Source: an uncultured Rubrobacteraceae bacterium (GTDB taxonomy: Bacteria > Actinomycetota > Rubrobacteria > Rubrobacterales > Rubrobacteraceae). Taken from it: DNA of 49,957 bases. Positions 1-49,957 of this stretch are shown here, one piece after another. The stretch's first letter is position 1. Every line of letters starts with the position of its first letter. The stretch lies in NCBI GenBank assembly GCA_902805975.1, contig CADCUT010000033.1:1-49957 (forward strand). Direction: 5' to 3'. Both the position numbers and the translations under genes were made by a program. The notes below the pieces were generated by a model. That model saw nothing but the letters and a program-made list of their open reading frames with translations, searched no databases and had not been told where the DNA came from.

Positions 1-54
1 CGGAATGGTCTATTCAACCTAGGTAAAAGATCCTCCAATTGCGGTATGCGGGTG

Positions 55-121
55 GGGCGCCTCGGTACTACAATACCCTTAGTCGGGCGCCTCGATTACC
101 CCCCCTCCTAAGGCGCCCGAC
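55..121. repeat. GC-rich direct and inverted repeats at the left edge
   Basis: The 10-mer GGGCGCCTCG occurs at 55-64 and again at 85-94. The second copy lies in an arm (82-92) that pairs perfectly over 11 bp with 111-121, leaving an 18-nt loop. The right arm is followed by a pyrimidine-rich stretch (CTTCTTC), so on the plus strand this could end a transcript entering from the left. There is no clear T tract, so the terminator reading is only a possibility. Confidence 0.5.
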
Positions 122-297
122 CTTCTTCGTACCGGCGTTTCTTATGTACAGAGCGGGTCGCCGCGGCGAGCGGCGCACTACATAAGAAACCACCCCTCGC
201 GGAACACAGGCCGTCCGGGGGATGCGTCCTCCATCCCGGTTCGGCTATCGTGCGCGCGCCGGCTGCATCGGGAGCGCCGATAAGGGAGGTTGCGCTT

Positions 298-519
298 ATG
301 AGGCGCATGGTCTTGACGGTTACGGTTGCGGCACTGATGGCGTTTTCGGCCGTGCCGGTCCAGGCCTCGACGGACGGCTCGGAGGGCGGCTGCAAAGGCA
401 TCGTCAACGCGTTCTCGGAGCAGCACCGCAACGGCGCCCCGGGGGGGAATGACGAAATAAACTGGCCGCCCGACCCCATATGGAACAAGGCCACGGGCGA
501 CTGCGGCCTTTCCAGCTGA
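298..519 (+). CDS. Small secreted protein, unknown function
   Basis: This gene would encode 73 residues. The ATG at 298 was chosen because GGGAGG lies just upstream (about 283-289); an in-frame ATG at 250 has no ribosome site. Residues 1-24 form a standard signal peptide: two arginines, a hydrophobic core (VLTVTVAALMAFSAV) and a VQA cleavage site followed by Ser. The mature part is about 49 residues, polar, with two cysteines that could form a disulfide, and rich in Asn, Pro, Gly and Trp. I recognise no family. The gene stands alone in a gene-poor region with nothing to co-transcribe. Confidence comes from the signal peptide and ribosome site only. Confidence 0.55.
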   Translation: MRRMVLTVTVAALMAFSAVPVQASTDGSEGGCKGIVNAFSEQHRNGAPGGNDEINWPPDPIWNKATGDCGLSS

Positions 520-950
520 TCGAGGGTACCCACCGGAACATGCGAACGTAGGCCGGGAGGGGGATACGCCCGCCCACGAGGGGCACCACGCTGTAGATGC
601 GGGTCCGCGCGCTGGGGAGAGCTGTGCTGACTGACGTGGAAGCATTACCCTCGGAGGCCGGGGGCCCGTCTATCCCAATTTGTCCGCTGCCGGGTTGTGG
701 CAAACGTGCCGTTCGGCCGATGCGCCGCCTCCGCCCGCTCGGTTAGGCTGCCCGAGAAGTCCGGGGGATCCACGCGCGAGCCCGTGGCCCCCGTGTCTTC
801 TCTCTGGCTGGGCCGGCCGCCCTCCCATAGGCCAAGGCCCGGCCCCTCTCGCGTGGGCGATGAGTTATGGAAACGGAGTTCTGCTGACTTCGTCCCACGG
901 TGTCTAGGAGGTAGGTACGGCCCTCGCTCGGCAGCCGTGGGTGCCGAAGG
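520..950. other. No gene recognised
   Basis: I see no convincing coding sequence, RNA gene or repeat here. Several short frames are open because of the high GC content, but none has a recognisable protein pattern. Together with the broken gene that follows, it looks like decayed sequence. Confidence 0.5.
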
Positions 951-1120
951 CTAGGCCGTCTGGAAGGGCCACGTGGTCGGGTTGATGTCGTAGGCTAGCA
1001 CGCACGCCAGCAGCCAGATGGCCGCCAAGCAAAACCATAGCCGGTAGACCCCGCGAGCACCGCCACGCTCGTCAAGATGAGCGCCACGGCTATCCCCGAC
1101 AACTGACCATTATCTACCAT
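951..1120 (-). pseudogene. Small two-helix membrane protein, apparently frameshifted
   Basis: On the minus strand an ATG at 1120 (weak AGG site upstream) opens a frame reading MVDNGQLSGIAVALILTSV and then AVLAG: a short polar start and one transmembrane helix. That frame soon ends in low-quality sequence. At a run of four C on the plus strand (1049-1052; GGGG in the mRNA) a one-base shift moves into a frame reading VYRLWFCLAAIWLLACVLAY and then DINPTTWPFQTA, a second transmembrane helix ending at TAG (951-953). The repaired product would be 56 residues with two helices. One extra G, or a -1 slip on the G run, joins the halves. It could be a pseudogene, a sequencing error in a homopolymer or programmed frameshifting. 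No family is recognised. Confidence 0.45.
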
Positions 1121-1283
1121 CGCTACCTAGCACTAATATACCCCGTCCGTTGCGGGCTCGTTCTCGGAACTGCGCCCGAAACCTATCCAACCGGGTGCGG
1201 TGAAGAACCTTCCTCCGAACTTCGGCTGTAAGGGGTTCCAAGAAGTTCGCCGGTACGAGGAACAGAGCATTACGGCACGAGAA

Positions 1284-1310
1284 GAGGGCCGGGGGTTGGT
1301 CCCGGCCCTC
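1284..1310 (-). terminator. Hairpin downstream of the phasin-like gene
   Basis: The arms 1284-1293 and 1301-1310 are perfectly complementary over 10 bp (GAGGGCCGGG and its complement) with a 7-nt loop. It lies 28 bases beyond the stop of the minus-strand gene ending at 1338. On that strand the hairpin is followed by TTCTCG, a weak T tract. This is a probable intrinsic terminator. Confidence 0.65.
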
Positions 1311-1337
1311 GATGTCTCGTTCTAAAGGGTTAGCGCC

Positions 1338-2129
1338 TTAGGAGTTGGCCCTTATCTTGCGGTCGATCTGCGCGATGAGGGTCTCGCGATTCTTGTTGTT
1401 CTTCTCGAACTCGCGCACCTTCCGCAGCTGCTCGGCGGGGAGCCCCTCTATTCTCCTGGTGACCTCCTCAACCGTCAACGCATCGTAGTCGGTGGTCTTG
1501 AGGGCGCTATAGACGGCGGTCCTCAGCTCGGCCTCGCGGGTGGCCCGCTCGGTCTGACGCAGGACATCCTCGGTCTGCTCGGTGGCCTCCTCGGCTACCC
1601 GTAGTCCCTGCCTGGTGGTCTCCTCGGCTACCTTCAGGCCCTGACGCGCGACCTGCTCGGTGACCTCAAGGCCCTGCCGGGTGGCGTCCTGGAAGGCCCT
1701 CGTGGCCTGGCGGGCGTAGGTAAAGGGGCTGAAGAACTGCGTGTAGGCTCCCACCCAACCCCGGCTGAGCGTCCGGAAGCTCTCCTGCTGCTTGTTTATG
1801 GCACGCGCGAACGCCTCGGCGGTGCGGGCGTTGTGCTCGGTCTGCTCGCGCAGAACCCCCACGGCGTCATTAGTCCAGTTCTGGACGAACTCGGCGCTGC
1901 GGCCCTGCAACTGAAGGAGCCTGACGCCGGTGGCGAAGAACTCCTGGGCGGCCCTGGCGTTATCCTCCTGCATCCTCATGAACTTGAGACCGCCTTCTGC
2001 GAGCCCCATGCTCCTGCGCTGGGCGCTGGCGAAGTTCTCGGCGAGGGCCTCGAAGGAGTCGCGCTGGGCCTCGGCCATCTCACGGGCAGTGCGGGCCGTC
2101 TTGTTAATGTTGTTCGCGGTGGCTTCCAC
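1338..2129 (-). CDS. Phasin-like coiled-coil protein with 11-residue repeats
   Basis: The product has 263 residues and no cysteine. The GTG start at 2129 has GGAGGT close upstream. Residues 1-130 are an amphipathic alpha-helical region resembling phasins, the small proteins that coat polyhydroxyalkanoate granules (FEALAENFASAQRRSMGLAE, then a QNW segment followed by REQTEHNARTAEAF). Residues 151-183 are three perfect-length 11-residue units beginning RQGL (RQGLEVTEQVA, RQGLKVAEETT, RQGLRVAEEAT), an apolipoprotein-like pattern suited to lipid or polymer surfaces. Residues 205-262 are a small helical domain (YDALTVEEVTRRIEGLPAEQ, then LRKVREFEKNNKNRETLI) found at the C-terminus of many actinobacterial proteins. 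The gene is monocistronic. Granule association is inference: no PHA synthase is in the window. Confidence 0.75.
   Translation of the reverse strand: MEATANNINKTARTAREMAEAQRDSFEALAENFASAQRRSMGLAEGGLKFMRMQEDNARAAQEFFATGVRLLQLQGRSAEFVQNWTNDAVGVLREQTEHNARTAEAFARAINKQQESFRTLSRGWVGAYTQFFSPFTYARQATRAFQDATRQGLEVTEQVARQGLKVAEETTRQGLRVAEEATEQTEDVLRQTERATREAELRTAVYSALKTTDYDALTVEEVTRRIEGLPAEQLRKVREFEKNNKNRETLIAQIDRKIRANS
1581..1679 (-). repeat. Three tandem 33-bp units inside the phasin-like gene
   Basis: Three in-frame 33-bp units encode residues 151-161, 162-172 and 173-183, each starting RQGL. The copies differ at several third positions and a few residues, so the duplication is not recent and is under coding constraint. 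Confidence 0.8.
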
Positions 2130-2145
2130 CGTGTACCTCCATAAT

Positions 2146-2199
2146 TGTAAGTGCTTGTGTAAGTGCTTGCTACTATATTCCTACCACACGTATATCCAA
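2146..2199 (-). promoter_or_regulatory. Promoter with tandem 12-bp repeat for the phasin-like gene
   Basis: On the minus strand TTGGAT (2194-2199) and TATAGT (2172-2177) are separated by 16 bp and make a plausible sigma-A-type promoter, with transcription expected near 2165. Over that position lie two perfect, directly adjacent copies of a 12-mer (plus strand TGTAAGTGCTTG at 2146-2157 and 2158-2169). Placement over the start site suggests binding sites for a repressor; the repressor is unknown. Confidence 0.5.
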
Positions 2200-2462
2200 T
2201 GTAAACCTCGCGGCGTCTGGCCCTTCCTCATGCCTTCATTCACCGGAGTGCGTGGAAGGATCATTTTTCGAAGTCCGTATGCAGCATCCCGATCTTTGGC
2301 CCGTCGGGGCGCTTGCGCGTCGAAGTAACGGTCACCTTGCTACACGGTTGGACGGGTATTCGGGCTCGTGGATGTTCCGGGGCCTCCGCCGCCGGCGAAG
2401 GCCGACCGTCCTCGGGGTATCTTGCGATCCTGGACCGGCTGCCGTGGCCGGCCTGGAGGAGG
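2200..2462. other. No gene recognised
   Basis: This gap lies behind the promoter of the phasin-like gene and after the stop of the HTH protein gene. I see no coding sequence or structured element that I can support. Confidence 0.4.
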
Positions 2463-3014
2463 TTATCCGCCGCTCAGCCACCTCCTCCAGGCCGGCCTTC
2501 CCTGCCCACCTTGCTCGGCGGGCCTAGCCCGCGCCCTCTCCGCTTCGAGCTCCGCCCCCAGACCCTCAGATCGCTCCTCCGCCCGCCGAAGCTCTTCCTT
2601 CAGGGCGAGCTGCTCCATTTCGGCCGCCTCCAGCCGACCCTCCAGGGCATCCAGACCCGCGATTACGGCCTCGGCCTTCTCCCTGAGGTCCTGCACCCCT
2701 TCGGACAGGCGCTCCGAGGTCTCCGACGGCGCGTCGCTGGCGTCGCTGGCGTCGCCCGCGGGATCACCGGCGGTGGCGATCCCTTCCGACGAGATGGCGA
2801 CGGTTTCTTCCGCATCGGTTGCACCCGCGACCGACCGGGCCGCGTGCACGGCGCCGGCCGGCAGCCTCCATGGGCCCGGGGCTCCCTCCACTAGCCGCGC
2901 GCCCCTCTCGCCCTGGAGCTGCCCGGCGCGCAGCATCTGGCGCACCCGCGCCGGGGGAATCTCCAGAACGCGCGCCGCCTCGTACACGTTGTAGTAGTCC
3001 TGCTCCCAGGCCAT
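2463..3014 (-). CDS. Small HTH (excisionase/MerR-like) protein with coiled coil
   Basis: The product has 183 residues. Residues 6-57 (YYNVYEAARVLEIPPARVRQ, then MLRAGQLQGERGARLV and GPWRLP) match the short helix-turn-helix of the excisionase/MerR-like type, with the usual wing. Residues 58-105 are a low-complexity Ala/Asp/Ser/Glu linker. Residues 106-168 form a predicted coiled coil with regular Leu/Ala heptads (LREKAEAVIAGLDALEGRLE and onwards), and the C-terminus ends in a basic WRRWL segment. This is a DNA-binding head on an oligomerising rod. The start at ATG 3014 is immediately preceded by a perfect 7-bp palindrome, which suggests autoregulation and leaves little room for a ribosome site, so the transcript may be leaderless. 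Target genes are unknown. Confidence 0.7.
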   Translation of the reverse strand: MAWEQDYYNVYEAARVLEIPPARVRQMLRAGQLQGERGARLVEGAPGPWRLPAGAVHAARSVAGATDAEETVAISSEGIATAGDPAGDASDASDAPSETSERLSEGVQDLREKAEAVIAGLDALEGRLEAAEMEQLALKEELRRAEERSEGLGAELEAERARARPAEQGGQGRPAWRRWLSGG

Positions 3015-3033
3015 CCAGGGTTGCTTACCCTGG
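3015..3033 (-). promoter_or_regulatory. Palindrome abutting the HTH gene start
   Basis: CCAGGGT (3015-3021) and ACCCTGG (3027-3033) are perfect inverted repeats around a 5-bp centre (TGCTT), directly against the start codon at 3014. It may be an operator bound by the encoded HTH protein, or an mRNA hairpin controlling translation. No binding data can be read from sequence. Confidence 0.45.
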
Positions 3034-3149
3034 CTCGGAAGATCCTACGCCCGCCGCTTCTAGCGCCTGCTCCACCAGACAACTCCCGAGCAATGCGAGT
3101 GTTGCAGGACGTAGGACGCTACCCTGGAAACATGCGTATTGCCCGCCGG

Positions 3150-3287
3150 TGCCGAGGAGAATTGAACCGCTCGTTTGTGGGCGCGGAGATGGAGGAGGGG
3201 TACGCGGAGCTCGCCGCCCGCCGGATGGGAGCCTCCGAGCGCGGGGGCGTCCTGCGCGAGGTCTCCGGGCGACCCGTACTCGAGTAG
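3150..3287 (+). pseudogene. Possible C-terminal remnant of a DNA methyltransferase
   Basis: A plus-strand frame ending at TAG 3285-3287 contains LNRSFVGAEMEEGYAELAAR followed by RM. This resembles the tail of N4/N6 DNA methyltransferases, where a stretch like 'G-R-x-F-V-G-x-E-x-x-x-x-Y-x-x-L-A-x-x-R' follows the DPFxGSGT motif. The upstream part of the frame shows no DPFxGSGT motif and no DPPY motif, nor do neighbouring frames. If the match is real, this is a truncated leftover of a methylase gene. It is short, so chance similarity is possible. Confidence 0.3.
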
Positions 3288-3686
3288 CCTGCTCGGCTCC
3301 ATCGCGGTCGGCACGCACCCGGCTCTGAACGTTAACCGTCTGGTTCAGACTGGGGCCCCGCGCAGCTAGAGCGCCACGCCCGACTCTATCTGGTCCAGGC
3401 ACATCAGTGCCCGGAACGATACGCCGGGCGTTATCCCAACTTGCGCGGCCGGCCAGAAGGCGGTAGCGATGCGTCCTTGGCGGCATCTGCACCTAGTAAG
3501 GCGATTCCGCTCTTTGACCAAAGTACATCTTGCGTATCATTACCTGAAGGACCTATGGGCGGTTCGCACTGGTGGCCCGATAGGAGAGGAGCGCCCCTAA
3601 GCTCGTGCCCAGCGCCTGTTACATGAACCCCGTACCGATAGCGGTCGGGTCCCGTGGTCGGGTGCCCGGTCAGGAGGCCTAGCTAG
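3288..3686. other. No gene recognised
   Basis: About 400 bases with no convincing coding sequence on either strand. I found no tRNA-like fold or strong hairpin. The ribosome site AGGAGG of the next gene lies near the right end. Confidence 0.5.
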
Positions 3687-3956
3687 ATGTGCAGGAACAT
3701 CAAGACGCTCTTCAACTTCGAGCCACCGGCAGCCGAGGAGGAGGTAAAGGCAGCTTCGCTGCAGTACGTGAGAAAGATAACCGGCTTCAACAAGCCGTCC
3801 GGGGCGAACGAGGCGGCCTTCCACTCCGCGGTCGAAGACATCGCGAGGATCTCGGAGAGGCTGCTCGCCTCGCTCGAGACCGCCGCGCCGCCCAAGGACC
3901 GGGAGGAGGAGGCGGCCAAGGCAAAGGCGCGCTCGGCCCTGCGATTCGGCGGGTGA
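3687..3956 (+). CDS. DUF2277 family protein
   Basis: The product has 89 residues and matches DUF2277 over its whole length: the invariant start MCRNIKTLFNFEPPA, the middle AASLQYVRKITGFNKPSGAN followed by EAAF, and the end TAAPPKDREEEAAKAKARSA. The ATG at 3687 is fixed by AGGAGG a few bases upstream and by the family's conserved N-terminus. The family is small, cytosolic and alpha-helical; its function is unknown to me. The gene is isolated, with about 400 empty bases before it and an opposing gene after it, so the neighbourhood gives no clue. Gene call and family are secure; role is not. Confidence 0.9.
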   Translation: MCRNIKTLFNFEPPAAEEEVKAASLQYVRKITGFNKPSGANEAAFHSAVEDIARISERLLASLETAAPPKDREEEAAKAKARSALRFGG

Positions 3957-4112
3957 ACATACTACGCTGGTCGCCTCACAGATAAGCGCGGATCTATAGA
4001 GGGGACCAGCCCCGGCATCCGTATTCACCCGGGTGCGCGGAGGGGTCGCTCTCGGCGATCCGTCTGTACCAGCTTCCTGTAACTCGACCGGTTTCCGTTG
4101 CTGAGCGTCACT

Positions 4113-4520
4113 CTAGCGTGGGGCCAGCCTCTTTCCCACGCGGAGGGTGCCTACGTTCGACAGGTAGCTCATGTCCCCCTCCGTCACCCGCGTCCAGTAG
4201 GAATCGGTGAGGATCACGTGACCGTCCCCGCCGTAGATCGCCACATAATCCGGCGCTCTCGCCCCGCCGGTGTCGAAGTAGGCGAGGTCGCCGGGGCGTA
4301 GGTTCGCCCTCGCGACGGTCCGGCCGTAGCGGAGTTGTTCTCGCGGGTCCAGCGGCAGGTTCCACCCGAACTTGGGGTAGACCAGCTTGTTCAGACATGT
4401 CTGGCCCTCCAGCCTGAACGCGTCGCAGCGGGTCTCGCCGTCTGGCGTCCCCAGGTGCCTCCTGGCCTCCGCCACCTGGTCCCGTCCCGTGAGCGTCGCC
4501 CTCGCCTTGGGCCCCGCCAC
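4113..4520 (-). CDS. NlpC/P60-like protein lacking the catalytic His
   Basis: The product has 135 residues from a GTG at 4520; no better start exists before the upstream in-frame stop, and no signal peptide or clear ribosome site is seen. The pattern CLNKLVYPKFGWNLP, then REQ, then LRPGDLAYFDTGG, then DYVAIYGGDGHVI aligns with NlpC/P60 cysteine peptidases (DCSGLV, then LP..S.EQ, then L.PGDLVFF, then HVGIYLG). Cys42 falls at the nucleophile position, but the DCSG context is lost. The usual catalytic His before V-G-I-Y is Tyr92. It may be a non-catalytic cell-wall-binding derivative or a decaying gene. The lack of a secretion signal is unusual for a wall hydrolase. Confidence 0.5.
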   Translation of the reverse strand: MAGPKARATLTGRDQVAEARRHLGTPDGETRCDAFRLEGQTCLNKLVYPKFGWNLPLDPREQLRYGRTVARANLRPGDLAYFDTGGARAPDYVAIYGGDGHVILTDSYWTRVTEGDMSYLSNVGTLRVGKRLAPR

Positions 4521-4764
4521 TACATCTGGACCGTGCGCATAAAGATCCGCCCTGCCGGATGCCGCGCACTCGGGGCGGGCGCCGCCGATCTTCTACCGCC
4601 TTCCCGGAGGTCTGGCGTACCATCCTCTTCAGCGTGGCTACAGTACGGCCTTCATCACCGACCCGCCGTTGGTCTCGATCGGCGCGCTAAACACCAGGTC
4701 CGGCGTTGCCGCGGCTTGCGCGGGCCCGCGCCCACGAGACCTTATTCTCCGGTAGCATGACCCC

Positions 4765-5697
4765 GTGGGAGAGGCGAGGGTGGTCCGGCAACCGGTGCGG
4801 GAGGGGGGGCTGGTCGGCACGCTATTTCTCCCAAGCGCCTCTGCCCCGCGGGCGGCGGTGCTGACCCTCGGGGGGGCGGGGGGCGGCCTCAGCGAGGGGG
4901 CGGCCGAGACGTTAGCCTCAGAGGGTTTCGCGGCGCTGGCGCTCGCGTACTTCGGCCTTGAGGGGCTGCCCCGCGAGCTGGTCGAGATACCGCTGGAGTA
5001 CTTCGAGGGGGCCATCGTCTGGTTGAGGCATCACCCGATGGTGGAGGCGGGGCGTGTGGCCGTGGTGGGCAACTCGAAGGGTGGCGAGCTGGCGCTTCTG
5101 CTGGGGGCCAGCTACCCCGGGGACGTCGGGGCGGTCGTGGGGTACGCGCCGAGCGCGGTCGTCTGGCAGGGGATTGCCTTCGATCGCGAGGTGTACTACG
5201 GGGGGCCGAGGTCTCCCTGGGCGCTTCGTGGCGGGGCCGTGCCGTTCGTCCCGCTGGCGAGGCCCGGCGCCCAGGAGATGATCCGGATGACGGAGTCCTA
5301 TCTCGAAGACCGCCCCATAAGCACCCGCGACCTCTACGAGCGGGCCCTCCGGGACGGGGCGGCCGTGGCCGCCGCGAGCATCCCGGTGGAGGAGATCGAG
5401 GCGCCCGTTTTGTTGATCTCCGGCACGGACGACCGGCTGTGGCCCTCGACGCGCTTCTCTGAGATGGCGATCGAACGCCTGGAGGCCCACGACCGGCCCT
5501 TCCCGCGCGAGCACCTTCGCTACGAGGGGGCGGGGCACATGATCGCACCCCGGGGATACAGGCCGGCGGCGTCGTGGACGAGGCGTCTCGAGCTGGGCGG
5601 AACCCCGCACGCCAACGAGTTCGCCAACACCGACTCGTGGCCCAGGGTACTCGATTTCTTGAAGCGTGCCCTCGTTAACCAGTCCGAAGCCCCGTAA
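4765..5697 (+). CDS. Alpha/beta hydrolase, BAAT C-terminal/acyl-CoA thioesterase-like
   Basis: The product has 310 residues and starts at GTG 4765. It has the alpha/beta-hydrolase fold with the nucleophile elbow GNSKGGELAL (Ser at about residue 109), an acid residue in LLISGTDDRLWPS and the catalytic His in YEGAGHMI. The G-N-S-K-G-G elbow, the early region AVLTLGGAGGGLSEGAAETL and the late segment ending near WPRVLDFLKRAL are typical of the C-terminal domain of bile-acid-CoA:amino-acid N-acyltransferase/acyl-CoA thioesterase proteins. The eukaryotic N-terminal domain is absent, as in most bacterial members. It probably hydrolyses an acyl thioester or ester in the cytosol; the substrate cannot be read from the sequence. 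It is about 85 bp from the downstream SDR and may be co-transcribed. Confidence 0.8.
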   Translation: MGEARVVRQPVREGGLVGTLFLPSASAPRAAVLTLGGAGGGLSEGAAETLASEGFAALALAYFGLEGLPRELVEIPLEYFEGAIVWLRHHPMVEAGRVAVVGNSKGGELALLLGASYPGDVGAVVGYAPSAVVWQGIAFDREVYYGGPRSPWALRGGAVPFVPLARPGAQEMIRMTESYLEDRPISTRDLYERALRDGAAVAAASIPVEEIEAPVLLISGTDDRLWPSTRFSEMAIERLEAHDRPFPREHLRYEGAGHMIAPRGYRPAASWTRRLELGGTPHANEFANTDSWPRVLDFLKRALVNQSEAP

Positions 5698-5782
5698 GAC
5701 CCGGTCCCACCATGGCGGTTGACCGGGGCCGCGGCGGGCAATAGGGTTGCGGTGACGGGCCGGCTACGGAGGCGGGGGACAC

Positions 5783-6583
5783 ATGACGGACGACGCGCGG
5801 GCGGGCGGGCTGCCGGAGGACATCGCGAGCATCTTCCGCCTCGATGGCCAGAAGACCATCGTGACGGGAGCCGCGTCCGGGCTCGGAAAGGCCATCGCGC
5901 TCGGGTTCGCCCACTTCGGAGCGGACGTCGCCTGCCTGGACATCGACCTCGAAGGGGCAGGGAAGACCGCGGGCGACGTCTCGGCGCTCGGGCGCGAGGG
6001 CTACGCCGTGCGGGTTGACGTGCGCGAGTGGGAGAGCGTGCGGGCCGCCGCGGAGGAGGTCCGGTCGCGGTCAGGAGCGGTAGACGTGGCCGTAAACGTG
6101 CCCGGCATCAACCGCAGGAAGCCGGTGCTGGAGCTGGAGCCCGGGGAGTTCTCCGAGGTGCTCGACGTCAACATCCGGGGGTTGTTCCACTGCGCCAGGG
6201 CTTTCGGGGGGCTCATGGCGCCCAACGGGCGCGGCAGGATCATCAACATGGCCTCCATCTTCGGGCTCGTGGCCATGGAGCGCCAGGCGGCCTACGCCTC
6301 GAGCAAGGGGGCCGTCGTGCAACTCACGAAGGTGCTGGCACTCGAGTTCGCCCGGTACGGCATCCGGGTAAACGCCCTGGCGCCCGCCTACTTCACGACG
6401 CCGCTGGTGCGCCAGATCATGGAGGATGAGGCCTGGTACGAGGATGTCGTGGGCCGCGTGCCGCAAGGCCGGTTCGGGGAGGTGTGGGAGATCGTCGGCC
6501 CGACGGTCTTTCTCGCCTCCAGGGCCTCGAGCTTCGTCACCGGAACGATCCTTACGGTGGACGGCGGATGGACGGCGCAATGA
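5783..6583 (+). CDS. SDR family oxidoreductase
   Basis: The product has 266 residues, the usual length of classical short-chain dehydrogenases. The ATG at 5783 follows a purine-rich site (GGAGG, about 5768). It shows the cofactor loop TGAASGLG (residues 29-36), an Asp after the second beta strand (CLDID) that favours NAD(H), NMASIF with the catalytic Ser, and YASSK with the Tyr-Lys pair. The end, VDGGWTAQ, is typical. The common NNAG motif is NVPG here. It resembles gluconate 5-dehydrogenase/3-oxoacyl reductase types, but the substrate is unknown. The stop codon runs into a heptanucleotide repeat array. Confidence 0.85.
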   Translation: MTDDARAGGLPEDIASIFRLDGQKTIVTGAASGLGKAIALGFAHFGADVACLDIDLEGAGKTAGDVSALGREGYAVRVDVREWESVRAAAEEVRSRSGAVDVAVNVPGINRRKPVLELEPGEFSEVLDVNIRGLFHCARAFGGLMAPNGRGRIINMASIFGLVAMERQAAYASSKGAVVQLTKVLALEFARYGIRVNALAPAYFTTPLVRQIMEDEAWYEDVVGRVPQGRFGEVWEIVGPTVFLASRASSFVTGTILTVDGGWTAQ

Positions 6584-6631
6584 GGTTTTAGGCATCAGGT
6601 CTCAGGCATCAGGTTTTAGGCATCAGGTAAG
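6583..6631 (+). repeat. Heptanucleotide repeat array (7 units)
   Basis: Seven consecutive 7-bp units starting with AGG occupy these 49 bases: AGGTTTT, AGGCATC, AGGTCTC, AGGCATC, AGGTTTT, AGGCATC, AGGTAAG. The array overlaps the last base of the SDR stop codon and ends just before the next gene's start, so it forms that gene's whole 5' spacer. Related arrays lie near 19.7, 42.96, 43.13 and 45.28 kb. Confidence 0.9.
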
Positions 6632-6639
6632 GGGTTTCT

Positions 6640-7116
6640 TTGCTCGTCGTCGTTGTCGCAGATACGCATATTCGCCGCCGGGCGAAGGGGTTGCCCGGGG
6701 GGCTCACGCCGCATCTCGAATCGGCCGACCTGATCCTGCACGCCGGGGACCTGCTCGTCGAGGACGTGCTCTACGAGCTGGAACACTACGCGCCGGTGCG
6801 GGCCGTCAAGGGAAACGTGGACGGGTGGGAGGTGCGCCTGCCGGAGACGCTGGAGTTCGAGGCGGGGGGCGTCTCCATCGCCATGGTCCACGACTCGGGG
6901 CCGAAGAAGGGACGCCGGGAGAGGATGAAGAAGTGGTTTCCGGGGGCCAGGGTCGTCGTGTTCGGGCACTCGCACATGCCGCTCTTGGAGGACGAGGGCG
7001 GGCTCATGCTCCTCAACCCCGGCAGCCCGACGCAGAGGCGGCGGGCGCCGAACCACACGTTCGCGTTGCTGCGGGTCGAGGGCGGGAAGGTGCGGGCGGA
7101 GATCCTGACCCTGTAG
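6640..7116 (+). CDS. YfcE/MJ0936-type metallophosphoesterase
   Basis: The product has 158 residues, the length of YfcE/MJ0936-type phosphodiesterases. The metal-binding motifs are in order: VVADTHI (residues 5-11), ILHAGDLLVED, AVKGNVDGW, MVHDSG and VVFGHSHMP. These bind two metal ions for phosphodiester or phosphomonoester hydrolysis in the cytosol. The start is TTG 6640, after AAGGGG; the product begins LLVVVVADTH, matching the family's short N-terminus. The preceding spacer consists of the heptanucleotide array. The natural substrate is unknown. Confidence 0.88.
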   Translation: MLVVVVADTHIRRRAKGLPGGLTPHLESADLILHAGDLLVEDVLYELEHYAPVRAVKGNVDGWEVRLPETLEFEAGGVSIAMVHDSGPKKGRRERMKKWFPGARVVVFGHSHMPLLEDEGGLMLLNPGSPTQRRRAPNHTFALLRVEGGKVRAEILTL

Positions 7117-7266
7117 GCGGGCGACGTTCCGGCGGGGTATATTCTGGGACGGCGTCGGCGACTTGGAGAGCGGGTCTATCTTTATCACGGGGATTTTCGG
7201 CGCAGAAGTGTCTTTAGGTCGGCGCCCGACCCCGCCGGTGGGACGGCGCTGAACACGCTCGTCGTC

Positions 7267-9555
7267 GTGTTGCCGCTGGTCGTGGCGCTCCTCTCAGCGC
7301 CGGCCGCGGCGGCATTCGGAATGCTGAGGCCGGCGGGCGCCGCGCCGGTGGGCGCGGCGTTTTGCGCGCTTGCCTTTGGGGCCACGCTGTGGGGTTTCGC
7401 CTCGGGCGGCGGCGCGGTGGACGTGGCGTGGGCGCCGAGTTGGGACCTCAGGCTGCACCTGGAGCTCGACGGGCTCGCGGCCCTCTACGCGCTGCTGGCC
7501 ACCGGCGTCGGGTTCGCCGTCCTCGTTTACTCCTCGCGGTACCTGCCGCTGCACCTCGAACACCAGGACCGGCCCCTCTCCGACGGCACGAGCTTCTACT
7601 TCTTCGTTTTGCTCTTCATGGGTTCCATGGTGGGGCTCGCGATGGCGCAGGACCTGATCCTCGTCTTCGTCTTCTGGGACCTCACCGCCATCGCGTCCTA
7701 CTATCTGATTGGCTTCGACAGCCACGACCCTGACTCGCGGGCGTCCGCGCTCATGGCCCTGCTCGTCACCGGGGTGACGGCCGTGCTGCTCCTGATCGGG
7801 GCCGTCATGCTCTACGCCGCCCACGGGACGTTCTCCATCCCGGAGCTTGCGGGCAGGGTCGAGCCAGGGCCGCTCCTCACGACCGCGGGACTCCTGATAG
7901 CTGTCGCCGGCCTCGCCAAGAGCGCCCAGGTGCCCTTCCACTTCTGGCTGCCGCGCGCGATGGCCGCCCCCACGCCCGTCTCCGCCTACCTCCACTCGGC
8001 CGCGATGGTGGCCGCCGGGGTCCTGTTGCTAGGACGCCTCTACCCGCTCCTGCAAAAGAGCGACGTTCTGCTGGACGTCCTCCTGGTCGTCGGCTCCCTC
8101 TCGATGGCGGTGGGGGGTGTGCTGGCGTTGACGCGCGACGTGCTCAAGCAACTGCTCGCCTACTCCACGGTGAGCCAGTACGGTTACGTGGTGGTGATGT
8201 ACGGCCTCGGCGGCGAGTACGGGGCCGTCGGCGCCTCGTTCTACGTCCTGGTCCACGCCCTCTGCAAGAGCGCCCTCTTCCTCTCCGCCGGCACGGTGAC
8301 GGAGGCGACGGGGAGCGACCGGCTCTCCGGCCTGGGCGGCCTCTACAGATCCATGCCGCTGCTCGCCGTGGGGAGCGGGGTCGCCGCCGCGGGCCTCGCC
8401 GCGCTGCCGCTCACGGCGGGTTTCTTCAAGGACGAGCTCTTCTTCGCGGCGGCATTGGAGCGGGGGCCCGTCTTCGCCGGCCTCGCGGTCTTCGGCGCCG
8501 CGCTCACCTTCGCCTACACGTGGAGGTTCTGGGGTGGGATCTTCCTCGGAACGTCGGACGCAGAGGCGGATCGCACGTCCGGCGTCCTCGTCCTGCCCGT
8601 CGTCGCGCTCGGAGGCCTCACGCTTCTCGGCGGCATCTTCGTCGGGCCTTACCTGGGCCTCGCCCTGGCCGCCGGCTCCGACTCCCTGAGAGCCCCGGCA
8701 GACGTGGTCGCCGCCTACCATCTAGACGCCAGGCCGGAGAACCTGATGGCCCTCGCGACCTACGGGCTCGGGGTGGCGATCGTCCTCTCCAGACCGCTGT
8801 GGTCCGGGGCCGCCGGTGCCCTCTCGCGGCTCGGGGAGCGGGCCGGGCCCGAGCGGTTGTACGGGATGGGGTTGCGGGGCCTGAACGGGCTCTCGGACCG
8901 GGCTCATAGGGCGGAGGCGCGGGATCTGCGCAGCAGGGTCGCGGCGATACTCCTGCCAGGGGGCATCCTCGCCGGGGCCGGCATCCTGGTCACCCCGACG
9001 GGCGGGACCTACAGGGTGGGGACCGTAGAGGCCGGGGATATTCCACTACTCCTGGCGCTCGTGCCGGTCGCGGTCGCGGCGCTCACGACTACGTTCACCA
9101 AGCGCCACGTCACCCTGGCCCTGGTGCTCTCCAGCGCGGGGTTCGTGCTCGCCCTCGTCTACGCGTTCTTCGGGGCGCCGGACGTGGCGCTCGTGGCCGT
9201 GCTGGTCGAGACCGTGCTAACGCTGCTCTTTCTGGGTACCCTGCGGCTGATCCCGTACGAGGTGCTCCACCGCCAGGCCGGGCTCCCGACGGAGAAGCGC
9301 CCACGCAAGGTCTTCTTCGCGGCCGTGGCCGGCGCCTCCACCTTCGCCGTCGTCTGGGCGACGCTCTCCAGGCCCGCCCCCGAGAGGAGCGTGGCCGAGG
9401 AGCACCTGAAACGTACCCCCGAAGCCCACGCCGGGGACGCTGTAACGGCGATACTCGCGGACTTCCGAGGTCTTGACACCCTGGGTGAGATCTCGGTCGT
9501 CGCCCTGGTCCTGCTGGCCGTCCTCACCCTGCTCCGGGGCGGGAGGCTCCGGTGA
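7267..9555 (+). CDS. mrpA: Na+/H+ antiporter Mrp subunit A
   Basis: The product has 762 residues and is a multi-spanning membrane protein. Residues about 60-480 match the NuoL/MrpA proton-pumping module: FVFWDLTAIASYYLIGF (134-150), GLAKSAQVPFHFWLPRAMAA (215-234) followed by PTPVSAYLHSAAMV, and LLAYSTVSQYGYV. Residues about 590-680 carry the DUF4040/MbhD-like segment (VLSSAGFVLALVYAFFGAPD, then VALVAVLVETVLTLLF). The last 50 residues resemble MbhE (VTAILADFRGLDTLGEISVV). It is the largest subunit of the heteromeric Mrp antiporter that expels Na+ for H+. GTG 7267 is the first good start, though no ribosome site is clear and an upstream CTG (7249) would give an N-terminus LNTLVVV. The conserved Glu of helix 5 is Asp138 here. 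It overlaps mrpB by GTGA. Confidence 0.93.
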   Translation: MLPLVVALLSAPAAAAFGMLRPAGAAPVGAAFCALAFGATLWGFASGGGAVDVAWAPSWDLRLHLELDGLAALYALLATGVGFAVLVYSSRYLPLHLEHQDRPLSDGTSFYFFVLLFMGSMVGLAMAQDLILVFVFWDLTAIASYYLIGFDSHDPDSRASALMALLVTGVTAVLLLIGAVMLYAAHGTFSIPELAGRVEPGPLLTTAGLLIAVAGLAKSAQVPFHFWLPRAMAAPTPVSAYLHSAAMVAAGVLLLGRLYPLLQKSDVLLDVLLVVGSLSMAVGGVLALTRDVLKQLLAYSTVSQYGYVVVMYGLGGEYGAVGASFYVLVHALCKSALFLSAGTVTEATGSDRLSGLGGLYRSMPLLAVGSGVAAAGLAALPLTAGFFKDELFFAAALERGPVFAGLAVFGAALTFAYTWRFWGGIFLGTSDAEADRTSGVLVLPVVALGGLTLLGGIFVGPYLGLALAAGSDSLRAPADVVAAYHLDARPENLMALATYGLGVAIVLSRPLWSGAAGALSRLGERAGPERLYGMGLRGLNGLSDRAHRAEARDLRSRVAAILLPGGILAGAGILVTPTGGTYRVGTVEAGDIPLLLALVPVAVAALTTTFTKRHVTLALVLSSAGFVLALVYAFFGAPDVALVAVLVETVLTLLFLGTLRLIPYEVLHRQAGLPTEKRPRKVFFAAVAGASTFAVVWATLSRPAPERSVAEEHLKRTPEAHAGDAVTAILADFRGLDTLGEISVVALVLLAVLTLLRGGRLR

Positions 9556-10001
9556 CGAGCGCCATGACCCGGATGGTGGCGAGGCTTCTCCTGCTGCCCA
9601 CGCTTATCACGGCCGTCGCCATCCTCGTCAAGGGCTACACCCAGCCCGGCGACGGGTTCTCCGCCGGGGTCGTGGCCTCCCTCGGGGTCCTCTTGCAGCT
9701 CATGGTCTTCGGCCGCGAGGAGGCCGAGAAGATACCGGGCGTGCGCCAGGCCGGGACGCTGGCGTTCGTGGGCCTGCTGGCCGCGCTCGGGCTCGCGGTC
9801 TGGCCACTGCTTTTAGGAGACGCGGTGCTGACGCACTACCCGCCGCCGGGGGCCAAGGTGTTGCACTTCGGGACGCTCGAGTTCATTACGGCCGTGCTCT
9901 TCGACTGCGCCATCTTCGTGCTCGTCTTCGGGTTCGTCGTCGGGACGGTTGGCGCGATCTCGCGCGCCATAGAGGACGCGGACGAACAGGAAGCCCCTTG
10001 A
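9552..10001 (+). CDS. mrpB: Na+/H+ antiporter Mrp subunit B
   Basis: The product has 149 residues with four predicted membrane helices and the MnhB signature KGYTQPGDGFSAGVVASLGV (residues about 27-46). A second typical segment is LEFITAVLFDCAIFVLVFGF. MrpB is a small integral subunit required for assembly of the whole antiporter. Its GTG start overlaps the mrpA stop (GTGA) and its own stop overlaps the TTG of mrpC, so translation is probably coupled. The C-terminus is acidic (EDADEQEAP). Confidence 0.92.
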   Translation: MTSAMTRMVARLLLLPTLITAVAILVKGYTQPGDGFSAGVVASLGVLLQLMVFGREEAEKIPGVRQAGTLAFVGLLAALGLAVWPLLLGDAVLTHYPPPGAKVLHFGTLEFITAVLFDCAIFVLVFGFVVGTVGAISRAIEDADEQEAP

Positions 10002-10429
10002 TACTCATCCTCTCGCTCGTCATCGCGGTCATCTTCGGGTCGGGGGCGTTCCTGATCCTGCAGCGCGACCTCTTCCGGGTGGTGGTCGGGATAGTGCTCA
10101 TCTCCAACGCCGCGAACCTGTTCATCATCTCGGCCGGCCTGACGCGCGGGGAGCCCCCGATCTACCCGCTCCCCGAGGGCGCCCCCGTCGCGGACCCGCT
10201 GGTGCAGGCGATGGCGTTGACGGCCATCGTGATCAGCTCCAGCGTCGCCGCCCTGCTCCTGAGCCTGGTCTACCGGCTCTACGTCGCCCACGACTCCGTC
10301 GACATCGAGGACGTCTCCGCCGCCGAGGCGCGCGAGGCCGAGGCGCTGGAACGCGGCGAGAACCCGGAGAGGGAGGAAGAGCCGCGGGAGAGCCCGGCTG
10401 ACGTGGAGCTAAGGGAGGACACGCGGTGA
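9998..10429 (+). CDS. mrpC: Na+/H+ antiporter Mrp subunit C
   Basis: The product has 143 residues from TTG 9998, which overlaps the mrpB stop as TTGA. Residues 1-95 match MrpC/NuoK: FGSGAFLILQRDLFRVVVGI, VLISNAANLFIISAG, then PLVQAMALTAIVISSSVAAL, giving three helices. The last 45 residues form an acidic cytosolic tail (SAAEAREAEALERGENPERE and onwards) longer than in Bacillus MrpC. The subunit is part of the ion path of the complex. The stop overlaps the mrpD start as GTGA. Confidence 0.9.
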   Translation: MILILSLVIAVIFGSGAFLILQRDLFRVVVGIVLISNAANLFIISAGLTRGEPPIYPLPEGAPVADPLVQAMALTAIVISSSVAALLLSLVYRLYVAHDSVDIEDVSAAEAREAEALERGENPEREEEPRESPADVELREDTR

Positions 10430-11808
10430 CGGGCGCCGCGCTCCTCCCGCTGTCCGTCCTGGTTCCGTGGGTCCTGGCCGCGTCCCTGGCCCTCGCCGAC
10501 GGGCGCCGTCCCCTGGTCGCCTGGGTCTCGGTGGTTGGCATCGGGGCGGGCTTCGCCTGCGTGATGGGCCTCACCTTCGCGGTGCTCCGGGGCGGGCCCG
10601 TGGAGATGGTCGCCGGCGGGTGGCCCGAGGGGGTCGGCATAACGCTCAGGGCCGATGCCCTCGGGGTGACGTTCGCCGCCGTCTCGGTCGGGGTGATCCT
10701 GGCCTCCCTCGTCTACGAGGTGCTCGGCGGGGTCCGCTCGAGGACCTTCCCCGCGCTGGTGGCGTTCATGGCCGCCGGGCTCACGGGCCTCTTCCTGACG
10801 GGGGACGCCTTCAACTTCTACGTCTTTTTCGAGATCTCCATGACCGCCGCCTACGCGCTCACCGGCTACCGGGAGAAGGATTATCAGGTGCGGGCGGCCT
10901 TTATCTTCGCCGTCATAAACCTGCTTGGGTCCGTCATCTTCCTGATAGCGGTAGCCGCCCTCTACCACGTCACCGGCACCCTGGACATGGAGGTCATGGC
11001 CCGCCGGGCCGCCGGGGTTCAGCCGAGCTCGATCATCTCCATAGCCGTCGCCGTTCTGGTGGCCTTCTCGCTGAAGCTCGGCCTCTTCCCTTTCCACTTC
11101 TGGCTGCCGGCCGTCTACGTCGGGAGCCACCCGCCGGTCGCCGCCATCCTCTCGGGGGCGCTGGCGAACATCGGGGGTTACGGCCTGCTGCGCTTCGGGG
11201 CCGACGTCCTGCCGCGGGAGCTCGAACTCGGCACGGCGGCCGTCCTCGTCCTGGGCACGGCGAGCATCATCTACGGGGCGCTGCAGGCGATCTCGCGCCA
11301 GGAGACGGCCGAGGTCTTGGCCTACTCGGCGATAGGCCAGGCTGGCTACATCCTGGTGGCCATAGGCATCGGGGGCCCCGTCGCGTACGCCGCGGCGGTC
11401 GTCTACGCGGTCGTCAACTCCCTGAACAAGGCCCTGCTCTTCCTGGCGGCGGGCGGGCGCGGGCGGCTCGTAGGGGCGGCGTTCGCGGTGGGCGCGTTCA
11501 GCGTCGTCGGGGTGCCGCCGGCCGCCGGGTTCGTCGCCAAGCTGGCGATGTTCCGGGCGAGCGTGGAGGCGGGGAGCGTCGCCCTGACCGCCCTGATCTT
11601 CCTCGGCGGCGCCCTGTCTTTCGTCTACGCCTTCCAGATCTACCAGCGGATCTACTGGACGCCGGAGGACGGCAAAAGGAAGGCCGGACCGCTCCCCGCC
11701 CGAATCCTCGTCGGGCTCCTGGCCGTCCTGATCCTGGCGGCGGGGCTCTGGCCCGAGCCGCTGCTGGTGCTCGGCGAGGCGGCGGCCGGCGTGCTGGAGG
11801 GCCGGTGA
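10426..11808 (+). CDS. mrpD: Na+/H+ antiporter Mrp subunit D
   Basis: The product has 460 residues, a NuoM/NuoN-like channel subunit with about 14 helices. Key segments are FLTGDAFNFYVFFEISMTAA with the helix-5 Glu intact, VAFSLKLGLFPFHFWLPAVY with the Lys, then GSHPPVAAILSGALANIGGY and VLAYSAIGQAGYILVAIGIG. It pairs with MrpA as the second antiporter-like module. GTG 10426 overlaps the mrpC stop, and the mrpD stop overlaps the ATG of mrpE (TGATG). An overlapping frame that is open for 610 codons across this gene is only a GC shadow except for its last part, which is mrpE. Confidence 0.93.
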   Translation: MTGAALLPLSVLVPWVLAASLALADGRRPLVAWVSVVGIGAGFACVMGLTFAVLRGGPVEMVAGGWPEGVGITLRADALGVTFAAVSVGVILASLVYEVLGGVRSRTFPALVAFMAAGLTGLFLTGDAFNFYVFFEISMTAAYALTGYREKDYQVRAAFIFAVINLLGSVIFLIAVAALYHVTGTLDMEVMARRAAGVQPSSIISIAVAVLVAFSLKLGLFPFHFWLPAVYVGSHPPVAAILSGALANIGGYGLLRFGADVLPRELELGTAAVLVLGTASIIYGALQAISRQETAEVLAYSAIGQAGYILVAIGIGGPVAYAAAVVYAVVNSLNKALLFLAAGGRGRLVGAAFAVGAFSVVGVPPAAGFVAKLAMFRASVEAGSVALTALIFLGGALSFVYAFQIYQRIYWTPEDGKRKAGPLPARILVGLLAVLILAAGLWPEPLLVLGEAAAGVLEGR

Positions 11809-12299
11809 TGGGCCGTCTGGTCTTCCCGCTCGTCCTGCTTACCCTGGTCTATGCGCTGGTACTCGGGAGCTTCTCCCCGGCCGACCTGGCCCTCGGGGCG
11901 GCCCTCTCCGGCGGCCTATTGTTCGTGCTGCGTCCCTTCGTCTTGCCTGGGGAGTCGGCGCCGGGCGGCGTCCTCGGGCGCATGGCTGCGTTTTTCCCTT
12001 TCGCGGCGGCCGTGGCGCGCGACGTGGTAATCGGGACATGGGGGGTGACGCTCGTGACGTTGCATTTGAGGCCGATCGGGCGTTCGGGCATCGTCGCCAT
12101 TCCCGTCGGGGAGAGGAGCGAGACGGGGTTGGCGGTCTCGGCCCTTGTGGCGACCCTGTCGCCGGGGGAGGTGCTCGTGGACGTGGATCGGGGGCGGGGC
12201 GTGATGCTTATCCACGTCATAGACGCCGCCGACCCGGAGGAGATCCGGCGCCGCCACGAAGATTTCTACCGGCGCTACCAGCGAAAAGTCTTTCCCTGA
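11808..12299 (+). CDS. mrpE: Na+/H+ antiporter Mrp subunit E
   Basis: The product has 163 residues. It has two or three N-terminal helices and the MnhE core: VARDVVIGTWGVTLVTLHLR, GIVAIPVGERSETGLAVSAL, then LSPGEVLVDVDRG and LIHVIDAADPEEIRRRHEDF. The conserved pattern 'S-x-T-P-G-T' of the family appears here as ATLSPGE. The subunit is needed for full complex activity. ATG 11808 shares a base with the mrpD stop. The end is basic (YRRYQRKVFP). Confidence 0.9.
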   Translation: MGRLVFPLVLLTLVYALVLGSFSPADLALGAALSGGLLFVLRPFVLPGESAPGGVLGRMAAFFPFAAAVARDVVIGTWGVTLVTLHLRPIGRSGIVAIPVGERSETGLAVSALVATLSPGEVLVDVDRGRGVMLIHVIDAADPEEIRRRHEDFYRRYQRKVFP

Positions 12300-12309
12300 G
12301 GAGGTCCCC

Positions 12310-12576
12310 TTGCACGAGACGGTCTTCTACCTGGCGGCGCTCTGGATGACCGTGCTTGCCGCGGTCATGGTCGCGACCGTGATAAACGTCCGCTCGACGG
12401 CTTCCCGGATCCTCGCGCTCGACACGCTCACGCTCGTGCTCGTGGCCCTGCTGGCGCTCTACGGGGCCGCCGTGCGCTCGCCCTACTACCTGGACGCCGC
12501 GCTCATCCTCGCGCTTCTCGCCTTCGTCGGGACCGTGGCGGCGGCGCTGTATCACGCGGAGAGGAAGATCTTCTAA
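12310..12576 (+). CDS. mrpF: Na+/H+ antiporter Mrp subunit F
   Basis: The product has 88 residues and three helices, as expected for MrpF. The motif [20 protein letters not shown] followed by LALYGA contains the D-R/A-I-L-A-x-D pattern of the family. It starts at TTG 12310, after GAGG at 12301, and ends on TAATG with the first base of mrpG. MrpF has been linked to cholate and Na+ efflux in Bacillus; here its role as an antiporter subunit is inferred from the complete operon. Confidence 0.9.
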
Positions 12577-12935
12577 TGGGTCCCGTCCTACCCTATCTGG
12601 CCGATGCCCTCGTGGTGCTCGGCGTCGCCGTCATGACCGTCGGGGTCTACGGCCTGATCCGGCTCCCCGACACCTACGCCCGGCTGCACGCCGCCAGCAA
12701 GATAGTATCTCTGGGCGTGATCTCCCTGCTCCTTGCCTCGACGGTCACGGGCGACCCTACGGTCTTATCCAGGGTCGCCCTGATCTCGGCCTTCCTCCTC
12801 GTGACCACCCCCGTCTCGGCCCACGTCGTGGCCCGCGCCGCCTACCTCAGGGGCGAGAGGATGGAGGGCCGCGAGACGGTGGACGAGTCCGGGGACCCCG
12901 GCGACGGACCCGTGCGGAGCGCCCCGCCGGGCTGA
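12576..12935 (+). CDS. mrpG: Na+/H+ antiporter Mrp subunit G
   Basis: The product has 119 residues and three helices. It shows the MnhG/PhaG signature [20 protein letters not shown] followed by IVSLGVI, and [16 protein letters not shown]. It completes the seven-gene operon in the group-1 order A-B-C-D-E-F-G. The last 25 residues are a charged tail. A GC hairpin (GCCCCG 12921-12926 with CGGGGC 12937-12942) spans the stop codon, but no T run follows, so transcription may continue into the antiporter gene 32 bases away. Confidence 0.92.
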
Positions 12936-12967
12936 CCGGGGCGTCCCCCGTCTGGTATAGAGAAGGC

Positions 12968-14926
12968 GTGGGCATAGCCGGGGACATCGCGCTCATCATG
13001 GTCGCCGCCTTCGTGGGCGGCATCATCGCGCGCCGGCTCGGGCTGCCGCTCATCCTGGGCTACATCCTCGCGGGCGTGATCGTTGGCCCGAACACCGGCG
13101 GCCCGACGGTCGGCTCCGCCCACGACATCGAGCTCCTCGCCGAGATAGGCGTCGCCCTGCTCCTCTTCGCCATCGGGCTCGACTTCCCCCTGAGCGCGCT
13201 CGCGCCGGTCAAGAAGATAGCCCTCATCGGCACCCCCATCCAGATGTTCCTGACCATAGCCCTCGGCTACGGCCTCGCCCAGTTGCTCGGCCTCGGGTGG
13301 TACGAGGCGGTGTGGTTCGGGGCCCTGCTCTCGGTGTCGAGCACGGCTGTGGTGCTGAAGACCCTCTCCGAGCAGGAGGTGCTTGGAACCCTCTCAAGCA
13401 GGGTCATCATAGGGATGCTCGTGGCCCAGGACATCGCCGTGGTGCCGCTGCTCATCGTGCTTCCGGAGCTCGGGAACGTGGCGGAGGGGCTCGCGGCACT
13501 CGGTGTGGCGGCGCTCGAGGCCATCCTGTTCGTCGGAGCGATGGCGCTCTTCGGGACGCGGGTCTTCCCGTGGCTCATGGGCCGGGTCGCCAGGCTCGGC
13601 TCGCGGGAGCTGTTCCTGATCTCCGTGGTCGCAACGGGCCTCGGCGTCGGCTACGGGACCTATATCTTCGGCCTCTCCTTCGCCTTCGGGGCCTTTGTGG
13701 CCGGCATCGTCCTCTCCCAGTCCGACTACAGCCACCAGGCGCTAGCGGACATCAGTCCCTTGCGCGACGTGTTCGCCATGCTCTTCTTCGTCTCTGTCGG
13801 GATGCTCATAGACCCGGCGTTCCTCTTCGCCTCGGCCCCGGTCGTCCTCGCCGTCGTCCTCGTCGTGTTCGTCGGGAAGGGCCTGATCTTCGCCGGCGTG
13901 GCCCGCGCCTTCGGGTACGTGAACATCGTCCCGTTCGCCGTCGGCCTCGGCCTCTTCCAGGTCGGGGAGTTCTCCTTCCTGCTCGCCCGGTCCGGGAGGA
14001 GCGAGGGTGTGATCTCTTCGAGCACCTACTCCATCGCCCTCACGACCGCCGTCGTCACGATGGCCCTGACACCCTTCGCGGCCCGCGCGGCGTCCCCGCT
14101 TTACGCCCGCTGGCGAGAGCGGTTCCCGGCGCCGGCGCCGAAGACGGTGGACCTGCCGGGCGAGGAGCTTGTGGACCACGTTGTTATCGTCGGCTTCGGC
14201 AGGGTCGGGGGCTTCGTCGCCAGGATGCTCGCGCGCCTGGACCAACCCTTCGTCGTCGTGGACGTGGACCCCGGAAAGGTCGAGGCCGCCAGGGAGGAGG
14301 GGATACCGCTCGTCTACGGCGACGCCACCGCGGAGCCCGTGCTCGAGGCGGCGAAGATAAGGAAGGCGAGGATGGTGGTGCTCGCCACCTCAGACGCCGT
14401 CGGGGCGCATCTAATCGTCGAGCGGGCGAAAGCCCTCAACCCGCACGCGCGCATCGTGGCCCGCTCCTCCGGCGAGGAGCAACTCGAAGACCTCGGACGG
14501 CTCGGCGTCTACGAGGCGGTCCAGCCCGAGTTCGAGGCGGGCCTCGAGCTCGGCCGGCAGGCCCTCATGAGCCGGGGCTTCGGGGCCGCCGAGGTCCAGC
14601 GGTTCTCGGACGGCGTGCGCCGCGAGCTGTACGCCCCGATCTCCGACGGGGGCGGCGGCGACGACGGCCTCGCCGGGCTCCGGCGCGCCTCCAGGATGAT
14701 AGAGAGCGACTGGATCGAGGTCCCGGAGAACCGCGCCCTCGCGGGCCGCGCCATAGGCGACCTCGACGTGCGCTCCAGGACCGGCGCCTCCATCGTGGCC
14801 CTCGTCCGCGGCGACGAGGTCATTACCAACCCGGGCCCCGGGCTGACGCTGGAGCCGGGCGACACGGTGAGCGTCGTTGGCACCGCCGAACAACGCGCCG
14901 CCTTTTTCGCGCTACTCGACGGCTAG
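12968..14926 (+). CDS. CPA2 monovalent cation:H+ antiporter with RCK domains (KefB/YbaL-like)
   Basis: The product has 652 residues. Residues 1-385 form the CPA2 membrane domain with about 13 helices; [34 protein letters not shown] and [16 protein letters not shown] are typical of KefB/KefC/YbaL-type proteins. Residues about 400-520 are an RCK N (TrkA-N) Rossmann domain ([52 protein letters not shown]). Residues about 565-650 are a TrkA-C domain. It exchanges K+ or Na+ for H+ under nucleotide control. The GTG start at 12968 lies 32 bases after mrpG. Position next to mrp and near trkHA suggests a shared role in salt and pH balance. Confidence 0.88.
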
Positions 14927-14959
14927 CGCGGTTAGCCCGCTCCGGCTTCGCCTTCGCTT

Positions 14960-15493
14960 TCAGCCTCGCAACCGGTAGCCTAACAGCCTCCCCATGGACG
15001 CCAGGGCCCGGAAGACGGCGCGCTCCAAGGGAAGCGGCAGCGGGGTGGGGTGCTCCACGTCCCCGAAGGCGCTCAGCACCTGCGCGGCCGTGAGGAGATA
15101 CGCCATCCCCTCCCGCCCCGTGTTGTCGGCCTCGACCATCGCCCGGAGGAACCCCTCGAAGCGCCCCGCCGGGCGCACCTCGGCCACGAAGCGCACCTCG
15201 CCCTCGCCCGCGTTGTAGGGCAGGTGCGCGACGCCCGCCGGCACCACAAGCTCCTCGCCCGCCCCGAGCACCCGCTCCTCCTTACCGACGCGGACCCCCA
15301 GCGTGCCCGACAGAACGGTAAAGCGCTCTTCCTGCTCCGGGTGGGCGCTAGCCGGCCGGCGGCTCGGGCCCGGAGCGGCCGTTACCTCGACGCGCACCAG
15401 CTCCCCGCCGGTCTCCTCCGCCGTCCTCAAAAACTCGTACCTCTCCCCGAACCTCGGGTCCACGAGCGCCTCTTTGCGCTTCGACTCCGTCAT
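14960..15493 (-). CDS. Cupin domain protein
   Basis: The product has 177 residues from ATG 15493, preceded by a good ribosome site (GAAGGAGGG). Residues about 50-110 are a single cupin barrel: SAHPEQEERFTVLSGTLGVR, then LGAGEELVVPAGVAHLPYNA. His/Glu/His residues at the usual cupin metal positions are present (HPEQEE, AGVAHLPYN). The C-terminal third is a helical region also seen in other cupin-type proteins (GFLRAMVEADNTG). It is the last gene of a three-gene minus-strand operon with a SnoaL-like protein and a TetR regulator. A metal-dependent enzyme or small-molecule-binding role is possible; the substrate is unknown. Confidence 0.8.
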   Translation of the reverse strand: MTESKRKEALVDPRFGERYEFLRTAEETGGELVRVEVTAAPGPSRRPASAHPEQEERFTVLSGTLGVRVGKEERVLGAGEELVVPAGVAHLPYNAGEGEVRFVAEVRPAGRFEGFLRAMVEADNTGREGMAYLLTAAQVLSAFGDVEHPTPLPLPLERAVFRALASMGRLLGYRLRG

Positions 15494-15513
15494 CTTGCCC
15501 TCCTTCTCTACGC

Positions 15514-15544
15514 CCGGTGGGCGCATCGCTTGGGCGCCCACCGG
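15514..15544 (-). other. Strong hairpin between the ester-cyclase and cupin genes
   Basis: CCGGTGGGCGC (15514-15524) and its exact complement (15534-15544) make an 11-bp GC stem with a 9-nt loop in the 68-base gap. There is no T tract after it on the minus strand. It could reduce read-through or protect the upstream mRNA end, giving different levels of the two products. Confidence 0.6.
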
Positions 15545-15561
15545 TACCAACCGCCGGGACT

Positions 15562-15981
15562 TTAGCTCTCGCCCTGGCCACCCCCTGCCCGTCCCATCAA
15601 GAACTCGAGGCCGCCCAACTCGTCCCAGTGTTCGACGAACTTGCCGTCCTCCACCCGCCAGACGTCGATGCTGCGCATCTCGATGCGCTCGCCGGTGGGC
15701 GCAACACCTATGAACTCGCCCGCATGGGTCGCCCGGTAGGTGAAGCGCCCCACCACCCGGTCGCCGGCGGCGACGACGTCCTCCACCGTCACTTCCGTGT
15801 CCGGGAACGCCGACAGCCAGTAAGCCCAGAACCGTTTGTTGGCCTCCGGCCCGTCCTCCACGTACGGGTTGTGATTGACGTAGCCCTCGGCCACGAACCC
15901 GTCCACCAGGTCCACATCCTTCGTGTTGAGCATCTCGGCGAACATGTACGCCAGCCGTCCGTTGTCTGTAGCTTCCGTCAT
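15562..15981 (-). CDS. SnoaL-like ester cyclase/polyketide cyclase family protein
   Basis: The product has 139 residues. ATG 15981 is preferred because GGAGGA lies just before it; an ATG four codons upstream (15993) is possible. The sequence matches the SnoaL/NTF2-like ester cyclase family: MFAEMLNTKDVDLVDGFVAE, YVNHNP, RFWAYWLSAFPDTEVTVEDV, DRVVGRFTYRATHAGEFIGV, then RSIDVWRVEDGKFVEHWDEL. Members form an alpha+beta cone with a polar pocket and include real cyclases and many uncharacterised proteins. The gene sits between its presumed TetR regulator (upstream) and a cupin gene (downstream). A perfect palindrome in its promoter matches a site in the tetR promoter. Confidence 0.85.
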   Translation of the reverse strand: MTEATDNGRLAYMFAEMLNTKDVDLVDGFVAEGYVNHNPYVEDGPEANKRFWAYWLSAFPDTEVTVEDVVAAGDRVVGRFTYRATHAGEFIGVAPTGERIEMRSIDVWRVEDGKFVEHWDELGGLEFLMGRAGGGQGES

Positions 15982-16067
15982 CTCTTCCTCCATCTCTAGC
16001 GTCTCCTCGTCTCCTCGCGCACGCGCCGCGCGTCGGCGCCCAAGGCACCCGCGGGGCGGCCCTCGCG

Positions 16068-16084
16068 GTCTGACTAAGTCAGAT
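16068..16084 (-). promoter_or_regulatory. Probable TetR operator before the ester-cyclase gene
   Basis: TCTGACTAAGTCAGA (16069-16083) is a 15-bp palindrome with only its centre base unpaired. A 17-bp alignment with 16754-16770, inside the tetR promoter, agrees at 13 positions, with one half-site (TTAGTCAGAT) almost identical. Two matching sites around a tetR gene are the expected picture for self-regulation plus control of neighbours. Confidence 0.6.
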
Positions 16085-16109
16085 TCAGGCCAAAAAAAAG
16101 GCAAGCCCC

Positions 16110-16745
16110 TCACCCCTGACCCTCCCGCCAGGCGACGAGGGCGTCGCGGACGGACCGCTCGGTTAGGCGGTCAGCCTGGTCGTAGCCGCCCTCCAGGCGG
16201 CCGGCCATCGCGAGCGCGACGAGGCCGTGCACCTGGCCCCACAGCATCAGCACCGGATCCTGGGCGTCCCCCGGGTCCCGGCCGTATCCCTGCAGGATCT
16301 CCTCGACTGCAGCGCCTATCGCGTGGCCTACCTCCCAGCCCTCCCGCCACGTCTCCGAGACGCCGAAGGGCACCCCGCCGAGACCGTACATCACCTGGTA
16401 GAGGTCGGGGGCCGTTCTGGCGAAGCCCACGTACGCGTGCGCCATGCCCACGAGCGCCTCCTCCGGGTCGGCGGCCTTCCCACGCGCGGCCTCGATCCCC
16501 TCGAGCAACTCGGCGAAGCCTTGGCGCAAGAGTTCTACGAGGACGTCGTCTTTGGAGCCGAAGTGCTCGTAGACGATGGGGTTGGTGTACCCGATGCGCT
16601 CGGCGATCCGGCGCACCGTCACGGCTTTCCAGCCCCCCTCTAAGGCAACCTCGCGGGCCGCGCGGAGGATGTCGTCCCTCCCCGCCGGTCTGCTGCGCCG
16701 CTCCCCGCGCCTCGCGGCGCCCGCCGTGTCCCGTTTCGCGCTCAC
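16110..16745 (-). CDS. TetR family regulator (WHG-type C-terminal domain)
   Basis: The product has 211 residues. Residues 20-68 are the TetR HTH: GRDDILRAAREVALEGGWKA, VTVRRIAERIGYTNPIVYEH, FGSKDDVLVELL. The ligand-binding part (AHAYVGFARTAPDLYQVMYG, then LMLWGQVHGLVALAMAGRLE) resembles the TetR_C_33/WHG type. The GTG start at 16745 falls where transcription should begin from the promoter TTGACC-17 bp-TAGATT, so the mRNA is probably leaderless. The operator-like sequence lies in that promoter. It likely represses itself and the ester cyclase/cupin genes downstream on the same strand. The effector is unknown. Confidence 0.87.
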   Translation of the reverse strand: MSAKRDTAGAARRGERRSRPAGRDDILRAAREVALEGGWKAVTVRRIAERIGYTNPIVYEHFGSKDDVLVELLRQGFAELLEGIEAARGKAADPEEALVGMAHAYVGFARTAPDLYQVMYGLGGVPFGVSETWREGWEVGHAIGAAVEEILQGYGRDPGDAQDPVLMLWGQVHGLVALAMAGRLEGGYDQADRLTERSVRDALVAWREGQG

Positions 16746-16781
16746 GATCGTTAATCTACCTTAGTCAGATCAAATGGTCAA
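16746..16781 (-). promoter_or_regulatory. Leaderless promoter of tetR with embedded operator
   Basis: On the minus strand TTGACC (16776-16781) and TAGATT (16753-16758) are separated by exactly 17 bp. Seven bases after the -10 element comes the GTG start at 16745, which leaves no room for a leader. The operator-like 17-mer (16754-16770, outer ATCT and AGAT) covers the spacer and -10 element, so a bound repressor would block RNA polymerase. Confidence 0.6.
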
Positions 16782-16872
16782 GGGGCGCGCCGCTGGCAGT
16801 CGGCGGACTTGCCAAACGGTTTCTTGGGCGCCGTGCTGACAAGCGGAGGCCCGCGAAGCGGGCTGAAACGTG

Positions 16873-18327
16873 CTAACTACGCCAGAACTCGGGCGTGAGG
16901 AGTACGAGCACCGTGAAAAGCTCGAGGCGGCCGAGGAGCATGAAGAAGGTAAGCAGGAACTTGGCCGAGGCGGGGAGCTCGGCGAAGAAGGAAGCGTCGC
17001 CGACGGGGCCGAGGGCGACGCCCGTGATGTTGAGGCAGGAGAAGACCGAGCCGAAAGCCTCGCCTAAAGGAAGGCCGTGGAGGGCCATGATGAGCGTCCC
17101 GACGGCGAGCGCGGCTATGTAGATGAAAAAGAAGCCGAGAAAGGCCAGCCTGAGGCGTTCGGGGATGACCCGGTCGCCGAACTTGAGGAGGGTCACGGCC
17201 TGCGGGTGGAGCATGCGGAAGACCTCCTGCCAGGCGTGGCGGGCGAGGAGCATCACCCTCACGACCTTCATGCCGCCGCCCGTCGACCCCGCGCACGCGC
17301 CGATGGCCATGAGGAGGAGCAGGACGCCCTGGGAGAGAGAGCCCCAGCTCTTCCAGTCCGCCGTGACGAAGCCCGTGCCCGTGCTGAGGCTCGCGCTCTG
17401 GAAGAAGCCGTCGAGGAGTGACTGGCCCATCGGGCTCCCGTCCGCGTAGAGGACCGCGGTCGTGACCAGGGTGCCGAATAGGACGAGGGAGAGGTAGACG
17501 ATGAGCTCCGCGTTGCCCAGGGCGCGGCCCAGCCGGCCCCGGGCGGCCTGAAAGTACAGGGCGAAGTTGGCGCCGGAGAGGATCATGCCGGCCGCCACGA
17601 AGAGCTCGATGGTGGCCGAGTCAAAGGCGGCTATGGAATCCGCGCGGGTCGAAAAGCCACCGGTCGAGACCGTCGTGAGGGCGTGGTTGACCGCATCGAA
17701 GAGGTTCATCCCGGCCAGGGAGAGTGCGACCACGCCGCCGAGCGTCAGGCCGAGGTAGACGACGGCCAGGATCTTGGCCGTGTCCCGGATGCGCGCGGTG
17801 AGCCTCTCGGGGACGGGGTCGGCGGCCTCGGCGGAGAAGAGTTGGGTCGCCCCGAAGCCCACGAGCGGGGCCACGGCCACGAAGAGCAGCACGATGCCGA
17901 TGCCCCCGGCCCACTGCGAGATACTGCGCCACAGCAGCAGGGAGGGCGCCACACCTTCCGGCCGGCCGACCGTCGATGCCCCCGTGGTCGTGAAGCCGGC
18001 CATCGACTCGAAGAAGGCGTCGGTAGGCCCCATGAGCCCCGAGATGACGAAGGGAGCCGAGCCGAAGGCGGCCACGCCGAGCCATCCGAGGACCACGATC
18101 AAATACACGTCCCGCCCCGAGACGTAAGTGCTCCCCCGTGAGCCGCGACGGGATCGGGCGGGGAAGAACAGGAGGCCCCCGGCGAGGAGGGCAGCGAGGG
18201 CCGGGACGGCGAAGGCCAGCACCTGGCCGTCGCCCGTCAGCAGAGAGAAGAGCATCGGCAGGAGCATCGCCGCACCGCCGGCCCCTACCACGACGCCGAC
18301 CGCGTTCGCCACGACCCTAGGTTGCAA
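16873..18327 (-). CDS. trkH: TrkH family potassium uptake membrane protein
   Basis: The product has 484 residues and is the channel-like subunit of the Trk/Ktr K+ uptake system. Four pore loops are visible: SMAGFTTTGASTVGRP, ALTTVSTGGFSTR, SASLSTGTGFVTADW and CLNITGVALGPVG. The filter residues are Gly in each loop, as expected. ILSGANFALYFQAARG and GACAGSTGGGMKVVRVMLLA are also typical. The TTG at 18327 overlaps the trkA stop by 11 bases; GTG 18312 is an alternative start. It works with the cytosolic RCK protein encoded immediately upstream. Confidence 0.9.
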   Translation of the reverse strand: MQPRVVANAVGVVVGAGGAAMLLPMLFSLLTGDGQVLAFAVPALAALLAGGLLFFPARSRRGSRGSTYVSGRDVYLIVVLGWLGVAAFGSAPFVISGLMGPTDAFFESMAGFTTTGASTVGRPEGVAPSLLLWRSISQWAGGIGIVLLFVAVAPLVGFGATQLFSAEAADPVPERLTARIRDTAKILAVVYLGLTLGGVVALSLAGMNLFDAVNHALTTVSTGGFSTRADSIAAFDSATIELFVAAGMILSGANFALYFQAARGRLGRALGNAELIVYLSLVLFGTLVTTAVLYADGSPMGQSLLDGFFQSASLSTGTGFVTADWKSWGSLSQGVLLLLMAIGACAGSTGGGMKVVRVMLLARHAWQEVFRMLHPQAVTLLKFGDRVIPERLRLAFLGFFFIYIAALAVGTLIMALHGLPLGEAFGSVFSCLNITGVALGPVGDASFFAELPASAKFLLTFFMLLGRLELFTVLVLLTPEFWRS

Positions 18328-19651
18328 AGAGCCTCTCGACCTCGTCCACGGCGGACTCGACGGTGAAGACGACGACGTTGTCCCCGGCCCGCAAGACGTC
18401 CCCGCCCGTCGGGATCAGGACCTCCCCTTCCCGAGCCACCGCCCCCACGATGGCCCCCTCGGGGAAGTCCACCTGGGCCAGCGACCTGCCGGCCACGCGG
18501 CACCCTTTAGGGACGCCGAGCTCTATCATCTGGGCCCCGCTCTCCAGCAGGAAGACCGCCGCGACCTCCCCCCGCCGAACGAACCGGAGGATGGCGCCGG
18601 CGGCCAGGAGGCGCGGCGAGACCGTCACGTCGACGCCGAGGGCCTCTGCGAGCGGGGCGAACTCCCCGCGGCTGATCCCGGCGATGGTCATGCGGGACCC
18701 GAGCCTGCGGGCGTTCATCGCGGCGAGCAGGTTCGTCCGGTCGTCCCCGGTGACGGCCACGAAGGCGTCCGTCTTGTCCACCCTCTCCTGCAACAGGAAC
18801 TCGCGGGAGACGCCCTCATCCTGCAAGACCAGCGCCTTCCTGAGCTTCGAGGCCGCCCGCCGCGCCCGCGCGGGGTCCCTCTCGATCACCTTTACCGAGA
18901 TGCCGATCTCCTCCAGGGCGAGCGCGAGCAGGAGGCCGATGCGCCCGGCCCCCAGGATCATGGCGTCGTCGACCGGCTGTGTGTCGGTGGCGACCGCGCC
19001 GACCACCTCCTTGACGTCGCGTTGGCGGCAGACGAGGAAGATGTGGTCCCTGGAGCGGAGAATGGTGTCGCCCTTCGGGACGAGGGCCTCCCCTTCCCTT
19101 ACGACGCCCACGATCAGGCTCTGCTCGGGGAACTCCACCTCGCGGACGGGACGGTCCACGGCGGGGGAGCCTTTCTTCAGGATCACCTCGACCACGTCTA
19201 TGCTCCCACCGGCGAAGCTCTCCACGTTCACAGCCCCCGGCACCAGGAGGGACTCCCGGATCTCCTTGGCCGCCATCTGCTCGGTGCTGATGACGAGGTC
19301 TATGCCGAGCAGGTCCCTGGCGAACGGCTCCTTTTTGTCGTAGTAGTCGGAGCTGTGGACGCGGGCCACGGTGCGCGCCACACCCTGGGCCTTGGCGGCC
19401 AGGCACGCGACGATGTTGACCTCGTCCGTGCTCGTCGCGGCGACCAGGAGGTCCGAGCTCTCGATGCCGGCCTCCCTGAGCACCCTTGGGCTCGCACCGT
19501 TGCCCTGCATGACCAGGGCGTCGAGCTGCTGGCTGGCGTGCTCCACGAGCGCCTCGTCCTGCTCGACGGCGACCACCCTGTGCCCCTCACGGGAGAGCAT
19601 CTGGGCCGTGTTGAACCCGACCTCCCCGACGCCCACGATCACCACCCGCAC
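18317..19651 (-). CDS. trkA: Trk system potassium transporter TrkA (two RCK domains)
   Basis: The product has 444 residues, full length for a double-RCK TrkA. The first Rossmann domain starts MRVVIVGVGEVGFNTAQMLS with acidic residues for NAD(H) binding (VAVEQDE); a TrkA-C domain covers residues about 140-215 (EVILKKGSPAVDRPVREVEF). The second Rossmann domain begins DAMILGAGRIGLLLALALEE (VIERDPARARR) at about residue 228, and a second TrkA-C domain ends the protein. TrkA gates TrkH according to bound nucleotide. The gene starts at GTG 19651 and overlaps trkH, so the two are translated together. Confidence 0.92.
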   Translation of the reverse strand: MRVVIVGVGEVGFNTAQMLSREGHRVVAVEQDEALVEHASQQLDALVMQGNGASPRVLREAGIESSDLLVAATSTDEVNIVACLAAKAQGVARTVARVHSSDYYDKKEPFARDLLGIDLVISTEQMAAKEIRESLLVPGAVNVESFAGGSIDVVEVILKKGSPAVDRPVREVEFPEQSLIVGVVREGEALVPKGDTILRSRDHIFLVCRQRDVKEVVGAVATDTQPVDDAMILGAGRIGLLLALALEEIGISVKVIERDPARARRAASKLRKALVLQDEGVSREFLLQERVDKTDAFVAVTGDDRTNLLAAMNARRLGSRMTIAGISRGEFAPLAEALGVDVTVSPRLLAAGAILRFVRRGEVAAVFLLESGAQMIELGVPKGCRVAGRSLAQVDFPEGAIVGAVAREGEVLIPTGGDVLRAGDNVVVFTVESAVDEVERLFAT

Positions 19652-19724
19652 GACCCAATGCCTCCTTCGATCTACGACACCGATAGTCTACCGGCGCAGG
19701 CCCTCCGGTGTTCGTGAGGATTGA

Positions 19725-19853
19725 AGGTTCTAGGTTCGGGGCGCAAGGTGTGCGGTGCGCAGCTAGGGATCGGACATCGCGACTCGGGATAGACCGGGGA
19801 CGGCGTGGTTGCGGCGGTCTCTCCACCGCCCCTCACAACCTAGAACCCCAAGA
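19725..19853. repeat. Heptanucleotide repeat units in inverted arrangement
   Basis: AGGTTCT AGGTTCG (19725-19738) faces related units on the other strand (19837-19853). GGTTCTAGGTT at 19726-19736 is the exact complement of AACCTAGAACC at 19837-19847, an 11-bp inverted repeat spaced by 100 bases. It fills the gap between trkA and the fusion gene. No gene lies here. Confidence 0.7.
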
Positions 19854-19855
19854 CC

Positions 19856-22138
19856 TCACTCGGGCCTGTACACCACCATGTCCGCGAGCCTGCCCGTCGG
19901 CTCGTAGTGGTCTTCGACGGCCCCGAGCATCTCGGGCGTCCAGCGGTCCTGCTTTATGTCCCTGGCGAAGGGGGGCTCCCACATCATGATGACGGCGTAC
20001 TTCTCGTCCCGGATCGTCTCGACCGCCCGGCCCTGATCCCAGCCGTCGCGGGAGAGCTGGGTCATCTCGAAGGGCTGGAGGTGGATGCGCTTGCCGTTCA
20101 GCGGCAACAGGCCCATGTGTTCGTCCGTCAGGACCGGGCCATCGGCCTCGGCGACGATGCGCGAGAGCTGGCGCACCTCCCGCTCTTGGTCCACGACGTA
20201 GTCCTGCAGGCCCGAGGGGACGAGGGAGGACTGGGCGAGCGCGAAGACCTGGAGGGCGAGCAGCGAGATCAGGAGGGCCCTCAGGCGCGGACGCCCGCGC
20301 TGCCAGGCGATGAGGGCGCCGGTGGCCAGGCAGAGTGCTGCGGAGAGCTCCAGCAGGTAGTTGACGTCCGAGCCGACCTTGCCGACGAGCAGGGCCGAGG
20401 GGACGCTTAAAGCCAGGTAGGGCACCACGAGCCACCAGGCCTTGTCCCGCGGTGACCTCCACGCGAACGCGAGCCCGCCGAGCAGGAGCAGCGGGCAGGC
20501 GAGCCCCGCGCCGAGGGCGTTGAAGCTGACCCGCTCCCACCGGAAGTCGTTGATGTTGGCCGTCACGGTGTTCAGGAAGAACCCGCCGTCGGTGGAGATG
20601 TTCAGCGCCGCGAACGAGGCGAGGCCGAGGCCGCAGCCCAAGCCCGCGAGCTCCAGCGCCCGGCGGCGCTGCCCCTGCACGAGAAGCCACACGAACGCCG
20701 TGAGCGGGGCCGCGAGCACGTACGTCTGGCGGGTCAGGACGGCGGCGACGAACAGGAGGGCGGCGGCGGCCATCGCCCGGCGCCTCTCCGGCCAGCGGAC
20801 GACGGCGAAGAGGCCGGCCCAGGAGAGGGCGAGGCCGAGGAGGTCGACCCGGCCTAAAGAGGACCAGCGCAGGACGTAGGGGATGGCGGGGAAGGTCAGG
20901 CCCGCGGCCATCGCGGCGATCCGGTCGCGGGTCAGCGTGAAGAGGGTGAGGGCGACGAAGAGGGCGGTCGCGGCGACGCTTGCGAGTGAGATCAGGCGCC
21001 CGTACCACAACTCCGGCCCGAAGAGCCACACGAACGGCGCCTGGACGAGCAGGTAGAAGGGCGGGTAGTTGGAGATGGTGTAGGGGGCCCGGGTGAGATC
21101 GGACGAGTAGATGCCCTCGAAGTTCGCGAGCCTCACCGCCTGGTCGAGCAGCGGGCCCTCCCCGTAGTTGAGCGGGAAGGGGAAGGCGAGCGCGTCCCAC
21201 CCGTGGCGCAAGAAAAGCATGAGCGCCCAGCTCTGGGCCAGCAGCAGCACGGCGGTCGCCACACCGGGCGCCACCCGCCGGGTCCTCGCCGCCGTTCGTC
21301 CCTTGCCCGTCGGGGCTTCCGTTCTCCCCGCCACCGCCTGATCACCGACGACGACGAGGCGCTGGTAGCCGAGGACGAGCGCGACGAGCGGCAGGGTGAC
21401 GAGGACGGAGATGGCGGGCAGAAGGTCGTTCGGGAGCTCGGGCAGCACGGCCGCGATGGGCCGCAACCGCTCCTCGAAGGCCGGGTTCCTGGCGAAGAGG
21501 TACTGGTTCCAGGCGAAGACGAACGTCAGGACGGCGGTGGTGAGCACCCCGGGGGTCGCAACGGGCAGCATGACGCGCCAGAACGTCCCCGGCCCGTTAC
21601 CGTCAGCCCTCGCGGCCTCCCCGAGCTCCGCCGGGAGCGCCCTGAAGTACGCCACGAGAAACCAGATGGAGAGCGGGAGTGCCACGAGCAGGTCCGGGAT
21701 GAGCATCACCAGGCGGCTCCCCGAGACCTCCAGCACCGCGGAGCGGACGAGCGGCGGGGCCACGGCGGCGAGCGGCGGCAAGAGGCCCATCGCCAGCACC
21801 AGCGTCAGGGAGGTGTAGCCGGGCCGGAAGCCGCGGCGGGCGATGGCGTAGGCGGCCAACGAGCCGATCAGGAAGCACCCCACCGCCGTCGTCGCCGCGG
21901 TTATGACGCCGTTGGCTAGAGGTCGCAAGAAGTCCAGGTCGTAGAGGACGGAGATGTAGGGCAGCAGGGAGAACTCGCCCGGAAACAACCCTGGCGGCGG
22001 GACGAACAGCTCGCCGGGGCCGACGATCCTGCCAACGGCGTTGGTCTTGAACATCCAGGCAACGGGCAGCAGGCTCACGAACGCGAACAGCATCGCGAAC
22101 GCGGAGAACACCGCCGGCCTGACCGCCCGCCTCACCAA
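19856..22138 (-). CDS. Fusion of an ABC sugar permease (MalG-like) and a GT-C-type membrane glycosyltransferase
   Basis: One uninterrupted frame encodes 760 residues. Residues 1-270 are a complete MalG-type permease: six helices and an intact EAA loop (ELGEAARADGNGPGTFWRVM, then LP, 171-192), ending YQRLVVVGDQAVAG as such permeases do. A basic linker (271-290, RTEAPTGKGRTAARTRR) follows. Residues 292-640 look like a GT-C-type polyprenyl-sugar-dependent glycosyltransferase: FPLNYGEGPLLDQAVRLANF, then EGIYSSDLTRAPYTISNYPP, then FYLLVQAPFVWLFGPELWYG, and about nine more helices. Residues 640-760 form a soluble tail. No partner permease, binding protein or ATPase is nearby. The start is TTG 22138 or GTG 22135. 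It could be a true fusion, a deletion joint or a misassembly. Confidence 0.8.
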   Translation of the reverse strand: MVRRAVRPAVFSAFAMLFAFVSLLPVAWMFKTNAVGRIVGPGELFVPPPGLFPGEFSLLPYISVLYDLDFLRPLANGVITAATTAVGCFLIGSLAAYAIARRGFRPGYTSLTLVLAMGLLPPLAAVAPPLVRSAVLEVSGSRLVMLIPDLLVALPLSIWFLVAYFRALPAELGEAARADGNGPGTFWRVMLPVATPGVLTTAVLTFVFAWNQYLFARNPAFEERLRPIAAVLPELPNDLLPAISVLVTLPLVALVLGYQRLVVVGDQAVAGRTEAPTGKGRTAARTRRVAPGVATAVLLLAQSWALMLFLRHGWDALAFPFPLNYGEGPLLDQAVRLANFEGIYSSDLTRAPYTISNYPPFYLLVQAPFVWLFGPELWYGRLISLASVAATALFVALTLFTLTRDRIAAMAAGLTFPAIPYVLRWSSLGRVDLLGLALSWAGLFAVVRWPERRRAMAAAALLFVAAVLTRQTYVLAAPLTAFVWLLVQGQRRRALELAGLGCGLGLASFAALNISTDGGFFLNTVTANINDFRWERVSFNALGAGLACPLLLLGGLAFAWRSPRDKAWWLVVPYLALSVPSALLVGKVGSDVNYLLELSAALCLATGALIAWQRGRPRLRALLISLLALQVFALAQSSLVPSGLQDYVVDQEREVRQLSRIVAEADGPVLTDEHMGLLPLNGKRIHLQPFEMTQLSRDGWDQGRAVETIRDEKYAVIMMWEPPFARDIKQDRWTPEMLGAVEDHYEPTGRLADMVVYRPE

Positions 22139-22212
22139 GCCCGGCCCCGCCCTAAACGGGAGGCAAAGCGCGCCCGGAGGCCGGCGCCACGCATCTCCCT
22201 GTAGGGGTCCAT
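22132..22212 (-). CDS. 26-codon upstream frame overlapping the fusion gene start
   Basis: On the minus strand ATG 22212, preceded by GGGGAGG and GTGAGG, opens a frame reading MDPYREMRGAGLRARFASRL then GRGRAW, ending at TGA 22134-22132. The stop overlaps the GTG/TTG start of the fusion gene. The peptide is very basic, like the cytosolic N-terminus of many MalG-type permeases. It may therefore be the true N-terminus, cut off by a one-base frameshift, or a leader peptide coupling translation of the fusion gene. It is too short for a firm call. Confidence 0.4.
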   Translation of the reverse strand: MDPYREMRGAGLRARFASRLGRGRAW

Positions 22213-22380
22213 CCTCACCGAGCCTCCCCGCAGCCTCTGGCCGAGATCTCCTGGTCCAACTCCAGCCCAGTATCCTACCGCTTTCCGGCGGCGCACATCC
22301 GGAAAACGACCGGTTGGAGAGGGGGGATGGGAGATTAGACTTACGCCGAGCCTATCCGAGCGACGAAAGAGAGCCTCCAC

Positions 22381-22752
22381 TTGGAAGAAGGGCCTTCCCC
22401 AGAGCACCTGAAAGACCACTGCGGGCGGAAGCCGGGCTCGACGTCGGGCTTTCCCTTCGGCGGGGAGCACAGGGTCTTCAAGGTCTGCGGCAAGATCTTC
22501 GCCGTCCTGCACGTCGAGGAGTCGCCGGTGAAGATCACGCTCAAGGCCGACCCCGAGCTCACCGGCCTCCTGCGCGGCCAGTACCCGTCCATCCAACCGG
22601 CCCGCTACTTCGACAGACGCTACTGGAGCACCCTCGCCTGCGACGGAACCGTCCCCGATGACGAGGCGATAGAGCTCATCGACACCTCCTACGACATCGT
22701 CTTCGAGAGCCTCAAGAGGTCCGACAGGGAAGCTTTACGAGGTGCCCGTTAG
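22381..22752 (+). CDS. MmcQ/YjbR family protein
   Basis: The product has 123 residues from TTG 22381. It matches the MmcQ/YjbR family: PSPEHLKDHCGRKPGSTSGF, PFGGEHRVFKVCGKIFAVLH, then ITLKADPELTGLLRGQYPSI, PARYFDRRYWSTLACDGTVP, and LIDTSYDIVFESL. The family has a CyaY-like fold; some members bind DNA, but function is generally unknown. It starts a plus-strand run with the radical SAM gene, whose GTG lies three bases after this stop, so the two are probably co-translated. It is divergent from the fusion gene. Confidence 0.88.
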   Translation: MEEGPSPEHLKDHCGRKPGSTSGFPFGGEHRVFKVCGKIFAVLHVEESPVKITLKADPELTGLLRGQYPSIQPARYFDRRYWSTLACDGTVPDDEAIELIDTSYDIVFESLKRSDREALRGAR

Positions 22753-22755
22753 CCG

Positions 22756-24864
22756 GTGAACGAAGGGGATAGGGCCAGCCCCAGCATCACCGGCCGCGGG
22801 TCCGCTTCCAACCCGAGGAACCGCTTCGAGAAGATCGAGGTAGAGCCCGACCCGGCCGAGATGGGCGACGAACCCCGTCCCGAGACCGTCTACCTGCGCG
22901 ACCACTCCCGCTCCATCATCGCCACCAACAACAGCCCGGACATTGGCTTCGATGCCAGCATCAACCCTTACAGGGGATGCTCTCATGGCTGCAGTTATTG
23001 CATGGGTGGCGACACGCCGATCCTGATGGCGGACGGGACCACCAGGCGGTTGGAGGATATCGAGGTTGGGGACGAGATATACGGCACACAGAGACGAGGG
23101 GTGTACCGGCGCTACGTCAAGTCACGGGTGCTGGACCACTGGCAAACCAGGAAGGCCGCGTACCGGGTGACGCTGGAGGATGGAACCGAGCTGGTCTGCA
23201 GCGGGGATCATCGCTTCTTGACAGAGAAGGGCTGGAAGTTTGTCGTGGGCGATGGTCGAGGAGAGGGGTGCAGGCCGCATCTCACCGCGAACAACAAGTT
23301 GATGGGCACGGGTTCGTTCTCGCAGGCGCCGCAGGAATCGCTCGAATACAGACGTGGATACCTATGCGGAGTGGTGCGCGGCGACGGGCATCTTGCTTCT
23401 TATCGGTATGTGCGGGCGAGCGGGGCCAACGGCGATCAGCACCAGTTTCGTCTGGCCCTCGCCGATGCTGAGGCGCTGGAACGAACGGCATCTTACTTGC
23501 TGGACTTCAAGGTGGTTACCCACCGTTTCGTTTTTCAGAGGGCTGTAGCGGGCGGTAGAGAGATGACGGCCATACGGACGCACGCGCAAAAAGCTGTGGA
23601 GGTGGTAAAGGATGCCGTAGTCTGGCCGGTCATTCCAACGACGGACTGGCGCAAGGGTTTTCTGGCAGGCATCTTCGACGCCGAAGGCAGCTACGGAAGC
23701 AATACGCTGCGCATCCACAACACGGACCCGGAGATAATCGCGCAGATCGTCGAGTCCCTGCAAGCCCTGGACTTCGAGTTCGTCGTAGAGATCGCAAGCA
23801 AGGCACGAAGGCGCCCGATGAGCGTGATAAGGGTCCGTGGGGGACTGAGGGAGCACCTCCGGTTCTTCCATCTCATGGACCCGGTTATCACGCGTAAACG
23901 TGACATCGAGGGAACCGCGATCAAGTGCAACGCCGATCTGCGCGTGGCGTCCATCGAACCTCTTGGCGTCAGGAAGCTCTTCGATATCACCACGGGCACC
24001 GGGGACTTTATCGCCAACGGTGTCGTGAGCCACAACTGCTACGCCCGTCCAACCCACGAGTACCTCGGCCTCTCGGCGGGCCTCGACTTCGAGAGCAAGG
24101 TGCTCGTCAAGGAGGACGCGCCGGGGCTGTTGCGCAGGCAGTTGGCCTCGCCCCGGTGGGAGCCGAAGGTGCTCTCGATGAGCGGCGTCACAGATCCCTA
24201 CCAGCCGGTGGAGCGGAGGCTCGGGATCACGCGCGGCTGCCTCGAAGTCCTCGCCGCGTTCCGGAACCCGGTCGTCGTCGTAACGAAGAACCACCTCGTC
24301 ACCAGGGATATGGATCTACTCTCCGAGCTTGCCGGCCACGGGGCCTCGGCCGTCGCCGTCTCCCTCACGACCCTGGATGATGACCTCAGGCGCATCATGG
24401 AGCCGCGGACTTCGAGGCCCGTCCGGCGCCTCGCCGCGATCCGGAAGCTGGCGGAGGCCGGCATCCCGGTCGGGGTCATGACGGCGCCCGTGATACCGGG
24501 CCTCAACGACCACGAGCTCCCGAACCTCCTCTCGGCCGCAGCCGAAGCCGGCGCGACCTTCGCCGGCTACGTCCCGGTGCGTCTCCCCGGCGCCGTCGCC
24601 CCGCTCTTCGAGGACTGGTTGGAACGCCACTTCCCGGACCGCAAGGAGAAGGTCTTGAACCGCATCCGCTCCATGCGCGGCGGGAGGCTCAACGACCCGG
24701 AGTTCGGGTCTCGTATGAAAGGCGGGGGCGTTTACGCGGAGCACGTGTCGCGGCTCTTCGGGGTGTCTTGCCGGCGGGCCGGGATCGAACGCGGCCGGTT
24801 CCCGAAACTATCTGCGGCCTCGTTTCGTAGAGATGGTGGGGTCCAGCCCGGTCTCTTCGACTAG
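22756..24864 (+). CDS. Rv2578c-type radical SAM protein interrupted by an intein
   Basis: The precursor has 702 residues; removing the 346-residue intein leaves 356, the usual size of Rv2578c-like radical SAM proteins. The N-extein (1-81) ends NPYRGCSHGCSY with cysteines 75 and 79. The C-extein begins at Cys428 with CYARPTHEYLGLSAGLDFES. Joined, they restore CSHGCSYC, the CxxxCxxC motif that binds the [4Fe-4S] cluster. Other family marks are MSGVTDPYQPVERRLGITRG, VVVTKNHLVTRDMDLL, SLTTLDDDLRRIMEPR and VMTAPVIPGLNDHELP. The protein should cleave S-adenosylmethionine to start a radical reaction; the substrate is unknown. The precursor cannot form the cluster until splicing occurs. GTG 22756 is the start. 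Confidence 0.92.
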   Translation: MNEGDRASPSITGRGSASNPRNRFEKIEVEPDPAEMGDEPRPETVYLRDHSRSIIATNNSPDIGFDASINPYRGCSHGCSYCMGGDTPILMADGTTRRLEDIEVGDEIYGTQRRGVYRRYVKSRVLDHWQTRKAAYRVTLEDGTELVCSGDHRFLTEKGWKFVVGDGRGEGCRPHLTANNKLMGTGSFSQAPQESLEYRRGYLCGVVRGDGHLASYRYVRASGANGDQHQFRLALADAEALERTASYLLDFKVVTHRFVFQRAVAGGREMTAIRTHAQKAVEVVKDAVVWPVIPTTDWRKGFLAGIFDAEGSYGSNTLRIHNTDPEIIAQIVESLQALDFEFVVEIASKARRRPMSVIRVRGGLREHLRFFHLMDPVITRKRDIEGTAIKCNADLRVASIEPLGVRKLFDITTGTGDFIANGVVSHNCYARPTHEYLGLSAGLDFESKVLVKEDAPGLLRRQLASPRWEPKVLSMSGVTDPYQPVERRLGITRGCLEVLAAFRNPVVVVTKNHLVTRDMDLLSELAGHGASAVAVSLTTLDDDLRRIMEPRTSRPVRRLAAIRKLAEAGIPVGVMTAPVIPGLNDHELPNLLSAAAEAGATFAGYVPVRLPGAVAPLFEDWLERHFPDRKEKVLNRIRSMRGGRLNDPEFGSRMKGGGVYAEHVSRLFGVSCRRAGIERGRFPKLSAASFRRDGGVQPGLFD
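22999..24036 (+). mobile_element. Intein with LAGLIDADG homing endonuclease domain
   Basis: The intein is residues 82-427 of the radical SAM precursor (346 residues). It begins with Cys (CMGGDTPILMADGTTRRLED, then IEVGDEIYG), has block B at CSGDHRFLTEKGWK, and ends LFDITTGTGDFIANGVVSHN with the penultimate His, terminal Asn and following Cys required for splicing. Between these lie two LAGLIDADG-type helices, GYLCGVVRGDG and GFLAGIFDAEG, so an intact homing endonuclease is likely. The usual Thr of block B (TxxH) is Cys/Ser here. It sits immediately before the third cluster cysteine. Confidence 0.93.
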
Positions 24865-24963
24865 AGGGAAGCGGGCCCCGGACCGAGTTGTGTGGTGGGC
24901 GCGGCCGTGCAAACATGGTCCGCGAAAGGTTTCTTGGCCGTCCGATGGGGTGGGAGGGTTCTT

Positions 24964-26616
24964 GTGGCGAGGCTTGGCGAGAAGGTGCGGGACGCGGTTG
25001 AGGACCTTGGTGGGGACGGCGGGACCGAGCAGTTCAAGATCGACGCCGGGGACTTCCTCTCCGCGCGCGAGCGCGGGGGGACGACCGGCACCCGCATCGA
25101 GCAGCAGACCGCAGCACTCTCCGAGGCGGCGGAGATCGTCAACCGGAGCTTCCCGACCGTTGACCCGTCCGGGAGGTTCATAAACGCGATCTCCCCCGTG
25201 GTGATCCCGAACCGCCAGTCCCTCTTCTGGCGGTTGATGCCGATAGGGATGCTCGCGGTGTTCGTCTTTCTCGGGGTCGCGGTGACGGTGGCGCTCAGCC
25301 AGGTGCAGGGCGTGGGCGCGGCTGGGCTCGCGCTCTTCGGGCCACACCTGTGGCTGATCCTGATCGGGCTCGCCGCCTTTACCTGGTGGCGCCAGAGCGT
25401 GGTGATGGTGCCGGACGGGTGCCGGGCGGTCATCACCCGCTTCGGGAAGCTCGAAGAGGTCGTCGGCGCCGGGCGCAAGCTCCTCTTCAACCCGTGGAAG
25501 CAGGTCAGCTACATCGTCAACACGACCAGGGAGTACCCCTACAACGCCCCCATCCGCCAGGCGCCGACGTCGAGCCGGGTCAACGCCAGCGTCGATCTGT
25601 TCTTGCAGTTCAGGATCGAGGAGCCTGCGGAGTTCATCTTTACCGTCGGCGGCGTCAAGGGCTTTTCGGACAAGCTGGAGAACGCCATAAGCGAGGTTAC
25701 GCGGGCGCTTATCTACGAGCAGCGCGCCGAGGACATCTACGACCTCGTCGGCGAGAGCACCCAGAAGTTCATAGACTCCCTCAACGAGCAGTTCCTGCCG
25801 GCGATCCGGTTCACCAACGCCAACATCACCCACGCCGAGCCCTCGAGCCAGGAGTACAGGATGGACCTCGCCGCCCCGGAGATGGTCCGGGTGGCGAAGG
25901 AGGCCTACACCTACGAGTACGAGCTGCGCTTGCGCAAGGAGCAGGACGAGGGTGAGTTGAGGGGGGAGCTGGCGTCCCTGCGGGAGACGCGGTCGGCCAT
26001 AAGCGCGGAGATCGCGACCTACCAGGCCCAGATCGACACGGCCCGCGAGCGCGAGACGAACCGGGCCAACGCCCGCGCCCGCGAGCGGATGGTCGAGGCC
26101 GAGAGCACGGCAAACGCCAACGCCTCCCTGCTCGAAGCCCAGGCTCTGGACATCCGGGCCGTCAGCAGCGCAGCAGCACCCGAGATCCTCGAGTACCGCT
26201 TCCAGCAGGACGTGCTGGAGAAGCTCTCCGGGGTGGCGGACAGCCTGCCGCAGGTCGTCCAGATCGGGGCCGGTGGAGCCGGTGGGGGAGAGGCGGTTGA
26301 CTTCCTTGAGATCTCGCGGCGCATGATAGGTACCGGCGACGAGCCGCTCTTCACGCCCGAGGACATGCAGGCCATTCGTAACCGGATGGAGGAGATTCAG
26401 GCCCGCATCCGCGACCGCGCCCGCGAGATAGAGCGCCTCTCGGGCGGCCAGACCGCCCCGCCGGAAGAACCGCCGGAGCACCCGGCTGCCGAGACGGCCA
26501 CGGAAGATAGGGTCGAGGAGATCCGGCAGTCCGTCACCGATGAGGCCGTCAAGGAGCGCGTCGAGCGCCTCGGCCACGACGACGAAGCGCCCGGCACGAA
26601 CGGGGAGGAGGCCTGA
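24964..26616 (+). CDS. SPFH/band-7 family membrane protein (first of a pair)
   Basis: The product has 550 residues from GTG 24964, chosen because GGGAGG lies six bases upstream; earlier in-frame starts lack a site. Residues about 91-141 hold two membrane helices. Residues 145-320 are an SPFH domain (PDGCRAVITRFGKLEEVVGA, RKLLFNPWKQVSYIVNTTRE, LENAISEVTRALIYEQRAED). Residues 320-410 are a long charged coiled coil (RLRKEQDEGELRGELASLRE), and the tail is acidic with Pro-rich patches. Such proteins form large oligomeric membrane scaffolds. Its stop overlaps the next SPFH gene (TGATG), so the two probably form a hetero-oligomer. Confidence 0.85.
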   Translation: MARLGEKVRDAVEDLGGDGGTEQFKIDAGDFLSARERGGTTGTRIEQQTAALSEAAEIVNRSFPTVDPSGRFINAISPVVIPNRQSLFWRLMPIGMLAVFVFLGVAVTVALSQVQGVGAAGLALFGPHLWLILIGLAAFTWWRQSVVMVPDGCRAVITRFGKLEEVVGAGRKLLFNPWKQVSYIVNTTREYPYNAPIRQAPTSSRVNASVDLFLQFRIEEPAEFIFTVGGVKGFSDKLENAISEVTRALIYEQRAEDIYDLVGESTQKFIDSLNEQFLPAIRFTNANITHAEPSSQEYRMDLAAPEMVRVAKEAYTYEYELRLRKEQDEGELRGELASLRETRSAISAEIATYQAQIDTARERETNRANARARERMVEAESTANANASLLEAQALDIRAVSSAAAPEILEYRFQQDVLEKLSGVADSLPQVVQIGAGGAGGGEAVDFLEISRRMIGTGDEPLFTPEDMQAIRNRMEEIQARIRDRAREIERLSGGQTAPPEEPPEHPAAETATEDRVEEIRQSVTDEAVKERVERLGHDDEAPGTNGEEA

Positions 26617-27935
26617 TGGAGCAGGCGGTTGGGGCCACCGCCCGGTCGGTGGCGAACGCGCAGGAGTTCTCCCGGATAAAGGAGGTCGTCTCCGGGTGGT
26701 CCGGGGTGCGGCAGTTCTTGCGGGGCGGGGACGGGGGCCAGATCGTGCCCGTCGTCATCCTCAAGGACCGCCGGCGCTACGGCTGGCTCTTCTTGCTGGG
26801 CGTGGCGATCTACGTGATGGGCTTCGGCCTGTTCTCCGGCAACGTCGGGGTCGCGGTCCTCGCGGGCCTGGTCGCCCTCGTCTTGCTCGCGCTCGCCCTC
26901 CTCTGGCTGTGGCGCGGGGCCATCGTCGAGATAGAGCAGGGGACGACCGGCGTTCTCTCGCGCTACGGCAGGATAGAGGGGACGCTCCCGCCGGGGCGGC
27001 ACTACCTCTGGCGGCCGTGGGACAAGGTCGAGTTCGTCGTGGATACGGCCACGGAGATCCCGTACCTCGCACCCGTCGCAGTCTGCCCGACCCGCGAGAA
27101 CGTGCCGCTCAAGGCCATCGAGTTCTTTCTCAAGTTCCGCATCGTCGACCCTTTGGCCTTTGTCCGCACCATAGGCGCCTCCAACTTCGACCTCGTCCTG
27201 TCGAGCGCCGTGCAGGACGCGATCCGCCAGCGCAGCCGCCAGGTGAGCACGGAGAAGGCCTACGACCTGCGAGGCTCGGACGTGGGGGACATGCAGGAGT
27301 ACCTGAACCGCCAGCTCGCAAGCTACGGCGTGCGCATCCTCGGGGCCAACATCCCGGACGTCCAGCTCCCCGACCAGTACCAGACCCACCTCGCCACCCG
27401 CGAGCGCGTCGCCAAGGAGCTCGCCGCCTACGAGCGCGAGTGGGAGCTTACCCGCAAACAGCGCATAGACACGCTTCTCATGGAGATAGAGCGATCCAAA
27501 AAGGACCGCGACGCACGTCTAATCGAGGTAAAAGAGGCCCGCAACCGCGCCCGCCAGGACGTGGCGAGAATGCTGGAGGAGAAGGAGACCGAGGCCCAGC
27601 GCGTCCGTCTTGAGATAGAGACCCGCGGCAGGGCCGCCCTCACGGAGGCCGAGAACGAGGCGACCGCCCTCCGGCATCTCGGCCAGGCGCACCGCGACAA
27701 CCGGGCCGTCGTGCGCTACGAGCTTGCCCGGCGGCGCATCGAGGTCGGGGAGAGGCTCATGCAGCACGCCCCGCGGCCGGTGCTCGTTCGCGGCGAGGGG
27801 GGAGAGCAGTCCGCGCTATCTACCCTGATCCTGGCCCAGCTGCTCCCGCAACTGACCCGCAACGGTGGCGCTTCAAACGGCGCCGGGGACGCCGTCCGCC
27901 GGACGGCCCGCGATCTCATCGACGGCGAAGGGTAG
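26616..27935 (+). CDS. SPFH/band-7 family membrane protein (second of a pair)
   Basis: The product has 439 residues. Residues 55-99 contain two membrane helices. Residues 100-270 are an SPFH domain (IVEIEQGTTGVLSRYGRIEG, LPPGRHYLWRPWDKVEFVVD, LSSAVQDAIRQRSRQVSTEK). Residues 275-375 are a coiled coil with many Arg/Glu pairs (LLMEIERSKKDRDARLIEVK). It shares its architecture with the product encoded just upstream but only limited identity, so it is a diverged partner rather than a recent duplicate. ATG 26616 shares one base with the previous stop. The arrangement recalls HflK-HflC and prohibitin pairs, but no protease gene is adjacent. Confidence 0.85.
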   Translation: MEQAVGATARSVANAQEFSRIKEVVSGWSGVRQFLRGGDGGQIVPVVILKDRRRYGWLFLLGVAIYVMGFGLFSGNVGVAVLAGLVALVLLALALLWLWRGAIVEIEQGTTGVLSRYGRIEGTLPPGRHYLWRPWDKVEFVVDTATEIPYLAPVAVCPTRENVPLKAIEFFLKFRIVDPLAFVRTIGASNFDLVLSSAVQDAIRQRSRQVSTEKAYDLRGSDVGDMQEYLNRQLASYGVRILGANIPDVQLPDQYQTHLATRERVAKELAAYEREWELTRKQRIDTLLMEIERSKKDRDARLIEVKEARNRARQDVARMLEEKETEAQRVRLEIETRGRAALTEAENEATALRHLGQAHRDNRAVVRYELARRRIEVGERLMQHAPRPVLVRGEGGEQSALSTLILAQLLPQLTRNGGASNGAGDAVRRTARDLIDGEG

Positions 27936-27961
27936 CGTCCCGCGGCACGAAAGGAGTGAGG

Positions 27962-28717
27962 GTGGAATACCCGAAGATGGACCGGGATCTGCACCTGCTC
28001 GGGTTGATGTGCCGGCAGGTCGATGAGGCGCGGGGCCTCGGCATCCAGGAGCCGCGGCTGGAGTACCACGAAGACCCGCCGGAGATCCGCGTCCGGGTTG
28101 CCGGCGCGGACGCCATCGAGGAGGTGCTCCTGGGCGGCTATTACCACGGGCACGACTTGATCGAAGGAGCCAGCGAGTACCTGAGGCGGCTGCAAGCGAA
28201 GGGGTATGTCGAGCTCTTGGCAGGAGGAGACGGCGTGGGCTCCGTGCGGATCACCGCCACGGGCCTTGAGAAGGTCCGACAGCGGCGTTCGTTCGAGGCG
28301 AACCTCCCGCGACGGCTGACGATGCCCGAGGTCTCCTTTCGCGGCGGGCCGAAGGTCGGCGTGATGAACCTGTGGCGCGTAGATTGGGAAGGACACGTGA
28401 TCCGGGTCCGCAACCGTCGCCTTCTGTCGCTGGGCGAACACCCGCCGGAAGCGACCGAGTACCTGGAGATAGACGGGCGCCTCGCGCACCTGGGCTTGCA
28501 ACCGCCACCAGGGGTCGAGCGGCCCATGCCCGACTACATGAGCCCTCCCCAACCCTGGAGGTCCAAGGATCTTCGCGGCGAACTGATGGCCGCCGATGGC
28601 CCGCACGAAGTCCACGCCCACATCGGGCTTACCGCGCCCTTCAGGACGACGGGGTGCCTGATCTCCGTGGACGGCGTGGTTGTCGGCGGTGACGTCGGAA
28701 AGAAGTTCGTAACCTAG
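27962..28717 (+). CDS. Uncharacterised protein with predicted winged-helix and beta domains
   Basis: The product has 251 residues. GTG 27962 is chosen because AAGGAG lies five bases upstream; GTG 27956 would overlap that site. Residues about 5-100 look like a winged helix: DLHLLGLMCRQVDEARG, YYHGHDLIEGASEYLRRLQA, KGYVELL, then ITATGLEKV. Residues about 130-250 are beta-rich with two similar halves (VGVMNLWRVDWEGHVIRVRN, EYLEIDGRLAH and LRGELMAADGPHEVHAHIGL, CLISVDGVVVGGDVGKKF). I cannot name the family. It follows the SPFH pair by 26 bases and is probably in the same transcript, so it may regulate or bind that membrane complex. Confidence 0.7.
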   Translation: MEYPKMDRDLHLLGLMCRQVDEARGLGIQEPRLEYHEDPPEIRVRVAGADAIEEVLLGGYYHGHDLIEGASEYLRRLQAKGYVELLAGGDGVGSVRITATGLEKVRQRRSFEANLPRRLTMPEVSFRGGPKVGVMNLWRVDWEGHVIRVRNRRLLSLGEHPPEATEYLEIDGRLAHLGLQPPPGVERPMPDYMSPPQPWRSKDLRGELMAADGPHEVHAHIGLTAPFRTTGCLISVDGVVVGGDVGKKFVT

Positions 28718-28748
28718 TCTCCGGGTCGGGGTTTTGTTCCCTGCGGGA

Positions 28749-29375
28749 TCACGCCCGCGGCCGTTGGACGTCCCCGGTGCCGCCGACGCTTTCGTTTCCG
28801 GAGTTGGTGGTCAGCAGCGCGCGCGACACCGTCTGGGCGATGATGGAGCGGCGACGGGCGTGCTCGGCCTCGCCGTCGTTCTTACTGGCGGCGTAGGTGA
28901 CGTTGACGGGGGACCACGTCATCGCGATCGCCGTGATCAGGGGATATACCTCGCAAGGAGCGAGCGCCGGGTCTATACGTCCCTCGCGCTGCGCGTCGGC
29001 GATGGCCCGTATCTTGCCGTCGCCGTGATCCTCGACGGACTGGAGCAGGTCCCCCGCCGGCACCCGCTCCAACCTGTACCAGGTCGCCAGGCGCAGTAGC
29101 TCCGGGCTCTCGACATAAGAGTCGTAGAGCCGCGCGGCGTAGCCCGGCAGGTCGTCCACGGTGAAGGGCACGGCGTCCAAAATACTCGCGAGCTGGTCGC
29201 GGATCACGGCGTCGAGGAGACCGTCCTTGCTGCCGAAGTACGAGTACATCTGCGACTTGTTGACGCCCGCTGAAACCGCGATGCGGTCGACGCGCGCGCC
29301 CGCGATCCCACGCTCCGCGAACTCCGCGGCCGCGGCGTCCAGTACCCGGCGTCTGCTCTTCTGACCATCGCGCAT
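28749..29375 (-). CDS. TetR family regulator
   Basis: The product has 208 residues. Residues 5-52 are the HTH: KSRRRVLDAAAAEFAERGIA, GARVDRIAVSAGVNKSQMYS, YFGSKDGLLDAVI. The effector domain (SPELLRLATWYRLERVPAGD, LITAIAMTWSPVNVTYAAS) resembles TetR_C_33-like types. ATG 29375 is preferred over the TTG at 29393 because a TATAAT box (29382-29387) ends six bases upstream, so transcription should start at this ATG and the mRNA would be leaderless. It is divergent from a redox cluster. AGTTGGT/ACCAAC half-sites lie in both promoters, so it likely controls both sides. Confidence 0.87.
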   Translation of the reverse strand: MRDGQKSRRRVLDAAAAEFAERGIAGARVDRIAVSAGVNKSQMYSYFGSKDGLLDAVIRDQLASILDAVPFTVDDLPGYAARLYDSYVESPELLRLATWYRLERVPAGDLLQSVEDHGDGKIRAIADAQREGRIDPALAPCEVYPLITAIAMTWSPVNVTYAASKNDGEAEHARRRSIIAQTVSRALLTTNSGNESVGGTGDVQRPRA

Positions 29376-29381
29376 GGAGGC

Positions 29382-29408
29382 ATTATAAACCAACCATCAT
29401 TACAAACA
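29382..29408 (-). promoter_or_regulatory. Leaderless promoter of tetR with AGTTGGT-type half-site
   Basis: On the minus strand a perfect TATAAT (29382-29387) is preceded at 16 bp by TTGTTT (29404-29409 region). The spacer contains GGTTGG, matching the operator half-site of the divergent promoter. The expected start of transcription coincides with the ATG at 29375. Confidence 0.5.
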
Positions 29409-29412
29409 AACT

Positions 29413-30511
<1,099 letters not shown>

Positions 30512-30560
30512 AAAGAGCAATCCCCCCGATGGGACGGACGATCCGAGAGGAGGAACCAGA

Positions 30561-30971
30561 ATGGATGAGGCGGTACGCCGGGCGCTCGCCATCGACAAGT
30601 CGTCGCCAGCCAGGGACCGGACGGTCGACATCACCACGATCGGGCGCCGATCCGGGAGGCCGCGGAGGATCGAGATCTGGTTCTACCGGGCAGACGGCAA
30701 GGTCTACCTGAGCAGCATGCCCGCGAAGCGCGGCTGGTACGCCAACCTCAAGGCCAACCCGGCCTTCACCTTCCACCTCAAAAACGGGGTCGTCGCCGAC
30801 CTCCCGGCGACGGCGGTGCCCGTCACCGACGAGGCGGAGCGGCGCCGGGTCTTCGCCCACTTCGTCGATGACCTCAACCAGCCGGGCAACCCGGGCCGTA
30901 TCGCCCAGCCGACCCACGTGGAGGACTGGGTGGCCGGCAGCCCGCTCATGGAGATCTCTTTCGACGAGTAG
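30561..30971 (+). CDS. Nitroreductase/deazaflavin-dependent oxidoreductase (DUF385-like)
   Basis: The product has 136 residues with a split beta-barrel pattern: VDITTIGRRSGRPRRIEIWF, YRADGKVYLSSMPAKRGWYA, NLKANPAFTFHLKNGVVADL. The signature T-x-G-R-x-S-G-x-x-R and W-x-x-N-L-x-x-N-P matches the F420H2-dependent Ddn/DUF385 family. It probably uses reduced F420 (or FMN) to reduce an organic substrate. ATG 30561 follows GAGAGGAGG. It lies 50 bases after the aldo/keto reductase and is likely in the same TetR-controlled transcript. Confidence 0.85.
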   Translation: MDEAVRRALAIDKSSPARDRTVDITTIGRRSGRPRRIEIWFYRADGKVYLSSMPAKRGWYANLKANPAFTFHLKNGVVADLPATAVPVTDEAERRRVFAHFVDDLNQPGNPGRIAQPTHVEDWVAGSPLMEISFDE

Positions 30972-31061
30972 GTCGGCCGATGAAGCCCTCTCAAGCTGCG
31001 CGGTAAAGAACGACAGCGAAGACGGCCCGCAGCAAACAGCGGCCCCGGATGGGAGAAGCGC

Positions 31062-32030
31062 ATGACCACCGATAAGAAACGCGTCACGACGCCTTTCGGT
31101 GCCGAGTCCACCGCAAGGGAGGTGCTAGAGGGGATCGGTCTGTCGGGGAAGCGGGCGGTCGTCACCGGCGCCTCCTCGGGTATAGGCGTAGAGACCGCCA
31201 GGGCGCTCGCCGGCGCCGGGGCGGAGGTGACGCTCGCTGTCAGGAACACCGACGCCGGCGGGCGCACCGCCGAAGACATCGCCGAAACGACCGGCAACCC
31301 GAGGCTCCACGTCTCGCCGCTGGATCTCGCCGACCAGAGGTCCGTCGCGGCCTTCGTCGCCTCCTGGGAAGGACCGCTGCATATCCTCGTCAACAACGCA
31401 GGCATCATGGACGTGCCCGGGCTCACGCGTAGCCCGGAAGGGTGGGAGATGCAGTTCGCCACCAACCACATGGGACACTTCGCCCTTGCGCTGGGTCTCT
31501 ACGACGCGCTGGCTGCGGCCGGAGCCGAAGGCGGCGCCCGGATCGTCTCGGTCAGCTCCAGCGGGCACGGGGCCTCCCCGGTCGTCTTCGAGGACATCAA
31601 CTTCGAGCGGCGCGAGTACACCCCGTCGCTCGCATACGGGCAGTCCAAGACCGCCAACGCGCTCTTCGCCGTCGGGGTGACGCGCCGGTGGGCGGAGGGC
31701 GGCATCCTCGCCAACTCGCTGATGCCGGGCGGGATCTGGACGAACCTCCAGCGCCACTGGGATGCGGAGGTGCTCGAGGGCATCAAGGAGATGATCGCAG
31801 ATAGCGACGACCGGTCGATAAACAAGACCCCGCAGCAGGGGGCGGCGACCTCGGTGCTGCTGGCGGCCTCGCCGCTGGTGGAGGGTATCGGCGGGCGGTA
31901 CTTTGAGGACTGCAACGAGGCGAAGGTCGTGCCGGAGATCGTGGGCGGCGTCCACGGGGTACGCGACTACGCCCTCGACCCCGCGGCGGCCGACCGGCTC
32001 TGGGAAGAATCCCTGCGGCTTCTGGGGTAG
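31062..32030 (+). CDS. SDR family oxidoreductase (retinol dehydrogenase/WWOX-like)
   Basis: The product has 322 residues, longer than classical SDRs. It has TGASSGIG (cofactor loop, about residues 36-43), LVNNAGIMDVP, MQFATNHMGHFALA, VSVSSSGH with the catalytic Ser and YGQSK with Tyr and Lys. An Arg after strand 2 (AVRNTDAGGR) favours NADP(H). These features place it with the light-dependent protochlorophyllide reductase/retinol dehydrogenase-like SDRs. ATG 31062 follows GGGAG. It is the third gene of the cluster behind the TetR operator; a gap of 90 bases separates it from the F420-type gene. Confidence 0.88.
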   Translation: MTTDKKRVTTPFGAESTAREVLEGIGLSGKRAVVTGASSGIGVETARALAGAGAEVTLAVRNTDAGGRTAEDIAETTGNPRLHVSPLDLADQRSVAAFVASWEGPLHILVNNAGIMDVPGLTRSPEGWEMQFATNHMGHFALALGLYDALAAAGAEGGARIVSVSSSGHGASPVVFEDINFERREYTPSLAYGQSKTANALFAVGVTRRWAEGGILANSLMPGGIWTNLQRHWDAEVLEGIKEMIADSDDRSINKTPQQGAATSVLLAASPLVEGIGGRYFEDCNEAKVVPEIVGGVHGVRDYALDPAAADRLWEESLRLLG

Positions 32031-32113
32031 GTGGCGGCGTCTATCCGGCCACGTGTTCGGGGCGGATACAATGGCGTACAGGCACCGAACTATTCCCTAT
32101 GAAGGGTGGCCGC

Positions 32114-33154
32114 ATGAACTTTGGGCTCTCCGTCCTCGACGTCTCGCCGGTGAGCGCGGGCTCGAACAGTTCCAGGGCGCTGCGCAATACGTTGGATCTG
32201 GCGCGGCTGGTCGACGGGCTCGGCTACAAGAGGTACTGGCTCGCCGAGCACCACAACCTACGTATGATAGCCAGCTCCGCGCCGGAGGTCATGATCGGGC
32301 ACGTCGCCAGCGTCACCGAGAACGTGAGGGTGGGGGCCGGGGGGATCATGCTCCCCAACCACGCCCCGCTGAAGGTCGTCGAGACCTTCCGGGTCCTAGA
32401 GGCCCTCCACCCCGGCCGCATCGACCTCGGCATCGGACGCGCGCCCGGCACCGACCCCGTGACGGCCTCAGCCCTGCGTCGCCCGCAGGCCGCGGCCGGG
32501 GCGGACGAGTTTCCCCAGCAGTTCGCAGAGCTCCTGGCCTACGCCGGCGAGGGGTTCCCCGAAGGACACCCGTTCCAGTCCGTCGGGGCGATGCCGGATG
32601 ATGTGGACCTGCCCCCGATCTGGCTCCTCGGCTCCAGCGGCTACTCCGCCAGGGCGGCCGGGGAGATGGGCCTCGGGTACGCTTTCGCCGCGCACTTCAG
32701 CCCCACGGACCCTGCCCCCGCCATGCGCGCCTACAACGAAAGCTTCGAGCCCTCCCCGGCGTTCGAGCGGCCCTCGGCCATCCTCGCCGTCGCCGTCATC
32801 TGCGCCGAGACCGACGGGCGGGCGCGGGAGCTAGGCTCGTCCATGGAACTCGCCTGGGTCCGGATGCGGAGCGGAAATCCGGGGCCGCTCCCAAGCCCTG
32901 AGGAGGCTATGGGCTACCCCTACACCCCCGCGGAGCGCCGGCTCGCCGAGGCCTACAGATCTATGCAGATAGCGGGAGATCCCGACGGGGTCAGGGCGCG
33001 CATCGAGGAGCTCGCCGGGCGCACGGGGGCCGATGAGATCATGGTGACCACCAACGTCTACGGCCACGCCGAACGCCTCCGCTCCTACGAGCTCCTCGCC
33101 GAAGCGTTCGAGATCTCACCCGCCGGCACATCAGCGACCCGGCGGACGGGCTAG
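32114..33154 (+). CDS. LLM class flavin-dependent oxidoreductase
   Basis: The product has 346 residues from ATG 32114, five codons inside the longest frame and better placed after AAGGGTGG. It matches luciferase-like monooxygenases of the MsnO8 type: GLSVLDVSPVSAGSNSSRAL, RYWLAEHHNLRMIASSAPEV, GAGGIMLPNHAPLKVVETFR, GRIDLGIGRAPGTDP, then PPIWLLGSSGYSARAAGEMG. It probably oxidises a substrate with FMNH2. It follows the SDR by about 80 bases. The end is convergent with cimA with only 24 bases between the stops and no clear terminator. Confidence 0.9.
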   Translation: MNFGLSVLDVSPVSAGSNSSRALRNTLDLARLVDGLGYKRYWLAEHHNLRMIASSAPEVMIGHVASVTENVRVGAGGIMLPNHAPLKVVETFRVLEALHPGRIDLGIGRAPGTDPVTASALRRPQAAAGADEFPQQFAELLAYAGEGFPEGHPFQSVGAMPDDVDLPPIWLLGSSGYSARAAGEMGLGYAFAAHFSPTDPAPAMRAYNESFEPSPAFERPSAILAVAVICAETDGRARELGSSMELAWVRMRSGNPGPLPSPEEAMGYPYTPAERRLAEAYRSMQIAGDPDGVRARIEELAGRTGADEIMVTTNVYGHAERLRSYELLAEAFEISPAGTSATRRTG

Positions 33155-33178
33155 CCCGAAGGGGCCGGCGCCCGCGGC

Positions 33179-34732
33179 CTAACCCTTCTTCCCGTTCACC
33201 CCGTACTCGAGGCCGTCAACCAACGCCTGCCAGCTAGCCTCGATGATGTTCTCGCCGACGCCGACGGCGCCCCAGACGCGCTTGCCGTCCGTGGAGTCTA
33301 TAAGGACGCGGGTGGTGGCCGCCGTCGCGCGGTGCTCGTCGAGGATGCGGACCTTGTAGTTGGAGAGGTGGATCTCCGCAAGCTCCGGGTAGTGTGGCCC
33401 GATCGCCTCCCGCAACGCCTTGTCCAGCGCGTTGACGGGGCCGTTGCCCTCGGCGGTGGAGATGACCCTCTGGCCTTTTACGAAGAGCTTTATGGTCGCC
33501 TCCGTGGTCGTGCGGCCGTCGGCGCGTTTCTCGGATATGATCCTGAACGTCTCTAGCTCGAAGAGGGGCGTGTCCTCGCCTGCGGTGCGCCCGATGAGCA
33601 GGGCGAGCGAGGCGTCGGCGGCCTCGTAGTGGTAGCCCTCGTACTCGCGCCGCTTGATGGCGCCGAGTATCTGCGTCGCGTCCCCCGCCTCGATGCCGAG
33701 CTCCGCGGCCTTGGCTTTTATGGAGTTCTTCCCCGAGAGCTCCCCGACCGGCGTCCGGCGGACGTTGCCGACGACCTCGGGTGCGATGTGCTCGTAGGTG
33801 GCCGGGTCCTTGCTTATGCCGTCCACGTGCAGCCCGCCCTTGTGGGCGAAGGCGCTCCTCCCGACGTAGGGCCTGTGCGTGTCGGGCGTGAGGTTCATGA
33901 GCTCTGAGACGTAGTTGGAGACGCCCGTGAGCTTCTTCAACCCCTCGTCTTCGACGACCTTCAGGCCCATCTTCAACTGCAGGTTGGCGATGGTGGTGAC
34001 GAGGTCGCAGTTGCCGGTCCGCTCCCCGACCCCGTTGACCGTCCCCTGAACGTGGGTCGCCCCGGCCTCGACGGCCGCAAGCGCGTTCGCCACCCCGCAC
34101 CCGGCGTCGTTGTGGGTGTGGATGCCGACCTCGACATCCGGGAACTCCCGGACCGTCCTGGCCACGATGGCCTTGAGCTCCGTCGGGAGCGTGCCGCCGT
34201 TGGTGTCGCAGAGGACGAGCGTCGTGGCGCGGGCCTCGGCCGCGGCCCGCAGGACCGCGAGCGCGTAGTCTGGGTCGTCCCTGAAGCCGTCGAAATAGTG
34301 CTCGGCATCGAAGAGCACCTCCTTGCCAGCGTCAACCAGGTACGAGACCGTGTCCTTGACGGACGCTACGTTCTCCTGTGGCGTGGTCCTCAATACCTTC
34401 TCGACGTGCAGCTTCCAGCTCTTGGCGACGATGCAGGCGACGGGCGCGTTGAGGGCGGGGAGGAGCGTCACCGCGGGGTCCTCGTCCGCCCGGCCGTTGG
34501 GGCGCCGCGCGCGCGTGAAGGCGACGAGCTTCGCGTTTTTAAGCTCCGAGGCGTCGAAACCTTCGAAGAACTCCAGGTCCTTGGGGTTGGAGGCCGGGAA
34601 GCCCGCCTCGATGTAGTGGAGGCCCAAAGTGTCCAGCTCTGTGGCTATCCGGATCTTGTCCTCCGTCGTCAAACTCACGCCCTCGCGCTGCGTGCCGTCC
34701 CTCAAGGTTGTGTCGAAAAGCTTTATGCTCAT
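33179..34732 (-). CDS. cimA: Citramalate synthase
   Basis: The product has 517 residues from ATG 34732, which has GGGAGG upstream and overlaps the leuB stop (ATGA). It belongs to the DRE-TIM metallolyase group: [68 protein letters not shown] and VNGVGERTGNCDL. The N-T-H-x-D and T-G-N-C-D pattern is typical of the CimA rather than the LeuA branch. The C-terminal half is the LeuA-type dimerisation/regulatory domain. It condenses pyruvate and acetyl-CoA to (R)-citramalate, an entry to isoleucine independent of threonine. It ends the leucine operon. Confidence 0.93.
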   Translation of the reverse strand: MSIKLFDTTLRDGTQREGVSLTTEDKIRIATELDTLGLHYIEAGFPASNPKDLEFFEGFDASELKNAKLVAFTRARRPNGRADEDPAVTLLPALNAPVACIVAKSWKLHVEKVLRTTPQENVASVKDTVSYLVDAGKEVLFDAEHYFDGFRDDPDYALAVLRAAAEARATTLVLCDTNGGTLPTELKAIVARTVREFPDVEVGIHTHNDAGCGVANALAAVEAGATHVQGTVNGVGERTGNCDLVTTIANLQLKMGLKVVEDEGLKKLTGVSNYVSELMNLTPDTHRPYVGRSAFAHKGGLHVDGISKDPATYEHIAPEVVGNVRRTPVGELSGKNSIKAKAAELGIEAGDATQILGAIKRREYEGYHYEAADASLALLIGRTAGEDTPLFELETFRIISEKRADGRTTTEATIKLFVKGQRVISTAEGNGPVNALDKALREAIGPHYPELAEIHLSNYKVRILDEHRATAATTRVLIDSTDGKRVWGAVGVGENIIEASWQALVDGLEYGVNGKKG

Positions 34733-35796
34733 GCCACGCCCTCCCCGGCCCCGACCCACCGGCCGACGGCCTCTGCCACCTGCTCCGTCGTCTTGTTGCC
34801 GCCGAGGTCGGCGGTCAGATAGTGGGCCTCAAGCGCCACCGAGACGCCCTGCTCGATGGCTTCCGCCACGTCCGGACGTCCTAAAGAGTGGCGGAACATC
34901 ATCGCCGCGGACAGGATCGCGGCGTACGGGTTGGCCTTGCCTTGACCCGCGATGTCCGGGGCGGAGCCGTGCACGGGCTCGAAGATGCCGGGGGAGCCGG
35001 GATCTCCCAGGGAGGCGCTTGGGAGCATCCCCATCGAGCCCGGCAGCATCGCCGCCTCGTCGGAGAGTATGTCCCCGAAAAGGTTCTCGGTGAGCATCAC
35101 GTCGAAGCGCCCGGGCTCCCTCACGAGGTGCATCGCCGCCGCGTCGACGAGGACGTGGTCGAGCTCGACGTCCGGATAACTCCTTGCGACCTCGGTGACG
35201 ACCTTCCGCCACAGGCGGCCCGTCGCCATAACGTTCGCCTTGTCCACGCTCGTTACGCGGCGCTTCCTACGCTTGGCGGCGTCGAAGGCGACGCGGGCCA
35301 CCCGGTCTATCTCCCCCCTGGTGTAGACGGAGAGGTCGCTCGCCCGCTCGTCGCCCTCCTCCTTCTCCCCGAAGTACGCGCCGCCGGTAAGCTCGCGCAC
35401 GATCAGGACGTCCACCCCTTCTACGATCTCCTTCTTCAGCGGCGACGCGTCGAGCAGCGCCGGAATCGCCGCGACGGGCCGCAGGTTGGCGAACGCCCCG
35501 AGGTGCTTGCGGAGCTTCAACAGCCCGGCCTCGGGCCTTACCGGGGCGTCGTCGAAGTCCGGGTGGCCGACCGCCCCGAGCAGGACGGAGTCCGAGGCAC
35601 GCGCCGCCGCAAGCGTCTCGTCCGAGACGGGGGCTCCCTCGTCCCGGATGGCCACGCCGCCTATCTTGCGTTCTTCGTAGCGGATCTCCACGCCGAAGTG
35701 CTCCGCCGCGAGGTCCATCACGGCCCGGGCGGCCCCGATCACCTCCGGGCCTATGCCGTCACCCGGTAGCAGTAATATGTCGAAAGAGTCGCGCAT
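34729..35796 (-). CDS. leuB: 3-isopropylmalate dehydrogenase
   Basis: The product has 355 residues. ATG 35796 is fixed by AGGAGG and by the family start DSFDILLLPGDGIGPEVIGA. Other marks are LLGAVGHPDFDD, RLRKHLGAFANLRPV (seen as LLKLRKHLGAFANLRPVAAI), LTGGAYFG, VTSVDKANVMATGRLWRKVV, then VDAAAMHLVREPGRFDVMLT and NLFGDILSDEAAMLPGSMGM. It oxidises and decarboxylates 3-isopropylmalate with NAD+ in leucine synthesis. The related substrate 3-methylmalate from the citramalate route can be handled by such enzymes, which fits the cimA gene that follows. Its stop overlaps cimA. Confidence 0.95.
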   Translation of the reverse strand: MRDSFDILLLPGDGIGPEVIGAARAVMDLAAEHFGVEIRYEERKIGGVAIRDEGAPVSDETLAAARASDSVLLGAVGHPDFDDAPVRPEAGLLKLRKHLGAFANLRPVAAIPALLDASPLKKEIVEGVDVLIVRELTGGAYFGEKEEGDERASDLSVYTRGEIDRVARVAFDAAKRRKRRVTSVDKANVMATGRLWRKVVTEVARSYPDVELDHVLVDAAAMHLVREPGRFDVMLTENLFGDILSDEAAMLPGSMGMLPSASLGDPGSPGIFEPVHGSAPDIAGQGKANPYAAILSAAMMFRHSLGRPDVAEAIEQGVSVALEAHYLTADLGGNKTTEQVAEAVGRWVGAGEGVA

Positions 35797-35806
35797 GGTA
35801 TTCCTC

Positions 35807-36574
35807 CTAGAACTCCGGCCTCGACCGGAGCCACTCCTGTCCGCCCGGACCCAGCGAGCGGGCCAACAACTCTTCCGCCCGCGCCTCCCCGACGACGTCC
35901 CTCTCGTCCCACAGCGCGCGGAAGAGGCGCCCGAGGGAGTCCTCCCCGAACTCCTCCAGCGCCGCGGCACCGAAGAGGAGCAGGAGGTTCTGAAACTTCA
36001 TCTGCTCCTCCGCGCCCGCCGGACCGGTGAATTCCCGTATCGTAAAGCCGGGGTCGGGGTCCACGCGCCCCAGGTGTTCCTCCAGCGGGAGCCCGACCCT
36101 GCGGGCGACAGCCGCCGAGGCCGCCTGCGGCACGAGCTCGCCGAGCCAGACCGGCGTCCTCACGACGGGCCCGTCCAGCAGGAAGGCGTGCGCCAGCTCG
36201 TGCCAGACGGCGAGCGGCAGGAGCGAACCCGTCCTGGGGTGGAAGACCGGGGACAGCCTCTCCGGAAGCACCAGCGCGGGGGGCTCCACGGAGCGGGTGA
36301 AGTAAGGGAGCCCTGCCGGGTAGGGGTTTTCGCTCTCGCGCGGCGTCTCGTTCCAGTCCTCCTCAGCTACCAGGAGGGCCGAGAGGTCCGGCGCCCCGGT
36401 CCCGAGTATGCCGGACATCGCCCCGGAGCCTCGGACCAGGTGCCCCCGCACCTCCCGCGCCTGCTCCGACAGACGCGGGGCGTGGAAGACGGGAACCGGG
36501 CCGTCCAGGCAGAGGTAGCCGGGGATCGGGGTGTTTCGTACCGGGTTCGCTACGGCGCTACCGGGGCTTCCCAA
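35807..36574 (-). CDS. Uncharacterised HExxH protein inside the leucine operon
   Basis: The product has 255 residues from TTG 36574, overlapping the leuA stop by 25 bases; no other in-frame start is available nearby. Residues 120-150 read LPLAVWHELAHAFLLDG, then PVWLGELVPQAASA: an HExxH zinc motif (His125, Glu126, His129) and a Glu146 at a spacing like the third ligand of gluzincin peptidases. No signal peptide or membrane helix is seen, so it should be cytosolic. I recognise no family beyond the zinc motif. Only ten bases separate it from leuB. Tight packing between leuA and leuB suggests a link to leucine synthesis or its control, but this is inference. Confidence 0.7.
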   Translation of the reverse strand: MGSPGSAVANPVRNTPIPGYLCLDGPVPVFHAPRLSEQAREVRGHLVRGSGAMSGILGTGAPDLSALLVAEEDWNETPRESENPYPAGLPYFTRSVEPPALVLPERLSPVFHPRTGSLLPLAVWHELAHAFLLDGPVVRTPVWLGELVPQAASAAVARRVGLPLEEHLGRVDPDPGFTIREFTGPAGAEEQMKFQNLLLLFGAAALEEFGEDSLGRLFRALWDERDVVGEARAEELLARSLGPGGQEWLRSRPEF

Positions 36575-38091
36575 GGCGACTTCACCCGCCCGGCGGAGTA
36601 CACGTTCGCCGCCCGCACGTAGGCCCGGGCCGCCGCCTCAACGACGTCCTGGCTTAGGCCCCGGCCTCCGTACTCGTTGCCCTCGAACTCGACCGAGACC
36701 CGCACCTCGCCGAGGGCGTCCTTGCCGCCCGTAACGGCGTCTATGCGAAAGTCCGTCAGGCGGCCCTTGATGTTCGTTGCCGCGTCCACGGCCCGGAAGA
36801 CGGCGTCCACGGGGCCCTCGCCCTCGGCCTCCGCTTCAAAAGTGCCCTGCTCGGCGTGGCTTATCGTCACGGCGGCCCGGCTCTGGCGGCCGGTCGCGGC
36901 GACGACCCTGAAGGAGTCGAGGACGTACTTGCCCTCGAAGGAGCCGACCTCGTCGGCGGCGATGGCCTCGAGGTCGGCGGCCGTGACGGTCTTCTTGTGG
37001 TCCGCTATCTCCTTGAAGCGGACGAAGGCGCGCTTGAGGACCTCGCCCTCGACAACGTAGCCGAGCTCCTCGAGGGCGTCCTTGAGGGCGTGGCGGCCGG
37101 AGTGCTTGCCGAGAAAGATGTTCGTGCCTTCAAGGCCGATGTCCTCTTTCGTCATGATCTCGAAGGTTCGCCGGTCCTTGAGGACGCCGTCCTGGTGGAT
37201 GCCAGACTCGTGCAGAAAGGCGTTCCTGCCAACGACGGCCTTGTTCGGCGGCACCTCGTAGCCGGTCATGTTCGAGACCAGGCGCGAGGTGTTGGCGAGC
37301 TGCTTGGTCTCGACGCCGACCTCGACGCCGTAGAAGTCGCCGCGGGTGGCGAGCGCCATCACGACCTCCTCGAGGCTCGCGTTGCCGGCCCGCTCGCCGA
37401 TGCCGTTGACGGCCACCTCGATCTGCCCAGCCCCGACCTCGACGCCCGCCAGCGAGTTCGCCACCGCCATCCCGAGGTCGTCGTGGCAGTGAACAGAGAG
37501 GACCCGCTCCCCGAGCTTCGGGACCCTCTCCTGGAGCTCCTTCAGGAAGCGGGCGAACTCGACCGGCGTCGTGTAGCCGACGGTGTCCGCGATGTTGACG
37601 ACGTCCGCCCCCGCCTCGACAGCCGCCGCGACGACCTCCGAGAGAAAGCCTATGTCCGTCCTCGTCGCGTCCATCGGGGAGAACTCGACGTTAGAGCAAA
37701 GGCCCTTGGCGAATTGGACCGCCTCGCCCGCCCTTTTCAGTATTTCCTCGCGGTTGGAGCGCATCTGGTGCTCGATGTGCAGGTCCGAGGTCCCGACGAA
37801 GGTGTGGATGCGGGGCCTGTCGGACCACTGGACCGCCTCCCAGGCCCTGCGGATGTCCTCCTCGTGGATGCGGGCGAGGCCGGCGATGCGGGGTCCCTTC
37901 ACCTCGGCGGCGATGCGAGACACCGACTCGAAGTCGCCCTCGCTGGTAATCGGGAAGCCTGCCTCTATAACATCGACCTTCAGGCGGGCGAGCTGGCGGG
38001 CTATCTCCACCTTCTCCTCGACGGAGAGGGAGATGCCCGGGGATTGCTCGCCGTCGCGAAGGGTCGTGTCGAAGATCTCTACTCGACGCAT
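36550..38091 (-). CDS. leuA: 2-isopropylmalate synthase
   Basis: The product has 513 residues, the bacterial LeuA1 length. ATG 38091 follows AGGAGG. Features: [20 protein letters not shown] (6-25), [15 protein letters not shown], the metal-binding [16 protein letters not shown] (201-216), [15 protein letters not shown] (229-243), and the lid-related [18 protein letters not shown]. Residues about 370-500 are the C-terminal regulatory domain that binds leucine in this family ([40 protein letters not shown]). It joins 2-oxoisovalerate and acetyl-CoA, the first leucine step. An attenuator-like leader precedes it, so it may be expressed apart from ilvBNCE. Confidence 0.95.
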
Positions 38092-38143
38092 AACTCTGTT
38101 CCTCCTACAAAACTACGTTGAAATACTCTGGCGCCTGGGGATT

Positions 38144-38254
38144 GGTGGCCGGGGGCAGCCGGTTAGAGACCGGGGCTAGTAATTCGCCCGGCGGCCACCC
38201 CGGTTAGTCGTAGGATGAGGAGGGAGGAACGCAAGATGTTAGAAGCTCTCCTTC
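38144..38254 (-). promoter_or_regulatory. Leader-peptide attenuator before leuA
   Basis: The minus-strand mRNA between ilvE and leuA has a candidate ribosome site (complement of 38248-38254), then TTG 38234 opening a peptide LRSSLLILRLTGVAAGRITS then PGL, ending at 38163. Its codons CTC CTC ATC CTA CGA CTA fall directly before a stem. Stem A pairs 38198-38204 with 38169-38175 (ACCGGGG type, 7 bp). Stem B pairs 38192-38199 with 38144-38151 (GGTGGCCG type, 8 bp). The two share bases and cross, so they exclude each other. No U tract follows, so the switch may act on translation or Rho access. Confidence 0.5.
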
Positions 38255-38272
38255 ATGTGGGGCGGCAGTATC

Positions 38273-39229
38273 TCACTGCCGCGCCCCCTCCGCAACTTCG
38301 ACGGCGACGGTCCAGCCCGCGTACTCGTCCCACCCGCCGCGGGCCGCCTTGAAGTACAGCTCCTGCAAACGCTCCGCGACGGGGCCTATGCTTCCCGTGC
38401 CTATCTCGCGGCCGTCCACCGCGACGACGGGTGCTATCTGGAAGCCCGTACCCGAGAGAAAGACCTCGTCTGCGGCGTAGAGCTCGGTGCGGTCAACGTC
38501 ACGCTCGATGACGGGTATCTCCATCTCCTTCTCCGCGAGCTCCATCACCGCGTCGCGGGTGATGCCCTCCAGGATGTCCGCCGTGACGGGGGGCGTGATG
38601 AGCTGCCCCTTGCGGACCAGGAAGATGTTGGCGGCGCTCGCCTCGGAGACGTGGCCGTCCTGGGTTAGGAAGATCGCGTCGTCGTAGCCGGCCCGGTGCG
38701 CCTCGTCCACCGCGAGTGCCGTGTTGATGTAGGAGCCCGTCAGCTTGCCGCGGGCCGGGATGGACGTGTCAGGCGTCCGCCGCCACGAGGAGACGCAGCA
38801 CTTGAGGCCCGTAAGCTCCACGTAGTTGCCCATCGGGACGGTGAAGATGGAGAGTTGGGACTCGCCCAGCAGGTTCACCCCGACCGAGGTCGCGCCCTTG
38901 TACGCGAGCGGCCGGATGTAGGTGTCCTCGCGCGGGCCGTTGCGCTTGAGGATCTCCAAAGTAATGTCGCACAGCTCGTCGATGGTGTGCGGCAGGTCGA
39001 TGCGGAGCATCCGGCAGGATTTCTCGAACCGCTCGTAGTGCTCGCGCAATTTCAGGACCTGAAGGGTGCCGCGCTCATCGCTCCAGTACGCCCGGATGCC
39101 CTCGAAGACGCCCGTCCCGTAGTTCAGGGCGTGGGTGGCGGGGGAGAGGCGCACCTCGCCCAGCTTCTGTAGCTCCCCGCCGTGGAAGCACCACTCCGCG
39201 TCGTTCGCGGCGAAAGCCTTGCTGCCCAT
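38273..39229 (-). CDS. ilvE: Branched-chain amino acid aminotransferase
   Basis: The product has 318 residues from ATG 39229, sharing a base with the ilvC stop. It is a fold-type IV PLP aminotransferase: ALNYGTGVFEGIRAYW, then YIRPLAYKGATSVGVNL, the PLP Lys162 in PARGKLTGSYINTALAVDEA, GHVSEASAANIFLVRKG and FLSGTGFQIAPVVAVDGREI. It makes leucine, isoleucine and valine from their 2-oxo acids. The order ilvB-small subunit-ilvC-ilvE places the final shared step directly behind ilvC. The leuA leader follows about 20 bases after its stop. Confidence 0.94.
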   Translation of the reverse strand: MGSKAFAANDAEWCFHGGELQKLGEVRLSPATHALNYGTGVFEGIRAYWSDERGTLQVLKLREHYERFEKSCRMLRIDLPHTIDELCDITLEILKRNGPREDTYIRPLAYKGATSVGVNLLGESQLSIFTVPMGNYVELTGLKCCVSSWRRTPDTSIPARGKLTGSYINTALAVDEAHRAGYDDAIFLTQDGHVSEASAANIFLVRKGQLITPPVTADILEGITRDAVMELAEKEMEIPVIERDVDRTELYAADEVFLSGTGFQIAPVVAVDGREIGTGSIGPVAERLQELYFKAARGGWDEYAGWTVAVEVAEGARQ

Positions 39230-40251
39230 CAGTTCGTACCCCCCGCCCGGCTCGCGGCCGGCTCTTCCGCGCCCTCGGCCGCCAGCGCCCTGAGCTCCTG
39301 GCCGACCTTCTCGACCTGCATTTCGGCCTGGCGGCGGCGCATGGCGAGGAAGCTGGAGCCGCCGGCCTGGTTCTCCAGCACCCACTCCTTGGCCCACTTG
39401 CCCGTCTGGATGTCCGTGAGGATGCCGCGCATTCTCTCCTTCACGGCGTCGTCCACGATCTTCGGCCCAGCCGTGTAGTCGCCGTACTCGGCGGTGTTTG
39501 AGATCGAGTACCGCATCCCGGCCAACCCGCCCTCGTAGATGAGGTCGACGATCAGCTTCAGCTCGTTTACGCACTCGTAGTACGCGAGCTCCGGCTGGTA
39601 CCCGGCCTCGACGAGCGTCTCGAACCCGGCCGTGAGAAGGGCCGAGAGGCCCCCGCACAGCACGGCCTGCTCCCCGAAGAGGTCCGTCTCGGTCTCCTCG
39701 GCGAACGTCGTCTCGATGATGCCGGCCCGCCCGCTCCCGATGCCGCGGGCGTAGGAGAGGACGACGTCCCGCGCCGCGCCGCTCGCGTCGTTCTGGACGG
39801 CGAAGAGCGAGGGCATCCCCTTGCCCTCGACGTACAGGCGCCGCAGGACGTGGCCCGGTCCTTTAGGAGCGATAAGGCCGAGGTCTACCTCGGGGGGGAC
39901 GACGATCTGGTTGAAGTGGATGTTGAAGCCGTGGGCGAAGAGCATCAGGTCGCCCTCTGAGAGGTTGGGCCTGACCTCGGCTTCGAAGACCGCCGGCTGG
40001 CGCTCGTCGGGGAGGAGCATCATCACCACGTCGGCGTGCCGCACAGCGTCGGCGATGGTCATGACCGCGAGGCCGTCGCCCTCCGCCTTCGGCCAGCTCT
40101 TCGAGCCGTCGTAGAGGCCGACGGTGACGTCGCAGCCGGAGTCTCTCAGGTTGAGGGCGTGGGCGTGGCCCTGGCTGCCGTAGCCCAAGATCGCGACCTT
40201 CCTGGTCGTGATCTCGTTTCCTATGTCGCCTTCGCGGTACACGCGGGCCAT
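39229..40251 (-). CDS. ilvC: Ketol-acid reductoisomerase (class I)
   Basis: The product has 340 residues, class I length. ATG 40251 follows TAGGAG. The Rossmann part shows [32 protein letters not shown] and [10 protein letters not shown]. The metal-binding KARI domain includes [40 protein letters not shown] and [17 protein letters not shown]. It isomerises and reduces acetolactate and acetohydroxybutyrate with NADPH and Mg2+. The gene begins one base after the stop of the ilvN-like gene. Confidence 0.96.
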
Positions 40252-40252
40252 A

Positions 40253-40873
40253 TCAGTCTCCTATCTCTTCGACAACGGACCGGCCGGAAGATCCATCCCC
40301 CGAGGTCCACCGCCACTCTTCGTGCAAGCGCAGGCGTCCATCCGGCAACACCTCGGGCGTCGTGCGGCACTCGCCGGTCATGAGGTCGCCCTCCGCGTTG
40401 ACGTGCCCGTACCTGGCGTCGAGGTTGCCTTCGCCGTCTGAGGTGGCGATCAGGACCCCGTACCGGACGCCGCCGCCCTCGTAGGTCGCGCTGACGACGT
40501 TGCCGTCCTGCCTGTATGCGAACACGGTCCCCGGCCCGACCTCGCCGGTCTCCGAGTTCTCGACCGGACGGAACCGTCGCCCGTCGTAGTCTGCGGAAGA
40601 CTCGCCCGGGCCTCCAGGCGTGGTCACAGAGAATTGGAGCTCCTCCACGTCCTCCATGTTCTCGAGCAGCACCGCGTAGCGCCGGGCGGACTCCTCGGGA
40701 CAGTCGAAGCCGAGCTCGATGTTCGTGCCCCCGGCGTTCGCGTCCACCTTTATGTCGGCGACGGGCATGCGCTTGTTCTGAAGGGTCATCATGAAGCGGT
40801 TGAGGGCGAGGATGCCGGCGGCCAGGCGGACGCTGACGGTGCTGGACGCCGTGCCCGTAGCCTCAGGCGCCAT
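40253..40873 (-). CDS. AHAS small-subunit-like protein: ACT domain fused to an 'N-acetylglutamate synthase-like' beta domain
   Basis: The product has 206 residues and occupies the ilvN position, overlapping ilvB by 11 bases (ATG 40873). Residues 11-82 resemble the ACT domain of IlvM/Ilv[61 protein letters not shown]. Instead of the usual C-terminal small-subunit domain, residues 96-204 ([80 protein letters not shown]) match small stand-alone bacterial proteins of about 110 residues, often labelled 'N-acetylglutamate synthase' with no proof of that activity. It probably binds and regulates IlvB. The reading frame is intact, so this is a real fusion as far as the sequence shows. Confidence 0.78.
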
Positions 40874-42566
40874 CTTCCTCGATCATCTCGTTGACGCTCA
40901 TGCCGGACGGGATCATGGGGTAGACGTTCTTCTCCGGGTCGATGTGGAAGTCCAGGATCACACACCCGTCCCTCTCCTCGGCCCACCGGACCGCCCCCTC
41001 GACGTCGTCTCCCTCGCGCACCGTGCGCCCGGCGAGCCCGTAGGCGGCCGTGAGCTGCTCGTAGTCCGGGCCCGTGATAGGCGTCTCGGAGTAGCGGCGG
41101 TTGTGAAAGAACTGCTGCCACTGGCGGACCATGCCGAGGTAGCCGTTGTTGAGTACCGCGACCTTTATGTTCAGGCCGAAGTCCCGGATCGTGGCGAGCT
41201 CCTGGATGTTCATCTGGAAGCCGCCGTCTCCGGCGACCACCCAGACCGGATCGTCCGGGTAGGCGAACGCGACGCCCATCGCCGCCGGGAGCGAGAAGCC
41301 CATGGTGCCTAAGCCCCCGCTCGTGATGTGGCTGTTGTGCTTGGTGAACTCGAAGAACTGGGCGGCCCACATCTGGTGCTGGCCGACGTCGGTGACCAGA
41401 CGCATGTCGGGGCCTGCGACCTTCTTTATGGCCTCCATCACCTGGATCGGGCCGTACTCGTCGCGCGCCTTCTCCTCGCGCCGCCTCTCGGGCTCCCGGC
41501 TCCGGGCGAGATCCTCGCGCCAGGAGGCGCAGCCCTCGCCCTCCGGGATATCCTCGAGGTGGCCGAGCACCGAGCGCATCGCCGCCCTCGCGTCCTCGGC
41601 GATGCCGATGGTCGGCTTGACGACCTTGCCGAGCTCGGAGGGGTCGACGTCGACGTGGATGATCTTCGCGTTCGGGGCGAACTTGGCGACGGCGCCCGTG
41701 ATCCTATCGTCGAAGCGCATCCCGACGGCGAAGAGGAGGTCGGACCGGTCTATGGCCCTGTTCACGCTCGCCTGCCCGTGCATCCCCGGCCACCCGAGGT
41801 AGAGCGGGTGGTCGTCTGGGAAAGCGCTTATGCCGAGCAGGGTGGTGACGACCGGGATGCCGGTCCGCTCGGCCAGCAGCCTCAGCTCCTTCTCAGCCCC
41901 CGCGAGCGTGACGCCGTGGCCGGCCAGAATCAGGGGCCGCTTGGCGTTCCTGAGGAGCATCGCGGCCCGCTCCAGCGCCGGCGACTCGACGGGGACTTGC
42001 GCCTCGCGCAACCGGCGGTACCCGTTGTCGTTGCAGGCGGCGAACTGGACGTCCTTCGGCACGTCCACGAGGACGGGGCCGGGCCTCCCGCTGCGCGCGA
42101 TCTCGAACGCCCGGCGCATCGTCGGGTACAGCTCGTCCGGGTCCTCTACGAGAAAGGAGTGCTTCGTGAAGGGCAGCGTCATGCCCATCACGTTCGTCTC
42201 CTGAAAGGAGTCCTTGCCAAGGGCAGGACGGCCGACCTGCCCCGTTATGGCCACGAGCGGGACGGAGTCCATCTGCGCCGTCGCGAGCCCGGTGACGAGG
42301 TTCGTAGCCCCGGGGCCGCTCGTCGCGACCACCACGCCGACGCGGTTCGTCGCGCGGGCGTAGCCGTCGGCGGCGTGGGCGGCGGCCTGCTCGTGGCGGG
42401 TCAGGACGTGCTTTAGCGGGTAGTCAGGGAGGGCGTCGTAGAAAGGCATGATCGCGCCGCCCGGGTACCCGAAGAGGTACTCGACCCCCTCGTCCAGCAG
42501 GGCCTCGCACATGGCTTCACTGCCCGTGCGCGGCTTGTATTCGACGTTGAAAGCGGTGTTCTCCAT
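40863..42566 (-). CDS. ilvB: Acetolactate synthase large subunit
   Basis: The product has 567 residues. The TPP-activating Glu59 is in LTRHEQAAAHAADGYARA, the FAD/TPP domains follow in standard order (GVVVATSGPGATNLVTGLAT, GWPGMHGQASVNRAIDRSDL), and the TPP motif GDGGFQMNIQELATIRDFGL to NN spans 446-474. LGTMGFSLPAAMGVAFAYPD is also typical. It makes 2-acetolactate or 2-aceto-2-hydroxybutyrate, the first shared branched-chain step. ATG 42566 follows AGGATGGG. A leader with attenuator-like features precedes it. It is translationally coupled to the unusual small subunit. Confidence 0.96.
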   Translation of the reverse strand: MENTAFNVEYKPRTGSEAMCEALLDEGVEYLFGYPGGAIMPFYDALPDYPLKHVLTRHEQAAAHAADGYARATNRVGVVVATSGPGATNLVTGLATAQMDSVPLVAITGQVGRPALGKDSFQETNVMGMTLPFTKHSFLVEDPDELYPTMRRAFEIARSGRPGPVLVDVPKDVQFAACNDNGYRRLREAQVPVESPALERAAMLLRNAKRPLILAGHGVTLAGAEKELRLLAERTGIPVVTTLLGISAFPDDHPLYLGWPGMHGQASVNRAIDRSDLLFAVGMRFDDRITGAVAKFAPNAKIIHVDVDPSELGKVVKPTIGIAEDARAAMRSVLGHLEDIPEGEGCASWREDLARSREPERRREEKARDEYGPIQVMEAIKKVAGPDMRLVTDVGQHQMWAAQFFEFTKHNSHITSGGLGTMGFSLPAAMGVAFAYPDDPVWVVAGDGGFQMNIQELATIRDFGLNIKVAVLNNGYLGMVRQWQQFFHNRRYSETPITGPDYEQLTAAYGLAGRTVREGDDVEGAVRWAEERDGCVILDFHIDPEKNVYPMIPSGMSVNEMIEEDGA

Positions 42567-42618
42567 GGTTATCCCATCCTCGTTTATCGGTCTTGAAAGA
42601 GAAGCCTCTAGGCCGGAG

Positions 42619-42834
42619 GGCGGGAAATACCGCCGCTAGGCCCTAGGCGAACCGGAGGGCGCCGCCCCGGCCCGCCCCGATAATTAGTCGTAGGGCGGAG
42701 GGTACGGCTAGCGAGGGTACTCGCGGGTGGATGGGGGGCGTGAGCAGGCGCAGGATCTTGAGCATCAGGCCCGAGACCTTCTTCTGCGCCGTTTTTGAGA
42801 CTTCCGTCAAAGATCCTCGCTCACATATCTGCAC
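42619..42834 (-). promoter_or_regulatory. Leader-peptide attenuator before ilvB
   Basis: A minus-strand frame from GTG 42834 (or ATG 42765) to TAG at 42643 ends with LMLKILRLLTPPIHPRVPSL then AVPSALRLIIGAGRGGALRF: rich in Leu, Ile and Val. Its CTA CGA CTA ATT ATC codons (about 42679-42693) are followed by two alternative structures. GGGCGGG (mRNA, complement of 42671-42677) can pair with 42618-42624, or 42630-42634 can pair with 42619-42623 as a small GC hairpin followed by a pyrimidine-rich tract. The two exclude each other. The core CTACGACTAA also occurs in the leuA leader. Confidence 0.55.
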
Positions 42835-42868
42835 AAGTGTCGTGAAGGGTTACATAACGGTAGAGGGA

Positions 42869-42874
42869 TGTCAA
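42869..42874 (-). promoter_or_regulatory. Candidate -35 element of the ilvB operon
   Basis: A consensus TTGACA lies on the minus strand about 35 bases before the leader-peptide GTG. No good -10 box sits at the usual spacing; TAACCC at 16 bp is weak. If used, transcription would begin about ten bases before the leader peptide start. Confidence 0.35.
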
Positions 42875-42952
42875 GAAGGTGCGAGGTCGCCCGCTTCGCG
42901 GGCTTTGTAGGCTCGAGGAGCGGGTTGTCGGGCCCCCGCCCCGCCAACCACC

Positions 42953-42977
42953 CCTAGAACCTCAAACCTAGAACCTA
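42953..42977 (-). repeat. Heptanucleotide repeat units
   Basis: Read on the minus strand: AGGTTCT, AGGTTTG, AGGTTCT, AGG. The period of 7 and AGG heads match the arrays elsewhere in the window. It lies between thrB and the ilvB leader. Confidence 0.8.
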
Positions 42978-43119
42978 AAAGACCGGGACGGTTGGAGGGG
43001 TCTGGCCGCCCCGGCCACGACACAAGGCTAGCCGAAGGCCCGGTGGGGCGGATCGGCCGATAGGATGATTTTCCGTACTCCAGCGGTACGATCCGCGCCG
43101 CGGCACCATCTCTACTACT

Positions 43120-43147
43120 GATACCTGAAACCTGATACTTGATGCCT
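43120..43147 (-). repeat. Heptanucleotide repeat array (4 units)
   Basis: Read on the minus strand: AGGCATC, AAGTATC, AGGTTTC, AGGTATC, four units in exact 7-bp register. It lies just beyond the thrB stop, where a terminator would be expected, but it has no hairpin of its own. Confidence 0.85.
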
Positions 43148-43154
43148 CTCCGCC

Positions 43155-44048
43155 CTACGGCTCGACCCGCGCGCCCATGAGGTCCACGTCCAGCGCCCAG
43201 GAACGCGCCGTCGTCCCTCGCGCCTCGAAGGTCTTTTTCATGGCGGCGGCGACGGCGGGGGCCAGGTCTCGCGGGGTGAAGGCGAGTACCGTCGGGCCCG
43301 AGCCCGAGAGGCATGCGCCGTGGGCGCCCGCCTCCAGCGCGGCTTCTATGACGCCTTCGAGGCCCGGGACGAGGTGGGCGCGGTAGGGCTGGTGGAGGCG
43401 GTCCTGCATGGCGACGCGCAGCAGGTCGTACTCTCCCGTGGCCAGCGCCCCGAGAAGGAGGCCGGAGCGTCCGACGTTGAAGACGGCGTCCCGGTGGGGG
43501 ACGTTCTCGGGCAGGGCGCGTCTCGCCGCGGTGGTCGAGACGGCGAAGTCCGGGACGGCTACGGCTACGGCGAGGTCCTTCGGTTCGAGGCGCACGGCGC
43601 TTATGCCGGTGGGGGTTAGGGTGCCTATGACGAGGCCGCCGAGGAGGGCCGGGGCGGCGTTGTCCGGGTGGCCGTCGAGCTCGCAGACGATGTTGAGGAG
43701 GTCGGGGGCGGCGATCTGCCCGCCGAAGAGCTCGTTCGCGGCGACCGCCCCGCCCACGAGCGCGGCGGCGCTCCCCCCGAGCCCCCGCGTCGGCGGTATG
43801 TCGTTCTCCTGCACGAGCCTGAAGTGCGCGTCCGGCTCCCCGACGACCTCGGCCACGAACCGGGCCGCCCGGTAGGCCGGATGCTCCGGGCCGCGCGGGA
43901 CGAGCTCATCGCCCGTACCGGAGACCTCTATCTCGGGGTGCTGCGCCCGGTCCATGGCTATCCGCATGCTCAAGGAGAGCGCGAGCCCGACCGCGTCGTA
44001 GCCGGGCCCCAGGTTCGCCGAGGTGGCCGGGACGCGGACGGAGATCAC
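43155..44048 (-). CDS. thrB: Homoserine kinase
   Basis: The product has 297 residues of the GHMP kinase family. The start is GTG 44048, overlapping the thrC stop (GTGA), and gives the typical N-terminus VISVRVPATSANLGPGYDAV followed by GLALSL. The ATP loop is PPTRGLGGSAAALVGGAVAA, and the C-terminal motif is GAHGACLSGSGPTVLAF. It phosphorylates homoserine for threonine synthesis. The order thrC-thrB, with translation coupling, matches adjacent steps of the pathway. Heptanucleotide repeats lie directly after it. Confidence 0.95.
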   Translation of the reverse strand: MISVRVPATSANLGPGYDAVGLALSLSMRIAMDRAQHPEIEVSGTGDELVPRGPEHPAYRAARFVAEVVGEPDAHFRLVQENDIPPTRGLGGSAAALVGGAVAANELFGGQIAAPDLLNIVCELDGHPDNAAPALLGGLVIGTLTPTGISAVRLEPKDLAVAVAVPDFAVSTTAARRALPENVPHRDAVFNVGRSGLLLGALATGEYDLLRVAMQDRLHQPYRAHLVPGLEGVIEAALEAGAHGACLSGSGPTVLAFTPRDLAPAVAAAMKKTFEARGTTARSWALDVDLMGARVEP

Positions 44049-45121
44049 GGCCCGCGCCTCTCCATTCGTCCGGCCACGGCCTCGAAGGTCGCCCCCACAG
44101 GCTCCGGAAGCTCGACCCTGCTCAGGATGACGTCCGGGTCCTTGAGCCCGTGCCCCGTCAACACGCTGACCACCGTGCCCCCGGGTCCGCGTCCCTCCCC
44201 GACGAGCTTCAGGAGCCCCGCGAGTCCGGCCGCGCTCGCCGGCTCGCAGAAGAGGCCCTCCTCCCTGGCGAGCAGCTCCTGGGCCGCGAGTATCTCGTCG
44301 TCCGTCACGCTCTCTATGGCGCCGCCGGACTCGCGGGCGGCGGCGAGCGCGCCCTCGCGGCTCGCGGGGGCCCCGATCCTGATGGCGCTCGCCACCGTCT
44401 CCGGGCTCTCGAAGTCGTGGCCGGCCACGAGCGGCGAGGCCCCCTCCGCCTGAAAGCCCAGCATCCGGGGCGCGGTGTCCGTGTACCCGGCCTCGCGCCA
44501 CTCGGAGAAGCCCTTCCAGTAGGAGGTGATGTTGCCCGCGTTGCCGACCGGCAGCGCCATCGCGTCCGGGGGGGCGCCGAGCACCTCGCAGACCTCGAAG
44601 GCGCCGGTCTTCTGGCCCTCGATCCGGTCGGGGTTCACGGAGTTGACGAGCGTTACGTCCTCGCGGTCGTTGGCTATCTCCTGCGAGATCCGCAAGGCCG
44701 CGTCGAAGTTGCCCTCTATCTGCACGATCTCCGCCCCGTGCGCCAGGACCTGCACCGCCTTGCCCAGGGCTATCTTCCCTGCCGGTACGACCACGAAGCA
44801 CCGGATGCCGGCTCTCGCCGCGTACGCCGCCGCCGACGCCGCCGTGTTCCCGGTCGAGGCGCAGACGGCAAACCGGCTCCCGGCGGCGACGGCCCGGCTC
44901 ATGGCGACCGTCATCCCCCTGTCTTTAAAGGACGCCGTAGGGTTCATCCCCTCGAACTTCAGGAACAGCCGGGCACCTATACGTTCGGAGAGCGCAGGCG
45001 CCTCGATGAGGGGCGTGTCCCCCTCCCCGATAGTGGTGACCGCCCCCTCGGGTATCGGCGGCAACCACTCCCGGAACCGCCGTATAACGCCCTGCCTGAA
45101 CACCCGCGTCCCAACGTCCAT
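44045..45121 (-). CDS. thrC: Threonine synthase
   Basis: The product has 358 residues, the shorter bacterial type. PLP Lys is in NPTASFKDRGMTVAMSRAVA; the phosphate loop is PVGNAGNITSYWKGFSEW; CASTGNTAASAAAYAARAGI and FCEPASAAGLAGLLKLVGEG are typical. It converts O-phosphohomoserine to threonine. The start is ATG 45121, after GGAAAGG. With thrB it supplies threonine, which could feed isoleucine through a threonine deaminase that is not in the window; cimA offers a second route. Confidence 0.95.
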   Translation of the reverse strand: MDVGTRVFRQGVIRRFREWLPPIPEGAVTTIGEGDTPLIEAPALSERIGARLFLKFEGMNPTASFKDRGMTVAMSRAVAAGSRFAVCASTGNTAASAAAYAARAGIRCFVVVPAGKIALGKAVQVLAHGAEIVQIEGNFDAALRISQEIANDREDVTLVNSVNPDRIEGQKTGAFEVCEVLGAPPDAMALPVGNAGNITSYWKGFSEWREAGYTDTAPRMLGFQAEGASPLVAGHDFESPETVASAIRIGAPASREGALAAARESGGAIESVTDDEILAAQELLAREEGLFCEPASAAGLAGLLKLVGEGRGPGGTVVSVLTGHGLKDPDVILSRVELPEPVGATFEAVAGRMERRGP

Positions 45122-45250
45122 AAGAGACCAGCCTTTCCTGAGAGAACGCCCCGTACTCTACCGACCAAGTGCCGCGGAGGGTAGTCCGCAGGAGTATCAC
45201 GCCGTCCCACAGGCTTTCAAGAAGCGTGGCGACGGTATGCCGCGTTTAGT

Positions 45251-45316
45251 AGGCTTCAGGTATCAGGTGTCAGGCATCAGGAGAACCTGAAACCCGTAGC
45301 CTGAGACCTGACACCT
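45251..45316. repeat. Heptanucleotide arrays in inverted orientation (hairpin)
   Basis: Left: AGGCTTC, AGGTATC, AGGTGTC, AGGCATC (45251-45278). Right, read on the minus strand: AGGTGTC, AGGTCTC, AGGCTAC, GGGTTTC (45316 back to 45289). The facing arrays can pair imperfectly into a long stem. The element lies between the divergent genes thrC and rmlB and ends ten bases before the rmlB ribosome site. Confidence 0.88.
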
Positions 45317-45331
45317 ACAAAGAGGAGCATC

Positions 45332-46405
45332 TTGGCAGAGGAGAGACCTACCGTTCTGGTCACCGGCGGCGCCGGGTTTATCGGCGGCAACTTCGTGCTT
45401 GGCGCGGCCGGGCGTATGGGGGTGGTGAACCTGGACGCCCTCACCTACGCCGGAAACCCGCGCACGCTCGCCCCCGTGGCCGACGACCCCGACCACGTCT
45501 TCGTGCGGGGCAGGATCGGCGACCGGGACCTCGTGGCGCGGCTGCTCGCCGAACACAGGCCCACGGCGGTCGTCAACTTCGCCGCCGAGACGCACGTAGA
45601 CCGCTCCATAGACGGGCCATCCGTCTTCGTCCAGACCAACGTCGTCGAGACGCAAGGACTCCTCGACGCGGTCCTTGACTACTGGAGGGGCCTTGAGGGG
45701 GAGACGCGGGACGCCTTCCGGTTCCTGCACGTCTCCACGGACGAGGTCTACGGGACGCTCGGGCCGACGGGCTCCTTCACGGAGGAGAGCCCCTACAAAC
45801 CGAACTCGCCGTACTCGGCCTCCAAGGCGGCATCGGACCATTTCGTGCGGGCCTACCACCACACGTACGGGCTGCCGGTGCTCACCACGAACTGCTCCAA
45901 CAACTACGGGCCCTACCACTTCCCCGAGAAGCTGATACCGCTCATGATCCTGAACGCCTTACGCGGTCGCCCGCTCCCGGTCTACGGCGACGGCCAGCAG
46001 GTCCGCGACTGGCTCTACGTCGGGGACCACTGCCGCGCCATCGAGAGGGTGCTCGAGAGGGGCGTGCCGGGCGAGGTGTACAACGTCGGCGGCCACAACG
46101 AGCGGACGAACCTCGAGGTCGTAAAGACCATCTGCGCCCTGCTCGACGAGCTCGCGCCGGGCTCACCGCACGCGCCGCACGAGTCGCTCATCACCTTTGT
46201 CGAGGACAGGCCCGGGCACGATAGGCGCTACGCCATCGACGCGGGGAAGATCGAACGGGATCTCGGCTGGACGCCCCGGGAGACGTTCGAGTCCGGCATG
46301 AGGAAGACCGTGGGCTGGTATCTGGAGAACCGGGAGTGGTGCGAGGGCGTCCTCTCCGGCGGCTACCGCCAGGAGCGGCTGGGCCTCGGTGGTGGGCGGT
46401 CTTGA
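45332..46405 (+). CDS. rmlB: dTDP-glucose 4,6-dehydratase
   Basis: The product has 357 residues of the extended SDR type. It shows [11 protein letters not shown] for NAD+ binding, [42 protein letters not shown] with Thr-Asp-Glu catalytic residues, and [20 protein letters not shown] with Tyr and Lys. The second step of dTDP-L-rhamnose synthesis is thus assigned. The start is TTG 45332, after GAGGAG. It is coupled to rmlA (TTGA overlap). A heptanucleotide hairpin is directly upstream. Confidence 0.95.
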
Positions 46406-47283
46406 AAGGGATAGTGCTCGCCGGCGGGTCGGGGACGCGGCTGTACCCGCTGACCCACGCGGTCAGCAAGCAGCTCCTGCCCGTCTACGACAAGCCCATG
46501 ATCTACTACCCGCTATCCACCCTCATGCTCGCGGGCATCCGCGAGATCCTCGTAATCTCCACCCCCCACGACCTCCCCCGTTTCAGGGACCTGCTCGGCG
46601 ACGGCTCCGGTTGGGGCCTGAGCTTCGAGTACGCCGTCCAGCCCGAGCCCAGAGGCCTCGCTGACGCCTTCGTCGTGGGCAAGGACTTCGTCGGCCGGGA
46701 CGACGTCTCTCTCGTGCTAGGGGACAACATCTTCTACGGCGAGGGCTTCGTGGACCAGCTGGAGCGGGCGGCGGGCGGCGGGGTCGGCGCCACCGTCTTC
46801 GGGTACTACGTAAGAGACCCCGAGCGCTACGGCGTCGTCGAGTTCGATGGTGACGGGAAGGTCCTCTCCATCGAGGAGAAGCCCGCGTCGCCGCGGTCGC
46901 ACTACGCCGTGACGGGGCTCTACTTCTACGACAACAGGGTGGTCGAGGTGGCGGAGAACCTGGAGCCTTCGGCGCGGGGGGAGATCGAGATAACCGACGT
47001 CAACGTGGACTACCTCAAGCGCGACGAGCTCAGGGTGGAGATCATGGGCCGCGGCATGGCGTGGCTGGATGCCGGCACGCACGAGTCCTTGCAGCAGGCC
47101 GGCAACTTTATAGAGACCATCGAGCAGCGCCAGGGACTCAAGATCGGCTCCCCCGAGGAGATCTCCTACCGCAAGGGCTACATCGACGCCGGACAACTGG
47201 AGGCTCTTGCGGCCCCGATGACGAAGAACGACTATGGCCGGTACCTGCTCGAGCTCCTGAAGGACGGAGGCCCCGTAACGTGA
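46402..47283 (+). CDS. rmlA: Glucose-1-phosphate thymidylyltransferase
   Basis: The product has 293 residues. TTG 46402 overlaps the rmlB stop and gives the standard start [20 protein letters not shown], then [20 protein letters not shown]. Further marks are [60 protein letters not shown] and [20 protein letters not shown]. It makes dTDP-glucose from glucose 1-phosphate and dTTP, the first step of the rhamnose route. It overlaps rmlC by GTGA. Confidence 0.96.
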
Positions 47284-47849
47284 ACGTGATAGAGACGGAT
47301 CTTCCCGGCGTCCTGATCCTGGAGCCAAAGGTCTTCGGCGACGACCGCGGCTTCTTCATGGAGACCTGGAACGGCCGCCGCTACGAGGAGCTCGGCGTCC
47401 CGGGTGCGGAGCTTCGCTTCGTTCAGGACAACCTCTCCTTCTCCGCCCACGGCGTCCTGCGCGGCCTCCACTTCCAGAACCCACGGGCCCAGGGCAAGCT
47501 CGTCTCCGTCCTTCGGGGCGAGGTCTTCGACGTCGCGGTGGATATCCGCACGGGCTCCCCGACCTTCGGCCGCTGGACGGGCGTGACGCTCTCCGCCGAG
47601 AACAAGCGCCAGTTCTGGGTCCCCCCGGACTTTGCCCACGGCTTCGTCGTCACGGGCGAGGACGCGCTTTTCTCGTACAAGTGCACCGAATACTACGCCC
47701 CCGAGCACGACGGCTCCCTTCTCTGGAACGACCCGGAGATAGGTATCGAGTGGCCCGTCGAGGCACCGACCCTCTCGAACAAGGACGCCTCGGCCCCGCC
47801 CCTGGCCGGGATGCCGGAAGGTTCGCTTCCCCGCTACGAGCAGGCCTAG
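47280..47849 (+). CDS. rmlC: dTDP-4-dehydrorhamnose 3,5-epimerase
   Basis: The product has 189 residues of the RmlC cupin family. GTG 47280 overlaps the rmlA stop; GTG 47286 is an alternative. Motifs are [40 protein letters not shown] with the catalytic His, [39 protein letters not shown] with the catalytic Tyr, and [14 protein letters not shown]. It performs the double epimerisation before the final reduction. The reductase gene rmlD is not in the window. Confidence 0.95.
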
Positions 47850-47864
47850 GAGCAAGGCTAGGAC

Positions 47865-48260
47865 GTGGCCAACCCCTTCGACGCCCTCGCGGGGCACCGC
47901 TACATCCGCCTGAGCACCTTTCGTAGGAGCGGCAAGGCTGTTCCTACGCCGGTCTGGTTCGCCCGGGTCGGCGAGAACCTCTACGTCGTTACCGGCCGCA
48001 ACACCGGCAAGGCCAAGCGCATCCGTAACAACCCCGGCGTGGCGCTCGCCCCGAGCGACTTCAGGGGCCGCCCGAAAGGCCGCGACCTGCGCGCCGTCGC
48101 CCGGCTGACGGGGGAGCAGAAGGGCGGCGCCGCCGACCGGGCGCTCGGGAGCAAGTACGGCTGGCAGTACCGCGCCTTCAAGCTCGTGGAGAGGCTGCTC
48201 GGCTCCGCGGACGACCTCGTCTTCCTGGAGCTCAGCCCGCCCGCCCAGAGAGGAGACTAG
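47865..48260 (+). CDS. PPOX class F420-dependent/flavin oxidoreductase-like protein
   Basis: The product has 131 residues from GTG 47865. The split-barrel pattern HRYIRLSTFRRSGKAVPTPV, WFARVGENLYVVTGRNTGKA, KRIRNNPGVALAPSDFRGRP matches PPOX-type proteins, with the T-G-x-x-x-x-K-x-x-R-I-R-x-N-P segment typical of the F420-binding group. It probably uses F420H2 or a flavin in reduction of an unknown substrate. It follows rmlC by 16 bases and precedes the dehalogenase-like gene by four, so all may share one transcript although their functions look unrelated. Confidence 0.85.
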   Translation: MANPFDALAGHRYIRLSTFRRSGKAVPTPVWFARVGENLYVVTGRNTGKAKRIRNNPGVALAPSDFRGRPKGRDLRAVARLTGEQKGGAADRALGSKYGWQYRAFKLVERLLGSADDLVFLELSPPAQRGD

Positions 48261-48264
48261 GACC

Positions 48265-49137
48265 TTGTACGAGGGTTTCGAGACGGAGACGGTCGACGTA
48301 GGAGGGGTCGAGATCCTGGCCCGCAAAGCCGGGAGCGGCCCGCCGCTCCTCCTCCTGCACGGCAACCCCCAGACGCACACGATGTGGCACCTCGTGGCGC
48401 CCGCGCTGGCAGACGACTTCACGGTGGTGGCTACGGATCTTCGCGGCTACGGCGACTCCTCAAAGCCCGTCTCGGACGAGGAACATACCCCGTACTCCAA
48501 ACGAACGATGGCCCGGGACCAGATAGGCGTGATGCAACACTTCGGCTTCGAGCGCTTTGCCCTGTGCGGCCACGACCGCGGCGGGAGGGTCGGCTACCGC
48601 ATGGCCCTCGACCACCCCGGGGTAGTAACGAAGCTCGCCGTGCTCGACATCGTCCCCACCTGGGAGGCTTTCTCGCGGGCGGACATGGCGTTCGGGATGG
48701 GCTACTGGCACTGGTTCTTCCTCGCCCAGCCGTTCGACCTGCCAGAGCGCCTGCTCGCCGCCGACCCCAAGAAATCCCTCTTCAGGGGCGGCAGCGAGAC
48801 CTTCCACCCGGAGGCGATGGAGGAGTACGTGCGCTGCCTGCGCAACCCCGAGACCATCCACGCGATCTGCGAGGACTACCGGGCCGCCGCCACCATAGAC
48901 TTCCTCCACGACGCCGAAGACCGCGAGGCGGGCCGGCGCATAACCTGCCCCGTGCGCGCCCTCTGGGGCAGCCAGGGCAACCTCGATGGGTGGTACGACG
49001 TGCTTGCGGTCTGGCGCGGCTGGGCCGACGACGTGGACGGGCGGGCCATAGACTCCGGCCACTACATCCCGGAAGAGGCGCCGGAGGAGACGCTGGCGGA
49101 GGTGCAGGAGTTCTTCGGCGAAGATAGCGGTCGCTGA
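48265..49137 (+). CDS. Alpha/beta hydrolase of the fluoroacetate (haloacetate) dehalogenase type
   Basis: The product has 290 residues. Catalytic and binding residues of fluoroacetate dehalogenases are all present, at almost the same numbers as in the Burkholderia FA1 enzyme: nucleophile Asp104 with Arg105 and Arg108 (GHDRGGRVGYRMALDHP) for carboxylate binding, Asp128 (LAVLDIVPT), halide-pocket His149 and Trp150 (YWHWFFLAQPF), Tyr205 (EDYRAAATIDF) and His266 (DSGHYIPEEAPEE). HGNPQTHTMWHLVAP and ATDLRGYGDSSKP are also typical. The enzyme should displace halide from a haloacetate. Whether that is the natural substrate here is unknown. TTG 48265 follows GAGGAG. Confidence 0.85.
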   Translation: MYEGFETETVDVGGVEILARKAGSGPPLLLLHGNPQTHTMWHLVAPALADDFTVVATDLRGYGDSSKPVSDEEHTPYSKRTMARDQIGVMQHFGFERFALCGHDRGGRVGYRMALDHPGVVTKLAVLDIVPTWEAFSRADMAFGMGYWHWFFLAQPFDLPERLLAADPKKSLFRGGSETFHPEAMEEYVRCLRNPETIHAICEDYRAAATIDFLHDAEDREAGRRITCPVRALWGSQGNLDGWYDVLAVWRGWADDVDGRAIDSGHYIPEEAPEETLAEVQEFFGEDSGR

Positions 49138-49700
49138 GCCCACCCCGGAGCCCGGGCGAGTTCCGAAGCCGCTCCCACGACCGGTGTTCGGTTCGCGCGG
49201 AAGCGCGCCGGGGAGACGAAGTGTTGGCAGGTTCTCTGCCGGTCCCGTCGTTACGGTGGCTTTCTCGATTCCTGGCTTACCGGCGTTCGCAGGTTTACGG
49301 GCGCTTGTAGAGCGAGGACGCCGCTCTTTCGAGCTTCAAGTCGCGCATCGCGCCCCCGATGCCTCATTAGCTGTAGGTTTTGAGTGATCCAGACGGCGTC
49401 TTTCGGTAGCCACCAGGTGCCGCGAACGCGGCGGAACATTGCCCGGCCGGATTGGAACCCAGCTCCCTTACGCCCGGGACGACCCCAACCTTATCGTGGT
49501 CGCCAGAACGTGGAAGCGACGAGTAAGGAGCGGGATGTCCAGGCAAGGAGCGTTGATAGCCTTCGGGATCCTCACCCGCCAACGGGAGGTCCGGAACGGG
49601 GGCCATTGGGGAGGCGATAGGGAAGGGAACCGGCGACCGCGGCGTTCGGACGAGGCTCGTGAGATCTCCAGGGCAGGACGGCTGCTGCGGACGGTTCTTC
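49138..49700. other. No gene recognised
   Basis: About 560 bases between the dehalogenase-like gene and the convergent glycosyltransferase. Short open frames exist on both strands but none shows a protein pattern. No tRNA-like fold, heptanucleotide array or strong terminator was seen. Confidence 0.5.
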
Positions 49701-49957
49701 TCAGGTTTTCTCCAGGCCGCGTTCCGCCACCGAGGTGGCGAGCTTGGCGAGGGCCCTGGCGGTGAGACCGGCGAGGACCGCGGCGCTGTAGAGGTTCAGG
49801 GGGCCGTGGGGGCCGTGCTTGCGGTGGTAAAGGAAGGCGCTTTTGTGGAGCAGCCAGATGGCGCGCGGCTTGCTGCGGCTGCTGCCGCCGGTCTGGTGGA
49901 GCACCTCGACCTCCGGCAGGTAGAAGACCGACCAGCCCGCCTCGCGGGCGCGGCGGC
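49701..49957 (-). CDS. Glycosyltransferase family 2, C-terminal part (cut by window edge)
   Basis: The minus-strand frame is open from the right edge to a stop at 49701; the start lies outside the window. The visible 85 residues read AREAGWSVFYLPEVEVLHQT, GGSSRSKPRAIWLLHKSAFL, YHRKHGPHGPLNLYSAAVLA, then GLTARALAKLATSVAERGLE KT. This is the end of a GT2 enzyme of the rhamnosyltransferase (WbbL) type, where an 'F-x-P-x-x-x-x-x-H-x-x-G-x-S' segment closes the catalytic domain and a hydrophobic/basic tail contacts the membrane. Its position near rmlBAC suggests that it uses dTDP-rhamnose in cell-wall or polysaccharide synthesis. Confidence 0.85.
   Translation of the reverse strand, partial: RRAREAGWSVFYLPEVEVLHQTGGSSRSKPRAIWLLHKSAFLYHRKHGPHGPLNLYSAAVLAGLTARALAKLATSVAERGLEKT

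Follow-up and report, generated by a model that had tools for sequence, protein, structure and literature searches.

In the window, by which we mean the whole stretch of 49,957 nucleotides of DNA from an uncultured Rubrobacteraceae bacterium that was analysed (contig CADCUT010000033.1), a single open frame of 206 aa with an ATG start lies between ilvB and ilvC (Table 1). AHAS, a herbicide target, stands at the entry to the synthesis of valine, leucine and isoleucine, and the gene for its large subunit adjoins the 206-aa frame and is read in the same direction. The original prediction had placed the gene in the ilvN slot, and this position holds, both neighbours being identified by models over their cut-offs. 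The start of the small-subunit gene overlaps the 3' end of ilvB by 11 nt, the ATG of ilvC is found 1 nt past the small-subunit stop, and a GGAG inside the last small-subunit codons may serve as the ribosome site of ilvC. Downstream, the order of genes is ilvC, ilvE, leuA, an unnamed 255-aa ORF, leuB and cimA, and thrB and thrC are located upstream. With the exception of the 255-aa ORF, the neighbouring genes were named via NCBIfam models over their cut-offs; the start of ilvE was set at the ATG at 39229, a longer frame from 39658 being also listed. The 255-aa ORF (35807-36574, minus strand), situated between leuA and leuB, matched neither Pfam nor NCBIfam and carries an HELAH motif, which we take to resemble that of zinc metallopeptidases.

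Table 1. Positions of the small-subunit gene, its domains and the neighbouring genes in the window.
Feature	Position	Strand	Basis
AHAS regulatory (small) subunit, ACT-like domain plus predicted avidin-like beta-barrel	40253..40873	(-)	ORF, 206 aa; fusion in 4 genomes; AlphaFold
N-terminal ACT-like domain, residues 1-84 (fold core 11-83)	40622..40873	(-)	AlphaFold; Foldseek to 5ypp and 6lpi chain E; weak profile match; aligned in 33 family genomes
Linker, residues 85-94, drifting fast	40592..40621	(-)	pLDDT < 50 at 85-92; omega 0.49-1.28
Predicted beta-barrel domain with eight strands, residues 95-206, belonging to an unnamed family of small stand-alone proteins	40256..40591	(-)	alignment; AlphaFold; Foldseek; omega
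ilvB, AHAS catalytic subunit	40863..42566	(-)	TIGR00118, 675.8 bits, cut-off 538.35
ilvC, ketol-acid reductoisomerase	39229..40251	(-)	TIGR00465 over cut-off
ilvE, branched-chain aminotransferase	38273..39229	(-)	TIGR01122 and NF005146 over cut-off on longer frame
leuA, 2-isopropylmalate synthase	36550..38091	(-)	TIGR00973 over cut-off
leuB, 3-isopropylmalate dehydrogenase	34729..35970	(-)	TIGR00169 over cut-off; longest frame, match from residue 65
cimA, citramalate synthase	33179..34759	(-)	TIGR00977 over cut-off

Neither the whole 206-aa frame nor either of its halves gave a Pfam match better than E 0.12 or any NCBIfam match, and searches of PHROGs and PDB sequences, with the single protein as well as with profiles, returned nothing useful for either domain. 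The protein had been described as an ACT domain fused to an 'N-acetylglutamate synthase-like' domain. Since Pfam and NCBIfam gave no match, these two labels came from no profile library used here; the searches with the two halves agree with the proposed absence of ALS_ss_C, but they leave neither domain label backed by a library.

The same fusion was found in three further genomes of the family (G003, G004 and G006), with 79-90% identity over 206 aa, so that, together with the window's own genome (G000), fused ilv loci were counted in four genomes. This recurrence excludes chance or misassembly. The window's own genome is a draft, 82% complete and divided into 238 contigs, which could have raised the suspicion of an assembly or gene-calling artefact; however, one of the three further genomes with the fusion, G006, is 97% complete and consists of 2 contigs, the frame is open from end to end, and omega is below 1 in both domains. 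An artefact has hardly any probability left, and we regard this explanation as already refuted.

The ACT-like part and its tails in Rubrobacteraceae

In Foldseek searches, the predicted ACT part retrieved E. coli IlvN (5ypp, TMt 0.65) and the small subunit in chain E of an AHAS holoenzyme (6lpi, TMt 0.69), both standing among many ACT-type or other ferredoxin-like matches. The whole-protein AlphaFold model, the ACT part of which was built on 4 sequences, had a pTM of 0.56, and when this model was searched, no avidin, ACT-type or other ferredoxin-like structure was matched at E <= 0.001. The ACT part and the ACT domain of canonical IlvN showed a weak profile match (P 0.0048), with 4/200 column shuffles scoring as high. 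Pfam ACT was matched by none of the 33 family members, and a profile search against PDB sequences returned no AHAS chain. The prediction that an ACT-like domain comes first is thus upheld by predicted topology and by the Foldseek matches to IlvN, and weakly by the sequence profile.

Within this part, the core residues R15, K23, R24, P26, R54, E63, D64 and V65 (A3 numbering) are invariant in 33/33 sequences, whatever tail follows. Among 18 canonical IlvN sequences, the loop Asn is present in 16, and both the loop Gly and a later Asn are present in all; we take this N-x-x-G loop and the later Asn to be residues of the valine site. The later Asn is replaced by Pro in each of the 33 family ACT parts, and the loop Asn is not conserved in the ungapped or in the gapped alignment. 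The canonical loop Gly falls on Leu or Tyr if the alignment is ungapped, and on a Gly kept in 32/33 sequences if it is gapped. According to one publication (PMC5727371), change of the conserved Gly renders E. coli AHAS III valine-insensitive, AHAS II is insensitive to valine and AHAS I is inhibited, and the small subunits of AHAS I and II contain one ACT-like subdomain and those of AHAS III two.

The ACT-like part was present in 33 of the 36 family genomes and was flanked by ilvB and ilvC in all 33. The other three (G013, G022 and G034) gave no ACT match and no close ilvB (best match 28-29% or none, at E <= 1e-40) and were excluded from the tail counts. When 296 genomes of the phylum were searched with the ACT profile, 25 family genomes were recovered, plus one weak match with an internal stop. 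After the ACT part, 22 of the 33 genomes have an ALS_ss_C-like module, six have no tail (L006, L007, L008, L012, L019 and L025), four have the barrel (G000, G003, G004 and G006) and one, G001, has a VOC/glyoxalase domain (PF00903, E 3.1e-11).

The common module measures 49-73 aa and ends in a motif like VRLGPVARPG in the 22 genomes. Searched one by one, 1/21 module sequences matched PF10369, at E 0.18. As a profile, the module matched the C domain of 18 canonical IlvN sequences (obtained from 20 loci of the phylum) with P 2.8e-4, none of 200 column shuffles scoring as high, and ACT part plus module were collinear with canonical IlvN over 126 columns, again with 0/200 shuffles as high. The module of L029 (49 aa) stood outside alignment A4 (21 rows) and was included among the 22 for the profile comparison. 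Judged from its sequence, the common module of the 22 relatives is a diverged ALS_ss_C-like domain.

The VOC fusion of G001 (L005/L035 676-1359, G001:C298) consists of an ACT part and the VOC/glyoxalase domain between ilvB and ilvC, and was seen on one low-coverage MAG contig (coverage 1.67). Stand-alone relatives of this VOC domain occur in the family, with at best 70% identity in G010 (one internal stop), 62% in G019 and 45% in the window's own genome.

We also followed the possibility of a canonical ilvN located elsewhere. ALS_ss_C (PF10369) was found over cut-off in 0/36 family genomes, that is, the window's own and 35 others with G006 among them, and, as part of the same search, in 20 of 24 genomes from elsewhere in the phylum; 13 of the 14 control genomes matched. 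G002 and G033 gave weak, sub-threshold matches that do not lie on the ilv contigs.

The barrel domain and its stand-alone relatives

The barrel domain has a length of 112 aa. Over six genome pairs, omega was 0.12-0.27 for the barrel and 0.26-0.64 for the ACT part (for the ten linker codons see Table 1), and in the same pairs it amounted to 0.06-0.07 for ilvB and 0.05-0.13 for ilvC. Barrel omega was below ACT omega in 5/6 pairs, the two values being about equal in the closest pair, G000-G004 (0.265 versus 0.257). By these ratios, the barrel is under purifying selection. A separate start of the barrel was considered and dropped, for want of a conserved internal start: three of the four genomes lack any start codon in the interval from codon 84 to codon 116 and G004 has an ATG at 94, and codon 94, the Met position of the stand-alone proteins, reads GCA in G000, ATG in G004, GTA in G003 and ATA in G006.

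Modelled alone with AlphaFold from 12 sequences, the barrel reached a pLDDT of 93.7 and a pTM of 0.85 and was predicted as all-beta with eight strands. Avidin-type structures made up 49 of the 50 Foldseek matches listed (TMq 0.58-0.69, best E 3.1e-3), the remaining one being a retinol-binding protein; whether the whole protein or the barrel was searched, avidin E-values were 2e-3 or worse. The domain is accordingly described here as a predicted avidin-like barrel, in the sense of a resemblance of fold. The name 'N-acetylglutamate synthase-like' is not supported: it occurs in no library or record examined, and what is predicted for this domain is the barrel fold just described. The polar residues Y26, Q28, Y61, N65, R88, E91, R94 and D99 are invariant in 13/13 aligned sequences from several phyla, in an alignment of the closer family members, and such invariance hints at a site.

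The second domain does belong to a family of stand-alone small proteins, as had been predicted. Nine stand-alone homologues share 46-65% identity with it, and the homology extends over the whole domain, with 33 columns invariant in 13 sequences. These relatives also bear on the question of whether the C-terminal half of the window protein could be a strongly diverged ALS_ss_C, which it would resemble in position, the more so as the module of the 22 sister genomes is itself far diverged and reaches PF10369 in 1/21 cases even at E 0.18. However, comparison of the barrel and ALS_ss_C profiles gave a score of 7.7, equalled or exceeded in 191/200 shuffles, the barrel model is all-beta with eight strands and not ferredoxin-like, and it shares 46-65% identity with the stand-alone proteins. 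On these three grounds an ALS_ss_C identity of the barrel was dropped, its probability being negligible. The usual C-terminal small-subunit domain, ALS_ss_C (PF10369) of type III, is thus missing from the window protein, in agreement with the original prediction.

A barrel profile matched 17/396 genomes of the phylum, namely four with the fused form and two with partial or decayed copies, all of the family, and 11 with stand-alone copies, which belong to two other families. Close homologues were found in Bacteroidota, in a Micromonosporaceae MAG and in a 'Deltaproteobacteria' (Myxococcota-type) MAG. Plasmids account for 22 further records, most of them from haloarchaea or Acinetobacter, and a phage for one; 20 of the 22 plasmid entries read 'hypothetical protein', one comes from an unannotated record and one has no listed gene. 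The fusion had been expected to give a functional hint for this stand-alone family, and this hint turned out to be weak, with ilvB/ilvC homologues near the stand-alone barrels in 0/24 loci (the flank was about 1.5 kb in 11 and cut by contig or record ends in some others) and with integrase, transposase or toxin-antitoxin genes near the barrel gene in the four plasmid stretches inspected.

Several single loci deserve mention. On a 6,280-bp Acinetobacter plasmid, a barrel gene annotated as 'hypothetical protein' (L126 1901-2242) lies near a RelE/ParE-type toxin-antitoxin pair. One Algoriphagus copy sits between genes for an amino-acid permease and a GNAT acetyltransferase, and one might guess that such a neighbourhood gave rise to the 'N-acetylglutamate synthase-like' label. 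Decayed stand-alone barrels in G010, G035 and G032 (L095, L096 and L097) are located between glycerate-kinase-type (DUF4147 plus MOFRL) and trehalose-phosphatase genes, these neighbours having been identified with Pfam in L095 and by eye in L096 and L097. In one Flavobacteriales MAG, a distance of about 2.5 kb separates two barrel-type matches (L040 4799-5128 and 7670-7921), the second of which covers the later part of the domain only.

In the IlvB tree, the VOC genome groups with the four barrel genomes in a single clade (100/99), placed amid the ALS_ss_C-like types, so that the comparison shows a replacement of the ALS_ss_C-like module within this one clade. The VOC genome falls inside the barrel group; the barrel label then needs two changes, and a single change suffices in 1% of bootstrap trees. 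The row of the VOC genome fills 45% of the columns and no starred branch forces its placement among the barrels. With so weak a placement, either a later exchange of the barrel for the VOC domain or two separate gains may account for the tails. The ACT-only forms account for two changes on the same tree. The barrel tree includes 20 stand-alone homologues and unites the four fused domains in a single clade (96/94), which would fit a single acquisition of the fused barrel.

A possible role of the barrel and comparison with known systems

We propose that the ACT-like domain docks on IlvB and that the barrel replaces the lost module, senses a small molecule and tunes AHAS, a reading to which we assign a probability of roughly 0.5. 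By analogy with E. coli AHAS I and II, whose small subunits consist of an ACT domain only and on which this role is modelled, the ACT-like domain would dimerise, dock on IlvB and keep it active. The avidin-like barrel would serve as regulator in place of the lost module, and binding of a small molecule to it would alter the activity of AHAS or the stability of the complex. We infer the docking from position and predicted fold; for ligand sensing by the barrel the chances are about one in two.

The ACT part stands alone in six family members, the stand-alone barrels are accessory genes at unrelated places, and G001 has a VOC domain at the position of the barrel, perhaps a sign that passengers are tolerated there. 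All this would suit a protein whose ACT part alone serves AHAS, the barrel having an unrelated function of its own and being fused for co-expression only. However, this clade has not retained the older tail beside the barrel, and the fused form has been kept in four genomes, none of which has a second barrel match at E <= 1e-5; we consider such a passenger rather unlikely. Avidin-type barrels commonly tetramerise, and a ligand-free barrel that only stabilises or oligomerises the holoenzyme would be consistent with the predicted fold and its conservation; since the polar residues invariant in all 13 sequences hint at a site, this purely structural part is also judged unlikely.

In this family, the C-terminal place could be seen as an exchangeable sensor socket, filled by an ALS_ss_C-like module, by nothing, by a barrel or by a VOC domain, each of which would lend the same ACT part, presumed to bind IlvB, a response to another metabolite. 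We put this forward tentatively, at somewhat below even odds. If true, the barrel would represent a new class of small-molecule sensor in branched-chain amino-acid synthesis. In one small Rubrobacter-like group of actinobacteria, the AHAS regulatory subunit seems to have retained its front domain while its rear domain was exchanged, which suggests that domain swapping can alter what AHAS responds to. No AHAS small-subunit fusion of this kind was reported in the title or abstract of the literature searched, and what is new is the tail, which we did not find described for the family of AHAS regulatory subunits. Related catalytic and ACT parts combined with four kinds of tail constitute a natural series, which would allow the jobs of ACT part and tail to be measured separately, and for the stand-alone barrels, to which the sources examined assign no function, the fusion would provide a setting for testing one. 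The observation behind the original prediction was confirmed, and its interpretation is, overall, partly supported.

N-acetylglutamate synthase has a GNAT acetyltransferase domain, with or without an amino-acid kinase domain; the window protein, in contrast, has no Pfam or NCBIfam match and its C-terminal model is an all-beta barrel. With avidin and streptavidin it shares a predicted antiparallel barrel of eight strands and about 110 aa, but identity is 7-16% among the matches listed, with a best E of 3.1e-3, and the likeness is one of predicted fold. The stand-alone family is homologous to the barrel, but its members are unfused and lie away from ilvB/ilvC in 24/24 stretches. IlvN of AHAS I and IlvM of AHAS II likewise have one ACT-type domain encoded next to the AHAS large-subunit gene, and we presume that the ACT part of the window protein resembles IlvM; it differs from this short form, which has no second domain, by the additional C-terminal barrel and by having no Pfam ACT match. 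With the type III subunit IlvH/IlvN (ACT plus ALS_ss_C, PF10369), the window protein has in common a two-domain plan with the ACT part first, whereas its second domain is an unrelated, predicted beta barrel and two canonical Asn positions of the ACT part are not conserved.
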